64,000 nt of DNA from Brumimicrobium oceani (GTDB taxonomy: Bacteria > Bacteroidota > Bacteroidia > Flavobacteriales_D > Crocinitomicaceae). The notes under the pieces were generated by a model that worked only from the letters and a program-made list of their open reading frames with translations, ran no database searches and was not told the origin of the DNA. A program made the position numbers and the translations under genes. Shown here in pieces: positions 1-64,000 of this stretch. The DNA lies in NCBI RefSeq assembly GCF_003143775.1, contig NZ_QFRJ01000003.1, forward strand, positions 57,122-121,121, written 5' to 3'. Position 1 is the first letter of the stretch, and each line of letters begins with the position of its first letter.

Positions 1-641
1 TTCTTAACAAAAAAATTTGTGGGTGTGCCTTGGGGGCCCCCCCCCCCCACCACTTCCAAACCCTGATTTTTGCCTTCTAGCACTATTGAGCTTGTCATCC
101 TGATGTGAAAATAAAAAAATCTCTGTTTTTTATTTTTCGAAGGATCTGTTTTGATTTATTCCAATTCACAACAAGAGTATAGGGTGTTGATTATCAATAT
201 GTAGTCATAAACTTGGATGTACAGTAAATTGGCTGTTACAATCTGCGACTTAAAAGGGTAACCCTATTCATTTTTTTTAAAACTTCTCAATTGTCTGAAA
301 AAAAGCTTGACGGTGACGATAAGATTTCCTTCAAATAAACTTTAGCTAACGTCCCACCTTGGTAACCCATTTATTTTATTTTATTTTATTTCTTTATGAG
401 ATGCCTTAGCATCAGCCGACAAGAAAAAAGATAAAATAAACGCAAAAGATTCAATTTTAAATTTGTTGTATTTCCGTCCAAGCATTACTTACAACCAATT
501 AAAAAAAGAATTCCGCTTCGAGATGACATTGAGCTAGGGTCATATTTCAAATGAGAGGGGAAAAGCATTTTAGTAAAAAATAAAAAATTGCTCTGAATAG
601 ATCAAAAACCACGTAACAAACGTTATTGAAATGAGCAAGAA
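1..641. other. Gene-free leading stretch with low-complexity and REP-like fragments
   Basis: No convincing coding frame is seen. A run of five G followed by twelve C at 32-48 is unlike the rest of this AT-rich DNA and may be an assembly-end artefact. GTCATCCTGA at 94-103, TTCGAAGGATCT at 136-147 and, in the opposite sense, CGCTTCGAGATGACA at 513-527 look like pieces of the 'GTCATCCTGA...GAAGGATCT' intergenic repeat that is common in Bacteroidota. A short TTTTA tandem lies at about 371-391. Confidence 0.5.
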
Positions 642-1019
642 TTACTCTGCTATGAAGATAACATCAGGTTTTGGAGCTATGCTCTTACGAATTAATTTTT
701 CTCCTTTTTTCCATAATTGCCACTCTTCCACTACACCTGTTTCTAATTGAACGACCAAATTATAATACATCTCCGTTTCCAACTTCACTTCGTAGGTGGC
801 TTCCAGTTTTTGTTTTGGAGAAGTAATCCAGAGCCTTCCATTATCTAAAAGCAGTTCGTATTCCGCAGCGGGAACTAAAATTGGTTCGCCATTCATACTT
901 ACCTCATAGGCTTCTTGGTTTCCTTTATATGTACCCAAATATTTTTTAGGGAAAACATTGCTCGTGCTACACGAAAATAAAAGTGTAAAAAGGATTCCGA
1001 AAAGTACTATGTTTTTCAT
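642..1019 (-). CDS. Small lipoprotein of unknown function
   Basis: A 125-residue protein with a lipoprotein signal: basic start, hydrophobic stretch, then a lipobox-like LLFSC with Cys at about residue 17, so the mature protein is probably lipid-anchored in the envelope. The rest is predicted mostly beta (alternating short hydrophobic strands, for example around YEVSMNGEPI and YELLLDNGRLWI), suggestive of a small lipocalin-like barrel, but I recognise no family. It stands alone, with about 470 bases of non-coding DNA separating it from the divergent thyA. Function unknown; the lipoprotein call is solid, the fold is a guess. Confidence 0.7.
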   Translation of the reverse strand: MKNIVLFGILFTLLFSCSTSNVFPKKYLGTYKGNQEAYEVSMNGEPILVPAAEYELLLDNGRLWITSPKQKLEATYEVKLETEMYYNLVVQLETGVVEEWQLWKKGEKLIRKSIAPKPDVIFIAE

Positions 1020-1485
1020 TCAAATAATTTAAAGTGGAAAGTTAAAAATTAATTTGGAATTCAGGGATTGAAAAAATCAAAAATCCAATGATTCAATGAT
1101 TATCAGAAAACATTATTCGAAGATATACTGTAGGGACGATTTGTAAACTTAGCGAAGCGATCTCATAACCAACGGGAGTTATCGTCCTTATAAATTTAAA
1201 ATGCGATTTAAGAAATCCAATCGATTCAATAAAATATAATGTGGTTACCCGCTATCGTACCAGTTCTATATATTAGAAATAGCTATCGACTGCCATTCCG
1301 AAAATACCGAGTATTGAGGAATCTCTTTTGCTGATTAGAAAATCTTCATTAAATCATCTTAAACTAAACTCAAAGATTTTAAATTGAAATTAGTGGTAAC
1401 TTTAAGTGGAGTCAAAAATATAAACATCAACCAGCGACAAAAATCGATAAAATCAACTATTTTTACCCCTTAAAATTTACAATTC
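1020..1485. other. Divergent intergenic region upstream of thyA
   Basis: Non-coding AT-rich DNA between the divergent lipoprotein gene and thyA. It holds an inverted pair GGGACGAT (1133-1140) and ATCGTCC (1180-1186) about 40 bases apart. The left arm continues GGACGATTTG, the same core as the REP-like palindromes around 20-21 kb. Close to thyA, TATTTTTA at 1458-1465 fits the Bacteroidota -7 element TAnnTTTG except for the last base; no good TTG is seen at the expected distance. Confidence 0.4.
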
Positions 1486-2280
1486 ATGGAGCAATATCAT
1501 CAACTTTTAAGACATATACTTGATAACGGAACAGATAGAGGCGACAGAACTGGAACTGGAACACGTTCTGTTTTTGGTCACCAAATGCGATTTGATTTAA
1601 GTAAAGGTTTTCCTGTTATAACCACAAAAAAACTGCATTTAAGATCAATTATTCATGAATTGTTGTGGTTTATCAGTGGTGATACTAATATCAAATATTT
1701 AAAAGACAATAAAGTTTCCATTTGGGATGAATGGGCTGACGAAAATGGAGATTTAGGTCCTGTTTATGGTCACCAATGGCGTTCATGGCCCGATGGCAAA
1801 GGAGGAACAATTGACCAAATCAAAAATTTAGTTGAGCAAATCAAGAACAATCCGAATTCTCGCAGACATATCGTAAGTGCTTGGAACGTGGCTGATGTTG
1901 AAAAAATGGCTCTTCCGCCTTGTCACTTGTTGTTTCAATTTTATGTTGCCGACGGGAAACTAAGCTGCCAATTGTATCAACGTTCTGCGGATACTTTTTT
2001 AGGTGTTCCATTTAACATTGCGAGTTATGCCCTTTTCACCATGATGATGGCACAAGTTTGTGGTTTAGAAGCCGGAGATTTCGTTCACACGATGGGAGAC
2101 ACGCATTTGTATTCGAACCACTTTGAACAAGCAGAACTTCAACTTTCAAGAGAGATTTTACCGCTGCCAACAATGAAAATTAATCCTGATGTGAAAAGTA
2201 TTTTCGATTTCAAATATGAAGATTTCGAATTAATTGGCTACGCGCCACATCCTCACATTAAAGCGCAAGTAGCCGTTTAG
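1486..2280 (+). CDS. thyA: Thymidylate synthase
   Basis: Makes dTMP from dUMP using 5,10-methylene-tetrahydrofolate as methyl donor and reductant, releasing dihydrofolate; cytosolic, homodimeric. The 264-residue length equals the E. coli enzyme and the family landmarks are present: RGDRTGTGT at the N-terminus (phosphate-binding Arg), the catalytic PPCH with Cys146 (same number as in E. coli), RRHIVSAWN just before it, and the dUMP-binding [13 protein letters not shown] segment. The folA gene follows after 39 bases, which fits because DHFR recycles the dihydrofolate made here. ATG 1486 is the only start that gives the standard N-terminus. Confidence 0.98.
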
Positions 2281-2319
2281 TCCCTTGATTGAAAGTTTAA
2301 CACTAAAAATTCATATAAT

Positions 2320-2832
2320 ATGAAATGCTCGCTGATTGTAGCCATGGGGAAACACCGAGAAATTGGTAAAGACAATGATTTGCTGTGGAGATTGCCTCGT
2401 GACATGAAGTTTTTTAAAGAAACTACAGAAGGTCACACTGTGGTAATGGGAAGAAAAAACTGGGAATCCATTCCTGAGAAATTTCGTCCGCTTCCAAATA
2501 GAAAAAACATTGTCATTTCAAGAAATGTGGAGTACAAGGCTGAAGGAGCAATAGTGATTTCAGATTTAAAAGAAATAGAAGAACATTTTAATGCTGATTC
2601 AGATAAAAAGTGTTTTATAATTGGAGGAGCACAAATTTATCAATTGGCTTTAGCGGCTGATCTAATTGACGAAATGTACATTACACAAGTAAATGAAACT
2701 TTCGAAGCCGATACATATTTCCCATTTGTTAATTGGGATGACAAACAAGGCTGGGAGGAAGAGAAACTTTTTGAATCTGAAAAAGATGAGAAGAATCCGC
2801 ATTCATTTACAGTAACAAAATATACACGATAA
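2320..2832 (+). CDS. folA: Dihydrofolate reductase
   Basis: Reduces dihydrofolate to tetrahydrofolate with NADPH, closing the cycle opened by ThyA. The 170-residue protein shows the usual DHFR order: SLIVAMGKHREIG at the N-terminus, DNDLLWRLPRDMKFF with the active-site acid Asp28, the NADPH-binding VVMGRKNWESIP, then NIVISRN and the FIIGGAQIYQLAL dinucleotide-binding segment. It lies between thyA (39-base gap) and topB (3-base gap), so co-transcription is likely. Nothing in the sequence suggests a trimethoprim-resistant or bifunctional variant. Confidence 0.97.
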   Translation: MKCSLIVAMGKHREIGKDNDLLWRLPRDMKFFKETTEGHTVVMGRKNWESIPEKFRPLPNRKNIVISRNVEYKAEGAIVISDLKEIEEHFNADSDKKCFIIGGAQIYQLALAADLIDEMYITQVNETFEADTYFPFVNWDDKQGWEEEKLFESEKDEKNPHSFTVTKYTR

Positions 2833-2835
2833 TCC

Positions 2836-4953
2836 ATGAAAGTTTGCATTGCCGAGAAACCGAGTGTCGCCAAAGACATTGCTAATACTATTGGGGCAAC
2901 CCAACGTAAAGACGGTTACTATGAAGGCAATGGCTATCAAGTAACTTGGACTTTTGGCCACCTTTGCACATTGAAAGAGCCAAGAGATTATGTTGAAGAT
3001 TGGCGTTATTGGAATTTGAGACACCTTCCCATGGTTCCTTCTCGATTTGGAGTTAAAGTCATAGAAGATGAAGGGATTCAACGTCAATTTCATATTGTAA
3101 AGAGACTATTGGTTGACGCCACAGAAATCATAAACTGCGGTGATGCTGGGCAAGAAGGAGAGGTAATTCAACGCTGGGTTTTCTTGAAATCTGGAACAAA
3201 AGCACCAATAAAAAGATTGTGGATCAGTTCTTTGACTGAAGAAGCCATTAAAGAAGGATTTGCCAACTTAAAAGACGGGAATAAATTCAATAATCTTTAC
3301 GCTGCAGGAAGCGCTAGAGCAATAGGCGACTGGCTTTTGGGAATAAATGCCACACGTTTATTCACCAAGAAATTCGCTTTACAACGTCAGGTGCTTTCAA
3401 TTGGAAGAGTACAAACCCCTACTCTAGCGATGATTGTGAATCGTCATTTAGAAATTGAGAACTTTAAACCACAGGACTACTGGGAATTGCGAACCGTTTA
3501 TCGCGATACAGAATTCAACAGTGTTCTCGGGAAAATCAAGAAGAAAGAAAAAGCCGAATATGCTTTAAGTAAAATTAAAGATGAAGCTTTCGAAATCACT
3601 TCATTTGAACAAAAAGAAGGAAAAGAAAAGCCGCCAAGACTATTCGATTTAACAGCATTGCAGGTAGAAGCCAATAAAAAGCAAGGATATTCTGCCGATC
3701 AAACCTTGAAGTTAATTCAAAGTTTATATGAAAAGAAATTGGTGACCTACCCTAGGGTTGACACCACCTATTTACCCGATGATGTATATCCAAAAGTGCC
3801 TGGAATACTGCAAAACTTGACCTATTATTCTGAATTAACTGCTCCATTATTGCAGAAAAAATTACCGAAGAGTAAGCAAGTTTTCGACAATAAAAAAGTG
3901 ACGGATCACCATGCAATTATTCCAACTGGAGTGAAAGTAAGTGGCGTAACTCCCGAAGAGCAAAAAATATACAACACTGTAACAAAAAGATTTATTGCTG
4001 TTTTCTATCCTGATTGTAAAGTGAGTAACACTACAGTTTTAGGCGAAGTTTTAAAATTGGAATTTAAGGCTACAGGAAAACAAATTTTATCTCCGGGATG
4101 GCGGGTAGTATATCAGAAAGACGATTCAAAATCGAAGAAAGATGAAAATTTAATGCCTGTCTTTGTGAAAGGGGAAAAAGGACCACACGAGGCGCGCATT
4201 GATACAAAACAAACTTCTCCACCAAAGCATTTTACCGAGGCCACTTTATTGCGTGCCATGGAGACTGCGGGAAAACATGTTGAAGATGAAGAAGCCCGTG
4301 AATTGATGAAAGACAATGGAATTGGTCGACCTTCTACTCGTGCAAATATCATAGAAACACTTTTCAGAAGACGCTATATTGAACGTTCGAAGAAAAATAT
4401 TCTGGCCACACATACAGGAATTGATTTAATTCAGGTCATAGACAACGAAACCTTGAAATCACCTGAATTAACAGGAGATTGGGAACGTAAATTGCGTTTA
4501 ATTGAGAAAGGAGAATATCAACCCGCTCAGTTTAAGCAAGAATTAATTGAAATGGTGGTGGAGTTAACCAACGAAGTACTGTTCAATACAGCAAAGAAAG
4601 CCATTCGAATTATGGATGATTCCAAAGAGGAGGAGAAAAAGGACAAACCGAAAAAGAAACGTGCAAAATCTGTAAAAGTTGACATTACGACTTTAACTTG
4701 TCCTAGTTGTAAAAAAGAAGGATTCTTAGAAGGGAAAAAAGCTTACGGTTGCGCGCATTATAAAGAAGGCTGCAAATTTGTAATTCCTTTTGAATTTATG
4801 GGGAAGAAATTAAGTAATAAACAGCTGAATGACTTAATTACAAAGGGAAAAACAACAAAGATTAAAGGATTTAAAAAATTAGGAAGCGAAGAAAGCATTG
4901 ATGGAAAACTAGAGTTAACTTCCGACTTCAATGTGACTTTAAACGCTGATTAA
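2836..4953 (+). CDS. topB: DNA topoisomerase III (type IA)
   Basis: A type IA topoisomerase that cuts and passes single DNA strands, used in decatenation and recombination intermediate processing. The 705-residue protein starts with a Toprim domain (KVCIAEKPSVAKDIA, then NCGDAGQEGE with acidic metal ligands), followed by the core with the catalytic tyrosine in VTYPRVDTTYLPDD (Tyr305) and the DNGIGRPSTRA motif. A lysine-rich linker at about residues 595-615 leads to a C-terminal zinc-ribbon-like segment (CPSCKKEG...). Length and C-terminus match the TopB-like enzymes of Bacteroidota. It follows folA by 3 bases, consistent with one transcript. Confidence 0.95.
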   Translation: MKVCIAEKPSVAKDIANTIGATQRKDGYYEGNGYQVTWTFGHLCTLKEPRDYVEDWRYWNLRHLPMVPSRFGVKVIEDEGIQRQFHIVKRLLVDATEIINCGDAGQEGEVIQRWVFLKSGTKAPIKRLWISSLTEEAIKEGFANLKDGNKFNNLYAAGSARAIGDWLLGINATRLFTKKFALQRQVLSIGRVQTPTLAMIVNRHLEIENFKPQDYWELRTVYRDTEFNSVLGKIKKKEKAEYALSKIKDEAFEITSFEQKEGKEKPPRLFDLTALQVEANKKQGYSADQTLKLIQSLYEKKLVTYPRVDTTYLPDDVYPKVPGILQNLTYYSELTAPLLQKKLPKSKQVFDNKKVTDHHAIIPTGVKVSGVTPEEQKIYNTVTKRFIAVFYPDCKVSNTTVLGEVLKLEFKATGKQILSPGWRVVYQKDDSKSKKDENLMPVFVKGEKGPHEARIDTKQTSPPKHFTEATLLRAMETAGKHVEDEEARELMKDNGIGRPSTRANIIETLFRRRYIERSKKNILATHTGIDLIQVIDNETLKSPELTGDWERKLRLIEKGEYQPAQFKQELIEMVVELTNEVLFNTAKKAIRIMDDSKEEEKKDKPKKKRAKSVKVDITTLTCPSCKKEGFLEGKKAYGCAHYKEGCKFVIPFEFMGKKLSNKQLNDLITKGKTTKIKGFKKLGSEESIDGKLELTSDFNVTLNAD

Positions 4954-4988
4954 TTCTTATTTAAACACAATTAAAACACAAATCAAAA

Positions 4989-5657
4989 ATGATTAGAATA
5001 GCACTTTCAGTAATCACATTAGTAGGATTGATTATATTTCATAATTCCATTATTTCATTTGGACTCAATCTTCGACTGTCCTTTACTTTTTCTAAAATTC
5101 TCCCATATATGTTGGAGTTTTTTGCTGTTTGTTTAATCATTTTTAATGTTTATCGTCAGTATTTAAGCAATGCTTCACTTACCCTGCGAAGATTAGTAAG
5201 CATCCTTATTCTTTTCGGAGGTTCGGGAATTGCATTTGCTGTTAACCCAATTTACGAAGGAGATTTTAGTCACCAATACAGAGAAATTAATTTAGCTGGC
5301 GAAAATGCCGATACTTTCCAACACGGCCTTACCATGATAGCCTTGCCAGGTTGTCCTTTCTGCTTTGAAAAATTGAAAGAAATGAAGATTGTCAACGAAA
5401 TCTACCCAGAACTCCCGATGTTTGTCTTGGTCGTGAACAATGATTCTTTGGCGGTAGAAAGCTACAGAGAAGCGAGTAACGACAACATTCAAGTGAGCTT
5501 ATTTCCTGAATCTACTTTATTGAAGTCAATTATTATGGGTGGATATCCAAACTTGATTTACAAAGATAGCGATGGTTCGTCAAGGTTAATTAACTGGAAC
5601 AATAGTGGTTTTGGAAGTGCGAGTTGGGATTATATTCTTGAGGAGGAAGGGCTTTAG
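4989..5657 (+). CDS. Membrane protein with a C-terminal thioredoxin-like domain
   Basis: A 222-residue protein with three likely membrane segments (about residues 2-24, 40-57 and 67-86) and then a soluble part of about 130 residues. That part has a redox-type CPFC motif (Cys122, Cys125) after a beta strand (LTMIALPG), and later GGYPNLIY, placed where thioredoxins have their cis-proline loop. This supports a membrane-anchored thiol-disulfide protein, probably acting on the periplasmic face, but the partner is unknown. It starts 35 bases after topB and may end that operon. Family not recognised by name. Confidence 0.65.
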   Translation: MIRIALSVITLVGLIIFHNSIISFGLNLRLSFTFSKILPYMLEFFAVCLIIFNVYRQYLSNASLTLRRLVSILILFGGSGIAFAVNPIYEGDFSHQYREINLAGENADTFQHGLTMIALPGCPFCFEKLKEMKIVNEIYPELPMFVLVVNNDSLAVESYREASNDNIQVSLFPESTLLKSIIMGGYPNLIYKDSDGSSRLINWNNSGFGSASWDYILEEEGL

Positions 5658-5674
5658 AGATTAACCGGAAGTTT

Positions 5675-6118
5675 TTTAACCACTGAGGAGGCAAAGGTTT
5701 CGCGGAGGTACGCAAAGGAGAAGAGATAAGCTGTGGGAAAAGAGAAAACAAGAATTACGCGGAGTTCCGCAAAGTTTTCGCAGAGATTCGCAAAGACACG
5801 GAGATACGCAGAGGAAAAAAAGGGATGCCTGTGGCATTAAAAGGTTCTTTCACAGAGATAAAGGCGATGCACTGAGCAGGTCGAATGTGAGGTTTTTCAC
5901 AGAGGACCACAGAGAAAAAGGAAGAAATAACAAAATCTAACACCAACTAACCAACGAAAAAATCTGCGAAATCTGCAGGAGAATTACCTTATTTATAATC
6001 AATAAAAAACCCTGTTGCGTAAGCAACTTGTCCGAAAACTGACGGACGAATCATTCAACCTCAATCATTATTTCTTCTTCTTTGCGAAACTCCGCGCCTT
6101 TGCGAAACTCCGTATTAT
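5675..6118. repeat. Degenerate 'cgcaaag/gcggag' intergenic repeat cluster
   Basis: Short degenerate units such as CGCAAAGG, GCGGAGGTACGCAAAGG and CACAGAGG run in one orientation at about 5680-5915. The complementary form (TTTGCGAAACTCCGCGCC, TTTGCGAAACTCCG) appears at about 6081-6112, so the block is framed by inverted copies and could fold into a long hairpin. The type is widespread in Bacteroidota intergenic DNA. It separates the convergent topB-side and dinB-side genes. A 63-codon minus frame inside is made of repeat units and is not accepted as a gene. Confidence 0.7.
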
Positions 6119-6139
6119 ACTTCAAGTGGCGCAGCCGCT

Positions 6140-7219
6140 CTACCAAATAGTCAATTGCTGAACCTCCTTCTCCTCTTCCTCCAACTCAAACCCACTGATA
6201 GAAACCCCAATCAATCGCAATGGAACACCTTCCACTATCGATTCATGTAAAATCTGATCTAGTTTCTGACGAATATCTTCTTTGTCTGTCACAAATTCTG
6301 GTTCTGTGATGGAACGCGTAATCGTCTCGAATTCGTAATTCCTGAGTTTCAAAGTGACCGACCTTCCTCTAATTCCGTGTTTTTCATAGCGTGTCCACCA
6401 AGTATCAAAAACATGCGAAAACTTTTCATTGATGTCGATTTCTCCAATCACATCCTTAGAGAATGTCCTTTCTGCTCCAACGCTTTTCCTCACCCTTTCA
6501 GATTGTACTTCGCGGTGGTCAATTCCTCGGGCAATATCGAAAAGGAATCCGCCCGTTTTTCCGAAGAGTTGTTGTAATTCCCATTTAGAATAAGGCAACA
6601 AATCAGCACCCTTAAAAATATTATTGGCTTTCATTTTTTCAGCGGTAACTTTCCCCACACCAAAAAAATCTTCGATGGGTAATTCCTCCATGAATGCCGC
6701 TCCTTCATCGGGAGTAATCACAAAAAGTCCGTCGGGTTTGTCTTGGTCCGAAGCAATTTTCGCTAAGAATTTATTGTAAGAAACTCCTGCCGAAGCAATC
6801 AAATCGAGTTCGTTGCGAATGTCGTTTTTGATTTGCTGCGCGATTAAAGTAGCCGACTGCAATTCATATTTTGAATAAGTGACATCCAAAAATGCTTCGT
6901 CCAAAGAAAGGGGTTCAATAATGGAAGTATAGCGACTAAAAATTTCATTGATTTCTTTTGAAACCGCTTGATATTTCTCAAAAGTGGGTTTAACAAAAAG
7001 CAAAGTTGGACATTTTCGCAAAGCCACAAGCGAAGGCATGGCAGAACGCACTCCAAATTTCCTGGCCTCGTAACTTGCCGCGGCAATCACTCCTCTTCCA
7101 TCCGAACCACCCACAGCCAAAGGTTTTCCACGTAAATCTGGGTTATCACGTTGTTCCACAGAAGCATAAAAAGCATCCATGTCAATATGAATTATTTTAC
7201 GTGTGACCTCCTTACTCAT
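6140..7219 (-). CDS. dinB: DNA polymerase IV (Y-family translesion polymerase)
   Basis: Error-prone Y-family polymerase that bypasses damaged bases. Signatures: KIIHIDMDAFYASVEQRD with the first metal-binding Asp, the NPDLRGKPLAVGG loop, SYEARKFGVRSAMPS, and the second catalytic acidic pair in PLSLDEAFLDVT, followed by helix-hairpin-helix and little-finger regions. The last residues QQLTIW look like a beta-clamp binding peptide. I start at 7219 (MSKEVTRK), six codons inside the longest frame, because this ATG overlaps the xseB stop by only a few bases and gives the family's usual N-terminus. It is the last gene of an xseA-xseB-dinB unit. Confidence 0.95.
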   Translation of the reverse strand: MSKEVTRKIIHIDMDAFYASVEQRDNPDLRGKPLAVGGSDGRGVIAAASYEARKFGVRSAMPSLVALRKCPTLLFVKPTFEKYQAVSKEINEIFSRYTSIIEPLSLDEAFLDVTYSKYELQSATLIAQQIKNDIRNELDLIASAGVSYNKFLAKIASDQDKPDGLFVITPDEGAAFMEELPIEDFFGVGKVTAEKMKANNIFKGADLLPYSKWELQQLFGKTGGFLFDIARGIDHREVQSERVRKSVGAERTFSKDVIGEIDINEKFSHVFDTWWTRYEKHGIRGRSVTLKLRNYEFETITRSITEPEFVTDKEDIRQKLDQILHESIVEGVPLRLIGVSISGFELEEEEKEVQQLTIW

Positions 7220-7421
7220 TTTCGTCTTCTGGTGCAATAATGCGTTTGATGTCTTCTTCTGTTTTGTCCAACTTTTTTCGACAAAAATCTACCAATTCTT
7301 TGGCTTCGATTACCGTTTCAGAAAGATTATCAATTTTGACTTCTTTCAATTCCAAAGCGCCAACAATCTCTTTTAAACGTTGTAATGCTTCTTCGTAGGT
7401 GGTTTTATCCGTTATTTTCAT
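7212..7421 (-). CDS. xseB: Exodeoxyribonuclease VII small subunit
   Basis: A 69-residue helical protein with the XseB pattern: TYEEALQRLKEIVGALE near the start, a middle LSETVIEAKELVDFCRKKLDKTEEDI helix. Several copies bind one XseA to form the single-strand-specific exonuclease VII. Its start overlaps the xseA end by 17 bases and its end overlaps the dinB start, so translation is probably coupled. Length is normal for the family. Confidence 0.93.
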   Translation of the reverse strand: MKITDKTTYEEALQRLKEIVGALELKEVKIDNLSETVIEAKELVDFCRKKLDKTEEDIKRIIAPEDENE

Positions 7422-8868
7422 GTTTTATATCTTTTTTTGAAACGACTTTACTCGTAATTAAATAATTGGAAGAAAGCGTTTTCATCTCGTCTCCTAGTTT
7501 TACTTCAATGTTCTTGATGTCTTGCTCAGCTATCGTTGAAATCGTATATCCTGATTCTAAAATTTTCAATGGATTCAACAAAGCCAACAATTCTTCTTGA
7601 TTTCCAAAAACAATGTGCTCTCTGTCTATAATTTGCTGACTCAACAATTGAACAGAAGACAAAACTTGATTCAAATTTACATCTTTTTCTCGTTCAATTT
7701 GCTGTTGCACAAAATCTGAAATTCTGTCTAAAACCCTATCCAAATTACTTCCCTCCTGCTGAACCAAACGTTGCAATTGCGAAGAAGTTCGGTGACTCAA
7801 AACAGCCAAAGCGTCTTTCCCTTCAAAGAGTAAAGTTCTACTTTTCTGAACGATTTCATATTCTTTTTCTTGAAATATGCTTCGCCAATGGTGAATCAAT
7901 TCGCGGCTATAATGAGAAAGATAATTGTTGTAATGCGAAAATTCTTCTTTGCTTTCGCCCAATAATTGAAGCGAAATCTGAATGGTTTTGTCATTTAATT
8001 CTCGCATAATTTCCTTGAAAGAACTGATTGCATAATGAATGTGTCGGGCAACTGCCGTTGGTGTAATAAAAGTGACCCTTGCCACCAAATCCGCCACCAC
8101 CTCATCGTTTTCGTGCCCAATTCCAGTCATCACAGGCAATCTCGATTCACAAATAGCTTTTGAAATTTCATAATCATCAAAAAGCGCCAAGTCCATTTTA
8201 CTTCCTCCACCGCGTAAAATCACAATTACATCCGCATCATGGAGATTAGCATCTTTTATGGCGGCCACAATTTCCTTCGCTGCGGCATCTCCTTGCACAC
8301 GCACAGGAAATTCTTTAATCGCAAATTTATTATAGTCATGATTGACAAGCAATTCTTTTTGAAAATCGCGATACCCCGAAGTATTTGGCGATCCAATTAA
8401 AGCGATTCGTTTAATTATCGTTGGCAAACGCAATTGTTTCTGAAGATCAAAAACTTCTTCTTTTTTCAATCTTTTAATGACTTCTTGTCGCTTGCGTTCA
8501 ATTTCTCCATAAGAATACGCCGGATCAATTCCACGAATTTTCAGTTTCAATCCATAAATCGTATGAAATTCAATTTTGACATTAATCAGCACTTTATTTC
8601 CCGCTTGAAGAATTCCCAAGACTTCATTGAGTCCAATTTCCTCCACAATAGTGCGATAAGTAGAAGCCCAAATCGTTGCGAAACTCCTTGCTGTCGTGGT
8701 ATCGTTCACACTATCCGCCAATTCAATATAAAAATGACCACTTTTCTGATTGATTTTTATCAGCTCTGCAGTAATCCAAAAATCACGCTTAGAGAAAGTT
8801 TCCCAAATGTGCTTTTCGAATGATTGATTCAATTGTGTAAGCGAATATATTTTCCTTGTTTCTGGCAT
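7405..8868 (-). CDS. xseA: Exodeoxyribonuclease VII large subunit
   Basis: Catalytic subunit of exonuclease VII, which degrades single-stranded DNA from both ends during repair. The 487-residue protein has the N-terminal OB fold (about residues 1-115: IWETFSKRDFWITAELI...), the conserved GSPNTSGYRDFQKELL region, the catalytic core with VIVILRGGGSKMDLALFDD, then GHENDEVVADLVA and TPTAVA, and a long coiled coil (about 290-430) where XseB binds. First gene of the xseA-xseB-dinB unit, reading away from the accessory region. The ATG at 8868 is the natural start. Confidence 0.96.
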   Translation of the reverse strand: MPETRKIYSLTQLNQSFEKHIWETFSKRDFWITAELIKINQKSGHFYIELADSVNDTTTARSFATIWASTYRTIVEEIGLNEVLGILQAGNKVLINVKIEFHTIYGLKLKIRGIDPAYSYGEIERKRQEVIKRLKKEEVFDLQKQLRLPTIIKRIALIGSPNTSGYRDFQKELLVNHDYNKFAIKEFPVRVQGDAAAKEIVAAIKDANLHDADVIVILRGGGSKMDLALFDDYEISKAICESRLPVMTGIGHENDEVVADLVARVTFITPTAVARHIHYAISSFKEIMRELNDKTIQISLQLLGESKEEFSHYNNYLSHYSRELIHHWRSIFQEKEYEIVQKSRTLLFEGKDALAVLSHRTSSQLQRLVQQEGSNLDRVLDRISDFVQQQIEREKDVNLNQVLSSVQLLSQQIIDREHIVFGNQEELLALLNPLKILESGYTISTIAEQDIKNIEVKLGDEMKTLSSNYLITSKVVSKKDIKHENNG

Positions 8869-9512
8869 TAGAATAAAGGTAAGGGAAAATAATTATGAAT
8901 GATGAATTATGATGAATGAATTTTTGGGAAAGGTGAAGATTTTGGCGGATGGGCGGTTAGGATATTGGCAAGGATTAGAGGGATTCATAGATTGAACAAT
9001 AATACGGAGAGATAAAATCTTTAGAATTGTTGTTTGACAAGGTGCTTATTCCTGTAAAAAAGAATTACTCGAAGTAATTGGTTCAAATTTTTACTGCGAA
9101 ATTAACTCCGAAGTTTTTCCAAAGTTAGTCCTAAGTCAACTCAACTGTCTGCACTCTGATTCTTTTGATTTTCAGATTTCCTTGATTTTTTGATACTAAC
9201 TCAAAAAAACAACCAAACTTCAGGTAAAACAATCATAGCTTATCATTTAATCACACTAAATCACAGTGCAGATAATTTACTCAACTGTCCGCACTGTGAT
9301 TCTTTTGATTTTCAGATTTACTTGATTTTTTTAATACATACCACTCAAACGTCAAACTCTTCAATAAATCCTTAAACTATCAGATTTAAATAGTTCAATG
9401 TTTTTTGAATCAAGCAATAACAAATTAAAATCCTTCCATTTCTTTTAGACTGGATTCATTTATATTCTGTATCTTCATTTGTAAACTTAACTTAAATCCT
9501 AAAATCACCACC
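8869..9512. other. Gene-free stretch upstream of xseA
   Basis: No gene is supported in these 640 bases. Near xseA is simple ATGAATGATGAATTATGATGAATG sequence of the kind often seen between Bacteroidota genes. The right half carries a direct repeat (annotated separately) and an inverted pair TCACAGTGC (9261-9269) / GCACTGTGA (9291-9299). A 61-codon plus frame overlapping the repeat is rejected as coding. Confidence 0.5.
9140..9336. repeat. Direct repeat, two ~57-bp copies 140 bp apart
   Basis: Copy one at 9140-9196 and copy two at 9280-9336 share CTCAACTGTC, GCACT, TGATTCTTTTGATTTTCAG and CTTGATTTTT in the same order and spacing, with only a few differences. In reverse complement they read like the '...AATCTGAAAATCAAAAGAATCA...' tail repeat found near many Bacteroidota accessory genes. 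Mobility or function is not evident. Confidence 0.75.
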
Positions 9513-10082
9513 ATGAAAAATGACAACATTGGAAAATACCTAAACGACTTCAACTCACTTATTGACACGCCATTTATGAATCTGGACAAGATTGAATGGT
9601 GGCTATTAAAATATGCCGATTTCCATTTTGAAATCACAACGTATTATAGAGACAACAATATAAGTTATTCACCTAATTCGGACATAGAAGCCCACCCGCT
9701 TTACCCACTCATCATTAATCTTCATGCATTTTTAGATTTCTATCATTTTCTAAATGAAATTTCTGAATACGCCAGAAGAGAGGCTTATTTCAAAGAAGAA
9801 ATAAAAGAATATCAGCGTGTAAAAACTTCAAAAGAAAAATCGAAAGAATGGCTGACTAAAAACTTAAAATTTGGACTTGGTCCTTACCCCCAATTTATTA
9901 CAGACGCCAATGCCCTTGAAAACGACGAAATGATTGTGATTCATGAGCAACATGATGTGATTTTTTATTTGGATCGCAAGGACTTCAGCGCTGTGCTGGA
10001 GTTTATTGAAATTTTTGAGGAGGTGGTTTTTGAGAAGGAGTTGGAGGAAAAGGAGTTGGAGGGGTTTTGGGTTGGGGAGTGA
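9513..10082 (+). CDS. Hypothetical acidic protein
   Basis: A 189-residue soluble protein, rich in aromatic and acidic residues, with no signal peptide or membrane segment. It reads as largely helical (LIINLHAFLDFYHFLNEISEYARREAYF, quoted here only as positions about 69-95) and ends in a strongly acidic Glu/Lys-rich tail (about residues 165-189). I recognise no family. A TATCTT-type promoter remnant lies about 50 bases upstream, but it is weak. It sits at the edge of the restriction island, tail-to-tail with the Sau3AI-like gene, so it may be accessory. The antisense frame over its end is only a shadow. Confidence 0.6.
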   Translation: MKNDNIGKYLNDFNSLIDTPFMNLDKIEWWLLKYADFHFEITTYYRDNNISYSPNSDIEAHPLYPLIINLHAFLDFYHFLNEISEYARREAYFKEEIKEYQRVKTSKEKSKEWLTKNLKFGLGPYPQFITDANALENDEMIVIHEQHDVIFYLDRKDFSAVLEFIEIFEEVVFEKELEEKELEGFWVGE

Positions 10083-10208
10083 GAGCAGACAGATTTCCCC
10101 TTTTTTTGTTTCTATAAGTGTCTTATTGAAGAATGAAATAGATGTATAAATAGCAATCCCCAATTAAGAAGATTTCAAAGAAAGATGCTTTCTGAAGCTA
10201 AAAAAAAA

Positions 10209-11735
10209 TCAATAATAGTGCTGTTTAAAAATATTATCCCTCACATAACTTGCGTTCAACCAAAAGCAATGCTTAGTAAATTCAGTTAAACCGGTTAAAA
10301 CATCTTTTACGGGCAATGGATATACATCTTCTTTATTTTGCGCATGAGGTCTAACGTGGCTTATTCTAAATTCCGATTTCTTAGGGAAATGAGTTTTTCT
10401 AATTCCTTTAGAGGTAACCTCTTTGACTATTTTACCAGTGGAAATCAACAATCTCATTCTATCCCATACCGTTTTAGCTTCTAATATATCTGAATAAGGC
10501 ATGTTCCAAAAAGTAGCTTTCCTTAAGACTAACTCTTCACCACTATACTGATAAAAAATAAAGAAAAATTTACTTTCCAATACTGATTTAAACTCAGCGT
10601 CTTCCCAATCTCCAAGAATTAATTCTTCATATTTAAAAGTGGGAAAGGAAATATCCTCTTTTGGCAATAAATTTTCTTTAAGTCTAACTGTTTTTACTTG
10701 AATATCTGCTTTTTCAAACTCCTCTATTTTTTGTCCTAATTTAATACCTAATATGGCTTTTGAAAGATTTGCAAAATAGCTTTTTGCTTTTCTGTTTAAA
10801 TCTAGAGACAAATCATTTTCTATTTCAATTGATGTACATCCATAGAAGGGTTCAAACTTAGAAACTACTACCTCTTCAATAGAAAGCTCATCGGAAATAT
10901 CTTCTGAATTATTTAATACCTTGCCATAAGGTTCGAGGAAATCACTTGCAATACTTGGTAAGTCTTCCCTTTCTAAATATAATGGTTTAATTTTAGACTC
11001 GTTATCTCCAATCTGTTGGTCACGCTTATCTAGTAACTTTCCAAAAACATGTTTTTCATTCTGTGCTATTTTAGCAATTATATGATTTACATAGCCTTGT
11101 TTAAGTGAATAAGCTCTCTGCTTTGCTTTTTCTTCATTAAAAGGTTGTTTTCTATAAGATTTGAGAGCTGTTGAACCTTTGGTGCATGCTCCAAGGTAAA
11201 ATGTATCTCCTTCGGAAAGCTCATGTGCTCTGCCCTCTTTAATTTTCTTGTTTATAAACTCCCAATCCCTTTTAATAATTTTCAAATCTTCTTCAGGATA
11301 TTTCCAGCCATCAACCAATTTTATGAGATAATCTAATAAGTCTGTTTCTTTTTCATGTAAATAAAAAACCAATAAAAGATGTGCATTTTTTTGTAAGAAC
11401 GAACTCGAATCAAACTCTTCTTTATGGACTTCTAAATAGTTAATAATATTTAGAACCAATCTTTCTTTTGAGCGGAACTCTCCATTTTTCAATACCTTTA
11501 ATGGACTTGACTTCAATTCTAGTCCAGCCTCTAAAAAGTCAGGTGCAGCATCAGAATTTGGTTCATATCCAAAATAGAACTTTTCAAGTATTTGACCAAA
11601 ATTTCCTTTTCCTTTATATCCATGTTTTTCAATTGCAGCTCCACAAACCTGCCTTAAAGTTTTGTTTTTAAGTTTTTTAGAAAACTCCACAATAGAGTCC
11701 GCAGAATGGATATCATATTTCAAATCGTTATCCAT
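10209..11735 (-). CDS. Sau3AI/MutH-family type II restriction endonuclease
   Basis: A 508-residue protein, close to the 489 of Sau3AI, which cuts GATC. The N-terminal MutH-like domain shows KGNFGQILEKF and then PDFLEAGLELKSSPL: Glu51, Asp66, Glu73 and Lys75, the same spacing as the MutH E-D-E-K active site. The second half repeats the fold in degenerate form (around FEKADIQVKTVRL, about residues 340-352), as in Sau3AI, where it serves as an allosteric, non-cutting domain. It overlaps the preceding endonuclease gene by 8 bases and shares an operon with a C5 methyltransferase. GATC specificity is inferred from family, not shown. Confidence 0.9.
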   Translation of the reverse strand: MDNDLKYDIHSADSIVEFSKKLKNKTLRQVCGAAIEKHGYKGKGNFGQILEKFYFGYEPNSDAAPDFLEAGLELKSSPLKVLKNGEFRSKERLVLNIINYLEVHKEEFDSSSFLQKNAHLLLVFYLHEKETDLLDYLIKLVDGWKYPEEDLKIIKRDWEFINKKIKEGRAHELSEGDTFYLGACTKGSTALKSYRKQPFNEEKAKQRAYSLKQGYVNHIIAKIAQNEKHVFGKLLDKRDQQIGDNESKIKPLYLEREDLPSIASDFLEPYGKVLNNSEDISDELSIEEVVVSKFEPFYGCTSIEIENDLSLDLNRKAKSYFANLSKAILGIKLGQKIEEFEKADIQVKTVRLKENLLPKEDISFPTFKYEELILGDWEDAEFKSVLESKFFFIFYQYSGEELVLRKATFWNMPYSDILEAKTVWDRMRLLISTGKIVKEVTSKGIRKTHFPKKSEFRISHVRPHAQNKEDVYPLPVKDVLTGLTEFTKHCFWLNASYVRDNIFKQHYY

Positions 11736-12516
11736 TTATTTTTATGTCTAAACCTATTACCCAGACAGGGACTGATATCACTTTTGAAAATTCTTCTAAT
11801 ATTTTTACCGTCTTGTCGAAAGTAACTATACCATCACTTAACATTAATTCTAAATCATTAGTAGGAACAATATATATTAGACAGTCAATAGAATTTTGAA
11901 CATTAGCTTTCAGAACTTTGAAAAGATCCCTATAAACCAAAGCCCAATTTCCAAATTGAATTTCACCCACAATTAGGGGGAACATTGAATCCTCAGCAGG
12001 TAAAGGAATATCAATCCCTAATTTATCTTTTTGTTCTAGCTCTTTGGCAATTATTTTAAGCTCTGGATTTTTATTTAAAAAACTACTCCACTTTAAATCA
12101 CCCTCAAAGTATTGCAATTCACCGAAACAAAGATTCCGCAAAGCAGAAATATTTTTTTTATGATTTAAAATGGCGAAATCAAAACCTCCTATTGCACTCT
12201 TTTCTGAGCTAAAATAAAAAACTCCTTTATCCTCAACAACTTCTAATTTTATATCATTTCTTAAACTATTCTTCAGCAAACTTCTAATCTCACTATTTAA
12301 AACATCAGCTTTAATTCCTCTTAAATTTTTCTTTTGTTGTTTTTTGATACGAGCTTCAATAGGAATTTCTGCTTTAAGTGATTTAATTATTTTATTCTTA
12401 AGATAATCATGTGTATTAAGAATTTCAAAAGCATGATGATGGTAAAATGTATTTCGAACATATAGCCGGCCACTTGTTTTACTCAACCACCTGTCGATCT
12501 CTCTTTTAGTGTTCAT
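11728..12516 (-). CDS. BglII/BstYI-like type II restriction endonuclease
   Basis: A 262-residue protein whose second half follows the BglII/BstYI pattern: AEDSMFPLIVGEIQFGNW, then a DLFK helix, a hydrophobic IYIVP strand and VPVWVIGLD near the end. Asp176, Glu185 and Gln187 have the spacing of BglII Asp84, Glu93 and Gln95, which bind the catalytic metal. The first half (about 1-105) is basic and not recognised. It lies between the methyltransferase (11-base overlap) and the Sau3AI-like gene (8-base overlap), so all three are probably translated together. BglII-fold enzymes cut GATC-centred sites (AGATCT, RGATCY), which fits the neighbour's GATC; the true site is unknown. Confidence 0.75.
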   Translation of the reverse strand: MNTKREIDRWLSKTSGRLYVRNTFYHHHAFEILNTHDYLKNKIIKSLKAEIPIEARIKKQQKKNLRGIKADVLNSEIRSLLKNSLRNDIKLEVVEDKGVFYFSSEKSAIGGFDFAILNHKKNISALRNLCFGELQYFEGDLKWSSFLNKNPELKIIAKELEQKDKLGIDIPLPAEDSMFPLIVGEIQFGNWALVYRDLFKVLKANVQNSIDCLIYIVPTNDLELMLSDGIVTFDKTVKILEEFSKVISVPVWVIGLDIKING

Positions 12517-13747
12517 TTAATATATTTTTATAAAGTTCGACACCTATCTTTTCAATCACACCAACTACTAAAGCATTCCCCATAAAGAAAGCTCTTTTCG
12601 TATCTGATATTCCTTTGAACTCAGTATGGTTATCTGGAAACATATTTAACCTTTCCAATTCTACAGGAGTCAATCTTCGAAGTCCTCTATCCGTTTCAAC
12701 GACATGTTTAAACCTTGAAGGTGATTTACCACCTTCTCCCGTAATTATAGTTCTAGAAGCATTATCAAGTGCGTCTGGATAAATCATTCCTCCCTCACTA
12801 TAATTGTATTCAAAACCATCTTTAGTTGTCCTTTTCTCTTTTTTGGAACCTTTCAAATACTCCCATTTTTTAATATCCTTTTCATCAATGAAGAATTCTT
12901 CTGGTACTTCTCCATTTTGTAAAACATCCTTTAGGACAGTTTTTTCACCTTTATAATTAGGTTCAGTTTTAGTCGTATAGACCTTTCCATTTATAAGTAA
13001 ACCCGTATTTAAAAATGGTGATAGTTTTTTCCCTTTATTAAAATTATCCGTGATTTCTACAAGATCCCCCTCTAATTTAATTTCGTGAATAGAGTTTGTG
13101 GTTTGAACAGGGAACGCATTTGCAATTGTCCCTTCTTCTGATAACCAATTCAATTTATTAGACTTTAGCAGTCTTTTATAAATCGGTGTAGACTTATGGT
13201 ATCCAATAAAAAACACTCTTCTTCGTCTTTGAGGCATTCCATATTCTGCGGCATTAATTACGCGCCACTCAACTGCGTAGCCTAACATATTCAAACTTTG
13301 AAGCATAACTGCAAAATCTCGACCTCGCTGTGTAGCAGGTGATTTCAAAAGACGATCGACATTCTCTAAAAATAAATACTTAGGTTTGTTTTTTTTGTTG
13401 GCTAAAATTTCATGAATCGACCACCAGAGAACACCTTTCTTTCCTATGAGTCCTTTAGAATTGTGTAATGTTGTTGCAACCGAATAGTCCTGACAAGGAA
13501 ACCCACCGACTAATAAGTCATGATCAGGTACTTCTTCTACATTGCGCGTAACAACTTCATTTATATCTTCATTTGAATGATTTTTCTTACCAAATTTATT
13601 CTCATAAACTAATGAAGCGTGTTGCATTTTTGTTGAAGGCTCCCATTGATTGCTCCACACAACTTCATAATTGCTTTTCTCCAACCCGAGTCTAAAACCT
13701 CCAACTCCAGCAAATAATTCAACTACTTTTATTTTATTTTCTCCCAT
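12506..13747 (-). CDS. DNA (cytosine-5)-methyltransferase of a type II R-M system
   Basis: Transfers a methyl group from S-adenosylmethionine to C5 of cytosine in the recognition site, protecting host DNA. All core motifs are visible: motif I VVELFAGVGGFRLGLE (8-23), catalytic GGFPCQDYS with Cys85, motif VI LENV (127-130), motif VIII PQRRRRVFFIGY (172-183), and motif X MGNALVVGVIEKIG near the end. The target-recognition region lies at about 190-350. At 413 residues it matches M.Sau3AI-type enzymes in size, and gene order methyltransferase then endonucleases suits early protection. Its start lies 267 bases from the divergent small gene, with a good promoter between. Confidence 0.95.
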   Translation of the reverse strand: MGENKIKVVELFAGVGGFRLGLEKSNYEVVWSNQWEPSTKMQHASLVYENKFGKKNHSNEDINEVVTRNVEEVPDHDLLVGGFPCQDYSVATTLHNSKGLIGKKGVLWWSIHEILANKKNKPKYLFLENVDRLLKSPATQRGRDFAVMLQSLNMLGYAVEWRVINAAEYGMPQRRRRVFFIGYHKSTPIYKRLLKSNKLNWLSEEGTIANAFPVQTTNSIHEIKLEGDLVEITDNFNKGKKLSPFLNTGLLINGKVYTTKTEPNYKGEKTVLKDVLQNGEVPEEFFIDEKDIKKWEYLKGSKKEKRTTKDGFEYNYSEGGMIYPDALDNASRTIITGEGGKSPSRFKHVVETDRGLRRLTPVELERLNMFPDNHTEFKGISDTKRAFFMGNALVVGVIEKIGVELYKNILNEH

Positions 13748-13803
13748 TCTTATTTACATTGCAGTAATTAATGCTTCTCTGCCTCTCAAAACTAAAACCC
13801 TAA

Positions 13804-13834
13804 AAAAATTATGACCTTTTATTGTTTTTACAAA
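13804..13834 (-). promoter_or_regulatory. Predicted promoter of the R-M operon
   Basis: On the minus strand, TTTG (13831-13834) is followed after 19 bases by TAATTTTT (13804-13811), close to the Bacteroidota -33 TTTG / -7 TAnnTTTG pattern. It lies about 57 bases upstream of the methyltransferase ATG. No separate controller (C) protein gene is seen. Confidence 0.45.
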
Positions 13835-13958
13835 GCTTATCGATATTTTTTTTGGTTAAAAATAACTGATAAGTTCGTGTTATACAAATTGAGACATTTG
13901 CAATTTAAAAATAGTCTACCTCCAATAAATCTTTATCAAAACAACAACTCATAAATAA

Positions 13959-13989
13959 TTGCTTAAAACTTTAAAATTCAGTATATTTA
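13959..13989 (+). promoter_or_regulatory. Predicted promoter of the 81-residue gene
   Basis: TTG at 13959-13961, 20-base spacer, TATATTTA at 13982-13989: a good match to the Bacteroidota vegetative promoter apart from the last base. The ATG of the small downstream gene is 24 bases further on. Confidence 0.5.
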
Positions 13990-14013
13990 CACTCACTCTA
14001 AATTTAAGTAAGT

Positions 14014-14259
14014 ATGTATTCGAACAACAAATTCAACCATCCTTTTTATCAGCTCATGGAATTAAAAGACCAAGAGCTAAAAAATGAATTAACTTCATGG
14101 AGTCGCCTTGAATTAATAGAATGGTTATCTTGGAATGATAGAAACGGCGTTTATAACGATGAGGATTCTTTAAGAGAATTTGACAATATTCTAAAAAAGG
14201 ATCAAGCCATTGAAATTATAACAAGACAAATAAACGAAGGTCGTCCTGTTGAAAGTTAA
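14014..14259 (+). CDS. Small hypothetical protein in the restriction island
   Basis: An 81-residue soluble, acidic, helical protein with many Asn/Glu/Asp and three Trp (SWSRLELIEWLSWNDRNG at the centre). No signal, membrane segment or known domain. The promoter-like TTG-N20-TATATTTA just upstream and normal codon use argue that it is a real gene. It lies between the divergent R-M operon and the convergent HNH nuclease gene, 24 bases from the latter's end. Its role in the island, if any, is unknown. Confidence 0.6.
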   Translation: MYSNNKFNHPFYQLMELKDQELKNELTSWSRLELIEWLSWNDRNGVYNDEDSLREFDNILKKDQAIEIITRQINEGRPVES

Positions 14260-14283
14260 ATTCAAATGAAAGCTTAAGAAACC

Positions 14284-15261
14284 TCACCCCAAAAAACACT
14301 CCCGCCTATGCCACCCCAAATTCTCCTGCAACGGATAAAATCGTTTTTCCAAAGGCAATAAAATCTTCTTGCCTTCAAACTGCTTCAACGAGTAAACCGA
14401 ATCATTTTCAACAATACTTTTAGAAATTCGCACCAAATAATTCTCATCAATGGTGATTAAACCACGGTCGAAGGCACGATGAATTGTTGGGGTTAAGCTA
14501 AATCCATTTCCCACGGTGTCGTCTTGTGAAATTGAAAAGGGTTTTATATGACAGGCATCCACTAATTGTGCGTTAATTGTGGCTTCGATTCGTAATCCTG
14601 AAATTGCGCAGGTGTAATTGTAAAGTTTGGGGATTTCTTTTTTGAAAATTCCGTTTCTCACATAGATTTCTTCTTCAAAATCGCTGACTTTCATTTTACT
14701 TCGCAATTCTGCAATTCTCTCGGCATAGGTTAAACTATCACTCTCTAAAACTTGACTTGCAAGCTGATTGGCAAAATCGTTTTCTGAATTTATCAATCTT
14801 TCTTTTGTTTTCGGGAAGTAATGATTTAATAATTCAGATTTGATTACTTCTCTGGAAATTGGATTTAGCAAAAATGAAAACAACATCTTGTCCATTTCCG
14901 CAAGTTCAATAGCCTCTCTTAAGCCACTAAAAGATGAAATTGTTCTTGGGATAAACGCACCATGTTTGGAGTGGAGTTTCCAAAATCCATCTGATTTCAA
15001 ACGAAAAAATGGCATTGCGAAATTCTGCAAATGATCTGTTTCCACTAGCTTCGACCAAATATCTTTAAAAGACAGCACCAATTCAGGAGAAATGGCAATG
15101 CGGTTGGAAATAATATCTCCATTTTCAATTCCTTCAATAATAGCCAACAACAAAACAGGTTTATGCGGTGCATCGCCCCTCACCTTATTCCTGTCTCGCC
15201 TTAATTTCTTAAGCTGAAATAGGTATTTTGAGATTTGTTCTTCGTTTTCCATAGCTTTCAC
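14284..15261 (-). CDS. HNH endonuclease with a ScoMcrA-like (sulfur-binding-type) N-terminal region
   Basis: A 325-residue protein ending in an HNH nuclease domain: NYTCAISGLRI, DACHIKPFS (His238), then NGFSLTPTIHRAFDRGLI (Asn252, His261). The N-terminal part has APHKPVLLLAIIEGIENGDI (31-50), NRIAISPEL and PFFRLKSDGFWKL, the pattern seen in the DNA sulfur-binding domain of ScoMcrA-type enzymes, which recognise phosphorothioated DNA. That would make it a type IV-like restriction enzyme acting on modified incoming DNA. Only the HNH part is certain; the sulfur-binding role is inference. No dnd or ssp modification genes are in the window. Confidence 0.8.
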   Translation of the reverse strand: MKAMENEEQISKYLFQLKKLRRDRNKVRGDAPHKPVLLLAIIEGIENGDIISNRIAISPELVLSFKDIWSKLVETDHLQNFAMPFFRLKSDGFWKLHSKHGAFIPRTISSFSGLREAIELAEMDKMLFSFLLNPISREVIKSELLNHYFPKTKERLINSENDFANQLASQVLESDSLTYAERIAELRSKMKVSDFEEEIYVRNGIFKKEIPKLYNYTCAISGLRIEATINAQLVDACHIKPFSISQDDTVGNGFSLTPTIHRAFDRGLITIDENYLVRISKSIVENDSVYSLKQFEGKKILLPLEKRFYPLQENLGWHRRECFLG

Positions 15262-15736
15262 AATAATACAAATTAATTAAGAACCCTCTTCCTTCCCTCT
15301 CTCCTCACTCCCTCTCCCTCTCTGCACAACCTCTCCCTCTCCCTCTCCCTCTCCCTCTCCCTTTTATTTTACTTCTCCCTAAGCTTCAGCGCAAACTCTC
15401 CCTCCCAATTTATCGGCTCCCCTGCCCCGACGAAACCAGAAAGCTTGGCGAACACAAAAGCTATTTGAACACGCAAAGAAAGAGCGACTTTAGAAGCTCC
15501 TTTGTTTGGGTTGTTTCAAAAGGATTTGGGGAGGCAACTTGGCGGTGTAGGCGGAAATAGGCCCTAAAAAAAAATGATAAGTAAGAATAAGGTGTTTTCT
15601 AGAATCTCATAATACTTTAGCTGACTCATTTACTGAGGAGTAATTGTTGTTCCTCTTGGAATGCTAGGGTAATTCGTCAATTAATTTTCGCCCATTAGTT
15701 ATTGCCTAAACTCTTTTGAATGTTAAATTTGTAGGA
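15262..15736. other. Gene-free stretch with CTCCCT tandem and dispersed repeat
   Basis: No gene is supported. CTCCCT units are repeated at about 15308-15361. CTTCAGCGCAAACTCTCCCT at 15384-15403 recurs with one change at 21345-21364, directly at the sbcC stop, so it is a dispersed element. The part from about 15419 to 15560 is more GC-rich and of different texture than its surroundings, with broken frames on both strands; it may be a decayed mobile-element remnant, but I could not identify it. Confidence 0.5.
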
Positions 15737-17959
15737 ATGAAGCTTAGCCGTTATATCGCGATATTTTTTATCTTTTTGTTTTGGAACAATTCCTACTCAC
15801 AAAGCATGGAGAAGGAATTTGCTTCGGGAGATTACCTTAGCATAATTGATCATGCAGCGGAGATTGAAGCTGAGAATTCGTTTATGGATTTGTTTTATTT
15901 AGCGCGATCTTATACCAAATTGAATCTGCAGAGAAAGTCCATAAAAACGATAAACCGAATTAAAAAGTTTAATGAACCCTGCGAAAAGGTGGCGTATCAC
16001 TCCCTACTCTCCTACTATTATCAGATCATGTTGTACAAGGATTCTTGCGCTTATCATGCTGATATTGCGATGAAAACACTTTACAATTCTCAATGTCAGG
16101 ATTCTTTACTCATTTCTGAAACTTATCGACAATATGCCAACGCGATGCGAAATGGTGAAGGGTATCATAGTGTTTTAGATAGGTCACCCAATTTGAGAAC
16201 GCGATTCAAATACCGGAATCGTTTTTTAAAGAAATACCTGGACACGGCCATGTTTTATGCTCCCTATGCAGAACAAAAGGGCAATGTATACCACACGATG
16301 GGGACAATGCTCTCAGATGCTATTTATCAATACTCGATTACGGGTGACCCGCAATATAAGCAATATTCAAAAGAGGCCATTGATTATTTAAACCAGTGTA
16401 TTGCGCTTGAAACTTCGACTTTTCTGAATGCGAATGCCTATGCTATTATTGGTTTAATTCAGTATTATATTGAGGAATATGAGGATGCGGAACAAAGTTT
16501 TCTTCAAGGAATTGAATACACCAAAGTAGACGGAAAAGTAAAGTTTGCCCATCGATTTATTGTGATTTCTGACTGGTTGGGAATGACGTATGAAACCGTT
16601 TATCGGCACACGCAAAATAAAGAATACTTACACAAAGCGAATGAAATTTACAAGGCGAGCGTTAAAACTTGGGATTTAAACATTGGTAAAACTTTGTATA
16701 ATGACGCTTATCACAATTCTGCGAAAGGTAAATTGATCAAAAACAATTTAGATCTTTTTGAGGTAAGCCATGACAGTACTTATCTTTTTGAAGCCTTTGA
16801 TTACTTAGAAAGGTCTAAATATCCTGAATTTTATAATGAGCAGGTTTCTATCAATGAAATTCAAAATCGACTAAGTAATCATCAAGCTTTTGTGAGTTAT
16901 GGTTCGGTAAATAGGCCGTGGAGAAACATTGCTTTTATTATTACCCAAAATGATTTTGAAGTCGTGGTTTCAAAGGGAGAATTGATGATGAATTCAATTG
17001 CTGAATTTCATACACTGTATCGTTTTAATGATTTTCAAGATTTCAAAAAAAGGAGCAATGAATATTACAAAGTGTATTTTGAAATGGTAGATACTCTTCT
17101 AACACAAAAGGGCATTGACAAAGTTATTGTTAGTAATTCGGACAATATGTCTTTACTTAATTTAGACGTTTTAGTTGCCGATACGCTGGGTGAAAAATGG
17201 AAGGATTTGAACTATGTTTTTCACCGCTTTAAATTCAGTTATGCACTTTCAGCGGGTGCTTTTCTCAATCAGAAAAAAACGGGTAATGCGCCTAATTCTT
17301 TCGGAATATCTTTAGGAAATTATAAAGAGGAAGCCAATTTGCGGTTCTCAAAACGTTTGACCCAAAACTTCAATGAATTGTATGGCGCGACGAACATTCC
17401 TATAGATGAAAACATATTAAAAAAAGACATCAGTTTATTATTAAGTCATGGAGAAGGGGGCTATAATCAGTCTAGCGCTGTGGTCAAACTCAATGGTGTT
17501 AAATCGGTATCTTCCAAAGATGTAGAAGAGATGAAACTCGACAATGAATTGGTGGTTTTCTCTGCTTGTAACACCAACGCTTCTCAACGTTATTTTAGCA
17601 GTGGCGCGATTGGGAGTTTTGCCAAAGCATTTCGAAAAGCAGGAAGCAAAGCGGTAATTACCACCAGTTGGGCGATTGATGATCAATCAAATGCTTTTAT
17701 TTTGGAACGTTTTATAGACCATCTAGCGAAAGGAATAAGCAAAGACGAAGCTTTATGGCAAGCCCAAAAAGAATACTGGAATCAATGTTCTAGTGATGAA
17801 GAATACAATCCACTTTATTGGGCTCCTTATGTTTTAACGGGGAATAGTGAGGGATTGGTCTTAGAAAAGGAAACCCATAAATTTTATTTTAGCGTTTACT
17901 GGTATTTGCTTTTATTTCCGATTCCTCTATTTATTTTATTGAAACGCAGGTTCTCTTAA
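15737..17959 (+). CDS. TPR-CHAT protein, putative envelope caspase-like protease
   Basis: About 740 residues. A signal peptide (KLSRYIAIFFIFLFWNN) is followed by TPR-like helical repeats (about 25-360), then a CHAT domain of the caspase/separase superfamily: LLLSHGEGG with His571 and VVFSACNT with Cys611 are the expected catalytic dyad, and AVITTSWAIDDQS and NPLYWAPYVLTG are the usual C-terminal CHAT motifs. A last membrane segment (about 716-735) and KRR anchor the end, so the body should face the periplasm. I start at ATG 15737; an in-frame TTG 21 bases upstream is possible. It is convergent with the sigma factor/TPR pair, overlapping it by 24 bases. Substrate unknown. Confidence 0.85.
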   Translation: MKLSRYIAIFFIFLFWNNSYSQSMEKEFASGDYLSIIDHAAEIEAENSFMDLFYLARSYTKLNLQRKSIKTINRIKKFNEPCEKVAYHSLLSYYYQIMLYKDSCAYHADIAMKTLYNSQCQDSLLISETYRQYANAMRNGEGYHSVLDRSPNLRTRFKYRNRFLKKYLDTAMFYAPYAEQKGNVYHTMGTMLSDAIYQYSITGDPQYKQYSKEAIDYLNQCIALETSTFLNANAYAIIGLIQYYIEEYEDAEQSFLQGIEYTKVDGKVKFAHRFIVISDWLGMTYETVYRHTQNKEYLHKANEIYKASVKTWDLNIGKTLYNDAYHNSAKGKLIKNNLDLFEVSHDSTYLFEAFDYLERSKYPEFYNEQVSINEIQNRLSNHQAFVSYGSVNRPWRNIAFIITQNDFEVVVSKGELMMNSIAEFHTLYRFNDFQDFKKRSNEYYKVYFEMVDTLLTQKGIDKVIVSNSDNMSLLNLDVLVADTLGEKWKDLNYVFHRFKFSYALSAGAFLNQKKTGNAPNSFGISLGNYKEEANLRFSKRLTQNFNELYGATNIPIDENILKKDISLLLSHGEGGYNQSSAVVKLNGVKSVSSKDVEEMKLDNELVVFSACNTNASQRYFSSGAIGSFAKAFRKAGSKAVITTSWAIDDQSNAFILERFIDHLAKGISKDEALWQAQKEYWNQCSSDEEYNPLYWAPYVLTGNSEGLVLEKETHKFYFSVYWYLLLFPIPLFILLKRRFS

Positions 17960-18679
17960 AAGCTGACTCGCCTTGGAATGATAATCGTGCTTTGAATTTT
18001 CGGTGATTTTTTTCAGCTCTTCTTTCGCCTTTTGTATTTCATCATTTTTCAACAACGAAAGGGCCAATCGATATTCTGCACCTTCTTTAAAAACACTATT
18101 GGAATTCACTTTTTCAAAATGAGTAATGGCTTCATCTATGTTATTCAACGCTAAGTTTGAACAAGCGACAAAATAATGCAAGGTGTCATTTTGTGCTTGA
18201 TTTCCCATCAATTGTTCAAAGCCCATCAGCGCTTCTTCGTATGCTTCATCTTTAAACGCCGCCATTGATTCATCAAAATGTTTTTTGCTGTTTTCACTCA
18301 TTAAAGTAGGGAGTCCGTTTTCTTTAATGGCATATTTAGCATAGAGCATGTCATTTTGTGAGGGCGTGAAAAACATGATGTAAAGAACAGCCCCTATTCC
18401 GATTAAAGGCACAAGCACCGCAGCCATTTTCAACCAGTTATTAGTTGACTTTTTGCGTTGAGGAATTAATTGTTCAAATTCTTGATGCGCTCTGTTTTCT
18501 CTTTCTTTTACTTTACCGTAGTCCCAATTGTTTTTCGCCAAGAAATCAATAAGTCCTTTCACGCTGTCTTCTTCGGAAGCTAGAACTTTTAATTGCTCAA
18601 TAGTTTGTTCGTTAGTGCGGGGGTTATCCAATAACTCCTTTACTTCTTCGAAAGTGATATGTTTATTTAATTCTCTCAA
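17936..18679 (-). CDS. Single-pass membrane TPR protein, possible anti-sigma-like partner
   Basis: A 247-residue protein with a cytosolic N-terminus (1-80), one membrane segment (about 82-104, AAVLVPLIGIGAVLYIMFF) and a C-terminal TPR domain (about 125-245; FDESMAAFKDEAYEEALMGF and later HYFVACSNLALNNIDEAI). It follows the sigma factor gene by 4 bases on the same strand, the place where anti-sigma factors sit, and has the same topology as many of them. The N-terminus lacks a zinc anti-sigma motif, so anti-sigma activity is inference. Its 3' end overlaps the end of the convergent CHAT gene by 24 bases. Confidence 0.75.
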   Translation of the reverse strand: MRELNKHITFEEVKELLDNPRTNEQTIEQLKVLASEEDSVKGLIDFLAKNNWDYGKVKERENRAHQEFEQLIPQRKKSTNNWLKMAAVLVPLIGIGAVLYIMFFTPSQNDMLYAKYAIKENGLPTLMSENSKKHFDESMAAFKDEAYEEALMGFEQLMGNQAQNDTLHYFVACSNLALNNIDEAITHFEKVNSNSVFKEGAEYRLALSLLKNDEIQKAKEELKKITENSKHDYHSKASQLLREPAFQ

Positions 18680-18683
18680 CTTT

Positions 18684-19232
18684 TTACATCAATTTATGCC
18701 ACAAAACACGTAATTTCTTTTTGGATGTGCTCAATGTATTTCTGACTGTATTGTACGAAATATTTAGTTCTTCTGCAATAGATTGATTATCAAAACCATC
18801 TTTATGCATTTCAAAAATTTGTTTTTGTTGATCTGGCAATGCCGCAATTAATTCAAGATAATCAAACTCCGCTGTTCCATTGCTATATTCATAACGATTA
18901 AAAAGAACTTTTATACTATCTCGAATTGATTTTCTGTTCTTATCCGTTTTGATTTTATCCAAACATTTGTTCTTCACCATCACTTTTAGATAAATATTCA
19001 GTTTTTCATAAACTTCTGAGAGTATTACAGAGCGGTCATTAGTTGACATTTCAAGCAACTTTAGAAACACATCATTCACAATATCATTGGCTTCATTTTC
19101 ATCTTGAAGATAATGATAGGCCGTAAAATAAAGTGGTGAATGCAATTCTTTATATACCACGGACAGTGCTGAGTTGTCTCCTGCAATATACTTTATCCAA
19201 TTCGTATGAATATGATTAGGCTTATCTATCAT
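18684..19232 (-). CDS. ECF-type sigma-70 family sigma factor
   Basis: A 182-residue protein with the two-domain ECF layout. Region 2 is at about 25-85 (LYFTAYHYLQDENEANDIV and VFLKLLE, the usual -10 binding helix), and region 4 at about 124-182 (IAALPDQQKQIFEMHKDGF, then NQSIAEELNISYNTVRNTL as the helix-turn-helix). It should direct RNA polymerase to a small regulon, probably including its own operon. The downstream gene, 4 bases away, encodes a single-pass TPR membrane protein, suggesting control from the envelope. A TATATTTG box lies upstream. Confidence 0.9.
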   Translation of the reverse strand: MIDKPNHIHTNWIKYIAGDNSALSVVYKELHSPLYFTAYHYLQDENEANDIVNDVFLKLLEMSTNDRSVILSEVYEKLNIYLKVMVKNKCLDKIKTDKNRKSIRDSIKVLFNRYEYSNGTAEFDYLELIAALPDQQKQIFEMHKDGFDNQSIAEELNISYNTVRNTLSTSKKKLRVLWHKLM

Positions 19233-19288
19233 CCCAGCAATAATATTGTTCTATCGAAAAGTATGGTTTGTAAAATTTCGTCTTCTTT

Positions 19289-19296
19289 CAAATATA
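19289..19296 (-). promoter_or_regulatory. Possible -7 element of the sigma factor operon
   Basis: TATATTTG on the minus strand matches the Bacteroidota TAnnTTTG -7 element exactly, 57 bases before the sigma factor ATG. No clear TTG is found at the normal distance upstream, so an alternative sigma factor could also be used here. Confidence 0.35.
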
Positions 19297-20001
19297 GCAC
19301 AACTAGCGATATACTTAGGGTTTATTGGGTATTGAATGTCATAATAATTTTCTGATTTTAGCGAAATGACATTTTAAAGTCTGTATAAAAAACTTTTAAT
19401 CAGCACATTGAAATCAAAAACAGTGAATGAAATAAAATTGCTTTTTTTTGAAGTTGAGTTATGGTTTTAGACAACAAAGGCACTTGGGTTTAGATTTTTT
19501 ATTTCATTCCAATAGTACAACTTTAAAAGTTACTCGTTCTGATATTGCATGCTTACTGTAAAAGGTCAGATGGTGCTAGTGTAGTTAGCTTTTCCAAGTA
19601 TTTTTAAGGAGCTAACAAACATTTGATTTTTAAAGTTGAAATGCGGTTTTAATGATTTTCACATAAAAGAAATACTGTGGATTTTGTCTGCAGTCTTCTT
19701 TTATGAAAATTATGGTTTGAAAAATTGAATAAAATATAAGAACCGCCCCTAAATCGATAACTACCATCAAGACGGTCTGACAAAACTCAGCCGTTTTGGG
19801 GTATTTATTCAGCAAGTGAGCTGGAAAAGAAATACAAAAAATTCATCTTCTATTTTTATCTATGAGCATGCTCAGGGAAAATTTCATAAATGAAATTTTG
19901 GGGGGGAAAGTAATAGATTATTTTTCGGCTTCTTAATTGCTTTTTGAAAAGAATGGTTGGGCTTCGCTTTTGGGGTTTTGCTTTTTGGAATGAGCGGTAG
20001 A

Positions 20002-20021
20002 GGACGATTTGCTAATCGTCC
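20002..20021. repeat. REP-like palindrome downstream of the RAYT gene
   Basis: GGACGATTTGCTAATCGTCC is a near-perfect 20-base palindrome. It is nested in a longer imperfect inverted repeat, GAGCGGTAG on the left against CTACCATGCTC on the right (about 19992-20035), and followed by an AAATTTCAT-type hairpin. It lies 62 bases beyond the RAYT stop codon, and related copies lie on the other side of the gene. Confidence 0.8.
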
Positions 20022-20082
20022 GTACTACCATGCTCAGGAAAATTTCATAAATAAAATTTTGAGGAAAAGGGAATCAAAAAGC

Positions 20083-20595
20083 TCAAGTTCCTCCTCTTTT
20101 CTCTTCCCAATCTTTCACATTATTCTTTATATAATTTGTATGATATAAAAAGGATTTTTCGTTTCGGATGATGTGGTCATTGAATTTTCCATGCCAAACT
20201 GTTTTTTCGTTGCCTAATTCTAAAGATTTATATTTTCTGGTTACTGCTCCTTTGAATCCTCTCATTACGGCAGAAAGTGTATGTTTAGGGGCAATAAACT
20301 CACCTGGTACATTTTCTTTATTCAGGGAATAACAGATTTCCACGATGGCATGGAAGTGATTGGGCATAACGACATAAGAATGCAATTTTATATTTTTTCG
20401 AATTTCAGCGCTTGCTAGCCATTCTTCTTCGATAATCTCGCCCAATGTAGTGGGGTGCATTTTTCCTCCTGTGATTTTCCCGAAGATGTGTTTCCATTTT
20501 ACTGCATTGATGGTTACAAAATACCATCCTTGTGATGCGTAATCATAGCGTTCTAAACGAATGCTTTTTCGATTGGGATACTTAGGTTTTTTCAT
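20083..20595 (-). CDS. REP-associated tyrosine transposase (RAYT, IS200-like Y1 family)
   Basis: A 170-residue single-strand DNA transposase of the RAYT type. It has RYDYASQGWYFVTINAV near the start, the HUH metal motif in YVVMPNHFHAIVEI (His80, His82), a basic MRGFKGAVTRKY helix, WHGKFNDHII, and the catalytic tyrosine region YHTNYIKNN (Tyr155 most likely). Such proteins mobilise short REP palindromes rather than themselves and are usually single-copy and flanked by REPs. That is the case here: palindromes lie at 20002-20021 on one side and 20758-21179 on the other. Length is normal; the gene appears intact. Confidence 0.9.
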   Translation of the reverse strand: MKKPKYPNRKSIRLERYDYASQGWYFVTINAVKWKHIFGKITGGKMHPTTLGEIIEEEWLASAEIRKNIKLHSYVVMPNHFHAIVEICYSLNKENVPGEFIAPKHTLSAVMRGFKGAVTRKYKSLELGNEKTVWHGKFNDHIIRNEKSFLYHTNYIKNNVKDWEEKRGGT

Positions 20596-20747
20596 TTCTT
20601 TTGATTTAGGTTTAGTTAAGATAGTGAAAAATGTGAGGTTATAGAAGAAGATTTGAGTTTTATTTTAAGTGGGTTGGATTGGAAAAAAGAAAGTGTTGAT
20701 TAGAAAGGGAGTCTTGGGCTTTGATTATTGGGTTTTGCTTTTGGAAG

Positions 20748-21260
20748 GAGCGGTTGAGGACGGTTTGTAAACCATCCGAGCCATGCTAGTTGGAGTTTCA
20801 AAATTTAAGGAGAAAGGAAATTGCTTTTATAAAAAGAGAGATTGGGCTTCGCTTTTGGGGCTTTGCTTTTTGGAATGAGCATTAGAGGACGATTTGCTAA
20901 TCGGCCGTACTACCATGCTCAGGAAAATTTCATAAATGAAATTTTTGGAAAAAAAAGAAAATCCATTATTCAAAAATGAGAATCATTTTTTGCCTCATTA
21001 ATCGATTGCGATTAAGCATAAGAGTGGTACGGACGGTTTGTAAACCGTCTGCGCCCTGCTAGTTGGAGTTTCAAAATTTAAGGAGAAAGGAAATTGCTTT
21101 TTTAAAAAGAGAGATTGGGCTTCGCTTTTGGGGCTTTGCTTTTTGGAATGAGCATTAGAGGACGGTTTGCAAACCGTCCGTACTACCATGCTCAGGGAAA
21201 ATTTCATAAATGAAATTTTTGGAAAAAAAATCCATGAATCAAAAATGAGAATCATTTTTT
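20748..21260. repeat. Two tandem ~270-bp units, each with two REP-like palindromes (BIME-like)
   Basis: Unit one starts near 20748 and unit two near 21021, offset about 272 bases. Each has a first palindrome (GGACGGTTTGTAAACCATCC at 20758-20777; GGACGGTTTGTAAACCGTCT at 21031-21050), a conserved spacer with AGTTGGAGTTTCAAAATTTA and GAGATTGGGCTTCGCTTTTG, a second palindrome (GGACGATTTGCTAATCGGCC at 20887-20906; perfect GGACGGTTTGCAAACCGTCC at 21160-21179), and an ATTTCATAAATGAAAT hairpin. They lie upstream of the RAYT gene start and behind sbcC. Confidence 0.85.
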
Positions 21261-21363
21261 GCCTCCTTAATTGTTGCGAATAAGCATCAGATTGAATTTC
21301 TTAAATGAATTTTTTGGGGGAAAAGCGTCTCCTCTCCCCAAGCGCTTCAGCGCAATCTCTCCC

Positions 21364-24300
21364 TCACCCTGCGAAGCTCACTTCGCTTATTCCGTTGCTT
21401 CTTTTCTCAATCATAATTTGTGTTGGAATTCTTTCTTTCAAGTTCTCTACGTGTGAGATAATTCCTATCATTTTTCCTTGAGATTGTAGGGTTTCTAAGG
21501 TGGAAATAACTGTTTCTAAGGTGTTTTTATCTAGGGTTCCGAAGCCTTCATCAATGAAAAGGGAATCGATTTTGACGTTTTTACTGGCTAAATCGGATAA
21601 TCCTAAGGCTAAAGCCAAACTGATGATAAATTTTTCTCCACCGCTGGATGTGTCGACGAGTCGGGCTTGATCGGTTTGGTAGTGGTCAATGAGATTGAAA
21701 TTGAGCTCTTCTTTTGGCTTGTAGTCTTCCTCCATTTTTAAGGAATAGCGCTTGTTCAATTTGAATAAATGCACGTTGGCTAAATCCAACAAATGCTTTA
21801 GGGTTAAGCGCTGAACATAAACGTTGAAGGCGTCTTTGGAATTTCCGATGATTTTGAATAATTCCCTCCAAACATTGCAAATGGCTTCTTGGGCTTCGAT
21901 TTGCTTGTAGACTTCCTGATTTCTGTCCTTGATTTCTTGGTCTTTCCGAAAGGCTTCTTTCACTTCTCCTTTTTCTGCTGAAAAACCATCTCTTTTGCTT
22001 TTCAACTCTTCAAAAAGTGTTTTACTTTCTTCTTCTATAGTTTCGAAAGTTTTCGTTTCGTTTTGCTTTTCTATGGCTTTGAGGTTCGTTTCTTTTAAGG
22101 TTTTTAATCTCAATTGTCTCTCCTTGATGCGCTCTTTATTTTCGGTATATTTCAGTTTATCCTCTCTGCTCAACAAAGCTTTTTCGATCCCTTCTTTTGA
22201 ATCGAATTCACTTTCTGAAATTTGCGTATCCAAGGCCGATTTTAGCGAATCGTGCTCTGTTTTCAACGCCGTTTGCTCTTTCTTGTTTTCTAGTTTTACG
22301 GCTTCTTTCTCTCGTTGAATGTCTAACTGCTTTTGTAATTCGGTTTTACTCAATTCCAGTTTATCGGACAATTCTTTTCGGTTTTTTTGCAAACTATTGC
22401 GTTTACTTTCTACCGTAATTTCCAATGGTAAAACAGCTACTCTGTCTTTTTTGAGTTGCCTTGACCTTGTTTCACTTTCAGCAATAGTTTTTGTACATTC
22501 TATTTGGGATTTTTCAGCAGATTCACTTCGCTTTTTAACATCGATTAAACTGTTTTTATATACCCTTAAATCACCCTTTAAATTTTCTAATTTCTTCTCA
22601 GTTGAATTAAATTCAGCAATCTTGGCTTCAACTTCTTGAATGAATGAACTTGTATTTTCAATGGAAGGCAATTCATAATTGAAACGAGACAATTTAGATT
22701 TCAATTCGCCTTCTAAATCGGTACAAGTTTTTGTTAATGAATCAATCGTTTTTTGCTTAGATTCTATTTCTGATTCAAGATTTTTGATTTTCTCTTCGAG
22801 TGTTGCATCTTTCTTTTTTAAAGCTTCGATGGATTGATTTTGAACATTCAAAGATTCAGATAATTTATCTTTGTCCGATTGTAATTTCTGAGCAACTGTA
22901 ATCTTCTCTCCCAAGGAATTTAACTGATTTGAAGATTGATTAATTTCGATTTCAATCTTTTGCAAATTGGATAAATCTGTTTCAATTCCTAATTCTTTGG
23001 ACTTGGCCAAAATAGATTTTAAATCTTCATTAATTGAATTGATTTGCTTCGTTAAATTTTCAATATCTGTTGAAATCTTGACCTCGCTTTTATCTAATTC
23101 AGATTTTGAATCGAGCAATGATTTTAATATCTCTTTTCTGTTTATTAATTCTAATTCAGATTGAGAAATTCCTTTGGCTTCTAATTTTTCAGCGAAAGGA
23201 TGTTCTTCGGAACCGCATAATCCGCATGGCTGACCTGCAATTAAGTTTTTTCTGTCTCCCTCATATTTGGCAATGCTTTTCTCTAAATCTAAAATCTTCT
23301 CTGCATCATTTACCGCTGTTTCTTGCTTTTTGATTTGCTCTTGAAGCTCAACCCTTTGCTTTTTGACCTTTTCCAATTGTGCTTCGAAGGCTTTCTTGTT
23401 TGTTGTGCATTTCAGCAGTTCCTTTTCGTCCTTGCTGTGCTCCTCTGAATAGCTTTTTAACTGTTTCCAATTGGAATTGATCTCGGAGAATTTCTTCTCT
23501 TCTACCAGCAAATCAGTCAAATTATTCTTGTCTAATTCTTCATTGATGGACTTGATATTTTTGTTAATCTCATCAATTTCAGAATTCTTAGCGTTCAGCA
23601 CTTTCTTATTGGAAGTCAATTCGACCTTAGTGGCTTTAAGTTCTTCCTTCTTTTGTCCGAGGGAAGAATTGTTTTCATTTAGCGCTTCTTTATTTCCTTT
23701 TAAAGTGGCTAATGAAGCGTTCCAAGTGGAAATTTCCTGACTTACTTCCGTCAAGAATTTGTTTTGGGTGACAAAATCTTCAGCGAGCTTGATCTTCTTT
23801 TCTGTTTCTTCGGAAAGCTGTGTGAATTCATTTTTCTCCTCACTCAACAATTTTAACGAAGTCTGTACCTCATCGAGTAGCTTTTTAGATTTCTGTTGAT
23901 TGTCTTCTTCGTTTTTTAATTGACCATCCAATTTCGTGACTAAATCAAATTTTGGTTGCCATTCAGAAAATTCTTGATCCGCTTTTTCTAATGCTTCCGT
24001 TTGAATTTTAGCAGACGCTTTTAATCGCTCAATTTCTGGTTTTAGTTTCAACAATTGTTCTTCTAAATCTTTGAGTTGTGCTTCCTTTTCTCGGCTGGAC
24101 TTCTCATTTCTATTGAAATTCTGAATCAATTCTTTAAACGGTTCAGCTTTTTCGTTTAAATCCAACAATTCAAATTCGGATTTATGCTTTTCGAAATCTT
24201 CATCTATCTGAATAGAATCTTTTGCTAATTTTTCAGTTTCAGCAGCAATTTCCTTCGATTTCAAATACCAATTCACAATCGTTTGAATGGAATTTATTTC

Positions 24301-25020
24301 TTTATCAGTAGTTAAAATCTGAACATCGAGTTCTTTATCTCTTGTGGTCAATTCAATTTTCGCTTCTTCAGAAAGGACATCATCAGCATTAATTTTCGAT
24401 TGAATTTCCCTCAAGGTATTTTCCTCTTTGGCTTTTCTATCCAAAATGCCTTGACCAATTTTCTTATAAATTTCTTCGCCCGTAATTTGCTCCAGCAATC
24501 TTCCTTTTTCGGGACCTTTTGCCGTTAAAAAAGAAGCAAACTCTCCTTGAGCCAGCATTACAGATCTCAAAAACTGGTCATAATCTAATTGTGTCACACG
24601 AATCACATCTTCTGCCACCGCTCTTTTTTGAGAAGATAAAATGGTGTCAGAAGTAAGATTTTTCAAACTTACCTCCTCTTGTGGATTCACCAACATTTTT
24701 CCAGTTTTGGAAGCCAATCGCATGCCCCAAAACGCTTCGTAAACGACATTCTCGTTTTCGAAAGTTACCCGACTAAAAGCATCTGTAGCGCCATGACTCA
24801 CAACATCCAACAAGCTTCCTTTGGTATTCCTGAAGCGCGGAACACTGTGATACAAAGCAATCGTTATGGCATCCAAAATTGTGGTTTTCCCCGCTCCAGT
24901 TGAACCGGTTATGGCAAATAAACCCACATCTCTAAACTGCTCGTTTTCAAAATCGATAGCTATGGGAGCATCCGATTTTAAAGAATTTATATTTTGTAAT
25001 TCAATTTTTAAGATTTTCAT
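21364..25020 (-). CDS. sbcC: Exonuclease SbcC (Rad50-like ATPase)
   Basis: ATPase subunit of the SbcCD nuclease, which cleaves hairpins and protein-blocked DNA ends. The 1218-residue protein has the N-terminal half of the ABC ATPase with Walker A GSTGAGKT (39-46) and QLDYDQFLRSVMLAQGEFASF, two very long coiled coils, the zinc hook CGLC (Cys599, Cys602) in the middle, and the C-terminal ATPase half with the signature SSGGEKFIISLALALGLS and SLFIDEGFGTLD. It follows sbcD by 12 bases and is surely co-transcribed. Its stop codon touches a dispersed CTTCAGCGCAA repeat. REP-rich DNA lies just downstream, which is notable because SbcCD acts on hairpins. Confidence 0.96.
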   Translation of the reverse strand: MKILKIELQNINSLKSDAPIAIDFENEQFRDVGLFAITGSTGAGKTTILDAITIALYHSVPRFRNTKGSLLDVVSHGATDAFSRVTFENENVVYEAFWGMRLASKTGKMLVNPQEEVSLKNLTSDTILSSQKRAVAEDVIRVTQLDYDQFLRSVMLAQGEFASFLTAKGPEKGRLLEQITGEEIYKKIGQGILDRKAKEENTLREIQSKINADDVLSEEAKIELTTRDKELDVQILTTDKEINSIQTIVNWYLKSKEIAAETEKLAKDSIQIDEDFEKHKSEFELLDLNEKAEPFKELIQNFNRNEKSSREKEAQLKDLEEQLLKLKPEIERLKASAKIQTEALEKADQEFSEWQPKFDLVTKLDGQLKNEEDNQQKSKKLLDEVQTSLKLLSEEKNEFTQLSEETEKKIKLAEDFVTQNKFLTEVSQEISTWNASLATLKGNKEALNENNSSLGQKKEELKATKVELTSNKKVLNAKNSEIDEINKNIKSINEELDKNNLTDLLVEEKKFSEINSNWKQLKSYSEEHSKDEKELLKCTTNKKAFEAQLEKVKKQRVELQEQIKKQETAVNDAEKILDLEKSIAKYEGDRKNLIAGQPCGLCGSEEHPFAEKLEAKGISQSELELINRKEILKSLLDSKSELDKSEVKISTDIENLTKQINSINEDLKSILAKSKELGIETDLSNLQKIEIEINQSSNQLNSLGEKITVAQKLQSDKDKLSESLNVQNQSIEALKKKDATLEEKIKNLESEIESKQKTIDSLTKTCTDLEGELKSKLSRFNYELPSIENTSSFIQEVEAKIAEFNSTEKKLENLKGDLRVYKNSLIDVKKRSESAEKSQIECTKTIAESETRSRQLKKDRVAVLPLEITVESKRNSLQKNRKELSDKLELSKTELQKQLDIQREKEAVKLENKKEQTALKTEHDSLKSALDTQISESEFDSKEGIEKALLSREDKLKYTENKERIKERQLRLKTLKETNLKAIEKQNETKTFETIEEESKTLFEELKSKRDGFSAEKGEVKEAFRKDQEIKDRNQEVYKQIEAQEAICNVWRELFKIIGNSKDAFNVYVQRLTLKHLLDLANVHLFKLNKRYSLKMEEDYKPKEELNFNLIDHYQTDQARLVDTSSGGEKFIISLALALGLSDLASKNVKIDSLFIDEGFGTLDKNTLETVISTLETLQSQGKMIGIISHVENLKERIPTQIMIEKRSNGISEVSFAG

Positions 25021-25032
25021 TTCAAGTGGGGC

Positions 25033-26235
25033 TTATTGATTTTTAACGGATTGTAAAATTTCGTTGAATGCATCTTCAATCGCTGGATTTTCTTCCAAAT
25101 CATAGCCAATTTCTTTGCATTTCAGCTTAAAAACTTCGGTAGGCAACAATTCCTTAATGGATTTTGTTTCTTTCAGCAATTCTTCAATTCCACGTTGTCT
25201 TCTTTCATTTTTCAACGCTGTTTTGAGAATTTCGAAAGGATAATCTTCGGCCGCTTTTTTTAATTCGTCGGTGTTGATATTGTGTTCTTCCGTTAATGCA
25301 ATTTCAACCCAAGGCGTTAATTGGTATTCATTCGAAATCAAATCAGGAAACTTTTCAATACATTCCTCTACCGTTCCCTCAATTTTATAGAAATTTCTAA
25401 AACGTGGAACGGTGAAATCGTTGATCTCCGAAATCTCGTTGTTTTCAATCGTCAGCACGATGATTTTCTTGTCGTATTTAATTTCACTAAAACTGAGAAT
25501 ATTTGGCGAGCCAGAATACCTTACTTTTTCGTTTCCCGCTACTATTTGTGGTCTGTGCAAATGTCCCAAAGCGATATAATCGAAATACGTTGGAAAATCT
25601 CCTACTCCAATGTGTCCCAAAGTTCCCACATAAATATTTTGTTCACTTTCAGACACCGAACCTCCTGTGGCGAATAAATGTCCCATCGCGATCACGGGTG
25701 CATTTGAGAAATTGATCAACTCACATTGCTCGGCAGATTTTTCATAATGATTCATCAGCGCCTGCTTGTATTTGTCGGTCAACTCTTCGAAAGATTCTCC
25801 GGCAACCGCTTTTCGAATATCTCCATCACGCAAATAAGGAACTGCACCGATAATTACTTTTTCGTCATTCACATCAACTTCAAAAACTTCATCTGCTATG
25901 TTTTCAGCTGCTTTTCCCACCACTTTTATATTCAAAGCGTTGAGCAAGCCTTTTGGTGCATTCAAAGTGCCTGGAGAATCGTGATTTCCGCCAGTAATCA
26001 CAACCGACTGACAATTGCTTGACTTTAACTTTACAAGAAAATTGTAATACATTTCCAAACTTTGATTTGAAGGCGCGTTGGTGTCAAAAATGTCTCCTGA
26101 AATCAACAGAACATCGATTTTTTGATCAATGATAAATTGTTCTATCCAAGTAAGGAAAAGCGTTTGCTCTTCAAATTGAGATTGTTCATGAAGTCGATGT
26201 CCGAGGTGCCAATCGGCGGTGTGAAGTATTTTCAT
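25033..26235 (-). CDS. sbcD: Exonuclease SbcD (Mre11-like nuclease)
   Basis: Metal-dependent nuclease subunit of SbcCD. The 400-residue protein carries the calcineurin-type phosphoesterase motifs in order: MKILHTADWHLGHRL (Asp8 and His10), LLISGDIFDTNAPS, VVITGGNHDSPG, AMGHLFATGG and YIALGHLHRPQ. A C-terminal part of about 120 residues (from about 275) should bind the SbcC coiled coil. First gene of the sbcD-sbcC pair, with a 12-base gap to sbcC. Length is normal and no key residue is missing. Confidence 0.96.
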   Translation of the reverse strand: MKILHTADWHLGHRLHEQSQFEEQTLFLTWIEQFIIDQKIDVLLISGDIFDTNAPSNQSLEMYYNFLVKLKSSNCQSVVITGGNHDSPGTLNAPKGLLNALNIKVVGKAAENIADEVFEVDVNDEKVIIGAVPYLRDGDIRKAVAGESFEELTDKYKQALMNHYEKSAEQCELINFSNAPVIAMGHLFATGGSVSESEQNIYVGTLGHIGVGDFPTYFDYIALGHLHRPQIVAGNEKVRYSGSPNILSFSEIKYDKKIIVLTIENNEISEINDFTVPRFRNFYKIEGTVEECIEKFPDLISNEYQLTPWVEIALTEEHNINTDELKKAAEDYPFEILKTALKNERRQRGIEELLKETKSIKELLPTEVFKLKCKEIGYDLEENPAIEDAFNEILQSVKNQ

Positions 26236-26503
26236 CAGGGAAGATTATATGTAATCGAAAAATCAGTTACCAAATTATGCTTTAAATATAAGAAAATTGT
26301 GTGGAAAAGGGGGATTTGGGTGTGTATGAAATGTTGCGCTTTAATGGCACGCGGGCCTTCGACAAGCTCAGTCACCGCAATAATTTCAGATCGGCGAACG
26401 CGGATTTTCACGGATTTTTTTTCGGATTTTAGGAATGAGCGTTAAGAAAGAAATTGAAAAAAGAACCGTTAATCATTAATAATCAAACATTAACCATTAA
26501 AAT
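26236..26503. repeat. Intergenic repeat fragments
   Basis: CCTTCGACAAGCTCAGTCACCG at 26357-26378 (its first part, CCTTCGACAAGCTCAG, is a widely dispersed Bacteroidota repeat) and GCGGATTTTCACGGATTTTT at about 26399-26418 are both typical dispersed pieces. AT-rich ATTAACCATTAA sequence then leads into the DUF2147 genes. A 107-codon plus frame through here is not accepted as coding. Confidence 0.5.
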
Positions 26504-26938
26504 TCATTTCCTAATCCAATATTGCGTTCTAAAAAACCAACCCTCATATCCACGCACGGCGAGTTTATTATCACTTTTAAGCCAAACTGTTGCGTCGTAA
26601 AGTTTTCCGTCATTTGGATCTAAAAGCGCCTTATCGCCTTTCCAATCTCCTCTTTTGTTTTGCTCTAATCCTGTGATTATTTCCATTCCCATTACGTGCT
26701 GGTCTTTTCTATAGTCTGTGCAGTAATAGCATTTTGCTTTATCGTAGGGTATTTTAAGGTTGTGTAGCTTAACAATTTTGCCGTAAAGTTTACCGTCTTT
26801 CTTGTAAATCTCCACTTCCGATTTTAATTCTCCCGTATCGTCACTGTAGGTTTCCCACACACCTTCAATGGATTGTGCGAACATCATCTGGCTAACAGCA
26901 GTTAAAAATAGTATGAGGAGAAATTTTGTTGTATTCAT
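26504..26938 (-). CDS. DUF2147 family secreted protein, copy 1
   Basis: A 144-residue protein with a signal peptide (KFLLILFLTAVSQMMFAQ, cut after about residue 21) and one DUF2147 domain: SIEGVWETYSDDTGELKSEV, a KLYGKIVKLHN strand, CYYCTDYRKDQHVMGMEII with a CxxC pair, LLDPNDGKLYDATVWL and GYEGWFFRTQYW at the end. DUF2147 proteins are exported small beta proteins of unknown function; roles in envelope or lipid binding are only guesses. It is the third in transcription order of three homologous tandem genes, which share signal, domain and CxxC. Confidence 0.9.
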   Translation of the reverse strand: MNTTKFLLILFLTAVSQMMFAQSIEGVWETYSDDTGELKSEVEIYKKDGKLYGKIVKLHNLKIPYDKAKCYYCTDYRKDQHVMGMEIITGLEQNKRGDWKGDKALLDPNDGKLYDATVWLKSDNKLAVRGYEGWFFRTQYWIRK

Positions 26939-27091
26939 ATCTCAAAAATAGAATTAAAACATAAATTAACAGCGCATAAAAGGGACTTTTATTGTATTAA
27001 ATGTTAAGACTTTTCCAATGAATTCAATACGAGCTATGATTTTCATTTTTCATTCTCCAATTTTCACTTTCAATTTTTCATTTTTAATTTT

Positions 27092-27517
27092 CTACTTCCT
27101 TATCCAGTATTGTGTTCTAAAAAACCATCCGATATATCCCCTGACTGCCAACTTATTATCATCAACCAACCAAACTTCACCATCGTATGTTTTTCCATTT
27201 TCTGGATCTAGCAAAGTGCCATCTCCCTCCCATTCCTTTCCGTCTTTTACCAAAGCAGTCATGACCAACATTCCAAGAATTGGTTTGTCTTTTCTATAAT
27301 CTGTGCAATAGCGGCAAGTGGCCTCTACCTCTAAATCATCCACCACGTGCAGTTGAACAACTTTTCCATAGAGTTTTCCATCTTTTTTATAAATCTTGAC
27401 ATCAGATTTTAACTCTCCTGTTTCATCATCATAGGTTTGCCAAACTCCTTCAATGGACTGAGAATTCCCATTTAAACTCATCATAGCCAGGCACAAAATC
27501 AATAGGTACTTTATCAT
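27092..27517 (-). CDS. DUF2147 family secreted protein, copy 2
   Basis: A 141-residue exported protein (signal YLLILCLAMMSLNGNSQ) with the same DUF2147 layout as copy 1: IEGVWQTYDDETGELKSDV, KLYGKVVQLH, CRYCTDYRKDKPILGMLV, LLDPENGKTYDGEVWL and GYIGWFFRTQYWIRK. It is the closest relative of copy 1 by eye, especially at the C-terminus. About 150 bases of AT-rich intergenic DNA with TTTTTCATTTTT runs separate it from copy 1, so each gene may have its own promoter. Confidence 0.9.
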   Translation of the reverse strand: MIKYLLILCLAMMSLNGNSQSIEGVWQTYDDETGELKSDVKIYKKDGKLYGKVVQLHVVDDLEVEATCRYCTDYRKDKPILGMLVMTALVKDGKEWEGDGTLLDPENGKTYDGEVWLVDDNKLAVRGYIGWFFRTQYWIRK

Positions 27518-27599
27518 TATCCGTTTTCTATTTTATAAACAATGTGAAATTCAGTTGGTCTTAATTCGCTTGACAGCAGTAGAACTTCGCTCGCATTTA

Positions 27600-28025
27600 T
27601 TACTTCCTCTTCCAATATTTTGTTTCGTACAACCAACCCAAATATCCACGAACGGCAAGTTTATTTTCGTTTTCAAGCCAAACTACTCCGTCGTATTCTT
27701 TTCCATTTTTAGGATCAAGTAAAACTGCGTCGCCTTTCCACTCCTCTCCAGATTGCACAAGACCATCCATAAAAATCATTCCAACAACGGGCTTGTTCTT
27801 GCGGTAATCTTTACACGCCGTACATTTAGCGTTTTTCTCGGCTTCTGGCATGTTGTAGAACTTGATGATTTTGGCGTACAACTTACCGTCTTGAATATAC
27901 ACTTTTACATCGGATTTAATTTTATCGCTGCCTTCATGATAGGTCTCCCAAATTCCTTCTACAGATTGCGAAAAAGAATTCAATCCAAAAATCATAAAAC
28001 TCAACAGTAAAAAGTATTTCATCAT
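27600..28025 (-). CDS. DUF2147 family secreted protein, copy 3
   Basis: A 141-residue exported protein (signal YFLLLSFMIFGLNSFSQ) with a DUF2147 domain: VEGIWETYHEGSDKIKSDV, KLYAKIIKFYN, CTACKDYRKNKPVVGMIF, LLDPKNGKEYDGVVWL and GYLGWLYETKYWKRK. The CxxC is kept but the segment around it and the C-terminus differ more than between copies 1 and 2, so it is probably the oldest branch of the duplication. First of the three in transcription order; rarA reads away from it on the other strand. Confidence 0.9.
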   Translation of the reverse strand: MMKYFLLLSFMIFGLNSFSQSVEGIWETYHEGSDKIKSDVKVYIQDGKLYAKIIKFYNMPEAEKNAKCTACKDYRKNKPVVGMIFMDGLVQSGEEWKGDAVLLDPKNGKEYDGVVWLENENKLAVRGYLGWLYETKYWKRK

Positions 28026-28155
28026 ATTTTAGTTTAAAAGCTAATAAAAGTAGCGACAATATCGAAAAATGGAGTGCTCTCTTTGCGAACATTAACATTT
28101 TTGAACACAGAAAGTTCAAGTGCTTTCATTCAAAAAGCTTCATCCCGAAAGTCAT

Positions 28156-28184
28156 TTGAATCTCATCCTAAATGCCTACTTTTG
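28156..28184 (+). promoter_or_regulatory. Predicted rarA promoter
   Basis: TTG at 28156-28158, 18-base spacer, TACTTTTG at 28177-28184, an exact TAnnTTTG -7 box. It ends 16 bases before the rarA ATG, which supports the start at 28201 rather than the longer upstream frame and implies a very short leader. Confidence 0.6.
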
Positions 28185-28200
28185 TGTAAAATTTCGAATT

Positions 28201-29484
28201 ATGTTAAACCCTCCAACAACTCCTTTAGCAGAAAGAATGCGTCCAAAAAACTTGGATGAATATGTGGGTCAGGAACACTTGCTGAAAAAGGGCGCTAGTC
28301 TAAGAAAATCGCTTGATGCTGGAGTTTTACCTTCTTTAATTTTGTGGGGACCTCCGGGGGTTGGTAAAACAACTTTAGCGACATTATTGGCAAACCAACT
28401 GAAACGTCCTTTCTATACATTATCAGCTATTTCTTCTGGAGTGAAAGATGTGCGAGAAGTCATAAAAAAAGCGGAGAATCAAGGAATGTTCGAGCGTGCG
28501 GGATCAATTTTGTTTATTGACGAAATCCACCGATTTTCAAAAGCGCAACAAGATTCACTTTTAGGAGCTGTTGAAAAAGGAGTAGTGACTTTGATTGGTG
28601 CCACAACAGAAAACCCTTCTTTTGAGGTGATATCCGCATTACTTTCTCGTTGTCAGGTGTACACTTTGGAGTCCTTGGAGAAAGACAAATTGGAATTGTT
28701 GCTTAAAAATGCTTTGCAACGCGATGAATATTTATCCCAACTTAACATAGAATTAAAGGAAAGTAACGCATTAATTCGCATTTCTGGTGGAGATGCTAGG
28801 AAACTACTTACTTTGCTGGAAATTGTTGTGAGCACTTTTGATCAGGATGCTAAAATAGAAATTACCGATGATGAAGTTTTTTCGATTGCACAGCAGAATA
28901 TTGCCCGCTATGACAAGGATGGAGAACAACATTACGACATTATTTCGGCGTTTATAAAATCAATTCGTGGCAGTGATCCAAATGCTGCAGTTTATTGGTT
29001 AGCAAGAATGATAGAGGGTGGCGAAGACGCGAAATTTATCGCAAGAAGATTGATTATCTCTGCAAGTGAAGACATTGGTTTGGCGAATCCTACCGCTTTA
29101 ATCATGGCCAACAATACTTTTCAAGCGATAAACACCATCGGTTTCCCGGAAGCGAGAATTATTTTGGCACAATGTACCATTTACTTGGCCACTTCTCCCA
29201 AAGGAAATGCTTCTTACATGGCCATTAATCATGCTCAGGAATTGGTGAAGAAAACAGGAAATCTGCCTGTTCCATTGGCTTTAAGAAATGCGCCTACTAA
29301 ATTAATGAAAGAACTAGATTACGGAAAAGGCTATAAATATTCGCATGACCATCCTGGAAATTTCGCTTTTCAAGAATTCATGCCCGACGAAGTAAAAGGT
29401 GCCTCGTTCTTTAATGCCGGAAGTTCGAAACGCGAACAAGAAATTGAAAACGACATCAAAAGGCTCTGGAAAGGGAAATACTAG
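28201..29484 (+). CDS. rarA: Replication-associated recombination protein A (AAA+ ATPase)
   Basis: A 427-residue AAA+ protein related to clamp-loader subunits that acts at stalled replication forks. It has PLAERMRPKNLDEYVGQEHL at the start, Walker A GPPGVGKT (50-57), Walker B ILFIDEIHRF, sensor 1 IGATTENPSF, and the C-terminal RarA region with GSDPNAAVYWLARMIEGGED and SASEDIGLANPTAL, then YKYSHDHPGNFAFQEFMPD. I start at 28201 because a promoter-like box lies directly before it and the family begins with this N-terminus; the frame itself stays open 27 codons upstream. Confidence 0.95.
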   Translation: MLNPPTTPLAERMRPKNLDEYVGQEHLLKKGASLRKSLDAGVLPSLILWGPPGVGKTTLATLLANQLKRPFYTLSAISSGVKDVREVIKKAENQGMFERAGSILFIDEIHRFSKAQQDSLLGAVEKGVVTLIGATTENPSFEVISALLSRCQVYTLESLEKDKLELLLKNALQRDEYLSQLNIELKESNALIRISGGDARKLLTLLEIVVSTFDQDAKIEITDDEVFSIAQQNIARYDKDGEQHYDIISAFIKSIRGSDPNAAVYWLARMIEGGEDAKFIARRLIISASEDIGLANPTALIMANNTFQAINTIGFPEARIILAQCTIYLATSPKGNASYMAINHAQELVKKTGNLPVPLALRNAPTKLMKELDYGKGYKYSHDHPGNFAFQEFMPDEVKGASFFNAGSSKREQEIENDIKRLWKGKY

Positions 29485-29531
29485 GTAATTATTAATGTTT
29501 AATTATTAAGAACGTTAACCATTAAAAAAGA

Positions 29532-29939
29532 TTAATTTAAATTCTCAAAAATCAATTTATTCGGTTCTTCTGGTGCTAAAACTTCAAGTACTATTCTTTC
29601 CTCGTTGAGTTCTTCGATTAAGAAATTAGCTGTGCCGCGTTTGTAAAGAAAACGCTCTTCATATCTATAATCGACCAATGTTAATGTGTCCCCAGAAATA
29701 GTGTACAATCTTGGGTGCATCAAAACCACAACTTGTCCTTGCGAATCAACATCAAATACCTGTTTGTCCTCAGAGAATTTCAATCCTGACTGAAAGCGTT
29801 TATAGGGTTGCTCGGAATTGACCAATTTCCAGTTTCCCTTGGTTAAAATTTCATCTATCTTTTTTTCACTTGATGAATCTACTTGCTCCTGACATGAAGA
29901 AAAAGTCAATCCAACTAAAATCAAAATCAAAAATCTCAT
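29532..29939 (-). CDS. Small lipoprotein of unknown function
   Basis: A 135-residue protein with a lipoprotein signal (FLILILVGLTFSSC, Cys at about residue 16). After a short linker rich in Ser/Glu/Lys come alternating strands (WKLVNSEQPYKRFQSGLKF, RLYTISGDTLTLVDYRYEE) that look like a small lipocalin-type beta sheet, the pattern of many 'lipocalin family' proteins in Bacteroidota. No exact family is claimed. Convergent with rarA, 47 bases away, otherwise alone. Confidence 0.65.
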   Translation of the reverse strand: MRFLILILVGLTFSSCQEQVDSSSEKKIDEILTKGNWKLVNSEQPYKRFQSGLKFSEDKQVFDVDSQGQVVVLMHPRLYTISGDTLTLVDYRYEERFLYKRGTANFLIEELNEERIVLEVLAPEEPNKLIFENLN

Positions 29940-30129
29940 CTATATAATTCTTTAAATCAATAATAAAACAGGTTAATTTCAAAGATAAGTAAAACAAATG
30001 ATTAAAATTTAGAATTAGGCATTTGGTAACAAACTAAAGTCAGGACTGATTTCTTTTTAAGAATTTTTCAGTCTAATCCAGTTGAAATAGTTCGAATATT
30101 TTAATCATACCTTCTGTAATTTAATTGTA

Positions 30130-30147
30130 ATTTTACACACGTAAAAT
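30130..30147. promoter_or_regulatory. Inverted repeat just before the oxygenase start
   Basis: ATTTTAC-ACAC-GTAAAAT is a perfect 7-base inverted repeat that ends two bases before the ATG at 30150. It could be an operator or an mRNA hairpin at the initiation site. No regulator is known. Confidence 0.35.
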
Positions 30148-30149
30148 CA

Positions 30150-30779
30150 ATGCAAAAAGAACTCAATTTTTGGGAGGAGCAAATGGATTTGTTGGCCCAG
30201 CAGGATTACGTTATTATCGATAATTTTTTCAATGCAGAAAAGCTAAATGCTGCACATCACTTTTTTAATCAAAAACAAGAGGAAGGCGAATTTAAAAAAG
30301 CGGCCATTGGTGCTGCGGGAACGGAGAAAATTATTCGAGAAATTCGAGGAGATTATACATATTGGTTGGAAAGAGGAAGAGATATTGAATTACAACCCAT
30401 TTTTGAAGTCCTGGACGAGGTGAAGTCTGTTTTTAATCGACTGCTCTTCCTAAGTTTGGCCGATTATGAGTTTCATTTGGCACATTATCCTCAAGGCTCA
30501 TTTTATAAGAAGCATTTAGATCAATTTGAAGGTCGGAAAAATAGAATGATTTCTGTAATTATTTATTTGAATAAAGGCTGGAAAACTGGCGATGGTGGCG
30601 AATTAAGAATTTTTCCTGAAGGAGAAGAACCAATGGACATCGCACCGCTAGAAAATCGTTGCATTATGTTTAGAAGCGATACACTATTTCACGAAGTGCT
30701 GACTTCCAATACATCAAGAAAAAGCATCACGGGGTGGATGTTGTATCAACCCGCTGTTCTGCCGTATATCGTTTTATGA
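30150..30779 (+). CDS. 2-oxoglutarate/Fe(II)-dependent oxygenase (SM-20/prolyl-hydroxylase-like)
   Basis: A 209-residue protein with the double-stranded beta-helix iron centre: HLAHYPQGSFYKKHLDQFEG gives the HxD pair His122 and Asp124, and LFHEVL gives His181; Arg190 in SRKSITGW is the likely 2-oxoglutarate binder. The layout resembles the EGLN/SM-20 prolyl hydroxylase group, which in bacteria can modify proteins such as EF-Tu. The real substrate is unknown. An inverted repeat lies right before its start. It is alone on its strand, followed by a MITE-like element. Confidence 0.85.
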   Translation: MQKELNFWEEQMDLLAQQDYVIIDNFFNAEKLNAAHHFFNQKQEEGEFKKAAIGAAGTEKIIREIRGDYTYWLERGRDIELQPIFEVLDEVKSVFNRLLFLSLADYEFHLAHYPQGSFYKKHLDQFEGRKNRMISVIIYLNKGWKTGDGGELRIFPEGEEPMDIAPLENRCIMFRSDTLFHEVLTSNTSRKSITGWMLYQPAVLPYIVL

Positions 30780-30839
30780 TCGAGCCAGTATAGTTTAGAT
30801 TGATTAAGAAAAAACCATGAAAAAGCACTTTTTAAGTTG

Positions 30840-31087
30840 GGTTCTGCCACGAATTTAGTGCTTTATTCCTGATTCAGTAATTTTGACATAAAGAGAATGT
30901 AAAAAAATAGAAGAGATTCATCGGCGTTTTACTTTGTCCTTTAGATTAGCAAAAGTATAATTATCTAAAGGACAAAGTTTTAATCCCTAAAAAATTAAGA
31001 CGCCGAGGAATATCTTTTTTATAATTTTGATATGTTGGCTGAAATATAATTTAAACAATATTCTTCCATTAAATTCGTGATAGAACC
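30840..31087. mobile_element. MITE-like non-autonomous element with ISL3-type ends
   Basis: A 248-base element bounded by GGTTCTGCCACGAATTTA (30840-30857) and its imperfect inverted copy (31070-31087; 16 of 18 matching). It is flanked by TTAAGTTG (30832-30839) and TTAAGTCG (31088-31095), an 8-base target duplication with one change. Inside is a 16-base perfect inverted repeat ACTTTGTCCTTTAGAT (30931-30946 / 30963-30978) with outer CGGCGT/ACGCCG arms. There is no coding frame. GGTTCT ends with 8-base duplications suggest ISL3-family mobilisation, which is inference. Confidence 0.75.
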
Positions 31088-31276
31088 TTAAGTCGAATAA
31101 AGAAAGTAATCTTACATCATACTTGCTCTCTTTCTCGCTCATTTTCTCAGCAATGTTAAGCACTATGGCTCTTTCATTTACTAGAACATTGAAAAAGATG
31201 GGAAAAAGCTATATATTTGACCAATGAAATAGCTCAGCTTATTTGGAGATCACGGCGTTTATTAAAACACAAATTC

Positions 31277-31792
31277 ATGAAAAAAAACCAATTAAAAAAT
31301 TCAATCCTTATTTTAATCACGCTACTATTTAACTTAGGATTAAATGCCCAAAAGCTAATAGTAACACTCACTAATTCTTCCACTCAATCGTTTCTTACAT
31401 CAGATATTCAAAGTATTAAATTTGGAGCAAGTTCAATGATTATTTATGAATTAAATGGAACCGTAACGAATTGGAACATTGTTGATATTGACAACTATGC
31501 TTTTGAAGAAACTTCAGGAATAGCAGATCAATTTAATATTGATAATAGTGGCTTAACGCTATTCCCAAATCCTGCAAGCAGTTTAGTGAATATAAAATAT
31601 AGTTCTGATCAAAATACTTACATCACTATTGATATCATTGATGAAAACGGAAAGCAAATTCAGCAGGTATACCGGGGAATGCATCAAGAAGAAAAGCTGT
31701 ACAAATGGAATATCAACATAGCAAATGGGACATACTATTGCCGTATAACTTCTGAAAACAAAACACTTACGCAACCAATCATCATTCAATAA
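31277..31792 (+). CDS. Secreted protein with T9SS type A sorting domain
   Basis: About 171 residues from ATG 31277: a signal peptide (QLKNSILILITLLFNLGLNAQ region), a short module LIVTLTNSSTQSFLTSDIQS with YELNGTVTNWNIVDIDNYAF, then a C-terminal T9SS sorting domain (LTLFPNPASSLVNIKY, ITIDIIDENGKQI, GTYYCRITSENKTLTQPIII). The same N-terminal module opens the next gene. The longest frame begins 20 codons earlier at 31217, but only the 31277 start gives a normal signal peptide. The gene starts less than 200 bases after the MITE-like element and is 9 bases from the FISUMP gene. Confidence 0.75.
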   Translation: MKKNQLKNSILILITLLFNLGLNAQKLIVTLTNSSTQSFLTSDIQSIKFGASSMIIYELNGTVTNWNIVDIDNYAFEETSGIADQFNIDNSGLTLFPNPASSLVNIKYSSDQNTYITIDIIDENGKQIQQVYRGMHQEEKLYKWNINIANGTYYCRITSENKTLTQPIIIQ

Positions 31793-31801
31793 AAAAGATT
31801 T

Positions 31802-33262
31802 ATGAAGCATCTAATTATACTACTGTTCGTGACAATGAGTCTTTCAGCATTTGGACAAATTGAACATGACGTTAATAAAAATGGAGGAAATACAGAATCT
31901 AATTCTATCAATGACATAGATAGCATTCGATTTATAGGAAATAGTATGGAAATCATTTTAAACAATGGTACCGTTGAAAGTCACACAATTTCACATATAA
32001 ATAATGTTACATTTTCAGGTCAATCAATAGGGTCAGTCGATTATATGAATTGTGAAGCCGCTACAATCAACGGATTAATAGTTGAAGGAACAGGAGTTTT
32101 AAATGGTGTCTTTATTGAAGTGGATTACACTGGAGGAAACGGTGGATTACATAATGGACAAATTGTAAACTCAACAGGTGTTACAGGATTAACTGCGGAA
32201 CTTGTAGCGGGTAATTTTTCTATTGGGGCAGGCACTCTAACTTTCATAATAACAGGAACACCTAACTCTTCTGGAGTAGCAACATTTCCTATAAATATAG
32301 GTGGTGAAACATGCGATTTAACCGTTTATGTGAATCCAAGTGAAGTACAATCATTAAACTGTTTTGGAGCAACTATCTATGGAACATTACTTGAAGGAGC
32401 CGTTGCAAATGGTGTCTACATTGAAGTGGATTATACTGGTGGAAATGGAGGATTTCACAATGGACAAATAGTTAACTCAACAGGAAATACGGGATTAACT
32501 GCAGAACTCATGGCCGGAAACTTTGCTATTGGGGCAGGAACATTAACGTATACAATTACAGGAACAGCCAATTCTTCTGGAACAGCAATATTTGCTTTAA
32601 ACGTGGGTGGTCAAACATGCAATTTAGAAGTGGCTGTTGTATACCCATGGGCTCTTGGAGCTGTTTTCTGCAGCGATACTACAGAGATTGTTAATGTAAC
32701 TAATCCTATTACTGGAAAAGTATGGATGGATAGAAATTTAGGTGCAGTACGAGCAGCATTTCACGGCTCAGACTATGGTTCTTACGGTGACTTATATCAA
32801 TGGGGACGAGGACCTGATGGACATCAATGCCGAAACTCTGCAACAACTTACACTTTGAGTGCGAGTGATCAGCCTGGTCACGGTTTGTTTATTCTTTCAA
32901 ATAGCCTTCCGTGCGATTGGCGAACACCACAAAACGGTACATTATGGCAAGGAACTAATGGAATCAACAATCCCTGTCCTATCGGTTATCGCTTACCTAC
33001 AAAAACAGAATTTGATGCAGAACTTTCAAGCTGGATTAGTAACGATGCTAGTGGAGCTTATAACTCCCCTCTTAAATGGTCATTAAATGGAGGCCGTTAT
33101 CCTACAGACGGCTCTATTAACGCGGTTGGTAATGGAGGAAACGCTTGGAGCAGCACTTTGAATGGCTCTTATTCTTACACAATAGGTTTCCTCAGTAACA
33201 ATGCCTTTGTGAATTCACCACTGAGAGCGAATGGGGCAGCAGTACGCTGTATAAAGGACTAA
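31802..33262 (+). CDS. Secreted FISUMP-domain protein with two internal repeats
   Basis: A 486-residue exported protein (signal MKHLIILLFVTMSLSAFGQ). Residues 30-72 repeat the DIDSIRF/NGTVESHTISHINNVTF module of the preceding gene. Two repeats of about 93 residues follow (83-175 and 187-277), both with EVDYTGGNGG, HNGQIVNSTG, GLTAEL, GNF and IGAGTLT. The end (about 295-486) is a FISUMP domain: WMDRNLGA, GDLYQWGRG, CPIGYRLPT, GAAVRCIKD. FISUMP proteins are surface proteins of unclear function. There is no obvious T9SS sorting tail. Nine bases separate it from the previous gene, so they form an operon. Confidence 0.85.
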   Translation: MKHLIILLFVTMSLSAFGQIEHDVNKNGGNTESNSINDIDSIRFIGNSMEIILNNGTVESHTISHINNVTFSGQSIGSVDYMNCEAATINGLIVEGTGVLNGVFIEVDYTGGNGGLHNGQIVNSTGVTGLTAELVAGNFSIGAGTLTFIITGTPNSSGVATFPINIGGETCDLTVYVNPSEVQSLNCFGATIYGTLLEGAVANGVYIEVDYTGGNGGFHNGQIVNSTGNTGLTAELMAGNFAIGAGTLTYTITGTANSSGTAIFALNVGGQTCNLEVAVVYPWALGAVFCSDTTEIVNVTNPITGKVWMDRNLGAVRAAFHGSDYGSYGDLYQWGRGPDGHQCRNSATTYTLSASDQPGHGLFILSNSLPCDWRTPQNGTLWQGTNGINNPCPIGYRLPTKTEFDAELSSWISNDASGAYNSPLKWSLNGGRYPTDGSINAVGNGGNAWSSTLNGSYSYTIGFLSNNAFVNSPLRANGAAVRCIKD

Positions 33263-33269
33263 GTAAGAA

Positions 33270-33303
33270 AAAAGGACGAACACAATTAAGCGTCGACCTT
33301 TTT
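33270..33303 (+). terminator. Probable terminator after the FISUMP gene
   Basis: AAAAGGACGA (33270-33279) pairs with TCGACCTTTT (33293-33302) with one mismatch around a 13-base loop, followed by T residues. It starts 8 bases after the stop codon and should serve the plus-strand operon. Confidence 0.5.
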
Positions 33304-33393
33304 ATAATTTTAAATAACTTTTAACCTTATTCAGCATAAGAAGAGTTCAATCAATGAAGGAAATCCTTTCTCATTCTAAATCTCTTTCTCGCT

Positions 33394-35520
33394 CTACTTC
33401 AATCCTCTCGCCTTAATCATTGGGGCAATCTCAGGATCTCTTCCGCTCCAATCTTTGTAAAGTGCGTCATATTCTAAAGTATTTCCTACAGAAAGCACCA
33501 TATCTCTAAAGCGTTGACCATTTTCTCTTGTCAAACCACCATTGTTTTCAAACCACACATAAGCATCGTGGTGCAACATTTCTGTCCACAGGTAGGAATA
33601 ATATCCAGCACCGTAACCTCCGCTAAAAATGTGTGAGAAATACGTTGATCTGTATCTTGGTTTTACCGCATGAACTTTGTCCAAACCATATTTAGCCAAC
33701 GCCTCTTTTTCAAATTTATTCGCATCATCAATTTCCGTATCTGCTGAAATGGTGTGCCAAACGTAATCTAAATTTGAAGCAGCTAAATTTTCTGTAATTC
33801 CATAGCCTTGATTAAATGTTCCAGCAGCTTTAATTTTCGCCAATAATTCAGCTGGAATTACTTCTCCTGTTTCATAATGTTTCGCGTAATTCTTCAAAAT
33901 ATCGGGATGAGTTGCCCAGTTTTCATTGAACTGTGAAGGAAACTCAACAAAATCTCTTGCCACATTCGTTCCTGATAAAGTAGGAAACTTTTGATTCGCA
34001 AAGAATCCGTGAAGTGCATGCCCATATTCATGGAACATCGTAATTGCATTGTCAAAACTCAACAATGTTGGCTCTCCTTCTGCTGGTTTTGGGTAATTGC
34101 AAATGTTGTAAATCACTGGTTTTGTCCCAAACAATTCCGACTGACCAACAAAATTACTCATCCAAGCTCCTCCTCTTTTGCTTTCTCTTGAATAGAAATC
34201 AGCGTAAAACAAGCCTAATTCTGTTCCATCTTCTTCAAATAATTCATAAACCAACACGTCTTCATGATAAGTCGGAATATCAGTTCTTCTTTTGTGTGTA
34301 ATTCCATATAATTTTTCAGCTGCATAGAAAACACCGTTTTCCAAAACTGACATCATTTCAAAATAAGGTTTAATTTCTTCCTCGTCTAAATCATACTTTG
34401 CTTTTCTTACCATTTCAGCATAATAATTCCAGTCCCAAGGTTCTAAATCGCCTTCTTGACCTTTACTGTGCATCATTTCCTCAATCATTTTCGACTCTTC
34501 AGAGGCTTTTGCAATTGCAGCAGGAATTAATCCATCGAAGAATTCACGAACATTTTCTTTGTTCTGAATCATCGTTTTCTGCAAACTCCAATCTGCATAA
34601 GTTCCAAAACCTAATAATGCGGCTTTTTCAGCTCTTTTTTGAGCAATCTCAGTAACAAGGTGTTTTGTATCGTTCCCTGAACCATCAGCTCTCATCCAAG
34701 CATTTTCAAAGACCAATTTACGTGTTTCTCTGTTTTCTAAAGAAACTAAAGTTGGCTGCTGCGTTGTATTTTGAATTGGAATTTTAAATGTTCCTTCTTC
34801 GGTTTTTATTGATTTTAGAGACGACTCACTCATCCCTTTCAACTTATCCTGATCTTCTACAATGAGCGCACCTGTGTTTGTTGCAGCCAATAATGTTTTA
34901 CCGAATTCAGCAGAAAGCGAAGCCAATTGAGAATTAATTTCTTTCAATTTATCTTTCGCCTCTCCTTCTAATTCTGCACCTGCGATTACAAAGTTCTTGT
35001 AATATTCGTCTAGCAATTTTGTAGATTCTGCATCTAAAGCTAAATCACCTTTTTTATTGTGGAGTTCTTTAATTCGTTTAAATAAATCCTCATTCAAATA
35101 AATCTCGTCATTCAACTCAGAAAATTTAGGAGCCAATTCTTGATTTAAATCTTGTAAAGTATCGTTTGTGTGCGCTCCTGTTAAAGCATAAAACACATTC
35201 GTTGCTCTGCTTAATTGCTGACCACTTTTCTCCAATGCAACAATCGTATTGTCGAAAGTTGGGTTTTCAGTTTGATTAATAATTGCTTTGATATTCTCTC
35301 TTTTCACACGAATCCCTTCAAAAATAGCAGGTTCAAAATGCTTATTTTTAATTTTCGAAAAGTCGGGCGCTAAATAAGGCAAAGCACTTGGCTTCACCAA
35401 CGGATTATCTGCTAAATTTTCTTTCATTGTCTTTTTTGGAGATGTTGCCTCGTCCTTATCGGCGCAATTGGTTAAACTTATGGTCGCTAAAGCAAACAGG
35501 ATTAAACTTGATTTTTTCAT
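33394..35520 (-). CDS. M3-family metallopeptidase (oligopeptidase/dipeptidyl carboxypeptidase type), lipoprotein
   Basis: A 708-residue zinc peptidase of the thimet/OpdA/Dcp group. It has a lipoprotein signal (SLILFALATISLTNC, Cys about 19) and the catalytic HEYGH at 497-501 in ITMFHEYGHALHGFFA, with the third ligand region SQFNENWATH. The C-terminal YFSHIFSGGYGAGYYSYLWTEML and FRDMVLSVGNTLE fit the peptidyl-dipeptidase Dcp branch. It should degrade oligopeptides at the outer or inner membrane face. Length is normal. Close to, but apparently separate from, the downstream T9SS cargo genes. Confidence 0.92.
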   Translation of the reverse strand: MKKSSLILFALATISLTNCADKDEATSPKKTMKENLADNPLVKPSALPYLAPDFSKIKNKHFEPAIFEGIRVKRENIKAIINQTENPTFDNTIVALEKSGQQLSRATNVFYALTGAHTNDTLQDLNQELAPKFSELNDEIYLNEDLFKRIKELHNKKGDLALDAESTKLLDEYYKNFVIAGAELEGEAKDKLKEINSQLASLSAEFGKTLLAATNTGALIVEDQDKLKGMSESSLKSIKTEEGTFKIPIQNTTQQPTLVSLENRETRKLVFENAWMRADGSGNDTKHLVTEIAQKRAEKAALLGFGTYADWSLQKTMIQNKENVREFFDGLIPAAIAKASEESKMIEEMMHSKGQEGDLEPWDWNYYAEMVRKAKYDLDEEEIKPYFEMMSVLENGVFYAAEKLYGITHKRRTDIPTYHEDVLVYELFEEDGTELGLFYADFYSRESKRGGAWMSNFVGQSELFGTKPVIYNICNYPKPAEGEPTLLSFDNAITMFHEYGHALHGFFANQKFPTLSGTNVARDFVEFPSQFNENWATHPDILKNYAKHYETGEVIPAELLAKIKAAGTFNQGYGITENLAASNLDYVWHTISADTEIDDANKFEKEALAKYGLDKVHAVKPRYRSTYFSHIFSGGYGAGYYSYLWTEMLHHDAYVWFENNGGLTRENGQRFRDMVLSVGNTLEYDALYKDWSGRDPEIAPMIKARGLK

Positions 35521-35694
35521 TGAATTGAGCTTTTAGTATTTTTACTTTTGATAAAGATAAGAGAAAGTTTGAGAATGAAATAGGGTAGATTATTCAAAAA
35601 ATAGGTGCCGGAAATCCCTTGGATGTTTTCAAAAGAAAATATGTATACTGCTTTTAACTTAAAAATAAACCATCGAAATTAGGCGAAAATAGTT

Positions 35695-37545
35695 TTACCC
35701 ACCGCTCACCACTATTTTTTTTCTTTGCAGTAACTTTTCTTCTTTATAAAGCTGAACAGAATAAGTTCCTGAAGTGAAATTATGCTCAATAAAATAAATA
35801 CTCTTCGCTTGAGGAAGTGGAGCAGATTTTAGCATTTTACCTTGCATGTCATAAAATCTTAATTCTCCATCTTCAATATTCCCAGTTTCTATGGTTATTA
35901 CACCGCCCTGTTGCACAGGATTTGGGTAAAGGTTAAAGTAGTTATTACCAATATCACCAAACGTTTTTTCTTGTTTAACTTCGATATTAAAGCTTACCGT
36001 ATCTGCATAACCATTGCAACCATGCGCGACTAGAGTAACGGTGTAATTCCCATTTAGATTATAGGTATGAAAAACGGAATCTATGTGCTCACTTGTACTT
36101 AACGAATCGCCATCACCAAAATAATAAGTGTAACTCCCAGCATTCATACTGGTGTTAGTGAACTGAACTTCTCTTCCTTCACTTTCATAAATCAAGGCTG
36201 CACTTGGAGGACTTAAATATCCTAAGCAATTTGTACGCAATAAATACGCAAATTGATAAGGAACATTATCATTAAAACGTTGATAATTTAATACTTCACC
36301 TCCCAAAATAAAACCACCATCAGGCATTAACTCTAGATCAGCAATTCGGTATTCGGGATCATTAAGCGAATCCAGTTCATAATAGAAATAATCTCTGTGC
36401 CAGATCACGTCTCCATCAGTTGAAAAATTTAATAACCTAACTAAACTTAAATACTTTTCGTAATATACAATTTCTTCTGTATAGTTAAATGCAGTAATAA
36501 ATGATGTATCATTTAATTTACGCATTTTATGAATACTATAATAAATACCTATATTCTCATGCCAAATATTGGTTAATGGTATCCGCCAAACTGTATCCAT
36601 ATTTTCGTCAACTCTAGAAAGCATAGGCATGTATTTAAAACGATCTGTATTGGGATGGTCGCCCACTAATTTTGAATCAAAATACTGCAAGTATGTTGTG
36701 TCTTCGTCAAAATAAGAACCCCTAAATGAATAACAGTACTGCCCATCTTGAAACTGCTTTTCTGAAAGAGTGTTTCCGTTTGCATCAATTCTTATGAACT
36801 TTTGAATAGCCCAGCTTAAATCGGCCAATGTCTGACCATAATTCGTGACATCCATATAATGCAGCATAAATGAACCGTCTTCCAAGTCAATAAGATTTAT
36901 TGCCGAGCTTGTTGGTTTACTTGGATGAACAGCATTGTAAATCTCTTTTTTCCATTTAATTGCTCCATCAAAGGCAACGTTTAACAACATTGTTCCTTGA
37001 ACCTCAAACGTTGCACTTGATTCTTTTTTATCGATATAATTGAGTCCTATTAAATAACTGGAATCTGGTAAATGAAGCAACCTAGAATAATCAAAAAATT
37101 TTACACTGTCTATTGTCCAAAAATCGCTAAACACAGTATCTAAATAAATTTGCCCATCGAGGTCATACTCAATGAGTCGAAAACTATTTGCATAATTGGA
37201 AACATCTTTGTAACAATTCACTAAATTTCCGCGAAAATTTGTATCTAATTCAACGAAACTATACATACTGCGCTGTAAGTGTCCTACATCATAATATTCC
37301 AGAATATTTTCATAATCGCCCTGCTCATTCACTTTACCAAAACGGAAATTGATGCGGTATGGATTTCCACCGCCAGAACCCAAGGTGAGGTAGGGAACAG
37401 AGTCATGAATATAGATATCACTTATCAAAGAAAAGGTGTCTATTTCATGATGGTCATACACCTTTTGAAAGCCGTTTTGGGAAATTCCACAGATGTTAAA
37501 TAGCAACAAACAGGACAGTAATAATATGTGTTTATTTTTTCTCAT
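35695..37545 (-). CDS. T9SS-secreted protein with PKD domain
   Basis: A 616-residue exported protein: signal (HILLLSCLLLFNICGISQ), a long N-terminal region of beta-propeller-like repeats (about 25-430), a PKD domain (about 448-525; VQFTNTSMNAGSYTYYFGDGD and FHTYNLNGNYTVTLVAHGC), and a C-terminal T9SS type A sorting domain (YFNLYPNPVQQGG..., MQGKMLKSAPLP, GTYSVQLYKEEKLL). It should be exported by T9SS and attached to or released from the cell surface; the ligand is unknown. Its ATG overlaps the stop of the preceding gene fragment (TAATG), so translation was coupled to the large cargo gene upstream. Confidence 0.85.
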   Translation of the reverse strand: MRKNKHILLLSCLLLFNICGISQNGFQKVYDHHEIDTFSLISDIYIHDSVPYLTLGSGGGNPYRINFRFGKVNEQGDYENILEYYDVGHLQRSMYSFVELDTNFRGNLVNCYKDVSNYANSFRLIEYDLDGQIYLDTVFSDFWTIDSVKFFDYSRLLHLPDSSYLIGLNYIDKKESSATFEVQGTMLLNVAFDGAIKWKKEIYNAVHPSKPTSSAINLIDLEDGSFMLHYMDVTNYGQTLADLSWAIQKFIRIDANGNTLSEKQFQDGQYCYSFRGSYFDEDTTYLQYFDSKLVGDHPNTDRFKYMPMLSRVDENMDTVWRIPLTNIWHENIGIYYSIHKMRKLNDTSFITAFNYTEEIVYYEKYLSLVRLLNFSTDGDVIWHRDYFYYELDSLNDPEYRIADLELMPDGGFILGGEVLNYQRFNDNVPYQFAYLLRTNCLGYLSPPSAALIYESEGREVQFTNTSMNAGSYTYYFGDGDSLSTSEHIDSVFHTYNLNGNYTVTLVAHGCNGYADTVSFNIEVKQEKTFGDIGNNYFNLYPNPVQQGGVITIETGNIEDGELRFYDMQGKMLKSAPLPQAKSIYFIEHNFTSGTYSVQLYKEEKLLQRKKIVVSGG

Positions 37546-38153
37546 TACTTAATTACAAACTTTGTTGAATAATTAATTCCTTTCACTGTATTCACTATCA
37601 ACCAGTAGAGTCCTTTCACTGGTGTTTCAACTTGAATTCTTGAAGATGAATTACTTAATTTTTCACTCTTAAAATTTAGTATTTTTCCATCAATACTAAA
37701 AACTTCAAGGGTTTTAATTTCTGAATGTTCACTCAATTCAACAATAAACGCACCTCGGTTTGGGTTTGGAATAATTCTAACATCATCTAAAGACTCAAAA
37801 ATCATTTCTGTTTTAGGTGAAAAGTTTTGCTGCATACTTTTTGATTCAGAATCAAAAATAACAACTGGGGATTCACATAAACCTTCAAAGAAACACAGTA
37901 AGTTTTGAGCTTGGACTCTGGCTCTACCCGTCAACTCTTCAGAAAAATTAATCAGGTCAAAAACTTGTTGATCGTTTAATCCTTTCACTATTCCAGAGGA
38001 GTCAGTTATTGAAAGGATATACTTTTTAAAAGTATAAAAATCTAACATTTCTTGTTGCGTATTTAAAATTTGATATTCACTAATATTTAAGTAAATATCA
38101 TCCAGTATAGAATCACTTTGAATTAATTGCTTCCTTCCAAAAATAACTATCAA
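37545..38153 (-). pseudogene. C-terminal piece of the large T9SS cargo gene, in a shifted frame
   Basis: A 202-codon frame with no signal peptide that ends in a complete T9SS type A sorting domain (VRIIPNPNRGAFIVELSE, EVFSIDGKILNF, GLYWLIVNTVKG). It overlaps the end of the 1286-codon frame by 41 bases in another frame. The larger frame lacks a sorting domain and stops in WKEAINSK, so the two most likely belong to one protein split by a one-base change near 38113-38153. It could instead be a true separate gene, but a sorting domain with no signal peptide would be useless. Confidence 0.7.
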
Positions 38154-41100
38154 CCAATTGAGATTTACTCACAACATCTTCTCTTAAAGCAACTAAATTA
38201 TTAAATGATGACCAATTTATAGCTGTAGTATCACTCAGTTCGTTTGTAATTAATAATTTAATAATATTTGATTTTCGAGTATCCAAATCAATTATTTCAT
38301 TCACTTTTTCTCCACGTGCTGTAATACTTTGATTTCTGACATCATTAATTTCATCATATAAATTTTGAGGCAAAGGATTATTTTTTGTTAATAAATACTC
38401 CATGAAAGTATTATCCTGAGCCACCTCGATATTCATAAGAATTAAATCTTTATACCATAAATGTGGATATTGAGGTGCGGATCTAGTTCCAACTAATTTC
38501 AGAAGTTCTGTAGATAAATAAGGACTTGCTAACTCTAAAGAATTACGTACCTGCATCATATTGTCAACATTCAAATTATTGACTGTACTATACATTTCAG
38601 ATGAATTCGCTACATTTTCAAGACTATCTAACGCAATCATTTTCAGACTTAATTCCTCACTATTCTCAGCAAACTCACTTTCTAAAAATTGTTTTGTTGG
38701 CTCTCTTAAAAAACGTGATGATACTCCAGTAATTAGTGTATTAAAATTACTTTGACATACGTTTTCTTTATTAATTACTTGAACACCTACATTTCCTGTT
38801 AATTCAGTAGGGATTTCAATAGGATTATCAAAAGCGTAGTAAATTAGGTTGTCTGGATCTGTTGTGGAAAAATGAAATTCATTTTGCTGATCATCAAAAC
38901 CATTTGTAAATTTATTACCGGCAGCTTCATTTGCAAAACCTTGTTTTAAACGAACACCATGCCCATCCCCTTGGGTAGAATTAAATGAAAATACAAATTC
39001 ATCGAATTTATAATTATTATAATCATTACATAACCATTGTAGACCTGAGGCTAACAAAGGACCACTTAGGTCATTTGTATTTTTGCCTATGGCATAATTT
39101 CCTAAATAAGTGCCTTCATATTTATTTCTATAGATTTCGTTTTGTTCCATTCCTGTGTTTGCCTGAATAGTTCCAACAATTGCTGATCCAATTTCACTAT
39201 TTATAAAATGATTTCCTTCTACAGTAAAACTTGTTGGTTCATTTAAACTTAATTGATTCATTTGAGAGATATCATTTGGATGGTCTGAATTATATTCAAA
39301 TAAGTTTCTTGTTACTGTGCTATTATCAACAGCGCTAAGAATAACACCAGAACGGGAATTCAAAAACTTAATATGATCTATAATTACAGTTGCTTGAGAG
39401 TTTGAGTTAGAAGCTCTAACCCCTTCTTTTAAATTAATAAATTTGCCAATATCATAGTCTGTTTCATTATATTCTGTGTGGGTGGTGTTAGGGGAGAAAG
39501 TTAAACTTTTCCCAGCGACTCTATAACTAGCATCAATACTTAGTATGCCCGTCGGTCTATTATTAAAGTTACTAATATATGTCCTGTTGTCAATAAAGTC
39601 ACATCCATGAATACGCACACCATTAACATCATACATAGTGATACCTGTATAAGTGTCAGTACCAAAAATGTCCTCATATTCATCATCCCAAAGAAATTCA
39701 CAATTTGAAAATAATCCTCTATTCGTTCTTTCATGACCAGAAGGCAGGAAGTCGTGATAGGAAATATATTCAACAGAACGCCAATTGTTTTTAAACGTAC
39801 TGTTATATGCCATAACTATTCCTCCAGTAGAATTCCAGTTACCTGATTCCCAAACATGAATGGCAGTTCTTGCATTTTCAATTAAAGCTCCATTGTGGAT
39901 TAGTAAATATCCTTGATTAGTAGTTAATTGAGATTCTTGTGGATTCCCCCAAACTTCAATCCCACCCCAAGCCGAGCCACATTCAGAAGTAATAATTCCA
40001 CCATCAACAACTAATTTCCCACCAGGTTTTACAACAATCTTCTGATTACCAAATACATATAACTCACCTTTGATTGTTAGTTTAGCCCCTGGTTCTATAA
40101 CAAGCGTGCAAAACAAGTTCATTCTTTCCACCCATGTCTCAATACCTGTAATTTTCCATTCTAACGGTGGAGTGTTCTCATTTCTCAACAGATCAGCGTA
40201 CCATATTCCTCTGTAAGAAGTGGATGTAAATAACTCTCCAGTGCAATGTCTTATAGATATTTTAGATTTAAACATCGGAACATCTTTGGAATACCTTCTC
40301 CAAATTTCATTTTCTCTATCAATATAATAAACACCATGTCCAGTACCTAGATATAAAACTCCTGTTTCCCTATCCATTTCAAGACTATTAATATGCATCC
40401 AACTTGGAAAGATCGAATTTGATTGCGGATCGTCATCTATAGGGTAGGATAAATCAATAAATTCATCATAAACAGGATCATATTCAACAATTCTTCCTTT
40501 TCCAGTGATGCCCCATTCAGGACTAGGTTTCAAAATTGTCCAGAATTTGCCGTTTCTACGATGATCAAAAACAAAATTCATTACATTAGTTTGGAGACCA
40601 GGTGTACCATCAATAGTTTCATAAATTTGAGTTAAGTTGAAGTCTTTTTCTAGATTCTGTTCAGGTGTTGTTTTGTTAAGGCCACCATAAATATGTAACA
40701 TTTGGTCTTCATTTTGATTTGTAAACAAAACAGCAACTTTATCCGGTTCGTTAGGAATGACTATTGGTTCAGCTTCTGAATAAACGCTAGGATAAGTATT
40801 ATTATTGAATATCGTGATAGCGGTAAAGTTGTCATCGTCAGTATTATATGCTAACTTATCGGTTAAACCAGCTGGTTTAATAAAATACGACCTTTCATAC
40901 AAATTTTCTGAACCTTTAAAGTTATTTCCTTGATTAGTGTATAAATGAGTAAAATCATTGAATTTTTTTATAATTCTAGAATTAGATTGAGTATTCTCAA
41001 AACTAAAAATCTCATTGTTGAGGAAAAAGACCTCACCACCTTTAGCATCAGTCATACTCCCCCAATGCCAAATATTTTCATCAGGGTTGTAAACTTGTAG

Positions 41101-41973
41101 TCCACTATGCCAAAATCCTGAAGCAACATAAAATGGAGGTTGCTGCGCTAAACCTAATGAATAAGATTGTGCCATATTCAATCCCTCTGAGGAAATATCC
41201 ATTATATGGTCATTTGCTCCTATTGTAGTTCTATAAACACCTCCATCGGTTGCTGCCAAAATCTCATCACCTATGATTAGTATGTCACGTACATCGGGAT
41301 GAAAACCACCACCATATAAACCGGTAAGCTTGGTTAAAGTACCATTTTCAAACTTATCAACGTCATTGGTGTAAAACCACCAGTTATCCTCATTTGAGGG
41401 ATTTAATGCAAAACCAAAAGGTTGAGCCCCAATACCAGTATAAAAACCTGTTCTAGATAAATCTGACCAAGAAGAATTAATAATATCGAATTTATGTAAA
41501 GAGTAAGAATTGGTATTTTCAAGTATTGTAGGATTAATATGTTCCATTTGAGTTGAGACTATGTATAAGACATTAGGATTATTCTTTTTCACCTCAATGT
41601 TACTTTGTCTAAATTGATAGGATAAGTCAGCTTTCAAAACCTTCTTTCCATCGGGTGAGTTTGGATTCCCAACTCCCATAATACTCCATGAAAGCCCAAA
41701 ATCATTTGAAGTTAGTAAATATTGCTTTATATTTCCAATGGGAGTACCACCAGCATCAACTTCCATTATATGAATCAGAGTTAAATATGTAACAGATCCA
41801 TTTCTTTCATACCATTCAAAATCACTAAACTGTATAACTTTATCTGGATTAGACGATAAATTATCAACTATGCTACCTAAATTAGAATTTTCATTAAAAC
41901 TATTCCATATTATTTGATTATTTACACCTTGTGGTGTAACGGTCAAATATGATACCCCCCAAAGGTTGGACAA
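38113..41973 (-). pseudogene. Middle piece of a large T9SS cargo gene cut by an IS3 element
   Basis: A 1286-codon frame without signal peptide. The first eight or so codons (to about 41950) come from the IS end, so the apparent ATG is not native. It continues a sortilin/BNR-like propeller (GEILAATDGGVYRTTIG, TGVLYLGTGHGVYYIDRENE, about 220-580) begun by the fragment at 43145-44161. Then comes a parallel beta-helix part (about 615-1050: GSAWGGIEVWGNPQ, NGVRIHGCDFIDN, SGVILSAVDNSTVTRNLFEY). Whether residual expression occurs is unknown. The three pieces together would encode about 1,800 residues. Confidence 0.8.
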
Positions 41974-41998
41974 CTTTTAACAGTTTCTTAGTTTGATG

Positions 41999-42847
41999 CT
42001 AAGATGCTACTTTTTTCTTAAAATACAATTTATCTGGCGGTACTTTTCCTATTTCCGTATGCCTTCTCTCTGTATTATAAAAAGTAATATACTCATGAAC
42101 ATGATTTCTTAAATCAACACCGCCATTTGGAGGATTTAGATAAATTCTCTCATATTTTATTGACCTCCAAAAGCGCTCTATGTAAATATTGTCTATTGCT
42201 CTTCTGCGTCCATCCATTGATATTTCTATCTCGTTTCTTTTCAAAACCTCAATATATTCTGTGCTTGTATATTGCGAGCCTTGATCAGAGTTGTGTATAT
42301 CTGGTTTGCCATGTGTTTTTATAGCGCCTTCCAATAGCTCTATCACCCATTCTTTTGTCATTGTATTGGACACGTCCCAAGCTATGATTTTGCGACTATA
42401 AACGTCGATTATTGCAGCTAAGTACATAAAGCCCCTTGCCATAGGAATATAGGTTATGTCAGTTTGCCATACTTGATTTGGTCGATTGATGTCTAAATTT
42501 CGCAATAAGTACGGATATATATAGCTGTCAGGATCTCTTGTTGTTGTCTTTGGAGCTTGATAAATAGTCCTTAAATTCATCAACTTGTAGAGTCTGCTTA
42601 CTCGCTTTATATTCACATTATGACCTAAATCTAGATTAAGGTAATCTCGCATTCGTTCTTGGCCATAATAAGGGTGTTTAAGAAAATATCTGTCAATTTC
42701 TCTCATTAATATTTCATTTAAAGCGCTCTCGCCCTTTGGTTTATAATAAATCGTTGATCGACTAACTCCTAGAATTTCACATCGTTTTGAAAGGCTTAGT
42801 CCTGGGTAAGTTTTAACTGCTTGTTGCCTTTTATCAGCAGTACTCAT
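41999..42847 (-). CDS. IS3-family transposase OrfB (DDE integrase core)
   Basis: A 282-residue protein. An HTH_21-type region (LSLSKRCEILGVSRSTIYY) is followed by an rve integrase core with the DDE triad: VWQTDITYI (Asp130), IHNSDQGSQY (Asp188) and DNIYIERFWRSIKYE (Glu224), the 35-residue gap being typical of IS3. C-terminal YNTERRHTEIGKVPPDKLY is the usual ending. Its ATG overlaps the orfA stop (ATGA) after a run of A (GGAAAAATGA), a place where frameshifting or coupled reinitiation could make the OrfAB fusion. Confidence 0.95.
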   Translation of the reverse strand: MSTADKRQQAVKTYPGLSLSKRCEILGVSRSTIYYKPKGESALNEILMREIDRYFLKHPYYGQERMRDYLNLDLGHNVNIKRVSRLYKLMNLRTIYQAPKTTTRDPDSYIYPYLLRNLDINRPNQVWQTDITYIPMARGFMYLAAIIDVYSRKIIAWDVSNTMTKEWVIELLEGAIKTHGKPDIHNSDQGSQYTSTEYIEVLKRNEIEISMDGRRRAIDNIYIERFWRSIKYERIYLNPPNGGVDLRNHVHEYITFYNTERRHTEIGKVPPDKLYFKKKVAS

Positions 42848-43122
42848 TTTTCCAAGACTTTCTTTAAAAAATCGTTCTCAACTTTTAATTCGCCTATTGT
42901 TTTAAGCAAAGTATCAGAGTTATCTTCAACCTCCTTTTTCTGATTTTCTTTTTCAAAAACCGATGAAGCATTAACTAAAAACTCAGCTTTCCATTTAGAT
43001 ATTTGATTAGCATGTAGTTTGTGTTTACTTGCTAAATCTTGCATTGTAGATTGCTCTTTAATCGCTTCAATAGCCACCTTTGCCTTGAAAGATGCACTAA
43101 ATGTTCTCCTTTTATTTCTCAT
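42844..43122 (-). CDS. IS3-family transposase OrfA (helix-turn-helix)
   Basis: A 92-residue HTH protein: RRTFSASFKAKVAIEAIKEQ, LASKHKLHANQISKWKAEF, and a leucine-zipper tail (LLKTIGELKVENDFLKKVLE). It binds the IS ends and regulates transposition with OrfB, whose start overlaps its stop by four bases. Length is normal for the family. Confidence 0.93.
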   Translation of the reverse strand: MRNKRRTFSASFKAKVAIEAIKEQSTMQDLASKHKLHANQISKWKAEFLVNASSVFEKENQKKEVEDNSDTLLKTIGELKVENDFLKKVLEK

Positions 43123-43144
43123 ATTTATTGTTTAAAATTACAAC

Positions 43145-44161
43145 TTAATATGTTGTCCTAAAAATGGGGAGTACTATAAAACTTGCATTATGATTATCAG
43201 AATAATAAAGACCTCCTTCTCTAGCGACAACCAATCTCGAAGATACTCCTGAAGAACTATTCTTCTTAGTCATAACTAGTTCATTTGAGTGGTTTCTTGA
43301 AGTCCAACTAAAGTTAAAGGTAGTAAAATCATAAGGCAAGGAGTAGGGATCATTGTTGATTTGACTCCCGTTGTATGGAAAAGCGTTCACACCATTATAT
43401 CCACATTCAACCCATGTATTGCCATTATCTGCAGTTCTATACACTGCACCTGTTGCCAAGGTGATAAAGATGTATTCCATACTAGCCGCAGGTTGCTCAC
43501 CAATAGGCTTTACGGCCAAAGATGTAATCTTCGGTTCATGTATTTGGTCTGTTCCAAAAACTTTCCAATTATATCCCTTATCAGTACTAACAAATACACC
43601 TCCTCCGCAATGTTCAACATCTCCACCCAATGCATAAATTATATCAGCGTTAGTCGGGTGTTGATAAAGCTTCCTTACTTTACCCACATGCGCTCCAGAT
43701 TTTATATTCCCAGTGTTATTTTGATGAACTTGTTTCCAAACAGAGGTATTATCATCTGTCTCAGTATAAATCTGAGACAAATTATAAGGCCCTAGTTCGT
43801 GCCAGTTTACTGGATTTACAATTAAGGCGTTATTACCACTACTGCTTAATGTATTGAGATGTAATTGTTTCTGAAAATCTTCATTTTTTTTATAAATCTC
43901 TAAGGCATGCTGATAGTTCCCTGTCGTTGGCATATATAAACCCCAATATTCTTTCCATCGCAGAAAATCAGTATAACCTGTTCCTTTCATGGAGGAATCA
44001 CCTTGACTTAACCTATATGCTCTTATGGAATCAAAATGCGCTTCTTTTTCTGCTACATCAATATTAAAATTCCCGTTTGTAGCTCCACCAATTTGTGAGT
44101 ATATTGGAAAAATACAAATAAAAAAAATGCCCACTGAAAAAAATCGTTTAAACTTGCTCAT
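43145..44161 (-). pseudogene. N-terminal piece of the large T9SS cargo gene, cut by the IS3 element
   Basis: A signal peptide (KRFFSVGIFFICIFPIYSQ) is followed by about 310 residues of a sortilin/BNR-type propeller: GKVRKLYQHPTNADIIYALG, GGGVFVSTDKGYNWKVFG, ATGAVYRTADNGNTWVECG and REGGLYYSDNHNASF. The last ten codons before the stop (after about 43176) belong to the IS end. The frame remains open back to 44263, but only the 44161 ATG gives a normal signal peptide. The repeat pattern resumes on the other side of the element at 41949, which shows that this was one gene. Confidence 0.8.
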
Positions 44162-44423
44162 AGCTATTCTAGATTTAATAAGTAATAATTGTTTATAATA
44201 TAATGGTGCTTTTAAAAAGACACTGTAAAACAATAAACTAATAATATTAAGTAAGTTTAACATTATTTAATTAATAACCTAGTATATTTCCTTATTTATT
44301 TTTTGGACAAAAAACACCTTACATAATTGAAATAGATAATTCTAAATAAGCAAAGCAATTATATGATTAAATCTTTAGTAAAAAAAGATTAGCTCAATAT
44401 CAGGATAATAAAAATGATTTCGT

Positions 44424-47171
44424 CTACTGCATCACACTTATCCTATGCGAATTCCTACCCCCCAACTTATCTGCAATATTCAAGTAATAAATTCCATTCG
44501 CAATATTTTCAAAATTAATGGAGTTTTGACCTATTTTCAATTGTTTAGTTAAGATTTTTCTCCCTACCGAATTGTAAACTGCCACTTCAGCTTCCCTATC
44601 AATATCTATTGTAAAACTCCCGTTATTTGGATTCGGATAGAGTTTTAAACTACTCTCATTAAAATTATTATTAACAGAAGCATTGGCGATATTTATACAC
44701 GTCGAAGTATCAACACAATTTGTCGTATTGGAACTCACAATCACTGCATAGTCACCATCTTGGGTAACATTAAAAACTTGCGAAGTTTCATTCACAATAG
44801 GTGCATAATTATTGTTACAATCCACCCATTGATAAGTTGCGTCTGAATTATTTGCTGTTAGAACAGACCAATTAACATTAACTGAAGCATCTACACACCC
44901 TGTTATTAGTCTTGCAATTCTGTTTCTACCTATTCCATTGTAAGAAAGAAAATCTCCTCCAACAATTAATTTGTCATTATCCTGAAATGCCAGAGAAAAA
45001 ACAGGTTTATCGAATCCAGTTCCAATTTCAAAGGACTCATCAATGCTTCCATTATTATGTAATCTTACAATGTTACTTCTAGCAACACCATTATATGAGT
45101 TAAATACTCCACCTACAATTATTTTCCCGTTATTTTGAATGACAATTGAACGAGCACCATTTAGGCCTGAACCTGAATCAAATGATTGATCTTGTGTTCC
45201 ATCACTATTTAATCGAATGATACCCTTTACAGCGTTATCATTAAAAGTAGTAAAAGAGCCACCCACTAAAATTTTTCCGTCGTTTTGAACTTTAATTGTA
45301 TTCACTCTTTCATTAAATCCAGAACCAATATCGAAAGTATAGTCAAATGAGCCATCCGCATTTAATCGCACAACATTACTACTTGGTTCACCATTGAAGG
45401 AATTAAAATATCCTCCTATTAACATTTTACCGTCAGTCTGAATAACAATATCAAACACCCTTCCATAACCAAAACCTGAACCTGGATCAAAGGAATTATC
45501 AATAGAACCATCTGCATTTATTCGCACAATACTATTTCTTGGAGTTCCATTAAAAGAATCAAAACTTCCGCCAACAATAATTTTATCATCATTTTGAACT
45601 TTAATTGAATGTATCTCCTCGCTAGGACCCGAAATACCAACTCCCATATCGAAAGAAGTATCTAAAGCCCCATCTGTTTTTAACCGAACTAAACAGTTAA
45701 TACTTGATCCATTATAGATATCTAAAAGACCTCCACCTACTAGGACTTTCCCATCATTTTGCATTGCAACGCTATTAACCCTTCTAGCATATCCAGAAAA
45801 TCCAGACCCCGTATCAAAACTACTATCCTTTAAACCATCGGTGTTTAAACGCACAACTCTTTTAAGAACACTTCCATTAAAGGAGGTGAATAATCCACCA
45901 CCAATAATCTTTCCATCGTTTTGAATAGCAATCGAATTTACTCGGTTATTAAAACCAGTCCCTAAATTGTAATTATTGTCCAGCGATCCATCAGTATTTA
46001 ACCGTGCGATCCTGTTTTGAGTGGTTCCGTTATATGAAATAAAATTTCCACCAGCAATAACTTTACCGTCATTTTGTATAGAAACAGTATATACTCTGTT
46101 ATCGAATCCAGAGCCGACATCAAATGAATTGTCTTTTGAACCATCGCTATTCAAACGAACAACCCTATTCGTTCCATTTCCATTTTGAAAAGTAAACTTC
46201 CCCCCAATTACAATCTTCTGATCACTTTGTATAGCCAATGAATACACGAAGTTATTTATTAAAGATCCTGAATCAAATGATGTATCCAGTGAACCGTTTG
46301 TATTTAAACGAGCAACATATTTGGCAGAGTTACCGTTGAATGCTAGGAAAATTCCTCCCGCTACAATCTTCCCATCATTCTGAAGTTTTAGTGTATTTAT
46401 CGAAGAATTAAAACCTATTCCCGGATTAAAAGAACTATCCATGGATCCATCTGAATTTAACCTTAAAATGTGATTTATAGAAGTTCCATTGCAGGACCAA
46501 CAGTTCCCTCCTACAGCTATTTTACCATTATTTTGGATAACAATCGAACTGAATTCGCCATTAATTTGAGGGCCTGGATCAAAAGAATTATCTAGTGTAC
46601 CGTCAGGATTCAACCGAACAATTACAGTTACAGGTATTCCGTTGTATTCATCGAAACGGCCACTTGCTATTATTTTATCATCATTTTGTATAGCTATTGC
46701 TTCAATCCATAATGGAACCGGAACCCCTGTCATCGAACTATTAAATCCAGAACCTAGATTAAAGGATGTATCAAATGTTCCATCCGCGTTTAAGCGAGCT
46801 ATATTGTTACAGGCATTTCCGTTATATGAAGTAAATCCACCTCCGGCTATTATTTTGCCGTTACTTTGAAGAGCTATCGAATTCACAACGTCATTAAACC
46901 CAGTTCCAACAACAAAAGAAGAATCTATAGAACCATCTGGATTTAGTCGGGCTAAAGTATATCTTTCAATACCATTATACATTGAAAAACCACCACCTGC
47001 AATCAATTTATTGTCGCTTTGAATTGCTGATGCATGAATTTCGCCACTAAAACCATCCCCAATTCCAAAACCGAGATCAAAAGGATTAAAGGTTGGATCA
47101 TTCTCACCATTTTGAGAAAAAATAAAAGGTGATAAAATTAAGATAAGTATAAATAGTAATGTCTTTTTCAT
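44424..47171 (-). CDS. T9SS-secreted protein of 14 delta-60 repeats
   Basis: A 915-residue exported protein: signal (LFILILILSPFIFSQ), then 14 delta-60 repeats of about 50-55 residues (each with a core such as DGKIIVGGSF, YNG, IVRLNADGS and DNSFDPGSGF) from about 45 to 770, which should fold as beta-propellers. A short region with Cys (CVDASVNV... CVDTSTCI) follows, and the end is a T9SS type A sorting domain (LKLYPNPNNGSFTIDID, YNSVGRKILTKQL, GIYYLNIAD). A surface or secreted role is likely; no enzyme motif is seen. It has no break and starts well away from the IS-disrupted gene. Confidence 0.88.
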   Translation of the reverse strand: MKKTLLFILILILSPFIFSQNGENDPTFNPFDLGFGIGDGFSGEIHASAIQSDNKLIAGGGFSMYNGIERYTLARLNPDGSIDSSFVVGTGFNDVVNSIALQSNGKIIAGGGFTSYNGNACNNIARLNADGTFDTSFNLGSGFNSSMTGVPVPLWIEAIAIQNDDKIIASGRFDEYNGIPVTVIVRLNPDGTLDNSFDPGPQINGEFSSIVIQNNGKIAVGGNCWSCNGTSINHILRLNSDGSMDSSFNPGIGFNSSINTLKLQNDGKIVAGGIFLAFNGNSAKYVARLNTNGSLDTSFDSGSLINNFVYSLAIQSDQKIVIGGKFTFQNGNGTNRVVRLNSDGSKDNSFDVGSGFDNRVYTVSIQNDGKVIAGGNFISYNGTTQNRIARLNTDGSLDNNYNLGTGFNNRVNSIAIQNDGKIIGGGLFTSFNGSVLKRVVRLNTDGLKDSSFDTGSGFSGYARRVNSVAMQNDGKVLVGGGLLDIYNGSSINCLVRLKTDGALDTSFDMGVGISGPSEEIHSIKVQNDDKIIVGGSFDSFNGTPRNSIVRINADGSIDNSFDPGSGFGYGRVFDIVIQTDGKMLIGGYFNSFNGEPSSNVVRLNADGSFDYTFDIGSGFNERVNTIKVQNDGKILVGGSFTTFNDNAVKGIIRLNSDGTQDQSFDSGSGLNGARSIVIQNNGKIIVGGVFNSYNGVARSNIVRLHNNGSIDESFEIGTGFDKPVFSLAFQDNDKLIVGGDFLSYNGIGRNRIARLITGCVDASVNVNWSVLTANNSDATYQWVDCNNNYAPIVNETSQVFNVTQDGDYAVIVSSNTTNCVDTSTCINIANASVNNNFNESSLKLYPNPNNGSFTIDIDREAEVAVYNSVGRKILTKQLKIGQNSINFENIANGIYYLNIADKLGGRNSHRISVMQ

Positions 47172-47432
47172 CTTTTATAATTTTTGAATTCATCAACCAG
47201 ACTTGGGTTTAGTGTGAAATAGAACCTATTCTAATAGTTATTTAACTATAACAAATAAATTTCACCTCAATTTCCAATTCCTAATAACATCCTCTAAATT
47301 AGTTATTTTATTTAAGAAAAAGAAAAAATCAAAAACCTATCCCTCAAATCCAACCACAATCAAATGCGGATATTATTCTCAGGTATTCTAAAATGCATTA
47401 CTTTCGTTGTGTACTGTACACAAATTATTTCC

Positions 47433-48026
47433 ATGAATAAATTACTCCAAATCCTCCTTTTACTTTCTATCTTAAACGCTTGCCAATCACCCGAAAAAGT
47501 AAAAGACCAAGAAACCTACACCTATTTAAAGGTATGTTTCGAAGATTATTACCTTAATTACGATGTTGAAATAACACCACTTTTGGATGAATTTGAACTT
47601 TTGCTATTAGATGAAGGACATATTTCGGATACTACTGGAGTAGCTTACAAAACGCTATTTGATAGTTTAGCGGTGAATGATTATTTCAATCCTCCATTAA
47701 AAAAAGAAGATTTTGACAATACAGTTTTGTATAAAAATCCTTCTAATATAATTAGCTGTGCAAGTGCATTATTCGCCGTAGATTCTAATGAAATAGTAAA
47801 GACAAACTTTTCTAAAATCGCTAGTAAAATCAACCAAGAAATCGAAAAAGGGGAAGACATTTCAATTCATTATTTCTTTGATATCTATAAACGAGAATTA
47901 AGCGATGAAGAATTGCGAGCTCCTTATGTAAAGCAATCCGTTTTACTTTTATTGTATCGCTGGTATTTTAAAAGTAAATACGATAGAGATATTCAAATTG
48001 AACTGCGTCAAGAAACGCAAAACTAA
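47433..48026 (+). CDS. Lipoprotein of unknown function
   Basis: A 197-residue protein from ATG 47433 (the frame opens at 47364, but only this start gives a proper signal). Lipoprotein signal LLQILLLLSILNAC, then a mostly helical acidic body (FEDYYLNYDVEITPLLDEF, INQEIEKGEDISIHYFFDIY) and a Lys/Arg-rich end. No recognised domain. It stands alone between the divergent delta-60 gene and the downstream IF2_N-like gene on the same strand, 75 bases away. Confidence 0.65.
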   Translation: MNKLLQILLLLSILNACQSPEKVKDQETYTYLKVCFEDYYLNYDVEITPLLDEFELLLLDEGHISDTTGVAYKTLFDSLAVNDYFNPPLKKEDFDNTVLYKNPSNIISCASALFAVDSNEIVKTNFSKIASKINQEIEKGEDISIHYFFDIYKRELSDEELRAPYVKQSVLLLLYRWYFKSKYDRDIQIELRQETQN

Positions 48027-48076
48027 AAAGTGTAATTCTAAAAATTTTAGATTAATGCTAATTGGATTGTAAAATG

Positions 48077-48084
48077 TATCTTTG
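48077..48084 (+). promoter_or_regulatory. Possible -7 element upstream of the IF2_N-like gene
   Basis: TATCTTTG is an exact TAnnTTTG -7 box 17 bases before the ATG at 48102. No clear TTG is seen 19-20 bases upstream of it, so only the -7 part is claimed. Confidence 0.4.
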
Positions 48085-48101
48085 TTAAAAATTATTCAAT
48101 T

Positions 48102-48992
48102 ATGAGACTCGCTCAAATAGCCAGAAAATTAAAAGTAAAGACTTCCGAAGTTGTTGCTTTTGTTGATCAAAAATTTGAAGAACAAATCGTTCACGCTCCA
48201 AACACTAAAATTCCTGATGATTACGTAAATGACATCATCGAACATTTTACGGTTGAAGAGAAAGCTGAAAGCGAGGTGAAAGCTACTCCTGAATCAACAA
48301 TTATTGAAGAACCGAAAGGGAAAATAATTGCAGAAGAGGAAACTCATGAAATAATTGAGCAAACTGAAGTTGACGAACAAGTTGAATCTATTGAGGAAAG
48401 CGAAGAAACTCATGAATTAAATATTGAAGACGGAGTCATTAAAGCTCCAAAAACTGAAGTTCAGGGGATTAAAGTTGTGGGTAAAATTGAATTACCTGGG
48501 GATAAACCAAAAGAAACCGAAAGAACTCCAGAAGATCTCAATGACGAATCAGCACAGGAAGAAAAAACCGTTTATAATGCAGATAATCCTTCTGAATCGA
48601 CTGAAGAAGAAAAGTCTAATGCAGAGGTAAAAAAAGAAGTTGAAACTCCGACCCGAGAATCAAAACCTGTTCAAGAAAAAAAGAAAGTAACAAATAAGAA
48701 AGGGAATAAGTCACGAAAAAACAAGAATTCGCTTACTTATGAGGAGGAAAGAAATTTAGCTCAGAAAAAATACAGGGAGGAACTTCAGAAGCAAAAAGAG
48801 ATTGATAAAAAGAAAAAGAAAGCCAAATATGAACAAATGATGCAGAAAAAAGCTGCTAAAAGTTCATCAAACAAATCTAAACAAAAGAAAAAATCTAAGC
48901 AAACTCCAAAGACTATTTCAAAAAAACAAGTTCAACAAAAGGAAAAACCAACATCACTTTGGGGCAGATTTATCTATTGGCTTAATCATTAA
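48102..48992 (+). CDS. IF2_N-like domain protein with long charged tail
   Basis: A 296-residue protein. The first 48 residues (MRLAQIARKLKVKTSEVVAF...) form a small helix-turn-helix-like domain resembling the IF-2 N-terminal (IF2_N) domain. The rest is low-complexity: a Glu-rich part (about 50-195), then a strongly basic Lys-rich part (about 200-285) with coiled-coil potential (YEEERNLAQKKYREELQKQ). It ends LWGRFIYWLNH. The basic tail suggests nucleic acid binding or a role at the ribosome, which is inference. The DUF4268 gene starts 2 bases after it, so the two probably act together. Confidence 0.7.
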   Translation: MRLAQIARKLKVKTSEVVAFVDQKFEEQIVHAPNTKIPDDYVNDIIEHFTVEEKAESEVKATPESTIIEEPKGKIIAEEETHEIIEQTEVDEQVESIEESEETHELNIEDGVIKAPKTEVQGIKVVGKIELPGDKPKETERTPEDLNDESAQEEKTVYNADNPSESTEEEKSNAEVKKEVETPTRESKPVQEKKKVTNKKGNKSRKNKNSLTYEEERNLAQKKYREELQKQKEIDKKKKKAKYEQMMQKKAAKSSSNKSKQKKKSKQTPKTISKKQVQQKEKPTSLWGRFIYWLNH

Positions 48993-48994
48993 TC

Positions 48995-49459
48995 ATGTTT
49001 ACAAAAGAAGAAAAAAAAGAAATTACAACTGCATTTTGGACAAGGTTCAAAGAACAAGCAGGTGTAAATAAAGGTGCGAACGGAAAACGCATCAATTGGG
49101 TGAACTACCCTACTCATCTCAAACAATTGTACGTTCGACTGCATGCCGATACAGAAATCGCACGATTTTCTATTGACGTTCAAGCAAAAGACGATGGAGT
49201 GCGTGCTATTATTTGGGAACAAATGACAGAACTCAAAAAAGTGATGGAGGAAGAAATGGTTTTCCCAGGAATTTGGGAAGAAACTGCATTTAATTCGGCT
49301 GGACAAACTATTTCGAGAATTTCATGGACATTGGAAAATGTGAACATGTACGTTAAAGAAGATCAAGAAAAAATCTTTAATTTCTACATTTCATTATTAC
49401 TTGGTTTCGACCGTTTTTACAATACTTACGACGAGGTTTTGATTGGGCTGGTGAGGTAA
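48995..49459 (+). CDS. DUF4268 domain protein
   Basis: A 154-residue cytosolic protein that matches DUF4268: TAFWTRFKEQAG near the start, NWVNYPTHLKQLYVRLHADT, IWEQMTELKKVMEEEM, and LLGFDRFYNTYDEVLIGLVR at the end. The family sits near nuclease-type genes in other genomes, but its function is unknown. It starts 2 bases after the IF2_N-like gene and is surely co-transcribed with it. Confidence 0.75.
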   Translation: MFTKEEKKEITTAFWTRFKEQAGVNKGANGKRINWVNYPTHLKQLYVRLHADTEIARFSIDVQAKDDGVRAIIWEQMTELKKVMEEEMVFPGIWEETAFNSAGQTISRISWTLENVNMYVKEDQEKIFNFYISLLLGFDRFYNTYDEVLIGLVR

Positions 49460-49706
49460 TTACGAATGGTTGAATTACGCATTACGAATTTTTTAAAAAA
49501 TAAAAGTTAGAAGCTTCTGCGAGATTGCATCTCATGGTCTTACAACTTTTATTTTTCTACCCATTAATTGAACTTAAATTTAGATTCCAATTCGTAATTC
49601 CTAATTCATAATTCGTAATTGATTTTTCGTAAATGAATTTTTCTCTTCAAAAATCCATCTAAAATCAGCTAAATCAACTATTTTTATCGCACAACAATTT
49701 CAAACT
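49460..49706. repeat. Nested inverted repeats between DUF4268 gene and carboxylase
   Basis: GTAATTACGAAT at 49456-49467 faces ATTCGTAATT at 49611-49620, with more GAATTACGCATTACGAATT-type units between. Inside is a second pair, AAAAATAAAAGTT (49496-49508) against AACTTTTATTTTT (49544-49556). The whole can fold into a long hairpin. At 49679-49686 TATTTTTA follows ATCAAC, the same 14-base string ATCAACTATTTTTA as before thyA. Confidence 0.6.
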
Positions 49707-51350
49707 ATGGCAATTTCGAAAAAAGAACTAGATTTTAACAAAAACGAGGATGCAATGCGTCTCAAAATTTCACAACTGGAACGTGAGCTAGCTAAGGTTT
49801 ACGAAGGTGGTGGAAAAAAAAGAATAGAAAAACACCACAGCAAAGGTAAACTTACGGCCCGTGAAAGAATAGACTTATTGCTCGACAAAGACACCTACTC
49901 TTTTGAAGTAGCTGCATTTGCAGGAAAAGGAATGTACGAAGAGCATGGTGGTTGTCCTGCGGGTGGAGTGGTTATCAAAATAGGATATGTTTCAGGAAAA
50001 CAATGTATCGTTGTCGCCAATGATGCCACTGTAAAAGCGGGTGCTTGGTTTCCGATTACAGGAAAGAAAAACCTAAGAGCGCAAGAAATTGCAATGGAAA
50101 ACAATCTTCCAATTATATATTTAGTCGATTCTGCTGGAGTTTATCTTCCAATGCAAGACGAAATTTTTCCCGACAAAGAGCATTTCGGTCGAATTTTTAG
50201 AAATAATGCTGTAATGAGCTCAATGGGAATTACACAAATTGCCGCTGTAATGGGGAGTTGTGTTGCCGGTGGAGCTTATTTGCCAATCATGTCTGACGAA
50301 AGTTTGATTGTGAACAAAACAGGAACGATTTTTTTGGCGGCTTCTTATTTAGTGAAAGCAGCAATTGGAGAAACAATCGACAATGAAACTTTAGGAGGCG
50401 CAACCACACACACCGAAATCTCTGGAGTTTGTGACTACAAATCAGAGAATGACGAAGAATGTTTAAAAACAATTCGTGAATTAATGAGTCAAATCGGAGC
50501 ACCACAGTCTGCTGGTTTTGACAGGAAAGAGGCTATTTTACCCAAAAAAGAATTGAAGGATATTTACGGAATTCTACCAAAGGAAAGAACAAAACCTTAT
50601 GACGTTCGTGATGTGATCGAATGCATAGTAGATGATTCTAAATACACGGAATACAAGAAAGAATACGGTCAAACCATCGTTACAGCTTATGCCAGAATTG
50701 ATGGTTGGAGCGTTGGAATTGTTGCTAATCAGCGTTTGCTCACCAAAAGTGGAAAAGGCGAAATGCAATTTGGTGGAGTAATTTATTCTGATTCTGCCGA
50801 TAAAGCTGCACGTTTTATAATGAATTGTAACCAGAAAAACATTCCTCTTGTATTCTTGCAAGATGTTTCTGGATTTATGGTGGGATCAAAAAGCGAACAC
50901 GGTGGAATAATAAAAGACGGAGCGAAAATGGTGAGCGCAATGGCTAATTCTGTTGTACCTAAATTTACTGTAGTTTTAGGAAATTCTTACGGAGCAGGAA
51001 ATTATGCAATGTGCGGAAAAGCTTATGACCCTAGACTAATGCTGGCTTGGCCAACGGCAGAATTAGCAGTAATGAGTGGGGCTTCGGCAGCTAAAACCTT
51101 GATGCAAATTGAAATGGCTTCTCTCAAAGCAAAAGGTGAGGAAATCACAGCAGAAAAGGAGAAAGAAATGTACGATAAAATTAAAAATCGTTACGACGAA
51201 CAAATTAGTCCTTACTATGCTGCCTCAAGAATTTGGGTAGATGCCATTATCGATCCTGCGGAAACTAGAAATATAATTGCCCTGGGAATTGAAGCGGCCA
51301 ACCTAAAACCCGCAGAAAAGCCATATAACGTAGGAAACATTCAAACGTAA
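49707..51350 (+). CDS. Acyl-CoA carboxylase carboxyltransferase (beta) subunit
   Basis: A 547-residue biotin-dependent carboxyltransferase, closest to methylcrotonyl-CoA carboxylase beta subunits. It has KLTARERIDLLLD, GGCPAGGVVIKIG, YLVDSAGVYLPMQDEIFPD followed by EHFGRIFRNNAVMSSMGI, CVAGGAYLPIMSDE (acyl-CoA site), and the C-terminal GAKMVSAMANSVVPKFTVVL, SYGAGNYAMCG and LAWPTAELAVMSGASAA. It would carboxylate an acyl-CoA in leucine or odd-chain acid breakdown together with a biotin-carrying alpha subunit, which is not in the window. Not certain between 3-methylcrotonyl- and other acyl-CoA substrates. Confidence 0.9.
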   Translation: MAISKKELDFNKNEDAMRLKISQLERELAKVYEGGGKKRIEKHHSKGKLTARERIDLLLDKDTYSFEVAAFAGKGMYEEHGGCPAGGVVIKIGYVSGKQCIVVANDATVKAGAWFPITGKKNLRAQEIAMENNLPIIYLVDSAGVYLPMQDEIFPDKEHFGRIFRNNAVMSSMGITQIAAVMGSCVAGGAYLPIMSDESLIVNKTGTIFLAASYLVKAAIGETIDNETLGGATTHTEISGVCDYKSENDEECLKTIRELMSQIGAPQSAGFDRKEAILPKKELKDIYGILPKERTKPYDVRDVIECIVDDSKYTEYKKEYGQTIVTAYARIDGWSVGIVANQRLLTKSGKGEMQFGGVIYSDSADKAARFIMNCNQKNIPLVFLQDVSGFMVGSKSEHGGIIKDGAKMVSAMANSVVPKFTVVLGNSYGAGNYAMCGKAYDPRLMLAWPTAELAVMSGASAAKTLMQIEMASLKAKGEEITAEKEKEMYDKIKNRYDEQISPYYAASRIWVDAIIDPAETRNIIALGIEAANLKPAEKPYNVGNIQT

Positions 51351-51362
51351 AAACAAATCAAT

Positions 51363-51818
51363 ATGCTGAATTGGCAATTTAAACATTACAATGACCTTTC
51401 ACTAAACGAATTTCATGATATTCTCGCTTTAAGAATTAAAGTTTTCGTGGTTGAACAAAATTGTCCTTACCAAGAATTAGATGGAAAAGATAAAAAATCT
51501 TACCACTTAATTTGCCGAAATGGAAAAGGAGAATTGGTGGGAACTATGCGTATTTTACCACAGGGAGTAGCATACGATGACATAGGTTTTGGAAGGGTTG
51601 TTTTGGCAGAAGAAGAAAGAGGCGAAAAAGAAGGACACCAAATGATAGAAGAAGCCTTGGCCTTTTGCAGAGCCGAATTTGGCGACGTTCCTGTCTACCT
51701 CTCAGGACAAAAACATTTAGAAGCATTTTACAACAAACACAATTTCAAATCTACCGGAAAAGAGTACTTAGAAGACGGAATTCCACACGTGGAAATGTGT
51801 TTAAAATCAAACAAATAA
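51363..51818 (+). CDS. ElaA-like GNAT family N-acetyltransferase
   Basis: A 151-residue GNAT protein of the ElaA type: LNWQFKHYNDLSLNEFHDI at the start, LRIKVFVVEQNCPYQELDGKD, then the acetyl-CoA binding strand LVGTMRILP and the pantetheine loop region ERGEKEGHQMIEEALAF, ending in a YNKHNFKSTGKEYLEDGIPHVEM substrate segment. The acceptor is unknown. It lies 12 bases after the carboxylase gene and 9 bases before the M13 peptidase gene, so the three are probably co-transcribed. Confidence 0.88.
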   Translation: MLNWQFKHYNDLSLNEFHDILALRIKVFVVEQNCPYQELDGKDKKSYHLICRNGKGELVGTMRILPQGVAYDDIGFGRVVLAEEERGEKEGHQMIEEALAFCRAEFGDVPVYLSGQKHLEAFYNKHNFKSTGKEYLEDGIPHVEMCLKSNK

Positions 51819-51827
51819 GAAATAGAA

Positions 51828-53876
51828 ATGAAAATAATTAATAAAACTTTATTGTTCGCCGCTGGAGCTTCGATTTTAGCTTCTTGCGGAACCTCTAAAA
51901 AGGACACCAAAGAAATTAATCCAAAAAGTCCATACACTATTAATGTAGACTATTTGGACAAATCAACTGCTCCATCTGAAGATTTCTTTCAGTATGCCAA
52001 TGGAACTTGGATCAAGAACAATCCTGTACCGGCATCAGAATCACGTTGGGGAAGTTTTAATGAACTAGACCAACGCAACAAAGAAAAACTAACGGTAATT
52101 TTAGAGGAAGCTTGCTCAGTTGAATCGGCTATAGGAAGCGATCTTCAAATCATCGGTGACTACTACGAAGCAATGAAGGACATGGACTTAAGAAATGAAC
52201 TAAGTCCGAAAAAGATTTTCTTAATCAAAGAAGAGTTAAAACAAATCAAAGACCATTCATCACTTCCTGATGCGGTAATGAAAATGAAAAAGAAAGGAAT
52301 TAGTGCCTTTTCTAGTTTATATGTAGGTCAGGACCTTAAAAGCGTAGATAAAAACACGCTCTATCTTTCTCAAGGTGGTTTAGGTTTGCCCAACAGAGAT
52401 TACTATTTCGATGATTCAAAAGCGGAAATCCGTGATCAGTATCTAGACTACATGGCCCTTGCTTTCGAACTATTTAGATTTGAAAATCCATCAGAAGTAG
52501 CCCAACGTGTAATCAAGTTCGAAATGAAAATGGCAGAATCAATGATGAAGCCTGCAGAATTAAGAATTCCTGAGAACACCTACAACCCAATGGTTATTGA
52601 TGACGCAGACGAAATCGTTAAATTCTTAAACATAAAAGAAACTGCAGCGAAATACGCCAAAGACAAAAAAATCGAAAACATCATCGTCGGACAACCAAAG
52701 CACATTATTTCATTGGGTGAGGTTATTGCAAGCGAAAACTTCGAAACTGTTAAGGAATATTTAGCATGGAAATACATCAACCACTATGCTCCATATATGG
52801 ACGAAAAATTGGTGAGGCTTAATTTTGACTTTTATGGAACAGCCCTTTCTGGAATCAAAGAAATGAAACCAATGAATGAAAGAGCCATCGAAGAAATGAC
52901 GAATAAAGCGGTAAGTACTGCATTGGCAAAGGAATTTGTTGCTCGCCACTTCTCTGAACAAGCAAAAAACAAGGTTAACACAATGGTTGACAACCTACTT
53001 GCTGTTTATGAAACGAGAATCAACAATTTAGAATGGATGACCGATGAGACAAAAACTGAAGCTTTAAAGAAACTACATGCTATTGGTCGTAAATTAGGAT
53101 ATCCTGATACTTGGAAAAACATTAAAGGTTTAAAAATTAATGCCCAGGACTACATTGGTAACGTTGATGCATGTCACAGTTTCTCTTTTGAAGAAAACAT
53201 GTCTAAATTAGGAAAAGCTGTAGACAAGGATGAATGGGGAATGCCCGCTCACCTAGTAAATGCGTATTACCACCCTTTACTAAATGAAATCGCTTTCCCA
53301 GCGGGTATAATGCAAGCTCCATTTTTTGATGTAAACGCTGAAGATGCTGTAAATTACGGAGGAATTGGAATGGTAATCGGTCATGAATTTACTCATGGTT
53401 TTGATGACATGGGAAGTAAATTCGCTGCCGATGGATCATTCACTAACTGGTGGTCTGAGGAAGACAGAACTAACTTTGAAGAAAGAACAAATCGTTTAGG
53501 AAAGACTTTTAGTGGCTTTTGTCCAATTGACGGTCACTGTGTGAATCCTGATTTAACAATGGGTGAAAACATTGCAGATTTAGGAGGAATTACAATGGCC
53601 TACTATGCTTATACAATGACAGATGAGTTCAAAAAAGGAGACAAAAGAAGTGGGTTTACTCCAGCTCAACGTTTCTTCTTGGCGTATGCTCAGTTGTGGA
53701 AAATCAACTATACGGATGCCGAACTAAAAAAACGTTTGGCTACAGATCCACACAGTCCTGGGAAATATAGAGTAAACGGACCATTAATGAACTCCCCAGA
53801 ATTCTTCGAAGCCTTTGGTGTAGAAGAAGGAGATGCTATGCGCAAAAGTGAGGAGAAAATTTCTAAAATCTGGTAA
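51828..53876 (+). CDS. M13-family metallopeptidase (neprilysin/PepO-like), lipoprotein
   Basis: A 682-residue zinc peptidase of the M13 family. It has a lipoprotein signal (LLFAAGASILASC, Cys about 19), FFQYANGTWIKNNPVPASES near the start as in neprilysin-type enzymes, the zinc site HEFTH (519-523) in GHEFTHGFDDMGSKF, and the third ligand Glu580 in GENIADLGG. The N-terminal half is the helical cap that limits substrate size. It should cleave peptides at the envelope. The gene is 9 bases after the acetyltransferase gene and 15 bases before miaA. Confidence 0.94.
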   Translation: MKIINKTLLFAAGASILASCGTSKKDTKEINPKSPYTINVDYLDKSTAPSEDFFQYANGTWIKNNPVPASESRWGSFNELDQRNKEKLTVILEEACSVESAIGSDLQIIGDYYEAMKDMDLRNELSPKKIFLIKEELKQIKDHSSLPDAVMKMKKKGISAFSSLYVGQDLKSVDKNTLYLSQGGLGLPNRDYYFDDSKAEIRDQYLDYMALAFELFRFENPSEVAQRVIKFEMKMAESMMKPAELRIPENTYNPMVIDDADEIVKFLNIKETAAKYAKDKKIENIIVGQPKHIISLGEVIASENFETVKEYLAWKYINHYAPYMDEKLVRLNFDFYGTALSGIKEMKPMNERAIEEMTNKAVSTALAKEFVARHFSEQAKNKVNTMVDNLLAVYETRINNLEWMTDETKTEALKKLHAIGRKLGYPDTWKNIKGLKINAQDYIGNVDACHSFSFEENMSKLGKAVDKDEWGMPAHLVNAYYHPLLNEIAFPAGIMQAPFFDVNAEDAVNYGGIGMVIGHEFTHGFDDMGSKFAADGSFTNWWSEEDRTNFEERTNRLGKTFSGFCPIDGHCVNPDLTMGENIADLGGITMAYYAYTMTDEFKKGDKRSGFTPAQRFFLAYAQLWKINYTDAELKKRLATDPHSPGKYRVNGPLMNSPEFFEAFGVEEGDAMRKSEEKISKIW

Positions 53877-53891
53877 TCCCTTATTTTACCA

Positions 53892-54788
53892 ATGAAAAAA
53901 ATTATTGTAATTGCAGGACCTACAGCAAGCGGAAAAACTTCGCTTGCTGTGGCTTTGGCAAAGCAATTGAATTGCTCCATCATTTCTGCAGATAGCCGAC
54001 AATTTTATAAAGAACTATCCATCGGAACTGCAAAACCAAGCGAGGAAGAAATGGAGGGAATCCCACACTATTTCATCGATTCCCATTCCGTAGAGCACCC
54101 CTTATCTGCTGGTCAATTCGAAAAACAAGCCTTAGAAAGAGTAAAAAACCTTTTTGAATCTGATGACACCATCATTATTGTTGGAGGTTCTGGCATGTTT
54201 ATTAACGCACTAATCTACGGAACCGATCAATTGCCTCACAATCCAGAAATAAGAGATTTTTGGAATCAAGAATTAGAAGAAAAAGGCATTGAATTTCTTC
54301 AAGAAAAACTTAAAACAGTTGACCTCGCATATTATAATGAAGCAGACATTAAGAATCCAGTCCGTCTCATAAGGGCATTAGAGATTTTCGAAATTACAGG
54401 TCAGCCTTTCTCACAATTGAGAAAACAAAATGTAAAAACACCTCGATTTCCTACTTATTATTTTGTTATTAACCATCCGAGAGAAGAGCTTTACAACCGC
54501 ATTAATCAGCGCGTAGAAATCATGATAGCCAATGGCTTGATTGATGAAGTTAAAAACAACATTCAACACCGATCATTACAAACACTAAATACTGTTGGCT
54601 ACAAAGAAGTTTTCGAATACTTAGACGGTGAGATTTCCAAAGAAAGAGCTATAGCATTGATTCAACAAAATACGCGAAGATATGCCAAGCGCCAATTAAC
54701 ATGGTTTAGAAAGGAAGACAGCGCCCATTGGATTTCGCCAACAACTACCGAAAACATGGTTAAAGACATCATTTCTACACTACAATAG
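53892..54788 (+). CDS. miaA: tRNA dimethylallyltransferase
   Basis: Adds a dimethylallyl group to A37 of tRNAs that read U-starting codons. The 298-residue protein has the P-loop GPTASGKT (9-16), the tRNA-binding SADSRQFYKELSIGTAKP, HYFIDSHSVEHPLSAGQFEK, IVGGSGMFINALIYG, and RLIRALEIFEITGQPFS, then NTVGYKEVFEYLDG and TRRYAKRQLTWFRKE near the end. All are standard. It starts 15 bases after the M13 peptidase gene. Confidence 0.96.
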   Translation: MKKIIVIAGPTASGKTSLAVALAKQLNCSIISADSRQFYKELSIGTAKPSEEEMEGIPHYFIDSHSVEHPLSAGQFEKQALERVKNLFESDDTIIIVGGSGMFINALIYGTDQLPHNPEIRDFWNQELEEKGIEFLQEKLKTVDLAYYNEADIKNPVRLIRALEIFEITGQPFSQLRKQNVKTPRFPTYYFVINHPREELYNRINQRVEIMIANGLIDEVKNNIQHRSLQTLNTVGYKEVFEYLDGEISKERAIALIQQNTRRYAKRQLTWFRKEDSAHWISPTTTENMVKDIISTLQ

Positions 54789-54861
54789 TTAATTCTTCTC
54801 CTCCGCTCCTATTTTTGATAAAATTCGATTATTTCCATATATTTGGTAGAAATTACCGAAA

Positions 54862-55494
54862 ATGAAATATTTAGTAGTCACCTCTTTACTGGTCTTCATC
54901 TCCCTTTTTTCCTGTAAAAAAGAGGAGCTCGATTTTAAATTCTCAGGAAATGTAAAAGCACCTGAAACGGGCGAAAACATCCAAAATGCCGCAGTTAAAA
55001 TCTATACTTATAGCACAGGAGACAATATAGAAACATTGAAAGGAAGTACGACCACTGATGCCTCAGGAAACTATGATATAGCAGTAGAACGCTCCAAATT
55101 TGAAACATTGGTTATTCGAGTTTCGAAGAAAAACTACTTTATCGATGAAAAGACATATCCCATTGACGACTTAACGACTGAAGATCAAAACGCAATAACT
55201 CACTTCTTAAGTCCAAAATCTTGGACCAAATTTATTCTGAAGAAAGGTGGTGTTACTGCTTCAAATGACCATATAAAAATCCAGAAAGTTTCAGGAAAAA
55301 CCGACTGTGAAGACTGCTGTAAGAACGAGACAAAATTCTATTACGGAAATGAGGACCTCGACGTTTATTGCCTAAATGATGGAAATAAATACATGAAGTT
55401 TTATTGGTGGACAATAGGCTCGAATACTTCCAATGGAATAGATAGTATTTACAACACGCCATTTGATACAACGAGTTTTACTATCAACTATTAA
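54862..55494 (+). CDS. Lipoprotein with carboxypeptidase-regulatory-like beta domain
   Basis: A 210-residue protein with a lipoprotein signal (VVTSLLVFISLFSC, Cys about 19) and, at about 27-120, a small Ig-like beta domain with the carboxypeptidase regulatory pattern (FSGNVKAPETGENIQNAAVK, TTDASGNYDIAVERSKFET). The last part has four or more Cys (DCEDCCKNE, VYCLND) and could bind metal or form disulfides. Function unknown; such domains often mediate surface attachment. It lies 73 bases after miaA. Confidence 0.7.
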   Translation: MKYLVVTSLLVFISLFSCKKEELDFKFSGNVKAPETGENIQNAAVKIYTYSTGDNIETLKGSTTTDASGNYDIAVERSKFETLVIRVSKKNYFIDEKTYPIDDLTTEDQNAITHFLSPKSWTKFILKKGGVTASNDHIKIQKVSGKTDCEDCCKNETKFYYGNEDLDVYCLNDGNKYMKFYWWTIGSNTSNGIDSIYNTPFDTTSFTINY

Positions 55495-55775
55495 TTCAGC
55501 CAACGATTTAAACAACTGTTGCACAAATATTTAAAATTAGTGGCTAAGCTATTTAAATCGCAATAAGCATTATCCTTTAATCCTATTTATATTTTATCCT
55601 AAAAAAACACTGATGATAAATGGATTAGAAGAAGTCCTTACCTCAGAAAAAGAAAAATTTCTCCAAGGTCCAAGATGACAGAATAATGGCGATATCTTTC
55701 AAAAAGTGAGTAGAAAATAATGACAATGAACAACATAAGATTGTTCAAAACATTAAACATTTCTTCCCTTACATT

Positions 55776-55806
55776 TTGTCATTCAATTAAATAATCTCTA
55801 TCTTTG
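55776..55806 (+). promoter_or_regulatory. Predicted rpsA promoter
   Basis: TTG (55776-55778), 20-base spacer, TATCTTTG (55799-55806): an excellent fit to the Bacteroidota -33/-7 promoter. It leaves a leader of about 110 bases with small inverted repeats (CAATTT/AAATTG; ATCGT/ACGAT around CTTATATAAG), a possible site for control of S1 synthesis. The rest of the 55495-55775 gap shows nothing else. Confidence 0.75.
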
Positions 55807-55917
55807 CACTCCAATTTAGAGAAAATTGGGTTTATCGTTAATCTTATATAAGACGATTTAATATAAATTTCTTTCAAGTTTTTAAGATTGCTTGAAATAC
55901 AATTAAAAGGTGCCAAT

Positions 55918-57699
55918 ATGGCTGAAAACAAAATTATTGATCAGGGAAATCCTGAGTTTGACTGGGACGCGTTAGCTAACGAAGGGTATAGTCAAGCACA
56001 ACACGCTGAATACGCAGATCAGTATGAAGCAACATTAACTTCTATTACAGAGAAAGAAGTAATTCTTGGAACTGTTGTAGCAATTACAGACCGTGAGGTT
56101 GTTGTAAACATTGGTTACAAATCTGAAGGAGTTATTGCAATTAACGAATTTCGTTACAAACAAGATCTTGCAGTTGGAGATGAAGTTGTAGTATTTGTTG
56201 AATCACAAGAAGACCGCAATGGTCAACTAGTAGTTTCTCACAAAACTGCACGTATGCACCACGCATGGGATCGTGTGAACGAAGTGTTGAAAACTGGTGA
56301 AGTGATCACTGGACATGTTAAATGTAGAACAAAAGGTGGACTTATCGTTGATGTATTTGGAATTGAGGCATTCTTGCCAGGTTCTCAAATTGACGTTAAA
56401 CCTATCCGTGACTACGATATGTACGTTGGTAAAGACATGGAATTCCGTGTTGTTAAAATCAACCAAGAATTTAGAAACGTTGTTGTTTCTCACAAAGCGC
56501 TTATTGAAGCAGAGCTTGAAGAGCAGAAAAAACAAATTATCTCTGGTCTTGAAAAAGGACAGGTTCTTGAGGGTACAGTTAAAAACATTACTTCTTACGG
56601 TGTATTCATCGATTTAGGTGGTGTTGACGGTCTTGTTCACATTACAGATCTTTCTTGGGGACGTGTTAACCACCCAGAAGAGATTGTTGAATTAGATCAA
56701 AAATTAAACGTTGTAATCCTTGATTTCGATGACGATAAGAAACGTATCGCTCTTGGATTGAAACAACTTCAAGCACATCCTTGGGATGCATTGGATGAAG
56801 GTATGAACGTAGGTGATAAAGTAAAAGGTAAAGTAGTTGTACTTGCTGATTACGGAGCATTCGTTGAAATCGCACCAGGTGTTGAAGGATTAATTCACGT
56901 ATCTGAAATGAGCTGGTCACAGCACTTAAGAACAGCACAAGATTTCCTTAAAGTAGGAGATGAAGTTGAAGCTGTTGTTTTAACATTAGATCGTGAAGAG
57001 CGCAAAATGTCTCTAGGTATTAAGCAATTGATGCCAGATCCATGGGAAGCTATTGAAAACCGTTACCCAGTTCAATCTAAGCACAAAGCTAAGGTTCGTA
57101 ACTTCACTAACTTCGGTGTATTCGTTGAATTAGAAGAAGGTGTTGACGGATTAATTCATATTTCTGACCTTTCTTGGCAAAAGAAAATCAAACATCCATC
57201 TGAATTCTGCAAAGTAGGAGAAGAAATGGAAGTTGTGGTTCTTGAAATCGACCAAGAAAACAGAAGAATCTCTCTAGGTCACAAACAACTTGAAGAGAAT
57301 CCATGGGATGTATTTGAAACAATCTTCGGAGAAGGTTCAGTACACCAAGGAACAATCGTTGAACAAAAAGATAAATCAGGTATCGTATCTTTACCTTACG
57401 GTGTAGAAGGAATTTGTCCTGCTAAACACATGCGTAAAGAAGATGGTTCTAATGCGAAAGTAGAAGAAACTCTTGATTTCAAAGTAATTGAGTTCAACAA
57501 AGATGCTAAGAAAATCGTTGTTTCTCACTTGAGAACTTTTGAAGAAGGCGAAGATAAGCCAACTACGAAAAAATCTAGCGGTAAATCCGGTGGAGGTTCA
57601 TCAAAAGCTGTTAGTGATGTAAACAAAAACTCTGAAAAATCTACTTTAGGTGATTTAGATGCTCTTGCAGCCTTGAAAGAAAAAATGGAAGGAAAGTAA
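55918..57699 (+). CDS. rpsA: 30S ribosomal protein S1
   Basis: A 593-residue protein made of six S1 RNA-binding domains: about 40-110, 125-195, 210-280, 297-370, 385-455 and 470-540 (for example GVFIDLGGVDGLVHITDLSW, GAFVEIAPGVEGLIHVSEMS). It helps load mRNA on the ribosome. The C-terminus is a Ser/Gly/Lys-rich linker (about 550-575) and a short helical end. I take ATG 55918 (MAENKIIDQ), since the frame's first ATG ten codons earlier gives an unusual extension. An AAGGTG lies 7 bases upstream. A strong promoter precedes and a strong terminator follows it. Confidence 0.96.
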   Translation: MAENKIIDQGNPEFDWDALANEGYSQAQHAEYADQYEATLTSITEKEVILGTVVAITDREVVVNIGYKSEGVIAINEFRYKQDLAVGDEVVVFVESQEDRNGQLVVSHKTARMHHAWDRVNEVLKTGEVITGHVKCRTKGGLIVDVFGIEAFLPGSQIDVKPIRDYDMYVGKDMEFRVVKINQEFRNVVVSHKALIEAELEEQKKQIISGLEKGQVLEGTVKNITSYGVFIDLGGVDGLVHITDLSWGRVNHPEEIVELDQKLNVVILDFDDDKKRIALGLKQLQAHPWDALDEGMNVGDKVKGKVVVLADYGAFVEIAPGVEGLIHVSEMSWSQHLRTAQDFLKVGDEVEAVVLTLDREERKMSLGIKQLMPDPWEAIENRYPVQSKHKAKVRNFTNFGVFVELEEGVDGLIHISDLSWQKKIKHPSEFCKVGEEMEVVVLEIDQENRRISLGHKQLEENPWDVFETIFGEGSVHQGTIVEQKDKSGIVSLPYGVEGICPAKHMRKEDGSNAKVEETLDFKVIEFNKDAKKIVVSHLRTFEEGEDKPTTKKSSGKSGGGSSKAVSDVNKNSEKSTLGDLDALAALKEKMEGK

Positions 57700-57722
57700 T
57701 TTTCTAACATCATATATCTGAG

Positions 57723-57756
57723 AAGCCCCGATTCTTTCGAATCGGGGCTTTTTTTT
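57723..57756 (+). terminator. Strong rho-independent terminator of rpsA
   Basis: AAGCCCCGATTC (57723-57734) pairs perfectly with GAATCGGGGCTT (57739-57750) around a TTTC loop, and is followed by eight T (57749-57756). It lies 24 bases after the rpsA stop codon. Confidence 0.95.
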
Positions 57757-57787
57757 GGTTTGGGCGTTTAGTATGGGCGATTTGTAA

Positions 57788-57807
57788 GGGCGATTTGCAA
57801 ATCGCCC
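57788..57807. repeat. REP-like palindrome behind rpsA
   Basis: GGGCGATTTGCAAATCGCCC is a perfect 20-base palindrome with the same TTTGCAAA centre as the copies beside the RAYT gene. A half copy GGGCGATTTG lies just before it (57775-57784). It is 90 bases after the rpsA stop codon, beyond the terminator. Confidence 0.7.
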
Positions 57808-57900
57808 ATGCAATCTCCAGACCACAAAAACAATCTACCATTATCCTTGTTATTACTACTCGTCAAAAAAAATTCATTATTTTTATCTTAAAAACTAAAT

Positions 57901-59562
57901 ATGTTAACAATAACAGCCGTTTTCCTAATCATATCAGGAATATTTGCAGCGATAGCTAAAGTGAGTAAAAACACCAAACCAAGCGAATTTATCGCGGTTT
58001 ACATCTTAGGGATAAGTACACTTATTCTCACCAAAGATTTTCTCAACGATGAAAAAGGAGTAAACCAAAGCTTAACCTTTTTATTAATTGCCATACTGAG
58101 TATCAACTTTGCATTGGGTGAGTTTTTGAAAAAGAAAAAACATTTGGGACTTCTAATTATTCCTGTCCTGACCAGCGCAGGATTCTTTCTTTATCCAGAG
58201 TTGGCCCAACACAGTTATATGGGACAACAAATAGATGATATTTTAGTCTTGTCAGGATTGGCCCTCTTGAGTGCACTTGCTCCACTACTCATACATGTAA
58301 TCAACTTAATTTTAGCTAAAATGTTAGCCAAAATGAGCCCAATTAAATGGGATGAAAAGGACGCTAATTTACTCCATAGTGCTCTGCTTTTTACTTTCAT
58401 TGGTGTGATCGCATCGCTAGGTGGATTTTTACTTGGAAAAGTGGGAATATTAATCGCAGCTACACTCTTCCTTTCCAGTTCATTCTTAGCACGCAACAAA
58501 ACCACAATTCCATCTAGTCTTCTAATTAGTGCTTCTGGAGCAATGTTTCTTATCTCCGCAGCATTTATAGTCCTAGAGCAAGCGGGCTTTGCATCATTAG
58601 ACCTTACCAATGGTGAAGTAATTCAAGGTGTATTTTTAGCAGGATTTATAGTGACAATCTATGAACTACTTACCAGATTGGCTTCTGAGAATACCGGAAA
58701 ATGGAAATTTTTACTAACAGCTAAGGCCATTCTAGTTCCACTACTTATTATTTTATTATTAGGTTTTGCCTATACACAATTAGAGAGGTTAGGAGGAATT
58801 TTAACACTCTCGTCACTTTTAATTTCTCTTGGGTTGCTCTCAGTTCTTTACGCTACGTTCACATCAAAATTGAACATCATAGGTTTAAAACTGTTTTCTC
58901 TAGGTTTTATACTGCTTATCGCTCCCAATTTCCATCCGGTGAAGCAATCATCAGGAATTGATTTAGCCTCTCTGGGAATTGAGCAATCTGAAGACAGCAA
59001 CTCAGGAAACTCAAATGCTCAGAGCTATCACGATAAATTAGATGAACCCAATGGAAAAGATATTGCAAATGCAACAGGCAACTGGAAAATCGATGATGAA
59101 AAATCAAAGATTTTCTTTGAACTAGGGCCTCCTAGCGGAAGAACGAGCGGTGAATTTAAACAAGTGATTGGAGACTTTAAAATAACAGAAAATCTATCCA
59201 ATACCTCGATTAACGTTGTTTTACCCGTCAAAAACATCTCAACTTACAATTCTATGCGTGATGAATCTTTAATGGACGAAGAATATTTCCACGAAGAAAA
59301 ATATCCTGAACTGAAGTTCGAATCTAAAAACTTTACAAAATCTGGAGATGCTTACTTAGTCGAAGGAGATTTCACTTTACTGGGCATTAGTAAACCTGTC
59401 GAAGTTACTCTGAAATTAGTAGGTACAGGAGAACAAGATGGCAAAGAAATAATGGTACTTTGGGGAAAATCTTCTCTTAATAGAACAGATTACGGAATGC
59501 CTTCATCTGCTAAAATTGGAGATGTTGTTGATTTTCATTTTGAGATTCAATTAACCAAATAG
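57901..59562 (+). CDS. Multi-pass membrane protein fused to a YceI domain
   Basis: A 553-residue protein. The first 350 residues hold about a dozen hydrophobic segments (for example LTITAVFLIISGIFAAIA, FILLIAPNFHPV). After a Ser/Asn-rich linker, residues 385-553 form a YceI domain (GNWKIDDEKSKIFFELGP, IGDFKITENL, MRDESLMDEEYFHEEKYPEL, GDFTLLGISKPVEVTLKLV), a lipocalin-like barrel that binds isoprenoids or fatty compounds. The fusion would place the YceI barrel on the periplasmic side. Usual YceI proteins are secreted and separate. Function of the membrane part unknown. Confidence 0.8.
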   Translation: MLTITAVFLIISGIFAAIAKVSKNTKPSEFIAVYILGISTLILTKDFLNDEKGVNQSLTFLLIAILSINFALGEFLKKKKHLGLLIIPVLTSAGFFLYPELAQHSYMGQQIDDILVLSGLALLSALAPLLIHVINLILAKMLAKMSPIKWDEKDANLLHSALLFTFIGVIASLGGFLLGKVGILIAATLFLSSSFLARNKTTIPSSLLISASGAMFLISAAFIVLEQAGFASLDLTNGEVIQGVFLAGFIVTIYELLTRLASENTGKWKFLLTAKAILVPLLIILLLGFAYTQLERLGGILTLSSLLISLGLLSVLYATFTSKLNIIGLKLFSLGFILLIAPNFHPVKQSSGIDLASLGIEQSEDSNSGNSNAQSYHDKLDEPNGKDIANATGNWKIDDEKSKIFFELGPPSGRTSGEFKQVIGDFKITENLSNTSINVVLPVKNISTYNSMRDESLMDEEYFHEEKYPELKFESKNFTKSGDAYLVEGDFTLLGISKPVEVTLKLVGTGEQDGKEIMVLWGKSSLNRTDYGMPSSAKIGDVVDFHFEIQLTK

Positions 59563-59572
59563 ATTTACATTA

Positions 59573-59626
59573 GGGGCGTTTTGCTTTAATGGTGTTCTGT
59601 TTCCAGAACATGATAGAAAACGCCCC
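59573..59626. terminator. Bipartite hairpin after the YceI-fusion gene
   Basis: Outer arms GGGGCGTTTT (59573-59582) and AAAACGCCCC (59617-59626) are perfectly complementary. Inside, TGTTCTG-TTTC-CAGAACA is a second perfect hairpin (59593-59610). It lies 11 bases after the stop codon and could end transcription, although the T tract is poor; it may instead be a REP-like or RNA-stabilising element. Confidence 0.6.
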
Positions 59627-59677
59627 CATAGTAAAACAATTTCGCTTGTCAATCAATTATTCCTTACTTTTAGACTT

Positions 59678-60586
59678 GTGAAAAATATACTCTTAATCAG
59701 TTTTGTTATTTTGACCCTTTTGGGTCGAACACAAACTTTCTTTGAGAATGATTCAACACTAAACCCTAAAAGAACAGCTTGGACAAGCGCCACAATTGCA
59801 ACTGGTTGGACAGGGAGTATTCTTGCGTTAAAAAACGTATGGTACAAAGAAAGTTGGACAAATAGCTTCCATTTATTTGATGACTCCCAACAGTGGTTGG
59901 GAATGGATAAAATAGGTCATGTCTACACTGGAAACCTCATCACCAAAAATATCGCCTCCTTATACCGCTGGTCTGGAGTAAACCGAAAGCAAAGTTTATT
60001 GATTGGTTCGTCAGTTGCTTTTGGATATCTCAGCAGTTTGGAATTGCTGGATGCTTATTCCGAGAAATGGGGCTTTTCCTGGTCCGACATTGGAGCCAAC
60101 ACATTAGGAATAGCTTGGTATACTTGGCAAGAATTGCTTTGGGAAGAACAACGCCTAAAACTAAAGTTCAGCGCACATTTATCTCCTTATGCGCAATACA
60201 GACCCAACACATTAGGTGGAACAGTTTCCGAAAGATTATTAAAAGACTACAACGGTCAAACCTACTGGTTATCCATCTCGCCTGCCCAATTTATGAACGA
60301 AAGCTCCTCTTTTCCAAAATGGTTAAGCTTTAGTTTTGGATACAGCATAGATGAAAAAATACATGGAGATTTTAATTCATATACAGTATTAACCGGAAAA
60401 CCAGGATTAAAAACATTTAATGCAAAAAGCCAATATTTGTTTTCCTTGGACATAGATTTTCAAGGATTTAATCCCAAGAGACAATGGATGAAGACTTTGT
60501 TTAAGGTAATAAATCATGTAAAAGTCCCATTTCCAGCAGTAATATTTAGTGGTGGTAAACTAGAGGTGAGTTCGCTTTACTTTTAA
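59678..60586 (+). CDS. DUF2279 family protein
   Basis: A 302-residue exported protein with a GTG start and a signal (KNILLISFVILTLLGRTQ). It matches DUF2279: YKESWTNSFHLFDDSQQWLG, MDKIGHVYTGNLITKNI, then LELLDAYSEKWGFSWSDIGA and NTLGIAWYTWQELLWEEQR, followed by a beta-rich end. The family is envelope-associated and of unknown function. The conserved DKxGH and the acidic-aromatic residues hint at membrane contact. It is convergent with fabF across a repeat-bearing spacer. Confidence 0.8.
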   Translation: MKNILLISFVILTLLGRTQTFFENDSTLNPKRTAWTSATIATGWTGSILALKNVWYKESWTNSFHLFDDSQQWLGMDKIGHVYTGNLITKNIASLYRWSGVNRKQSLLIGSSVAFGYLSSLELLDAYSEKWGFSWSDIGANTLGIAWYTWQELLWEEQRLKLKFSAHLSPYAQYRPNTLGGTVSERLLKDYNGQTYWLSISPAQFMNESSSFPKWLSFSFGYSIDEKIHGDFNSYTVLTGKPGLKTFNAKSQYLFSLDIDFQGFNPKRQWMKTLFKVINHVKVPFPAVIFSGGKLEVSSLYF

Positions 60587-60589
60587 TTT

Positions 60590-60715
60590 AACCGCAAAGC
60601 CCACAGAGTTTTTCGCAAAGTGCACAGATAAAAAATGCTATTTCTGTAAATAAAACCCATTTCCAATCTTTGTGAACTTTACGTGTTCTTTGCGAACTTA
60701 GCGGTTATAATCATG
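60590..60715. repeat. 'cgcaaag' inverted repeat between convergent genes
   Basis: TTAACCGCAAAGCCCACAGAG with CGCAAAGTGCACAGA on the left faces TCTTTGTGAACTTTACGTGTTCTTTGCGAACTTAGCGGTTATAA on the right (quoted by parts: CTTTGCGAAC and GCGGTTAT are the key strings). The outer arms TAACCGC/GCGGTTA match perfectly. It is the same repeat type as at 5675-6118 and could end transcription from both sides. Confidence 0.7.
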
Positions 60716-60724
60716 TAGCATATA

Positions 60725-61969
60725 CTACTCCTCGTAACGTTTCAAAAGCACTGCTGCAATATGTCCGCCAAATCCGAAAGTATTACTTAAAGCGTAATCT
60801 ACTTTGGCAGGTACACCTTTACCAACAGGGAAGTTGTAGCTATTTTTACAAGCTTCTTCAAAATTTTCCACATTAATAGTTGGAGCGACCATTTGGTGTT
60901 TGATGGATTGTGCACATAGAATAGTTTCTATGGCCCCAGCAGCACCTAACAAGTGACCTGTCATGGACTTTGTACCACTTACCAATAAAGAATTTCTTTT
61001 CTCAAAAACTGCATCCAAGGCTTTAATCTCACTTACATCTCCATTTGGAGTTGAAGTTGCATGCATGTTGACATAATCCACTTTATCAGCAGTGATTTCC
61101 GCCTCTTCTAGGGCTAAATTCATTCCTCTAATTGCACCTTCTCCTTCAGGATGTGTTCCTGTTAAATGATAAGCATCGGCAGCCATTCCACCGCCTACAA
61201 TTTCAGCTATTATGGTTGCACCACGCTTCTTAGCATGCTCTAATTCCTCTACAACTAATGCTCCAGCACCTTCTCCCATTACGAAACCATCTCGGTTTAC
61301 ATCAAAAGGACGAGAAGCAGTTGCATGGTCATCATTTTTTGTAGATAAAGCTTTTAAAGAACCAAAACCGCCTATGGTCGCCGCTCCAATTGGAGATTCT
61401 GAACCACCAGAAACAATCATATCTGCTTTGTTCCAACGCACATAGTTAAAGGCCTCAATAATCGCAGTTGTAGAAGTTGCACAGGCCGAAACTGGTGCGA
61501 AGTTTATGCCTTTTAGTCCATATTTCATTGAAATAACACCTGCAGCAATATCGACTAATATTCTTGGGATGAAGTAAGGATTGAAACGAGGCGTTCCATC
61601 TCCATCATGATACTCTTTCAACTGATTTTCAAAAGTTTGGATTCCTCCGTTTCCAGATCCCCAAATCACACCTACTCTATTCAAATCAATATTTTCGAAA
61701 TCAATTTTGGCTTGTTTAATCGCTTCGTCTACAGCCACCAACGCGTATTGCGTAAACATATCGTACTTCTTACGCTCTTTCCTATCTAAATGATCCTCTG
61801 CCTTAAAGTCTTTCAACTCACAAGCAAATTGTGTTTTAAATTTAGAGGCATCAAAAGTTTTAATTGGAGCTGCTCCGCTCGTTCCAGCAATTGCATTTTC
61901 CCAAAAAGCATCCACTGAATTTCCAATTGGAGTAAGGGCTCCCATCCCTGTGATTACAACTCTACGCAT
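60725..61969 (-). CDS. fabF: Beta-ketoacyl-ACP synthase II
   Basis: Condenses malonyl-ACP with acyl-ACP to elongate fatty acids, including the step that keeps unsaturated chains growing. The 414-residue protein has MRRVVITGMGALTPIGNSV, the catalytic Cys163 in PVSACATSTTAI, His303 in NMHATSTPNGD and His339 in KSMTGHLLGAAG, plus the GGFGGH-type end (NTFGFGGHIAAVLLKR). I start at 61969 because the longer frame (to 62077) adds an unnatural N-terminus. The usual acpP and rnc neighbours are missing, so this may be one of several FabF paralogs. Confidence 0.95.
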   Translation of the reverse strand: MRRVVITGMGALTPIGNSVDAFWENAIAGTSGAAPIKTFDASKFKTQFACELKDFKAEDHLDRKERKKYDMFTQYALVAVDEAIKQAKIDFENIDLNRVGVIWGSGNGGIQTFENQLKEYHDGDGTPRFNPYFIPRILVDIAAGVISMKYGLKGINFAPVSACATSTTAIIEAFNYVRWNKADMIVSGGSESPIGAATIGGFGSLKALSTKNDDHATASRPFDVNRDGFVMGEGAGALVVEELEHAKKRGATIIAEIVGGGMAADAYHLTGTHPEGEGAIRGMNLALEEAEITADKVDYVNMHATSTPNGDVSEIKALDAVFEKRNSLLVSGTKSMTGHLLGAAGAIETILCAQSIKHQMVAPTINVENFEEACKNSYNFPVGKGVPAKVDYALSNTFGFGGHIAAVLLKRYEE

Positions 61970-62139
61970 ATTATTTTGTTTTTTATTGCGGGGCGAATAT
62001 AAGAAATAATACAGTAAGGAGTAGCGAGTATCAAGTCGGGATTTGAAAACACTCAGTATTGAAAAATTAATAAACAAGCTTTATGAAGCCCCCAAAAAAA
62101 ATTGTAAATTAGTGAGATTAATATGAAATCAAAACTATT

Positions 62140-62862
62140 ATGAAGCCATTAAAACTCATTCTATCAATATCGCTAAGCATATTATTATTGGCATGCAACA
62201 AAAAAGATATTGAGAAAAAAAGTAGCAGTAGTGCCAAAAACAACTGTTTTCTCAACTCTAACCTTCCTTCAATGGGAAATATATTATCACAAAATCAACA
62301 AAATGAATACTTTGAAATATGGAAGTCTCTCGTGATGAATAAAAGCGCTATGTCGGAATCATATTTTGATGCACATATAGTTGATTACAAAATTTCATCA
62401 ATAGCTTGGAATGCCGGTGTTTCATTTAGAATCGATTATCAATTAAAAATCGATTGGATGACTATTAATTGCCAGGATGAGTTTCTAGTAACAATGAATT
62501 CTTCGTACGAAGCGTTTGAACACCTAAACATACCTAGAGATGTAAATTTTGATGAAAGCCAAATTGATTTTAACATTAATAATATGGTTCATTCCGAAAT
62601 TAGTTCATATAATTTGTTAGACCAATTAAAATACAACAATTGTGATGAATTGAAAACAGCCATTAAAGACTCTACGGGGTACCAAGTTGCAGTGCCCGAT
62701 CGCGCAACATATTATGTTCCTGGTAAATTACCAAGAGAAGATGGAGATCCTTATGTTTTAATTATTGGTACAATTAACAACCAAGAAAACAAATGCCTAA
62801 AGGGACACATAAACTTAAACACCGGAGAGTGGGAGGCTTGGGAAGATGTTTGCGTGCAATAA
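62140..62862 (+). CDS. Lipoprotein of unknown function
   Basis: A 240-residue protein with a clear lipoprotein signal (LILSISLSILLLAC, Cys19) followed by a Lys/Ser linker. The body has no domain I know. The C-terminal quarter (VPDRATYYVPGKLPREDGD, then IIGTINNQENKCLKGHINLN) looks like a small beta unit and has three conserved-looking Cys. Divergent from fabF, convergent with the metal-binding gene downstream. Confidence 0.65.
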   Translation: MKPLKLILSISLSILLLACNKKDIEKKSSSSAKNNCFLNSNLPSMGNILSQNQQNEYFEIWKSLVMNKSAMSESYFDAHIVDYKISSIAWNAGVSFRIDYQLKIDWMTINCQDEFLVTMNSSYEAFEHLNIPRDVNFDESQIDFNINNMVHSEISSYNLLDQLKYNNCDELKTAIKDSTGYQVAVPDRATYYVPGKLPREDGDPYVLIIGTINNQENKCLKGHINLNTGEWEAWEDVCVQ

Positions 62863-62882
62863 CAGCATTTGAATATTAGCTA

Positions 62883-63230
62883 TTACTTCTTACAACATCC
62901 ATCCAAACTATTGTAGGCTTCCTCAGTTGGTTCAACATCATTGGCTTTAAAACCTGAAAGGGCAATTGCTTTTTCAATTTCTTCTAAATTCGTCTTTTTT
63001 GAATTGTAAGTAACCGTAATTGTGTTTGTTTCTGCATCGATTTTCACCTTTCTCACTCCTTTGGTATTTTGATCTACCCTAAGGAATATATTTCGATCAC
63101 ATGATTCACATTCAGAACAATGGTCACAGAAAATTTCAGTTTCAATTACTGTAGTTTTAATTTTTCCTTCTTGACTTTATGCAAAGTGGATTGAGCCAAG
63201 AAATAACAATGTTAAAAGCAGATTTTTCAT
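62883..63230 (-). pseudogene. Heavy-metal-associated (HMA) domain protein with in-frame stop
   Basis: A 115-codon frame: signal MKNLLLTLLFLGSIHFA, then TAA at codon 18 (63177-63179), then SQEGKIKTTVIETEIFCDHC and a normal small metal-binding domain (CSECESCD, RVDQNTKGVRKVKIDAETN, NTITVTYNSKKTNLEEIEKA, GFKANDVEPTEEAY) to the stop at 62883. The family consensus here is ..FAQ.., so CAA changed to TAA is likely. The rest is intact with no other stop, so the change is recent or a sequencing error. No second start gives a signal peptide. Nearby expected partner: copper/metal P-type ATPase, not in the window. Confidence 0.75.
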
Positions 63231-63454
63231 TTATTTAATTTTAATTAATAAGCATTTTTTTCTGTAAACTCGCTTTAGCTTTAAATAGCGTTGAACAGTA
63301 AAAAAACAATACAGTTATTGTATCTTTAAACTATTTCATTCAAAAATACTTAATTGCTAATATAAAAAAATGAAACGATTTATCACACTTCACATCAACT
63401 TATGCCATAATGACGCATAAAAATTCAAGGAACAGATTTTGACATCCAAAAACC

Positions 63455-64000
63455 ATGAAGACAATCCAAACTCAAAAAGGAAGAACATTAGAAGCTATAA
63501 TCTATCCATTATTGGTTTTGATTATCATGTGGGTTGTATTTTTAATTGACAGATATTTTCATTTAGATTTATACAAATACGGTGTGAAACCGCAAACCGT
63601 AGAAGGTATCAAAGGAATTTTCCTGATGCCTTTTATCCATGGTCAACGCGATTTTTCTCATATCATTAACAATTCAATCCCCACGTTTATGCTACTTGGT
63701 GCGTTGATTTACTTTTATAGAGAAATTGCCTTGTACGTTGTACTATTCATTTGGCTGGGTGCCGGATTTTTATTGTGGTATTTAGCTGTTAACACACAAT
63801 CTTACCACATTGGAATGTCAGGGGTAATTTACGGTTTATTCGGATTTTTATTCATCAGCGGTTTCTTCAAAAAGTATTTACCATTACAAGCCATTTCCTT
63901 GGCTGTGGCTTTCGTTTATGGCTCTATGATTTGGGGGATTTTCCCGATGGAACAAGGCGTTTCTTGGGAAGGGCATTTATCCGGTTTCTTGGTTGGTGCT
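63455..64000 (+). CDS. Rhomboid family intramembrane serine protease (partial, cut by window end)
   Basis: The first 182 residues of a rhomboid-type protease that cleaves transmembrane proteins inside the lipid bilayer. ATG 63455 is followed by several membrane segments. The catalytic serine is in HIGMSGVIYGLFGFLF (GxSG, Ser at about residue 123), and the catalytic His in WEGHLSGFLVG (about 175). The N-terminal HGQRDFSHIINNSIPTFMLLGALI is the usual first-loop/TM2 region. The reading frame is open to base 64000, so the C-terminus is missing. Confidence 0.9.
   Translation, partial: MKTIQTQKGRTLEAIIYPLLVLIIMWVVFLIDRYFHLDLYKYGVKPQTVEGIKGIFLMPFIHGQRDFSHIINNSIPTFMLLGALIYFYREIALYVVLFIWLGAGFLLWYLAVNTQSYHIGMSGVIYGLFGFLFISGFFKKYLPLQAISLAVAFVYGSMIWGIFPMEQGVSWEGHLSGFLVGA

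What the first reader, a model, noticed from the sequence alone, without database searches (positions are those of the whole stretch)
10209..13747. One C5 methyltransferase operon with two unrelated restriction endonucleases likely aimed at the same GATC core
The sequence shows three overlapping genes: methyltransferase (Cys85 PCQ), a BglII/BstYI-like enzyme (Asp176, Glu185, Gln187 at BglII spacing) and a Sau3AI/MutH-like enzyme (Glu51, Asp66, Glu73, Lys75). Known members of both nuclease groups cut GATC or GATC-centred sites, so a single GAT-m5C methylation could protect against both. That would be a layered restriction unit with two different folds; a double-enzyme design with one methylase is unusual and could make phage escape harder.
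Basis: partly seen in the sequence, partly recalled or inferred. Interest (0 to 1): 0.78.

Follow-up and report, generated by a model that had tools for sequence, protein, structure and literature searches.

The report
One DNA methylase shielding two nucleases
A bacterial defence operon carries one DNA-marking enzyme and two structurally different DNA-cutting enzymes that very probably target the same short GATC sequence, and relatives show that this marking enzyme has repeatedly swapped, and occasionally stacked, its cutting partners.

Summary
The three genes are real, overlap by 11 and 8 bases, and look intact. M is a C5-cytosine methyltransferase, B a BstYI/BglII/BamHI-fold endonuclease, S a Sau3AI-family endonuclease above its curated cut-off. 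One detail is wrong: Asp176 of B is not conserved (6 of 20 rows); the invariant acid is Asp113, with Glu185 and Gln187.

The shared-target idea gains independent support. Relatives of M occur with S alone, B alone, or other nucleases. These partners are intermixed on the M tree, while M's target-recognition block stays similarly conserved between S- and B-partnered methylases. Since Sau3AI cuts GATC, and BstYI, BglII and BamHI sites have GATC cores, one GAT-m5C mark most likely protects against both nucleases. This is inference; no site was measured.

The nearest relative of M (G164) has M-S without B, so B was probably inserted between them. B plus S beside one M recurs in Faecalibacillus in another gene order, with distant relatives. 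Two further M loci stack other nucleases. The kind (a type II GATC system) is known; the two-fold, one-methylase operon and the partner swapping are a new variant. Type IIE Sau3AI needs two sites, a BamHI-type dimer one, suggesting complementary coverage, untested.

The parts
12506..13747 (-). M: C5-cytosine DNA methyltransferase, 413 aa, predicted GAT-m5C; presumed recognition block about residues 290-345
   Evidence: PF00145 and TIGR00675; PADLOC MTase_II 591 bits; PCQ in 32 of 32 rows; recognition block shared with Sau3AI-partnered methylases
11728..12516 (-). B: BstYI/BglII/BamHI-fold endonuclease, 262 aa; invariant D113, E185, Q187
   Evidence: PF09195; profile hit to BstYI E 3.4e-8; model pLDDT 86.8, VIA Z 18.5 to BstYI; 15 loci with M and B but no S within 5 kb
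10209..11735 (-). S: Sau3AI-family endonuclease, 508 aa, MutH-like N-terminal domain and C-terminal domain both present; E51, D66, E73, K75
   Evidence: NF040973 499 bits against cut-off 300; 4pxg and 2reu hits cover both domains; catalytic residues 14 of 14

Best explanation
A type II restriction-modification operon in which M methylates the cytosine of GATC (GAT-m5C) and so protects host DNA from both B and S, each of which cuts unmethylated invading DNA at GATC or a GATC-centred site. B was most likely inserted between M and S of an older M-S operon, giving three overlapping genes. S, as a Sau3AI-type (type IIE) enzyme, would need two sites bound; B, as a BamHI-type dimer, would need one. 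The two could therefore differ in which invaders they cut although one mark protects against both. Shown: genes, families, intactness, partner swapping, shared recognition block, predicted fold of B. Inferred: the GATC motif, activity of both nucleases, order of gain, complementary coverage. (The first two rivals below are not exclusive of this statement: its confidence is for the shared GATC-core target under one methylase.)
For: S passes the Sau3AI equivalog cut-off and keeps its catalytic residues. B's model matches only the BstYI/BglII/BamHI/OkrAI group well (Z 13.4-18.5; next row 5.5). On a 32-row M tree the label S needs 6 changes, all 6 forced by starred branches, and B needs 8 (6 forced); for example L009 (B) and L038 (S) are 100/100 sisters. 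In the M recognition block 290-345 mean identity is 55.9% for B-S pairs, 53.9% for S-S and 61.0% for B-B; L034 (S) and L008 (B) share 50 of 56 residues there. M-B without S at 15 loci and M-S without B at 19, of 68 loci compared, partners sought within 5 kb; in 5 of those M-B genomes the whole genome was searched for the Sau3AI family and had none. Nearest relative of M (82%), with an S of 70% identity, is G164: M directly followed by S, no B. S+B recurs in Faecalibacillus. Window B departs at 2 of 88 columns invariant in its 15 close relatives. Sau3AI is named a type IIE enzyme in PMC1892151 (passage seen).
Against: No methylation or cleavage data. GATC is the most under-represented of 16 tetramer palindromes in 341 kb of the host (ratio 0.62), but it is also low (0.65, 0.44, 0.76) in stretches of same-genus genomes in which M, B and S were not found, so this does not discriminate. 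No six-base GATC site is distinctively rare. The exact M-B-S order was seen once. Window S departs at 12 of 185 columns invariant in 8 relatives, more than 7 of those 8 rows (0-8) and fewer than L135 (41). Window B has a long end branch (0.59 against 0.088 for L005, on a tree whose bootstrap had not settled), which could mean a shifted specificity. The window/G164 pairing on the M tree is not starred, so loss of B elsewhere is not excluded.
Confidence: 0.72

Rival explanations
1. Transitional state of nuclease swapping: B displaces S (or the reverse), both happen to be present now, and one is redundant and on its way out. The operon is a snapshot of turnover, not a selected two-nuclease defence. 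(Not exclusive of the shared target.)
For: Partners change often on the M tree; B+S loci are rare (3 of 68, two of them near-identical; 1 of 40 M places in the even class sample); the nearest relatives have one nuclease; G019 shows an M-S system in decay (M fragment); window B has a long end branch.
Against: Both window nucleases keep nearly all conserved positions and S its catalytic residues; stacking recurs in other loci: Faecalibacillus M/S/B/Vsr, Planomicrobium B/Vsr/M/Y, G410 M/Dam/REase/S.
Confidence: 0.35
2. B recognises a longer GATC-centred site (RGATCY, AGATCT or the like), so its targets are a subset of those of S and of M; protection holds but B adds only a different mode of cutting. 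(Not exclusive of the shared GATC core.)
For: The solved structures that B resembles best cut six-base GATC-centred sites (BstYI RGATCY, BglII AGATCT, BamHI and OkrAI GGATCC; sites recalled; structures).
Against: B alternates with the four-base cutter S beside closely similar methylases, which would over-methylate for a six-base cutter; no six-base GATC site is distinctively avoided in the host (weak).
Confidence: 0.4
3. B belongs with another specificity and another methylase, and sits beside M by chance.
For: No direct assay; long branch of window B.
Against: 15 loci, over Bacteroidota, Ignavibacteriota and Campylobacterota, have B next to M and no S nearby.
Confidence: 0.05

Closest known systems
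Sau3AI restriction-modification system (M.Sau3AI and R.Sau3AI, GATC)
   Same: S passes the NF040973 cut-off; M shares its recognition block with methylases encoded beside annotated Sau3AI-family endonucleases on plasmids
   Different: A second, unrelated nuclease gene lies between methylase and Sau3AI-type nuclease
BstYI / BglII / BamHI endonucleases (PF09195 and relatives)
   Same: Fold, E-x-Q catalytic pair as in BglII (Q in place of K in BglII: PMC4081073, passage seen), GATC-centred group
   Different: About 70 residues, including four predicted helices, between the invariant Asp and the ExQ strand; partner is a C5 methylase, whereas those of BglII, BamHI and BstYI are N4-cytosine methylases (recalled)
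SsuDAT1I of Streptococcus suis (GATC, two endonucleases with two methylases; gene content recalled, original paper not held; only its existence as a type II system seen in a passage of PMC5198162)
   Same: Two nucleases for one GATC target in one locus (recalled)
   Different: Adenine methylases, two of them, and other nuclease families (recalled)

Membership tests
Sau3AI-family type II endonuclease (S) | Score above the curated NF040973 cut-off | tested here: met
   499.4 bits against 300
Sau3AI-family type II endonuclease (S) | MutH-like catalytic residues and both domains present | tested here: met
   E51, D66, E73, K75 in 14 of 14 rows; N- and C-terminal stretches match 4pxg and 2reu; the catalytic role of these residues is recalled
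Sau3AI-family type II endonuclease (S) | Cuts unmethylated GATC | not testable with these tools
   needs purified protein
BglII/BstYI/BamHI group (B) | PF09195 above gathering score | tested here: met
   38.4 bits against 26, residues 185-257 only
BglII/BstYI/BamHI group (B) | Same fold | tested here: met
   predicted model: BstYI Z 18.5, rmsd 2.4, 164 aligned; BglII 16.8; BamHI 15.3
BglII/BstYI/BamHI group (B) | Asp at BglII spacing before ExQ (Asp176) | tested here: not met
   D in 6 of 20 rows; D113 is in 20 of 20. BamHI has another spacing again (recalled), so I treat the spacing as a mark of BglII itself, not of the group: B works like this group but is not filed as a BglII
BglII/BstYI/BamHI group (B) | Cuts a GATC-centred site | not testable with these tools
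   inferred from fold and methylase partner
C5-cytosine methyltransferase with GATC specificity (M) | PF00145, PCQ and ENV motifs | tested here: met
   PCQ and ENV in 32 of 32 rows
C5-cytosine methyltransferase with GATC specificity (M) | Same recognition block as Sau3AI-partnered methylases | tested here: met
   12 invariant residues in block 290-345 over 31 rows, L047 left out; same block as plasmid Sau3AI-type systems. That this stretch is the recognition block is inferred from its place in the enzyme class
C5-cytosine methyltransferase with GATC specificity (M) | Methylates GAT-m5C | not testable with these tools
   needs bisulfite, EM-seq or nanopore data
SsuDAT1I-like two-nuclease GATC system | Adenine methylases | tested here: not met
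   the only methylase found among the genes examined at this locus is the C5 enzyme M; SsuDAT1I content recalled

The most novel reading that the evidence does not exclude
A lineage of GAT-m5C methylases acts as a shared antidote to which nucleases of different folds are exchanged and stacked; in the window a two-site (type IIE) cutter and a single-site cutter are placed under one self-mark, so that DNA with few sites, or a phage inhibitor or base change that stops one fold, still meets the other.
Probability: 0.3. Interest if true: 0.7.

Novelty: new variant of a known kind. Interest (0 to 1): 0.52.

Why it matters
Restriction systems are usually drawn as fixed methylase-nuclease pairs. Here close relatives of one methylase keep the same recognition block while their nucleases change between unrelated folds (Sau3AI/MutH, BstYI/BglII and others), and in a few loci two nucleases are held at once. 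It makes a general question testable: does one self-mark license several weapons, and does stacking them widen phage coverage or only record turnover? It also gives a way to propose sites for unassigned nucleases (the X, Y and B families) from the methylase they sit beside.

Tried and rejected
Asp176 as B's catalytic residue: rejected by alignment. GATC avoidance as evidence for the target: non-discriminating, since it is also seen in same-genus genomes where M, B and S were not found. Viral contigs: S gave no relative; B one (L002); M three. B in PLSDB plasmids: none at E 0.01. B among 59 relatives: 1, the own genome. Rfam at 9000-15500, gathering threshold: none. Promoter and terminator scan: no more hits than in shuffles. 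Nuclease X (201-204 aa): no Pfam match above a cut-off (one at E 0.15), no PDB sequence match at E 10, two weak PADLOC hits at E 0.02 and 0.05. Literature: no paper describing a BglII-type plus Sau3AI-type pair under one methylase appeared among the titles listed. Some of those lists were capped (8 of 46, 8 of 46, 8 of 84 and 8 of 37 shown), the library holds open-licence papers only, and REBASE was not available, so absence from print is not claimed. Papers were seen as passages only: PMC5608340, PMC4081073, PMC2292703, PMC13355661, PMC1892151, PMC5198162.

Limits of the counts: the 68 loci come from searches seeded with window proteins and are not a random sample; L022 and L023 are near-identical; L035 (broken M) and L163 (M fragment) are counted under S. 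The only even sample is, with 40 M places in 37 of 395 class genomes. With these divide into S 11, Y 4, B 1, X 1, S+B 1 (the window) and 22 with none of S, B, X or Y within 5 kb. 'None' does not exclude other nucleases, and L146 and L154 lie at contig ends. Rows dropped: L035 (broken M) and the viral rows L067-L069 from the M trees; L017, L044 and L047 from the second M tree; L047 (split S) from both S trees; L046 and the cut-off S of L134 from the second S tree; L005 (ambiguous residues) from the structure alignment. The second M tree used 18 of the 34 stretches fetched.
Full report
Observation. The three genes lie on the minus strand at the stated coordinates and overlap by 11 and 8 bases. 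M (413 aa) is a C5-cytosine methyltransferase (PF00145; TIGR00675; a PADLOC type II methylase model at 591 bits). B (262 aa) hits Pfam BglII at 38.4 bits over residues 185-257. S (508 aa) scores 499 bits for the Sau3AI equivalog family (cut-off 300) and matches the Sau3AI structure over both domains.

Correction of a residue. In an alignment of 20 B rows, the window included, Asp176 is D in 6 rows, a gap in 5 and another letter in 9, while D113, E185 and Q187 are in all 20. In the predicted model (mean pLDDT 86.8, 19-row alignment), D113 lies on strand 112-116 and E185 on strand 182-186, with four predicted helices between them. I did not measure the distance between the two residues, because I had no model coordinates. 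The fold is nevertheless clear: VIA-align gives BstYI Z 18.5 (rmsd 2.4, 164 residues), BglII 16.8, BamHI 15.3 and OkrAI 13.9, and the next row outside this group is 5.5. A profile of the family finds BstYI by sequence at E 3.4e-8. A Gln in place of the usual Lys is known from BglII (PMC4081073, passage seen).

Relatives. A scan of the species-genome collection with B returned 19 loci. Fifteen (L005-L019; Bacteroidota, an Ignavibacteriota and a Sulfurovum) have M next to B and no S in the locus. For five of them the whole genome was searched for the Sau3AI family and had no match. One (L020) is a contig end. L021 (Planomicrobium) has B, a Vsr-type repair endonuclease, M, and a protein 53% identical to the BglII-class nuclease Y described below; about 8 kb beyond M it also has a protein with a sub-threshold match to the C-terminal half of the Sau3AI family (169 bits). 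L022 and L023 (Faecalibacillus faecis and a Bacillota MAG, near-identical) have M on the opposite strand, then S, B and Vsr; these are distant relatives (M 42%, S 37-38%, B 32% identity to the window). Vsr repairs T:G mismatches that arise from m5C (recalled), which fits a C5 methylase. Over all 68 M or B loci that I compared, the nuclease partners within 5 kb are: S 19, B 15, Y 4, X 3, B+S 3, B+Y 1, none of these 22, and one locus without M. Y is a 202-213 aa protein that passes the Pfam BglII cut-off in 3 of 3 tested. X is a 201-204 aa protein of unknown family with a DEKAQ motif. L136 (genome G410) carries M, a D12-class adenine methylase, a 431 aa protein with a 459-bit PADLOC type II endonuclease match, and S; the same genome has an M-B pair on another contig.

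Even sample. In 395 class genomes, 37 have M at E <= 1e-60, at 40 places. All 40 were examined: S 11, Y 4, B 1, X 1, S+B 1 (the window), none of these 22. So the stacked arrangement is rare, and many M genes, mostly in families f21 and f22, look like solitary methylases. Within the window's genus the operon is isolated: neither M, nor B, nor S was found in any of 9 other species, which suggests horizontal acquisition.

Shared target. The argument for GATC rests on partner exchange, not on the name of a family. On a 32-row M tree the label S needs 6 changes, all 6 forced by well-supported branches, and B needs 8 (6 forced); L009 (B) and L038 (S) are 100/100 sisters. On a larger quick tree of 47 rows the intermixing remains (S 9 changes, 7 forced; B 13, 7 forced). 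In residues 290-345, the presumed target-recognition block, B-S pairs average 55.9% identity, S-S pairs 53.9% and B-B pairs 61.0%; L034 (S) and L008 (B) share 50 of 56 residues, and the window shares 44 of 59 with L038 (S). Methylases beside annotated Sau3AI-family endonucleases on plasmids have the same block. If the block sets specificity, as the variable region does in this enzyme class (established knowledge), then the methylase beside B has the specificity of the one beside S. Sau3AI cuts GATC and is blocked by GAT-m5C (PMC5608340, passages seen). That BstYI, BglII and BamHI sites all contain GATC is recalled.

How the triple arose. S of the window groups with S of G164 and G019 (100/99 support). 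M of the window is nearest to G164's M (82%), and G164 has S (70%) directly after M with no B (L130). B of the window is nearest to B of L005 (65%; fork support 83/77), a locus with M-B only. The simplest history is an M-S operon that received B between its two genes. The M-tree placement is not strongly supported, and loss of B in G164 and G019 is possible.

Are both nucleases alive? Window B departs from its 15 close relatives at 2 of 88 otherwise invariant columns (A to V, F to L); the other rows depart at 0 to 5. S departs from 8 relatives at 12 of 185; those rows depart at 0 to 8, except L135 with 41. Catalytic residues of S are intact in 14 of 14 rows. Window B has a long end branch (0.59 against 0.088 for L005; the bootstrap of that tree had not settled), so a shift in fine specificity, or relaxed selection, is possible.

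Mechanism. M would mark GATC as GAT-m5C. Unmarked incoming DNA would be cut by S, which as a Sau3AI-type enzyme is classed type IIE, active only with a second site bound (PMC1892151, passage seen), and by B, a BamHI-fold enzyme expected to act as a dimer at a single site (recalled for BamHI). This offers a reason for keeping both: DNA with isolated sites, or an inhibitor that fits only one fold. That step is inference. The main rival is that the operon is a snapshot of nuclease turnover.

Weak or negative tests. GATC is under-represented in the host (0.62 of expectation, lowest of 16 palindromes, 341 kb) but also in stretches of same-genus genomes where M, B and S were not found (0.65 in G004, 0.44 in G007, 0.76 in G006 and G002 together), so this does not identify the target. 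No RNA family and no convincing promoter or terminator was found.

Verdict. A real, intact-looking, unusual type II GATC system: a known kind in a new variant.

Noticed in passing
L067:6001-7596 and L068:4666-6966: In two viral contigs of 308 and 355 kb, M is interrupted in frame exactly at its catalytic Cys85 by intein-like inserts of 132 and 363 aa that begin CLTGDT and end HN before CQDYS.
   Followed up: partly
L002:3809-7295: A viral contig carries a B relative between an HNH nuclease and a GHKL-type ATPase with no M relative in the 10.7 kb held; possibly a different kind of system. GHKL ATPases in restriction operons are described in PMC2292703 (passages seen).
   Followed up: partly
L058:6093-6707, L059:6080-6694, L060:7587-8192: A 201-204 aa protein (X) of no known family sits next to a close relative of M in three genomes; its GxDL...DEKAQ pattern suggests an undescribed PD-(D/E)xK nuclease for GATC.
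   Followed up: partly
L021:7971-12851: Planomicrobium soli: B, Vsr, M and a second, Y-type nuclease relative in one locus, another stacked arrangement.
   Followed up: partly
L136:2391-7158: G410 contig 123: C5 methylase M, D12 adenine methylase, a 431 aa type II endonuclease match and S in one block; the same genome has an M-B pair elsewhere.
   Followed up: partly
L138, L140, L142, L144-L162 (mostly families f21 and f22): 22 of 40 M places in the class sample have none of the nucleases S, B, X or Y within 5 kb, suggesting a widely kept solitary GATC C5 methylase.
   Followed up: partly
window 14284-15261, minus strand: An HNH nuclease gene upstream of M with a sub-threshold match (121 bits, cut-off 180) to the phosphorothioate-DNA-binding restriction endonuclease family.
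   Followed up: no
L130:1269-1577, L132:5560-5895, L005:6367-6708 and others: A 102-113 aa helix-turn-helix gene overlaps the start of M in several relatives, like a controller protein; no such ORF of 80 aa or more lies upstream of M in the window.
   Followed up: no
L163:5935-8873: In a same-family genome (G019) the M-S system is in decay: an M fragment, other ORFs, then an S 70% identical to that of the window.
   Followed up: no
G001-G009 (same genus): None of the three genes was found in 9 other species of the genus, yet GATC is under-represented in the four sampled; another cause of GATC avoidance must exist there.
   Followed up: no
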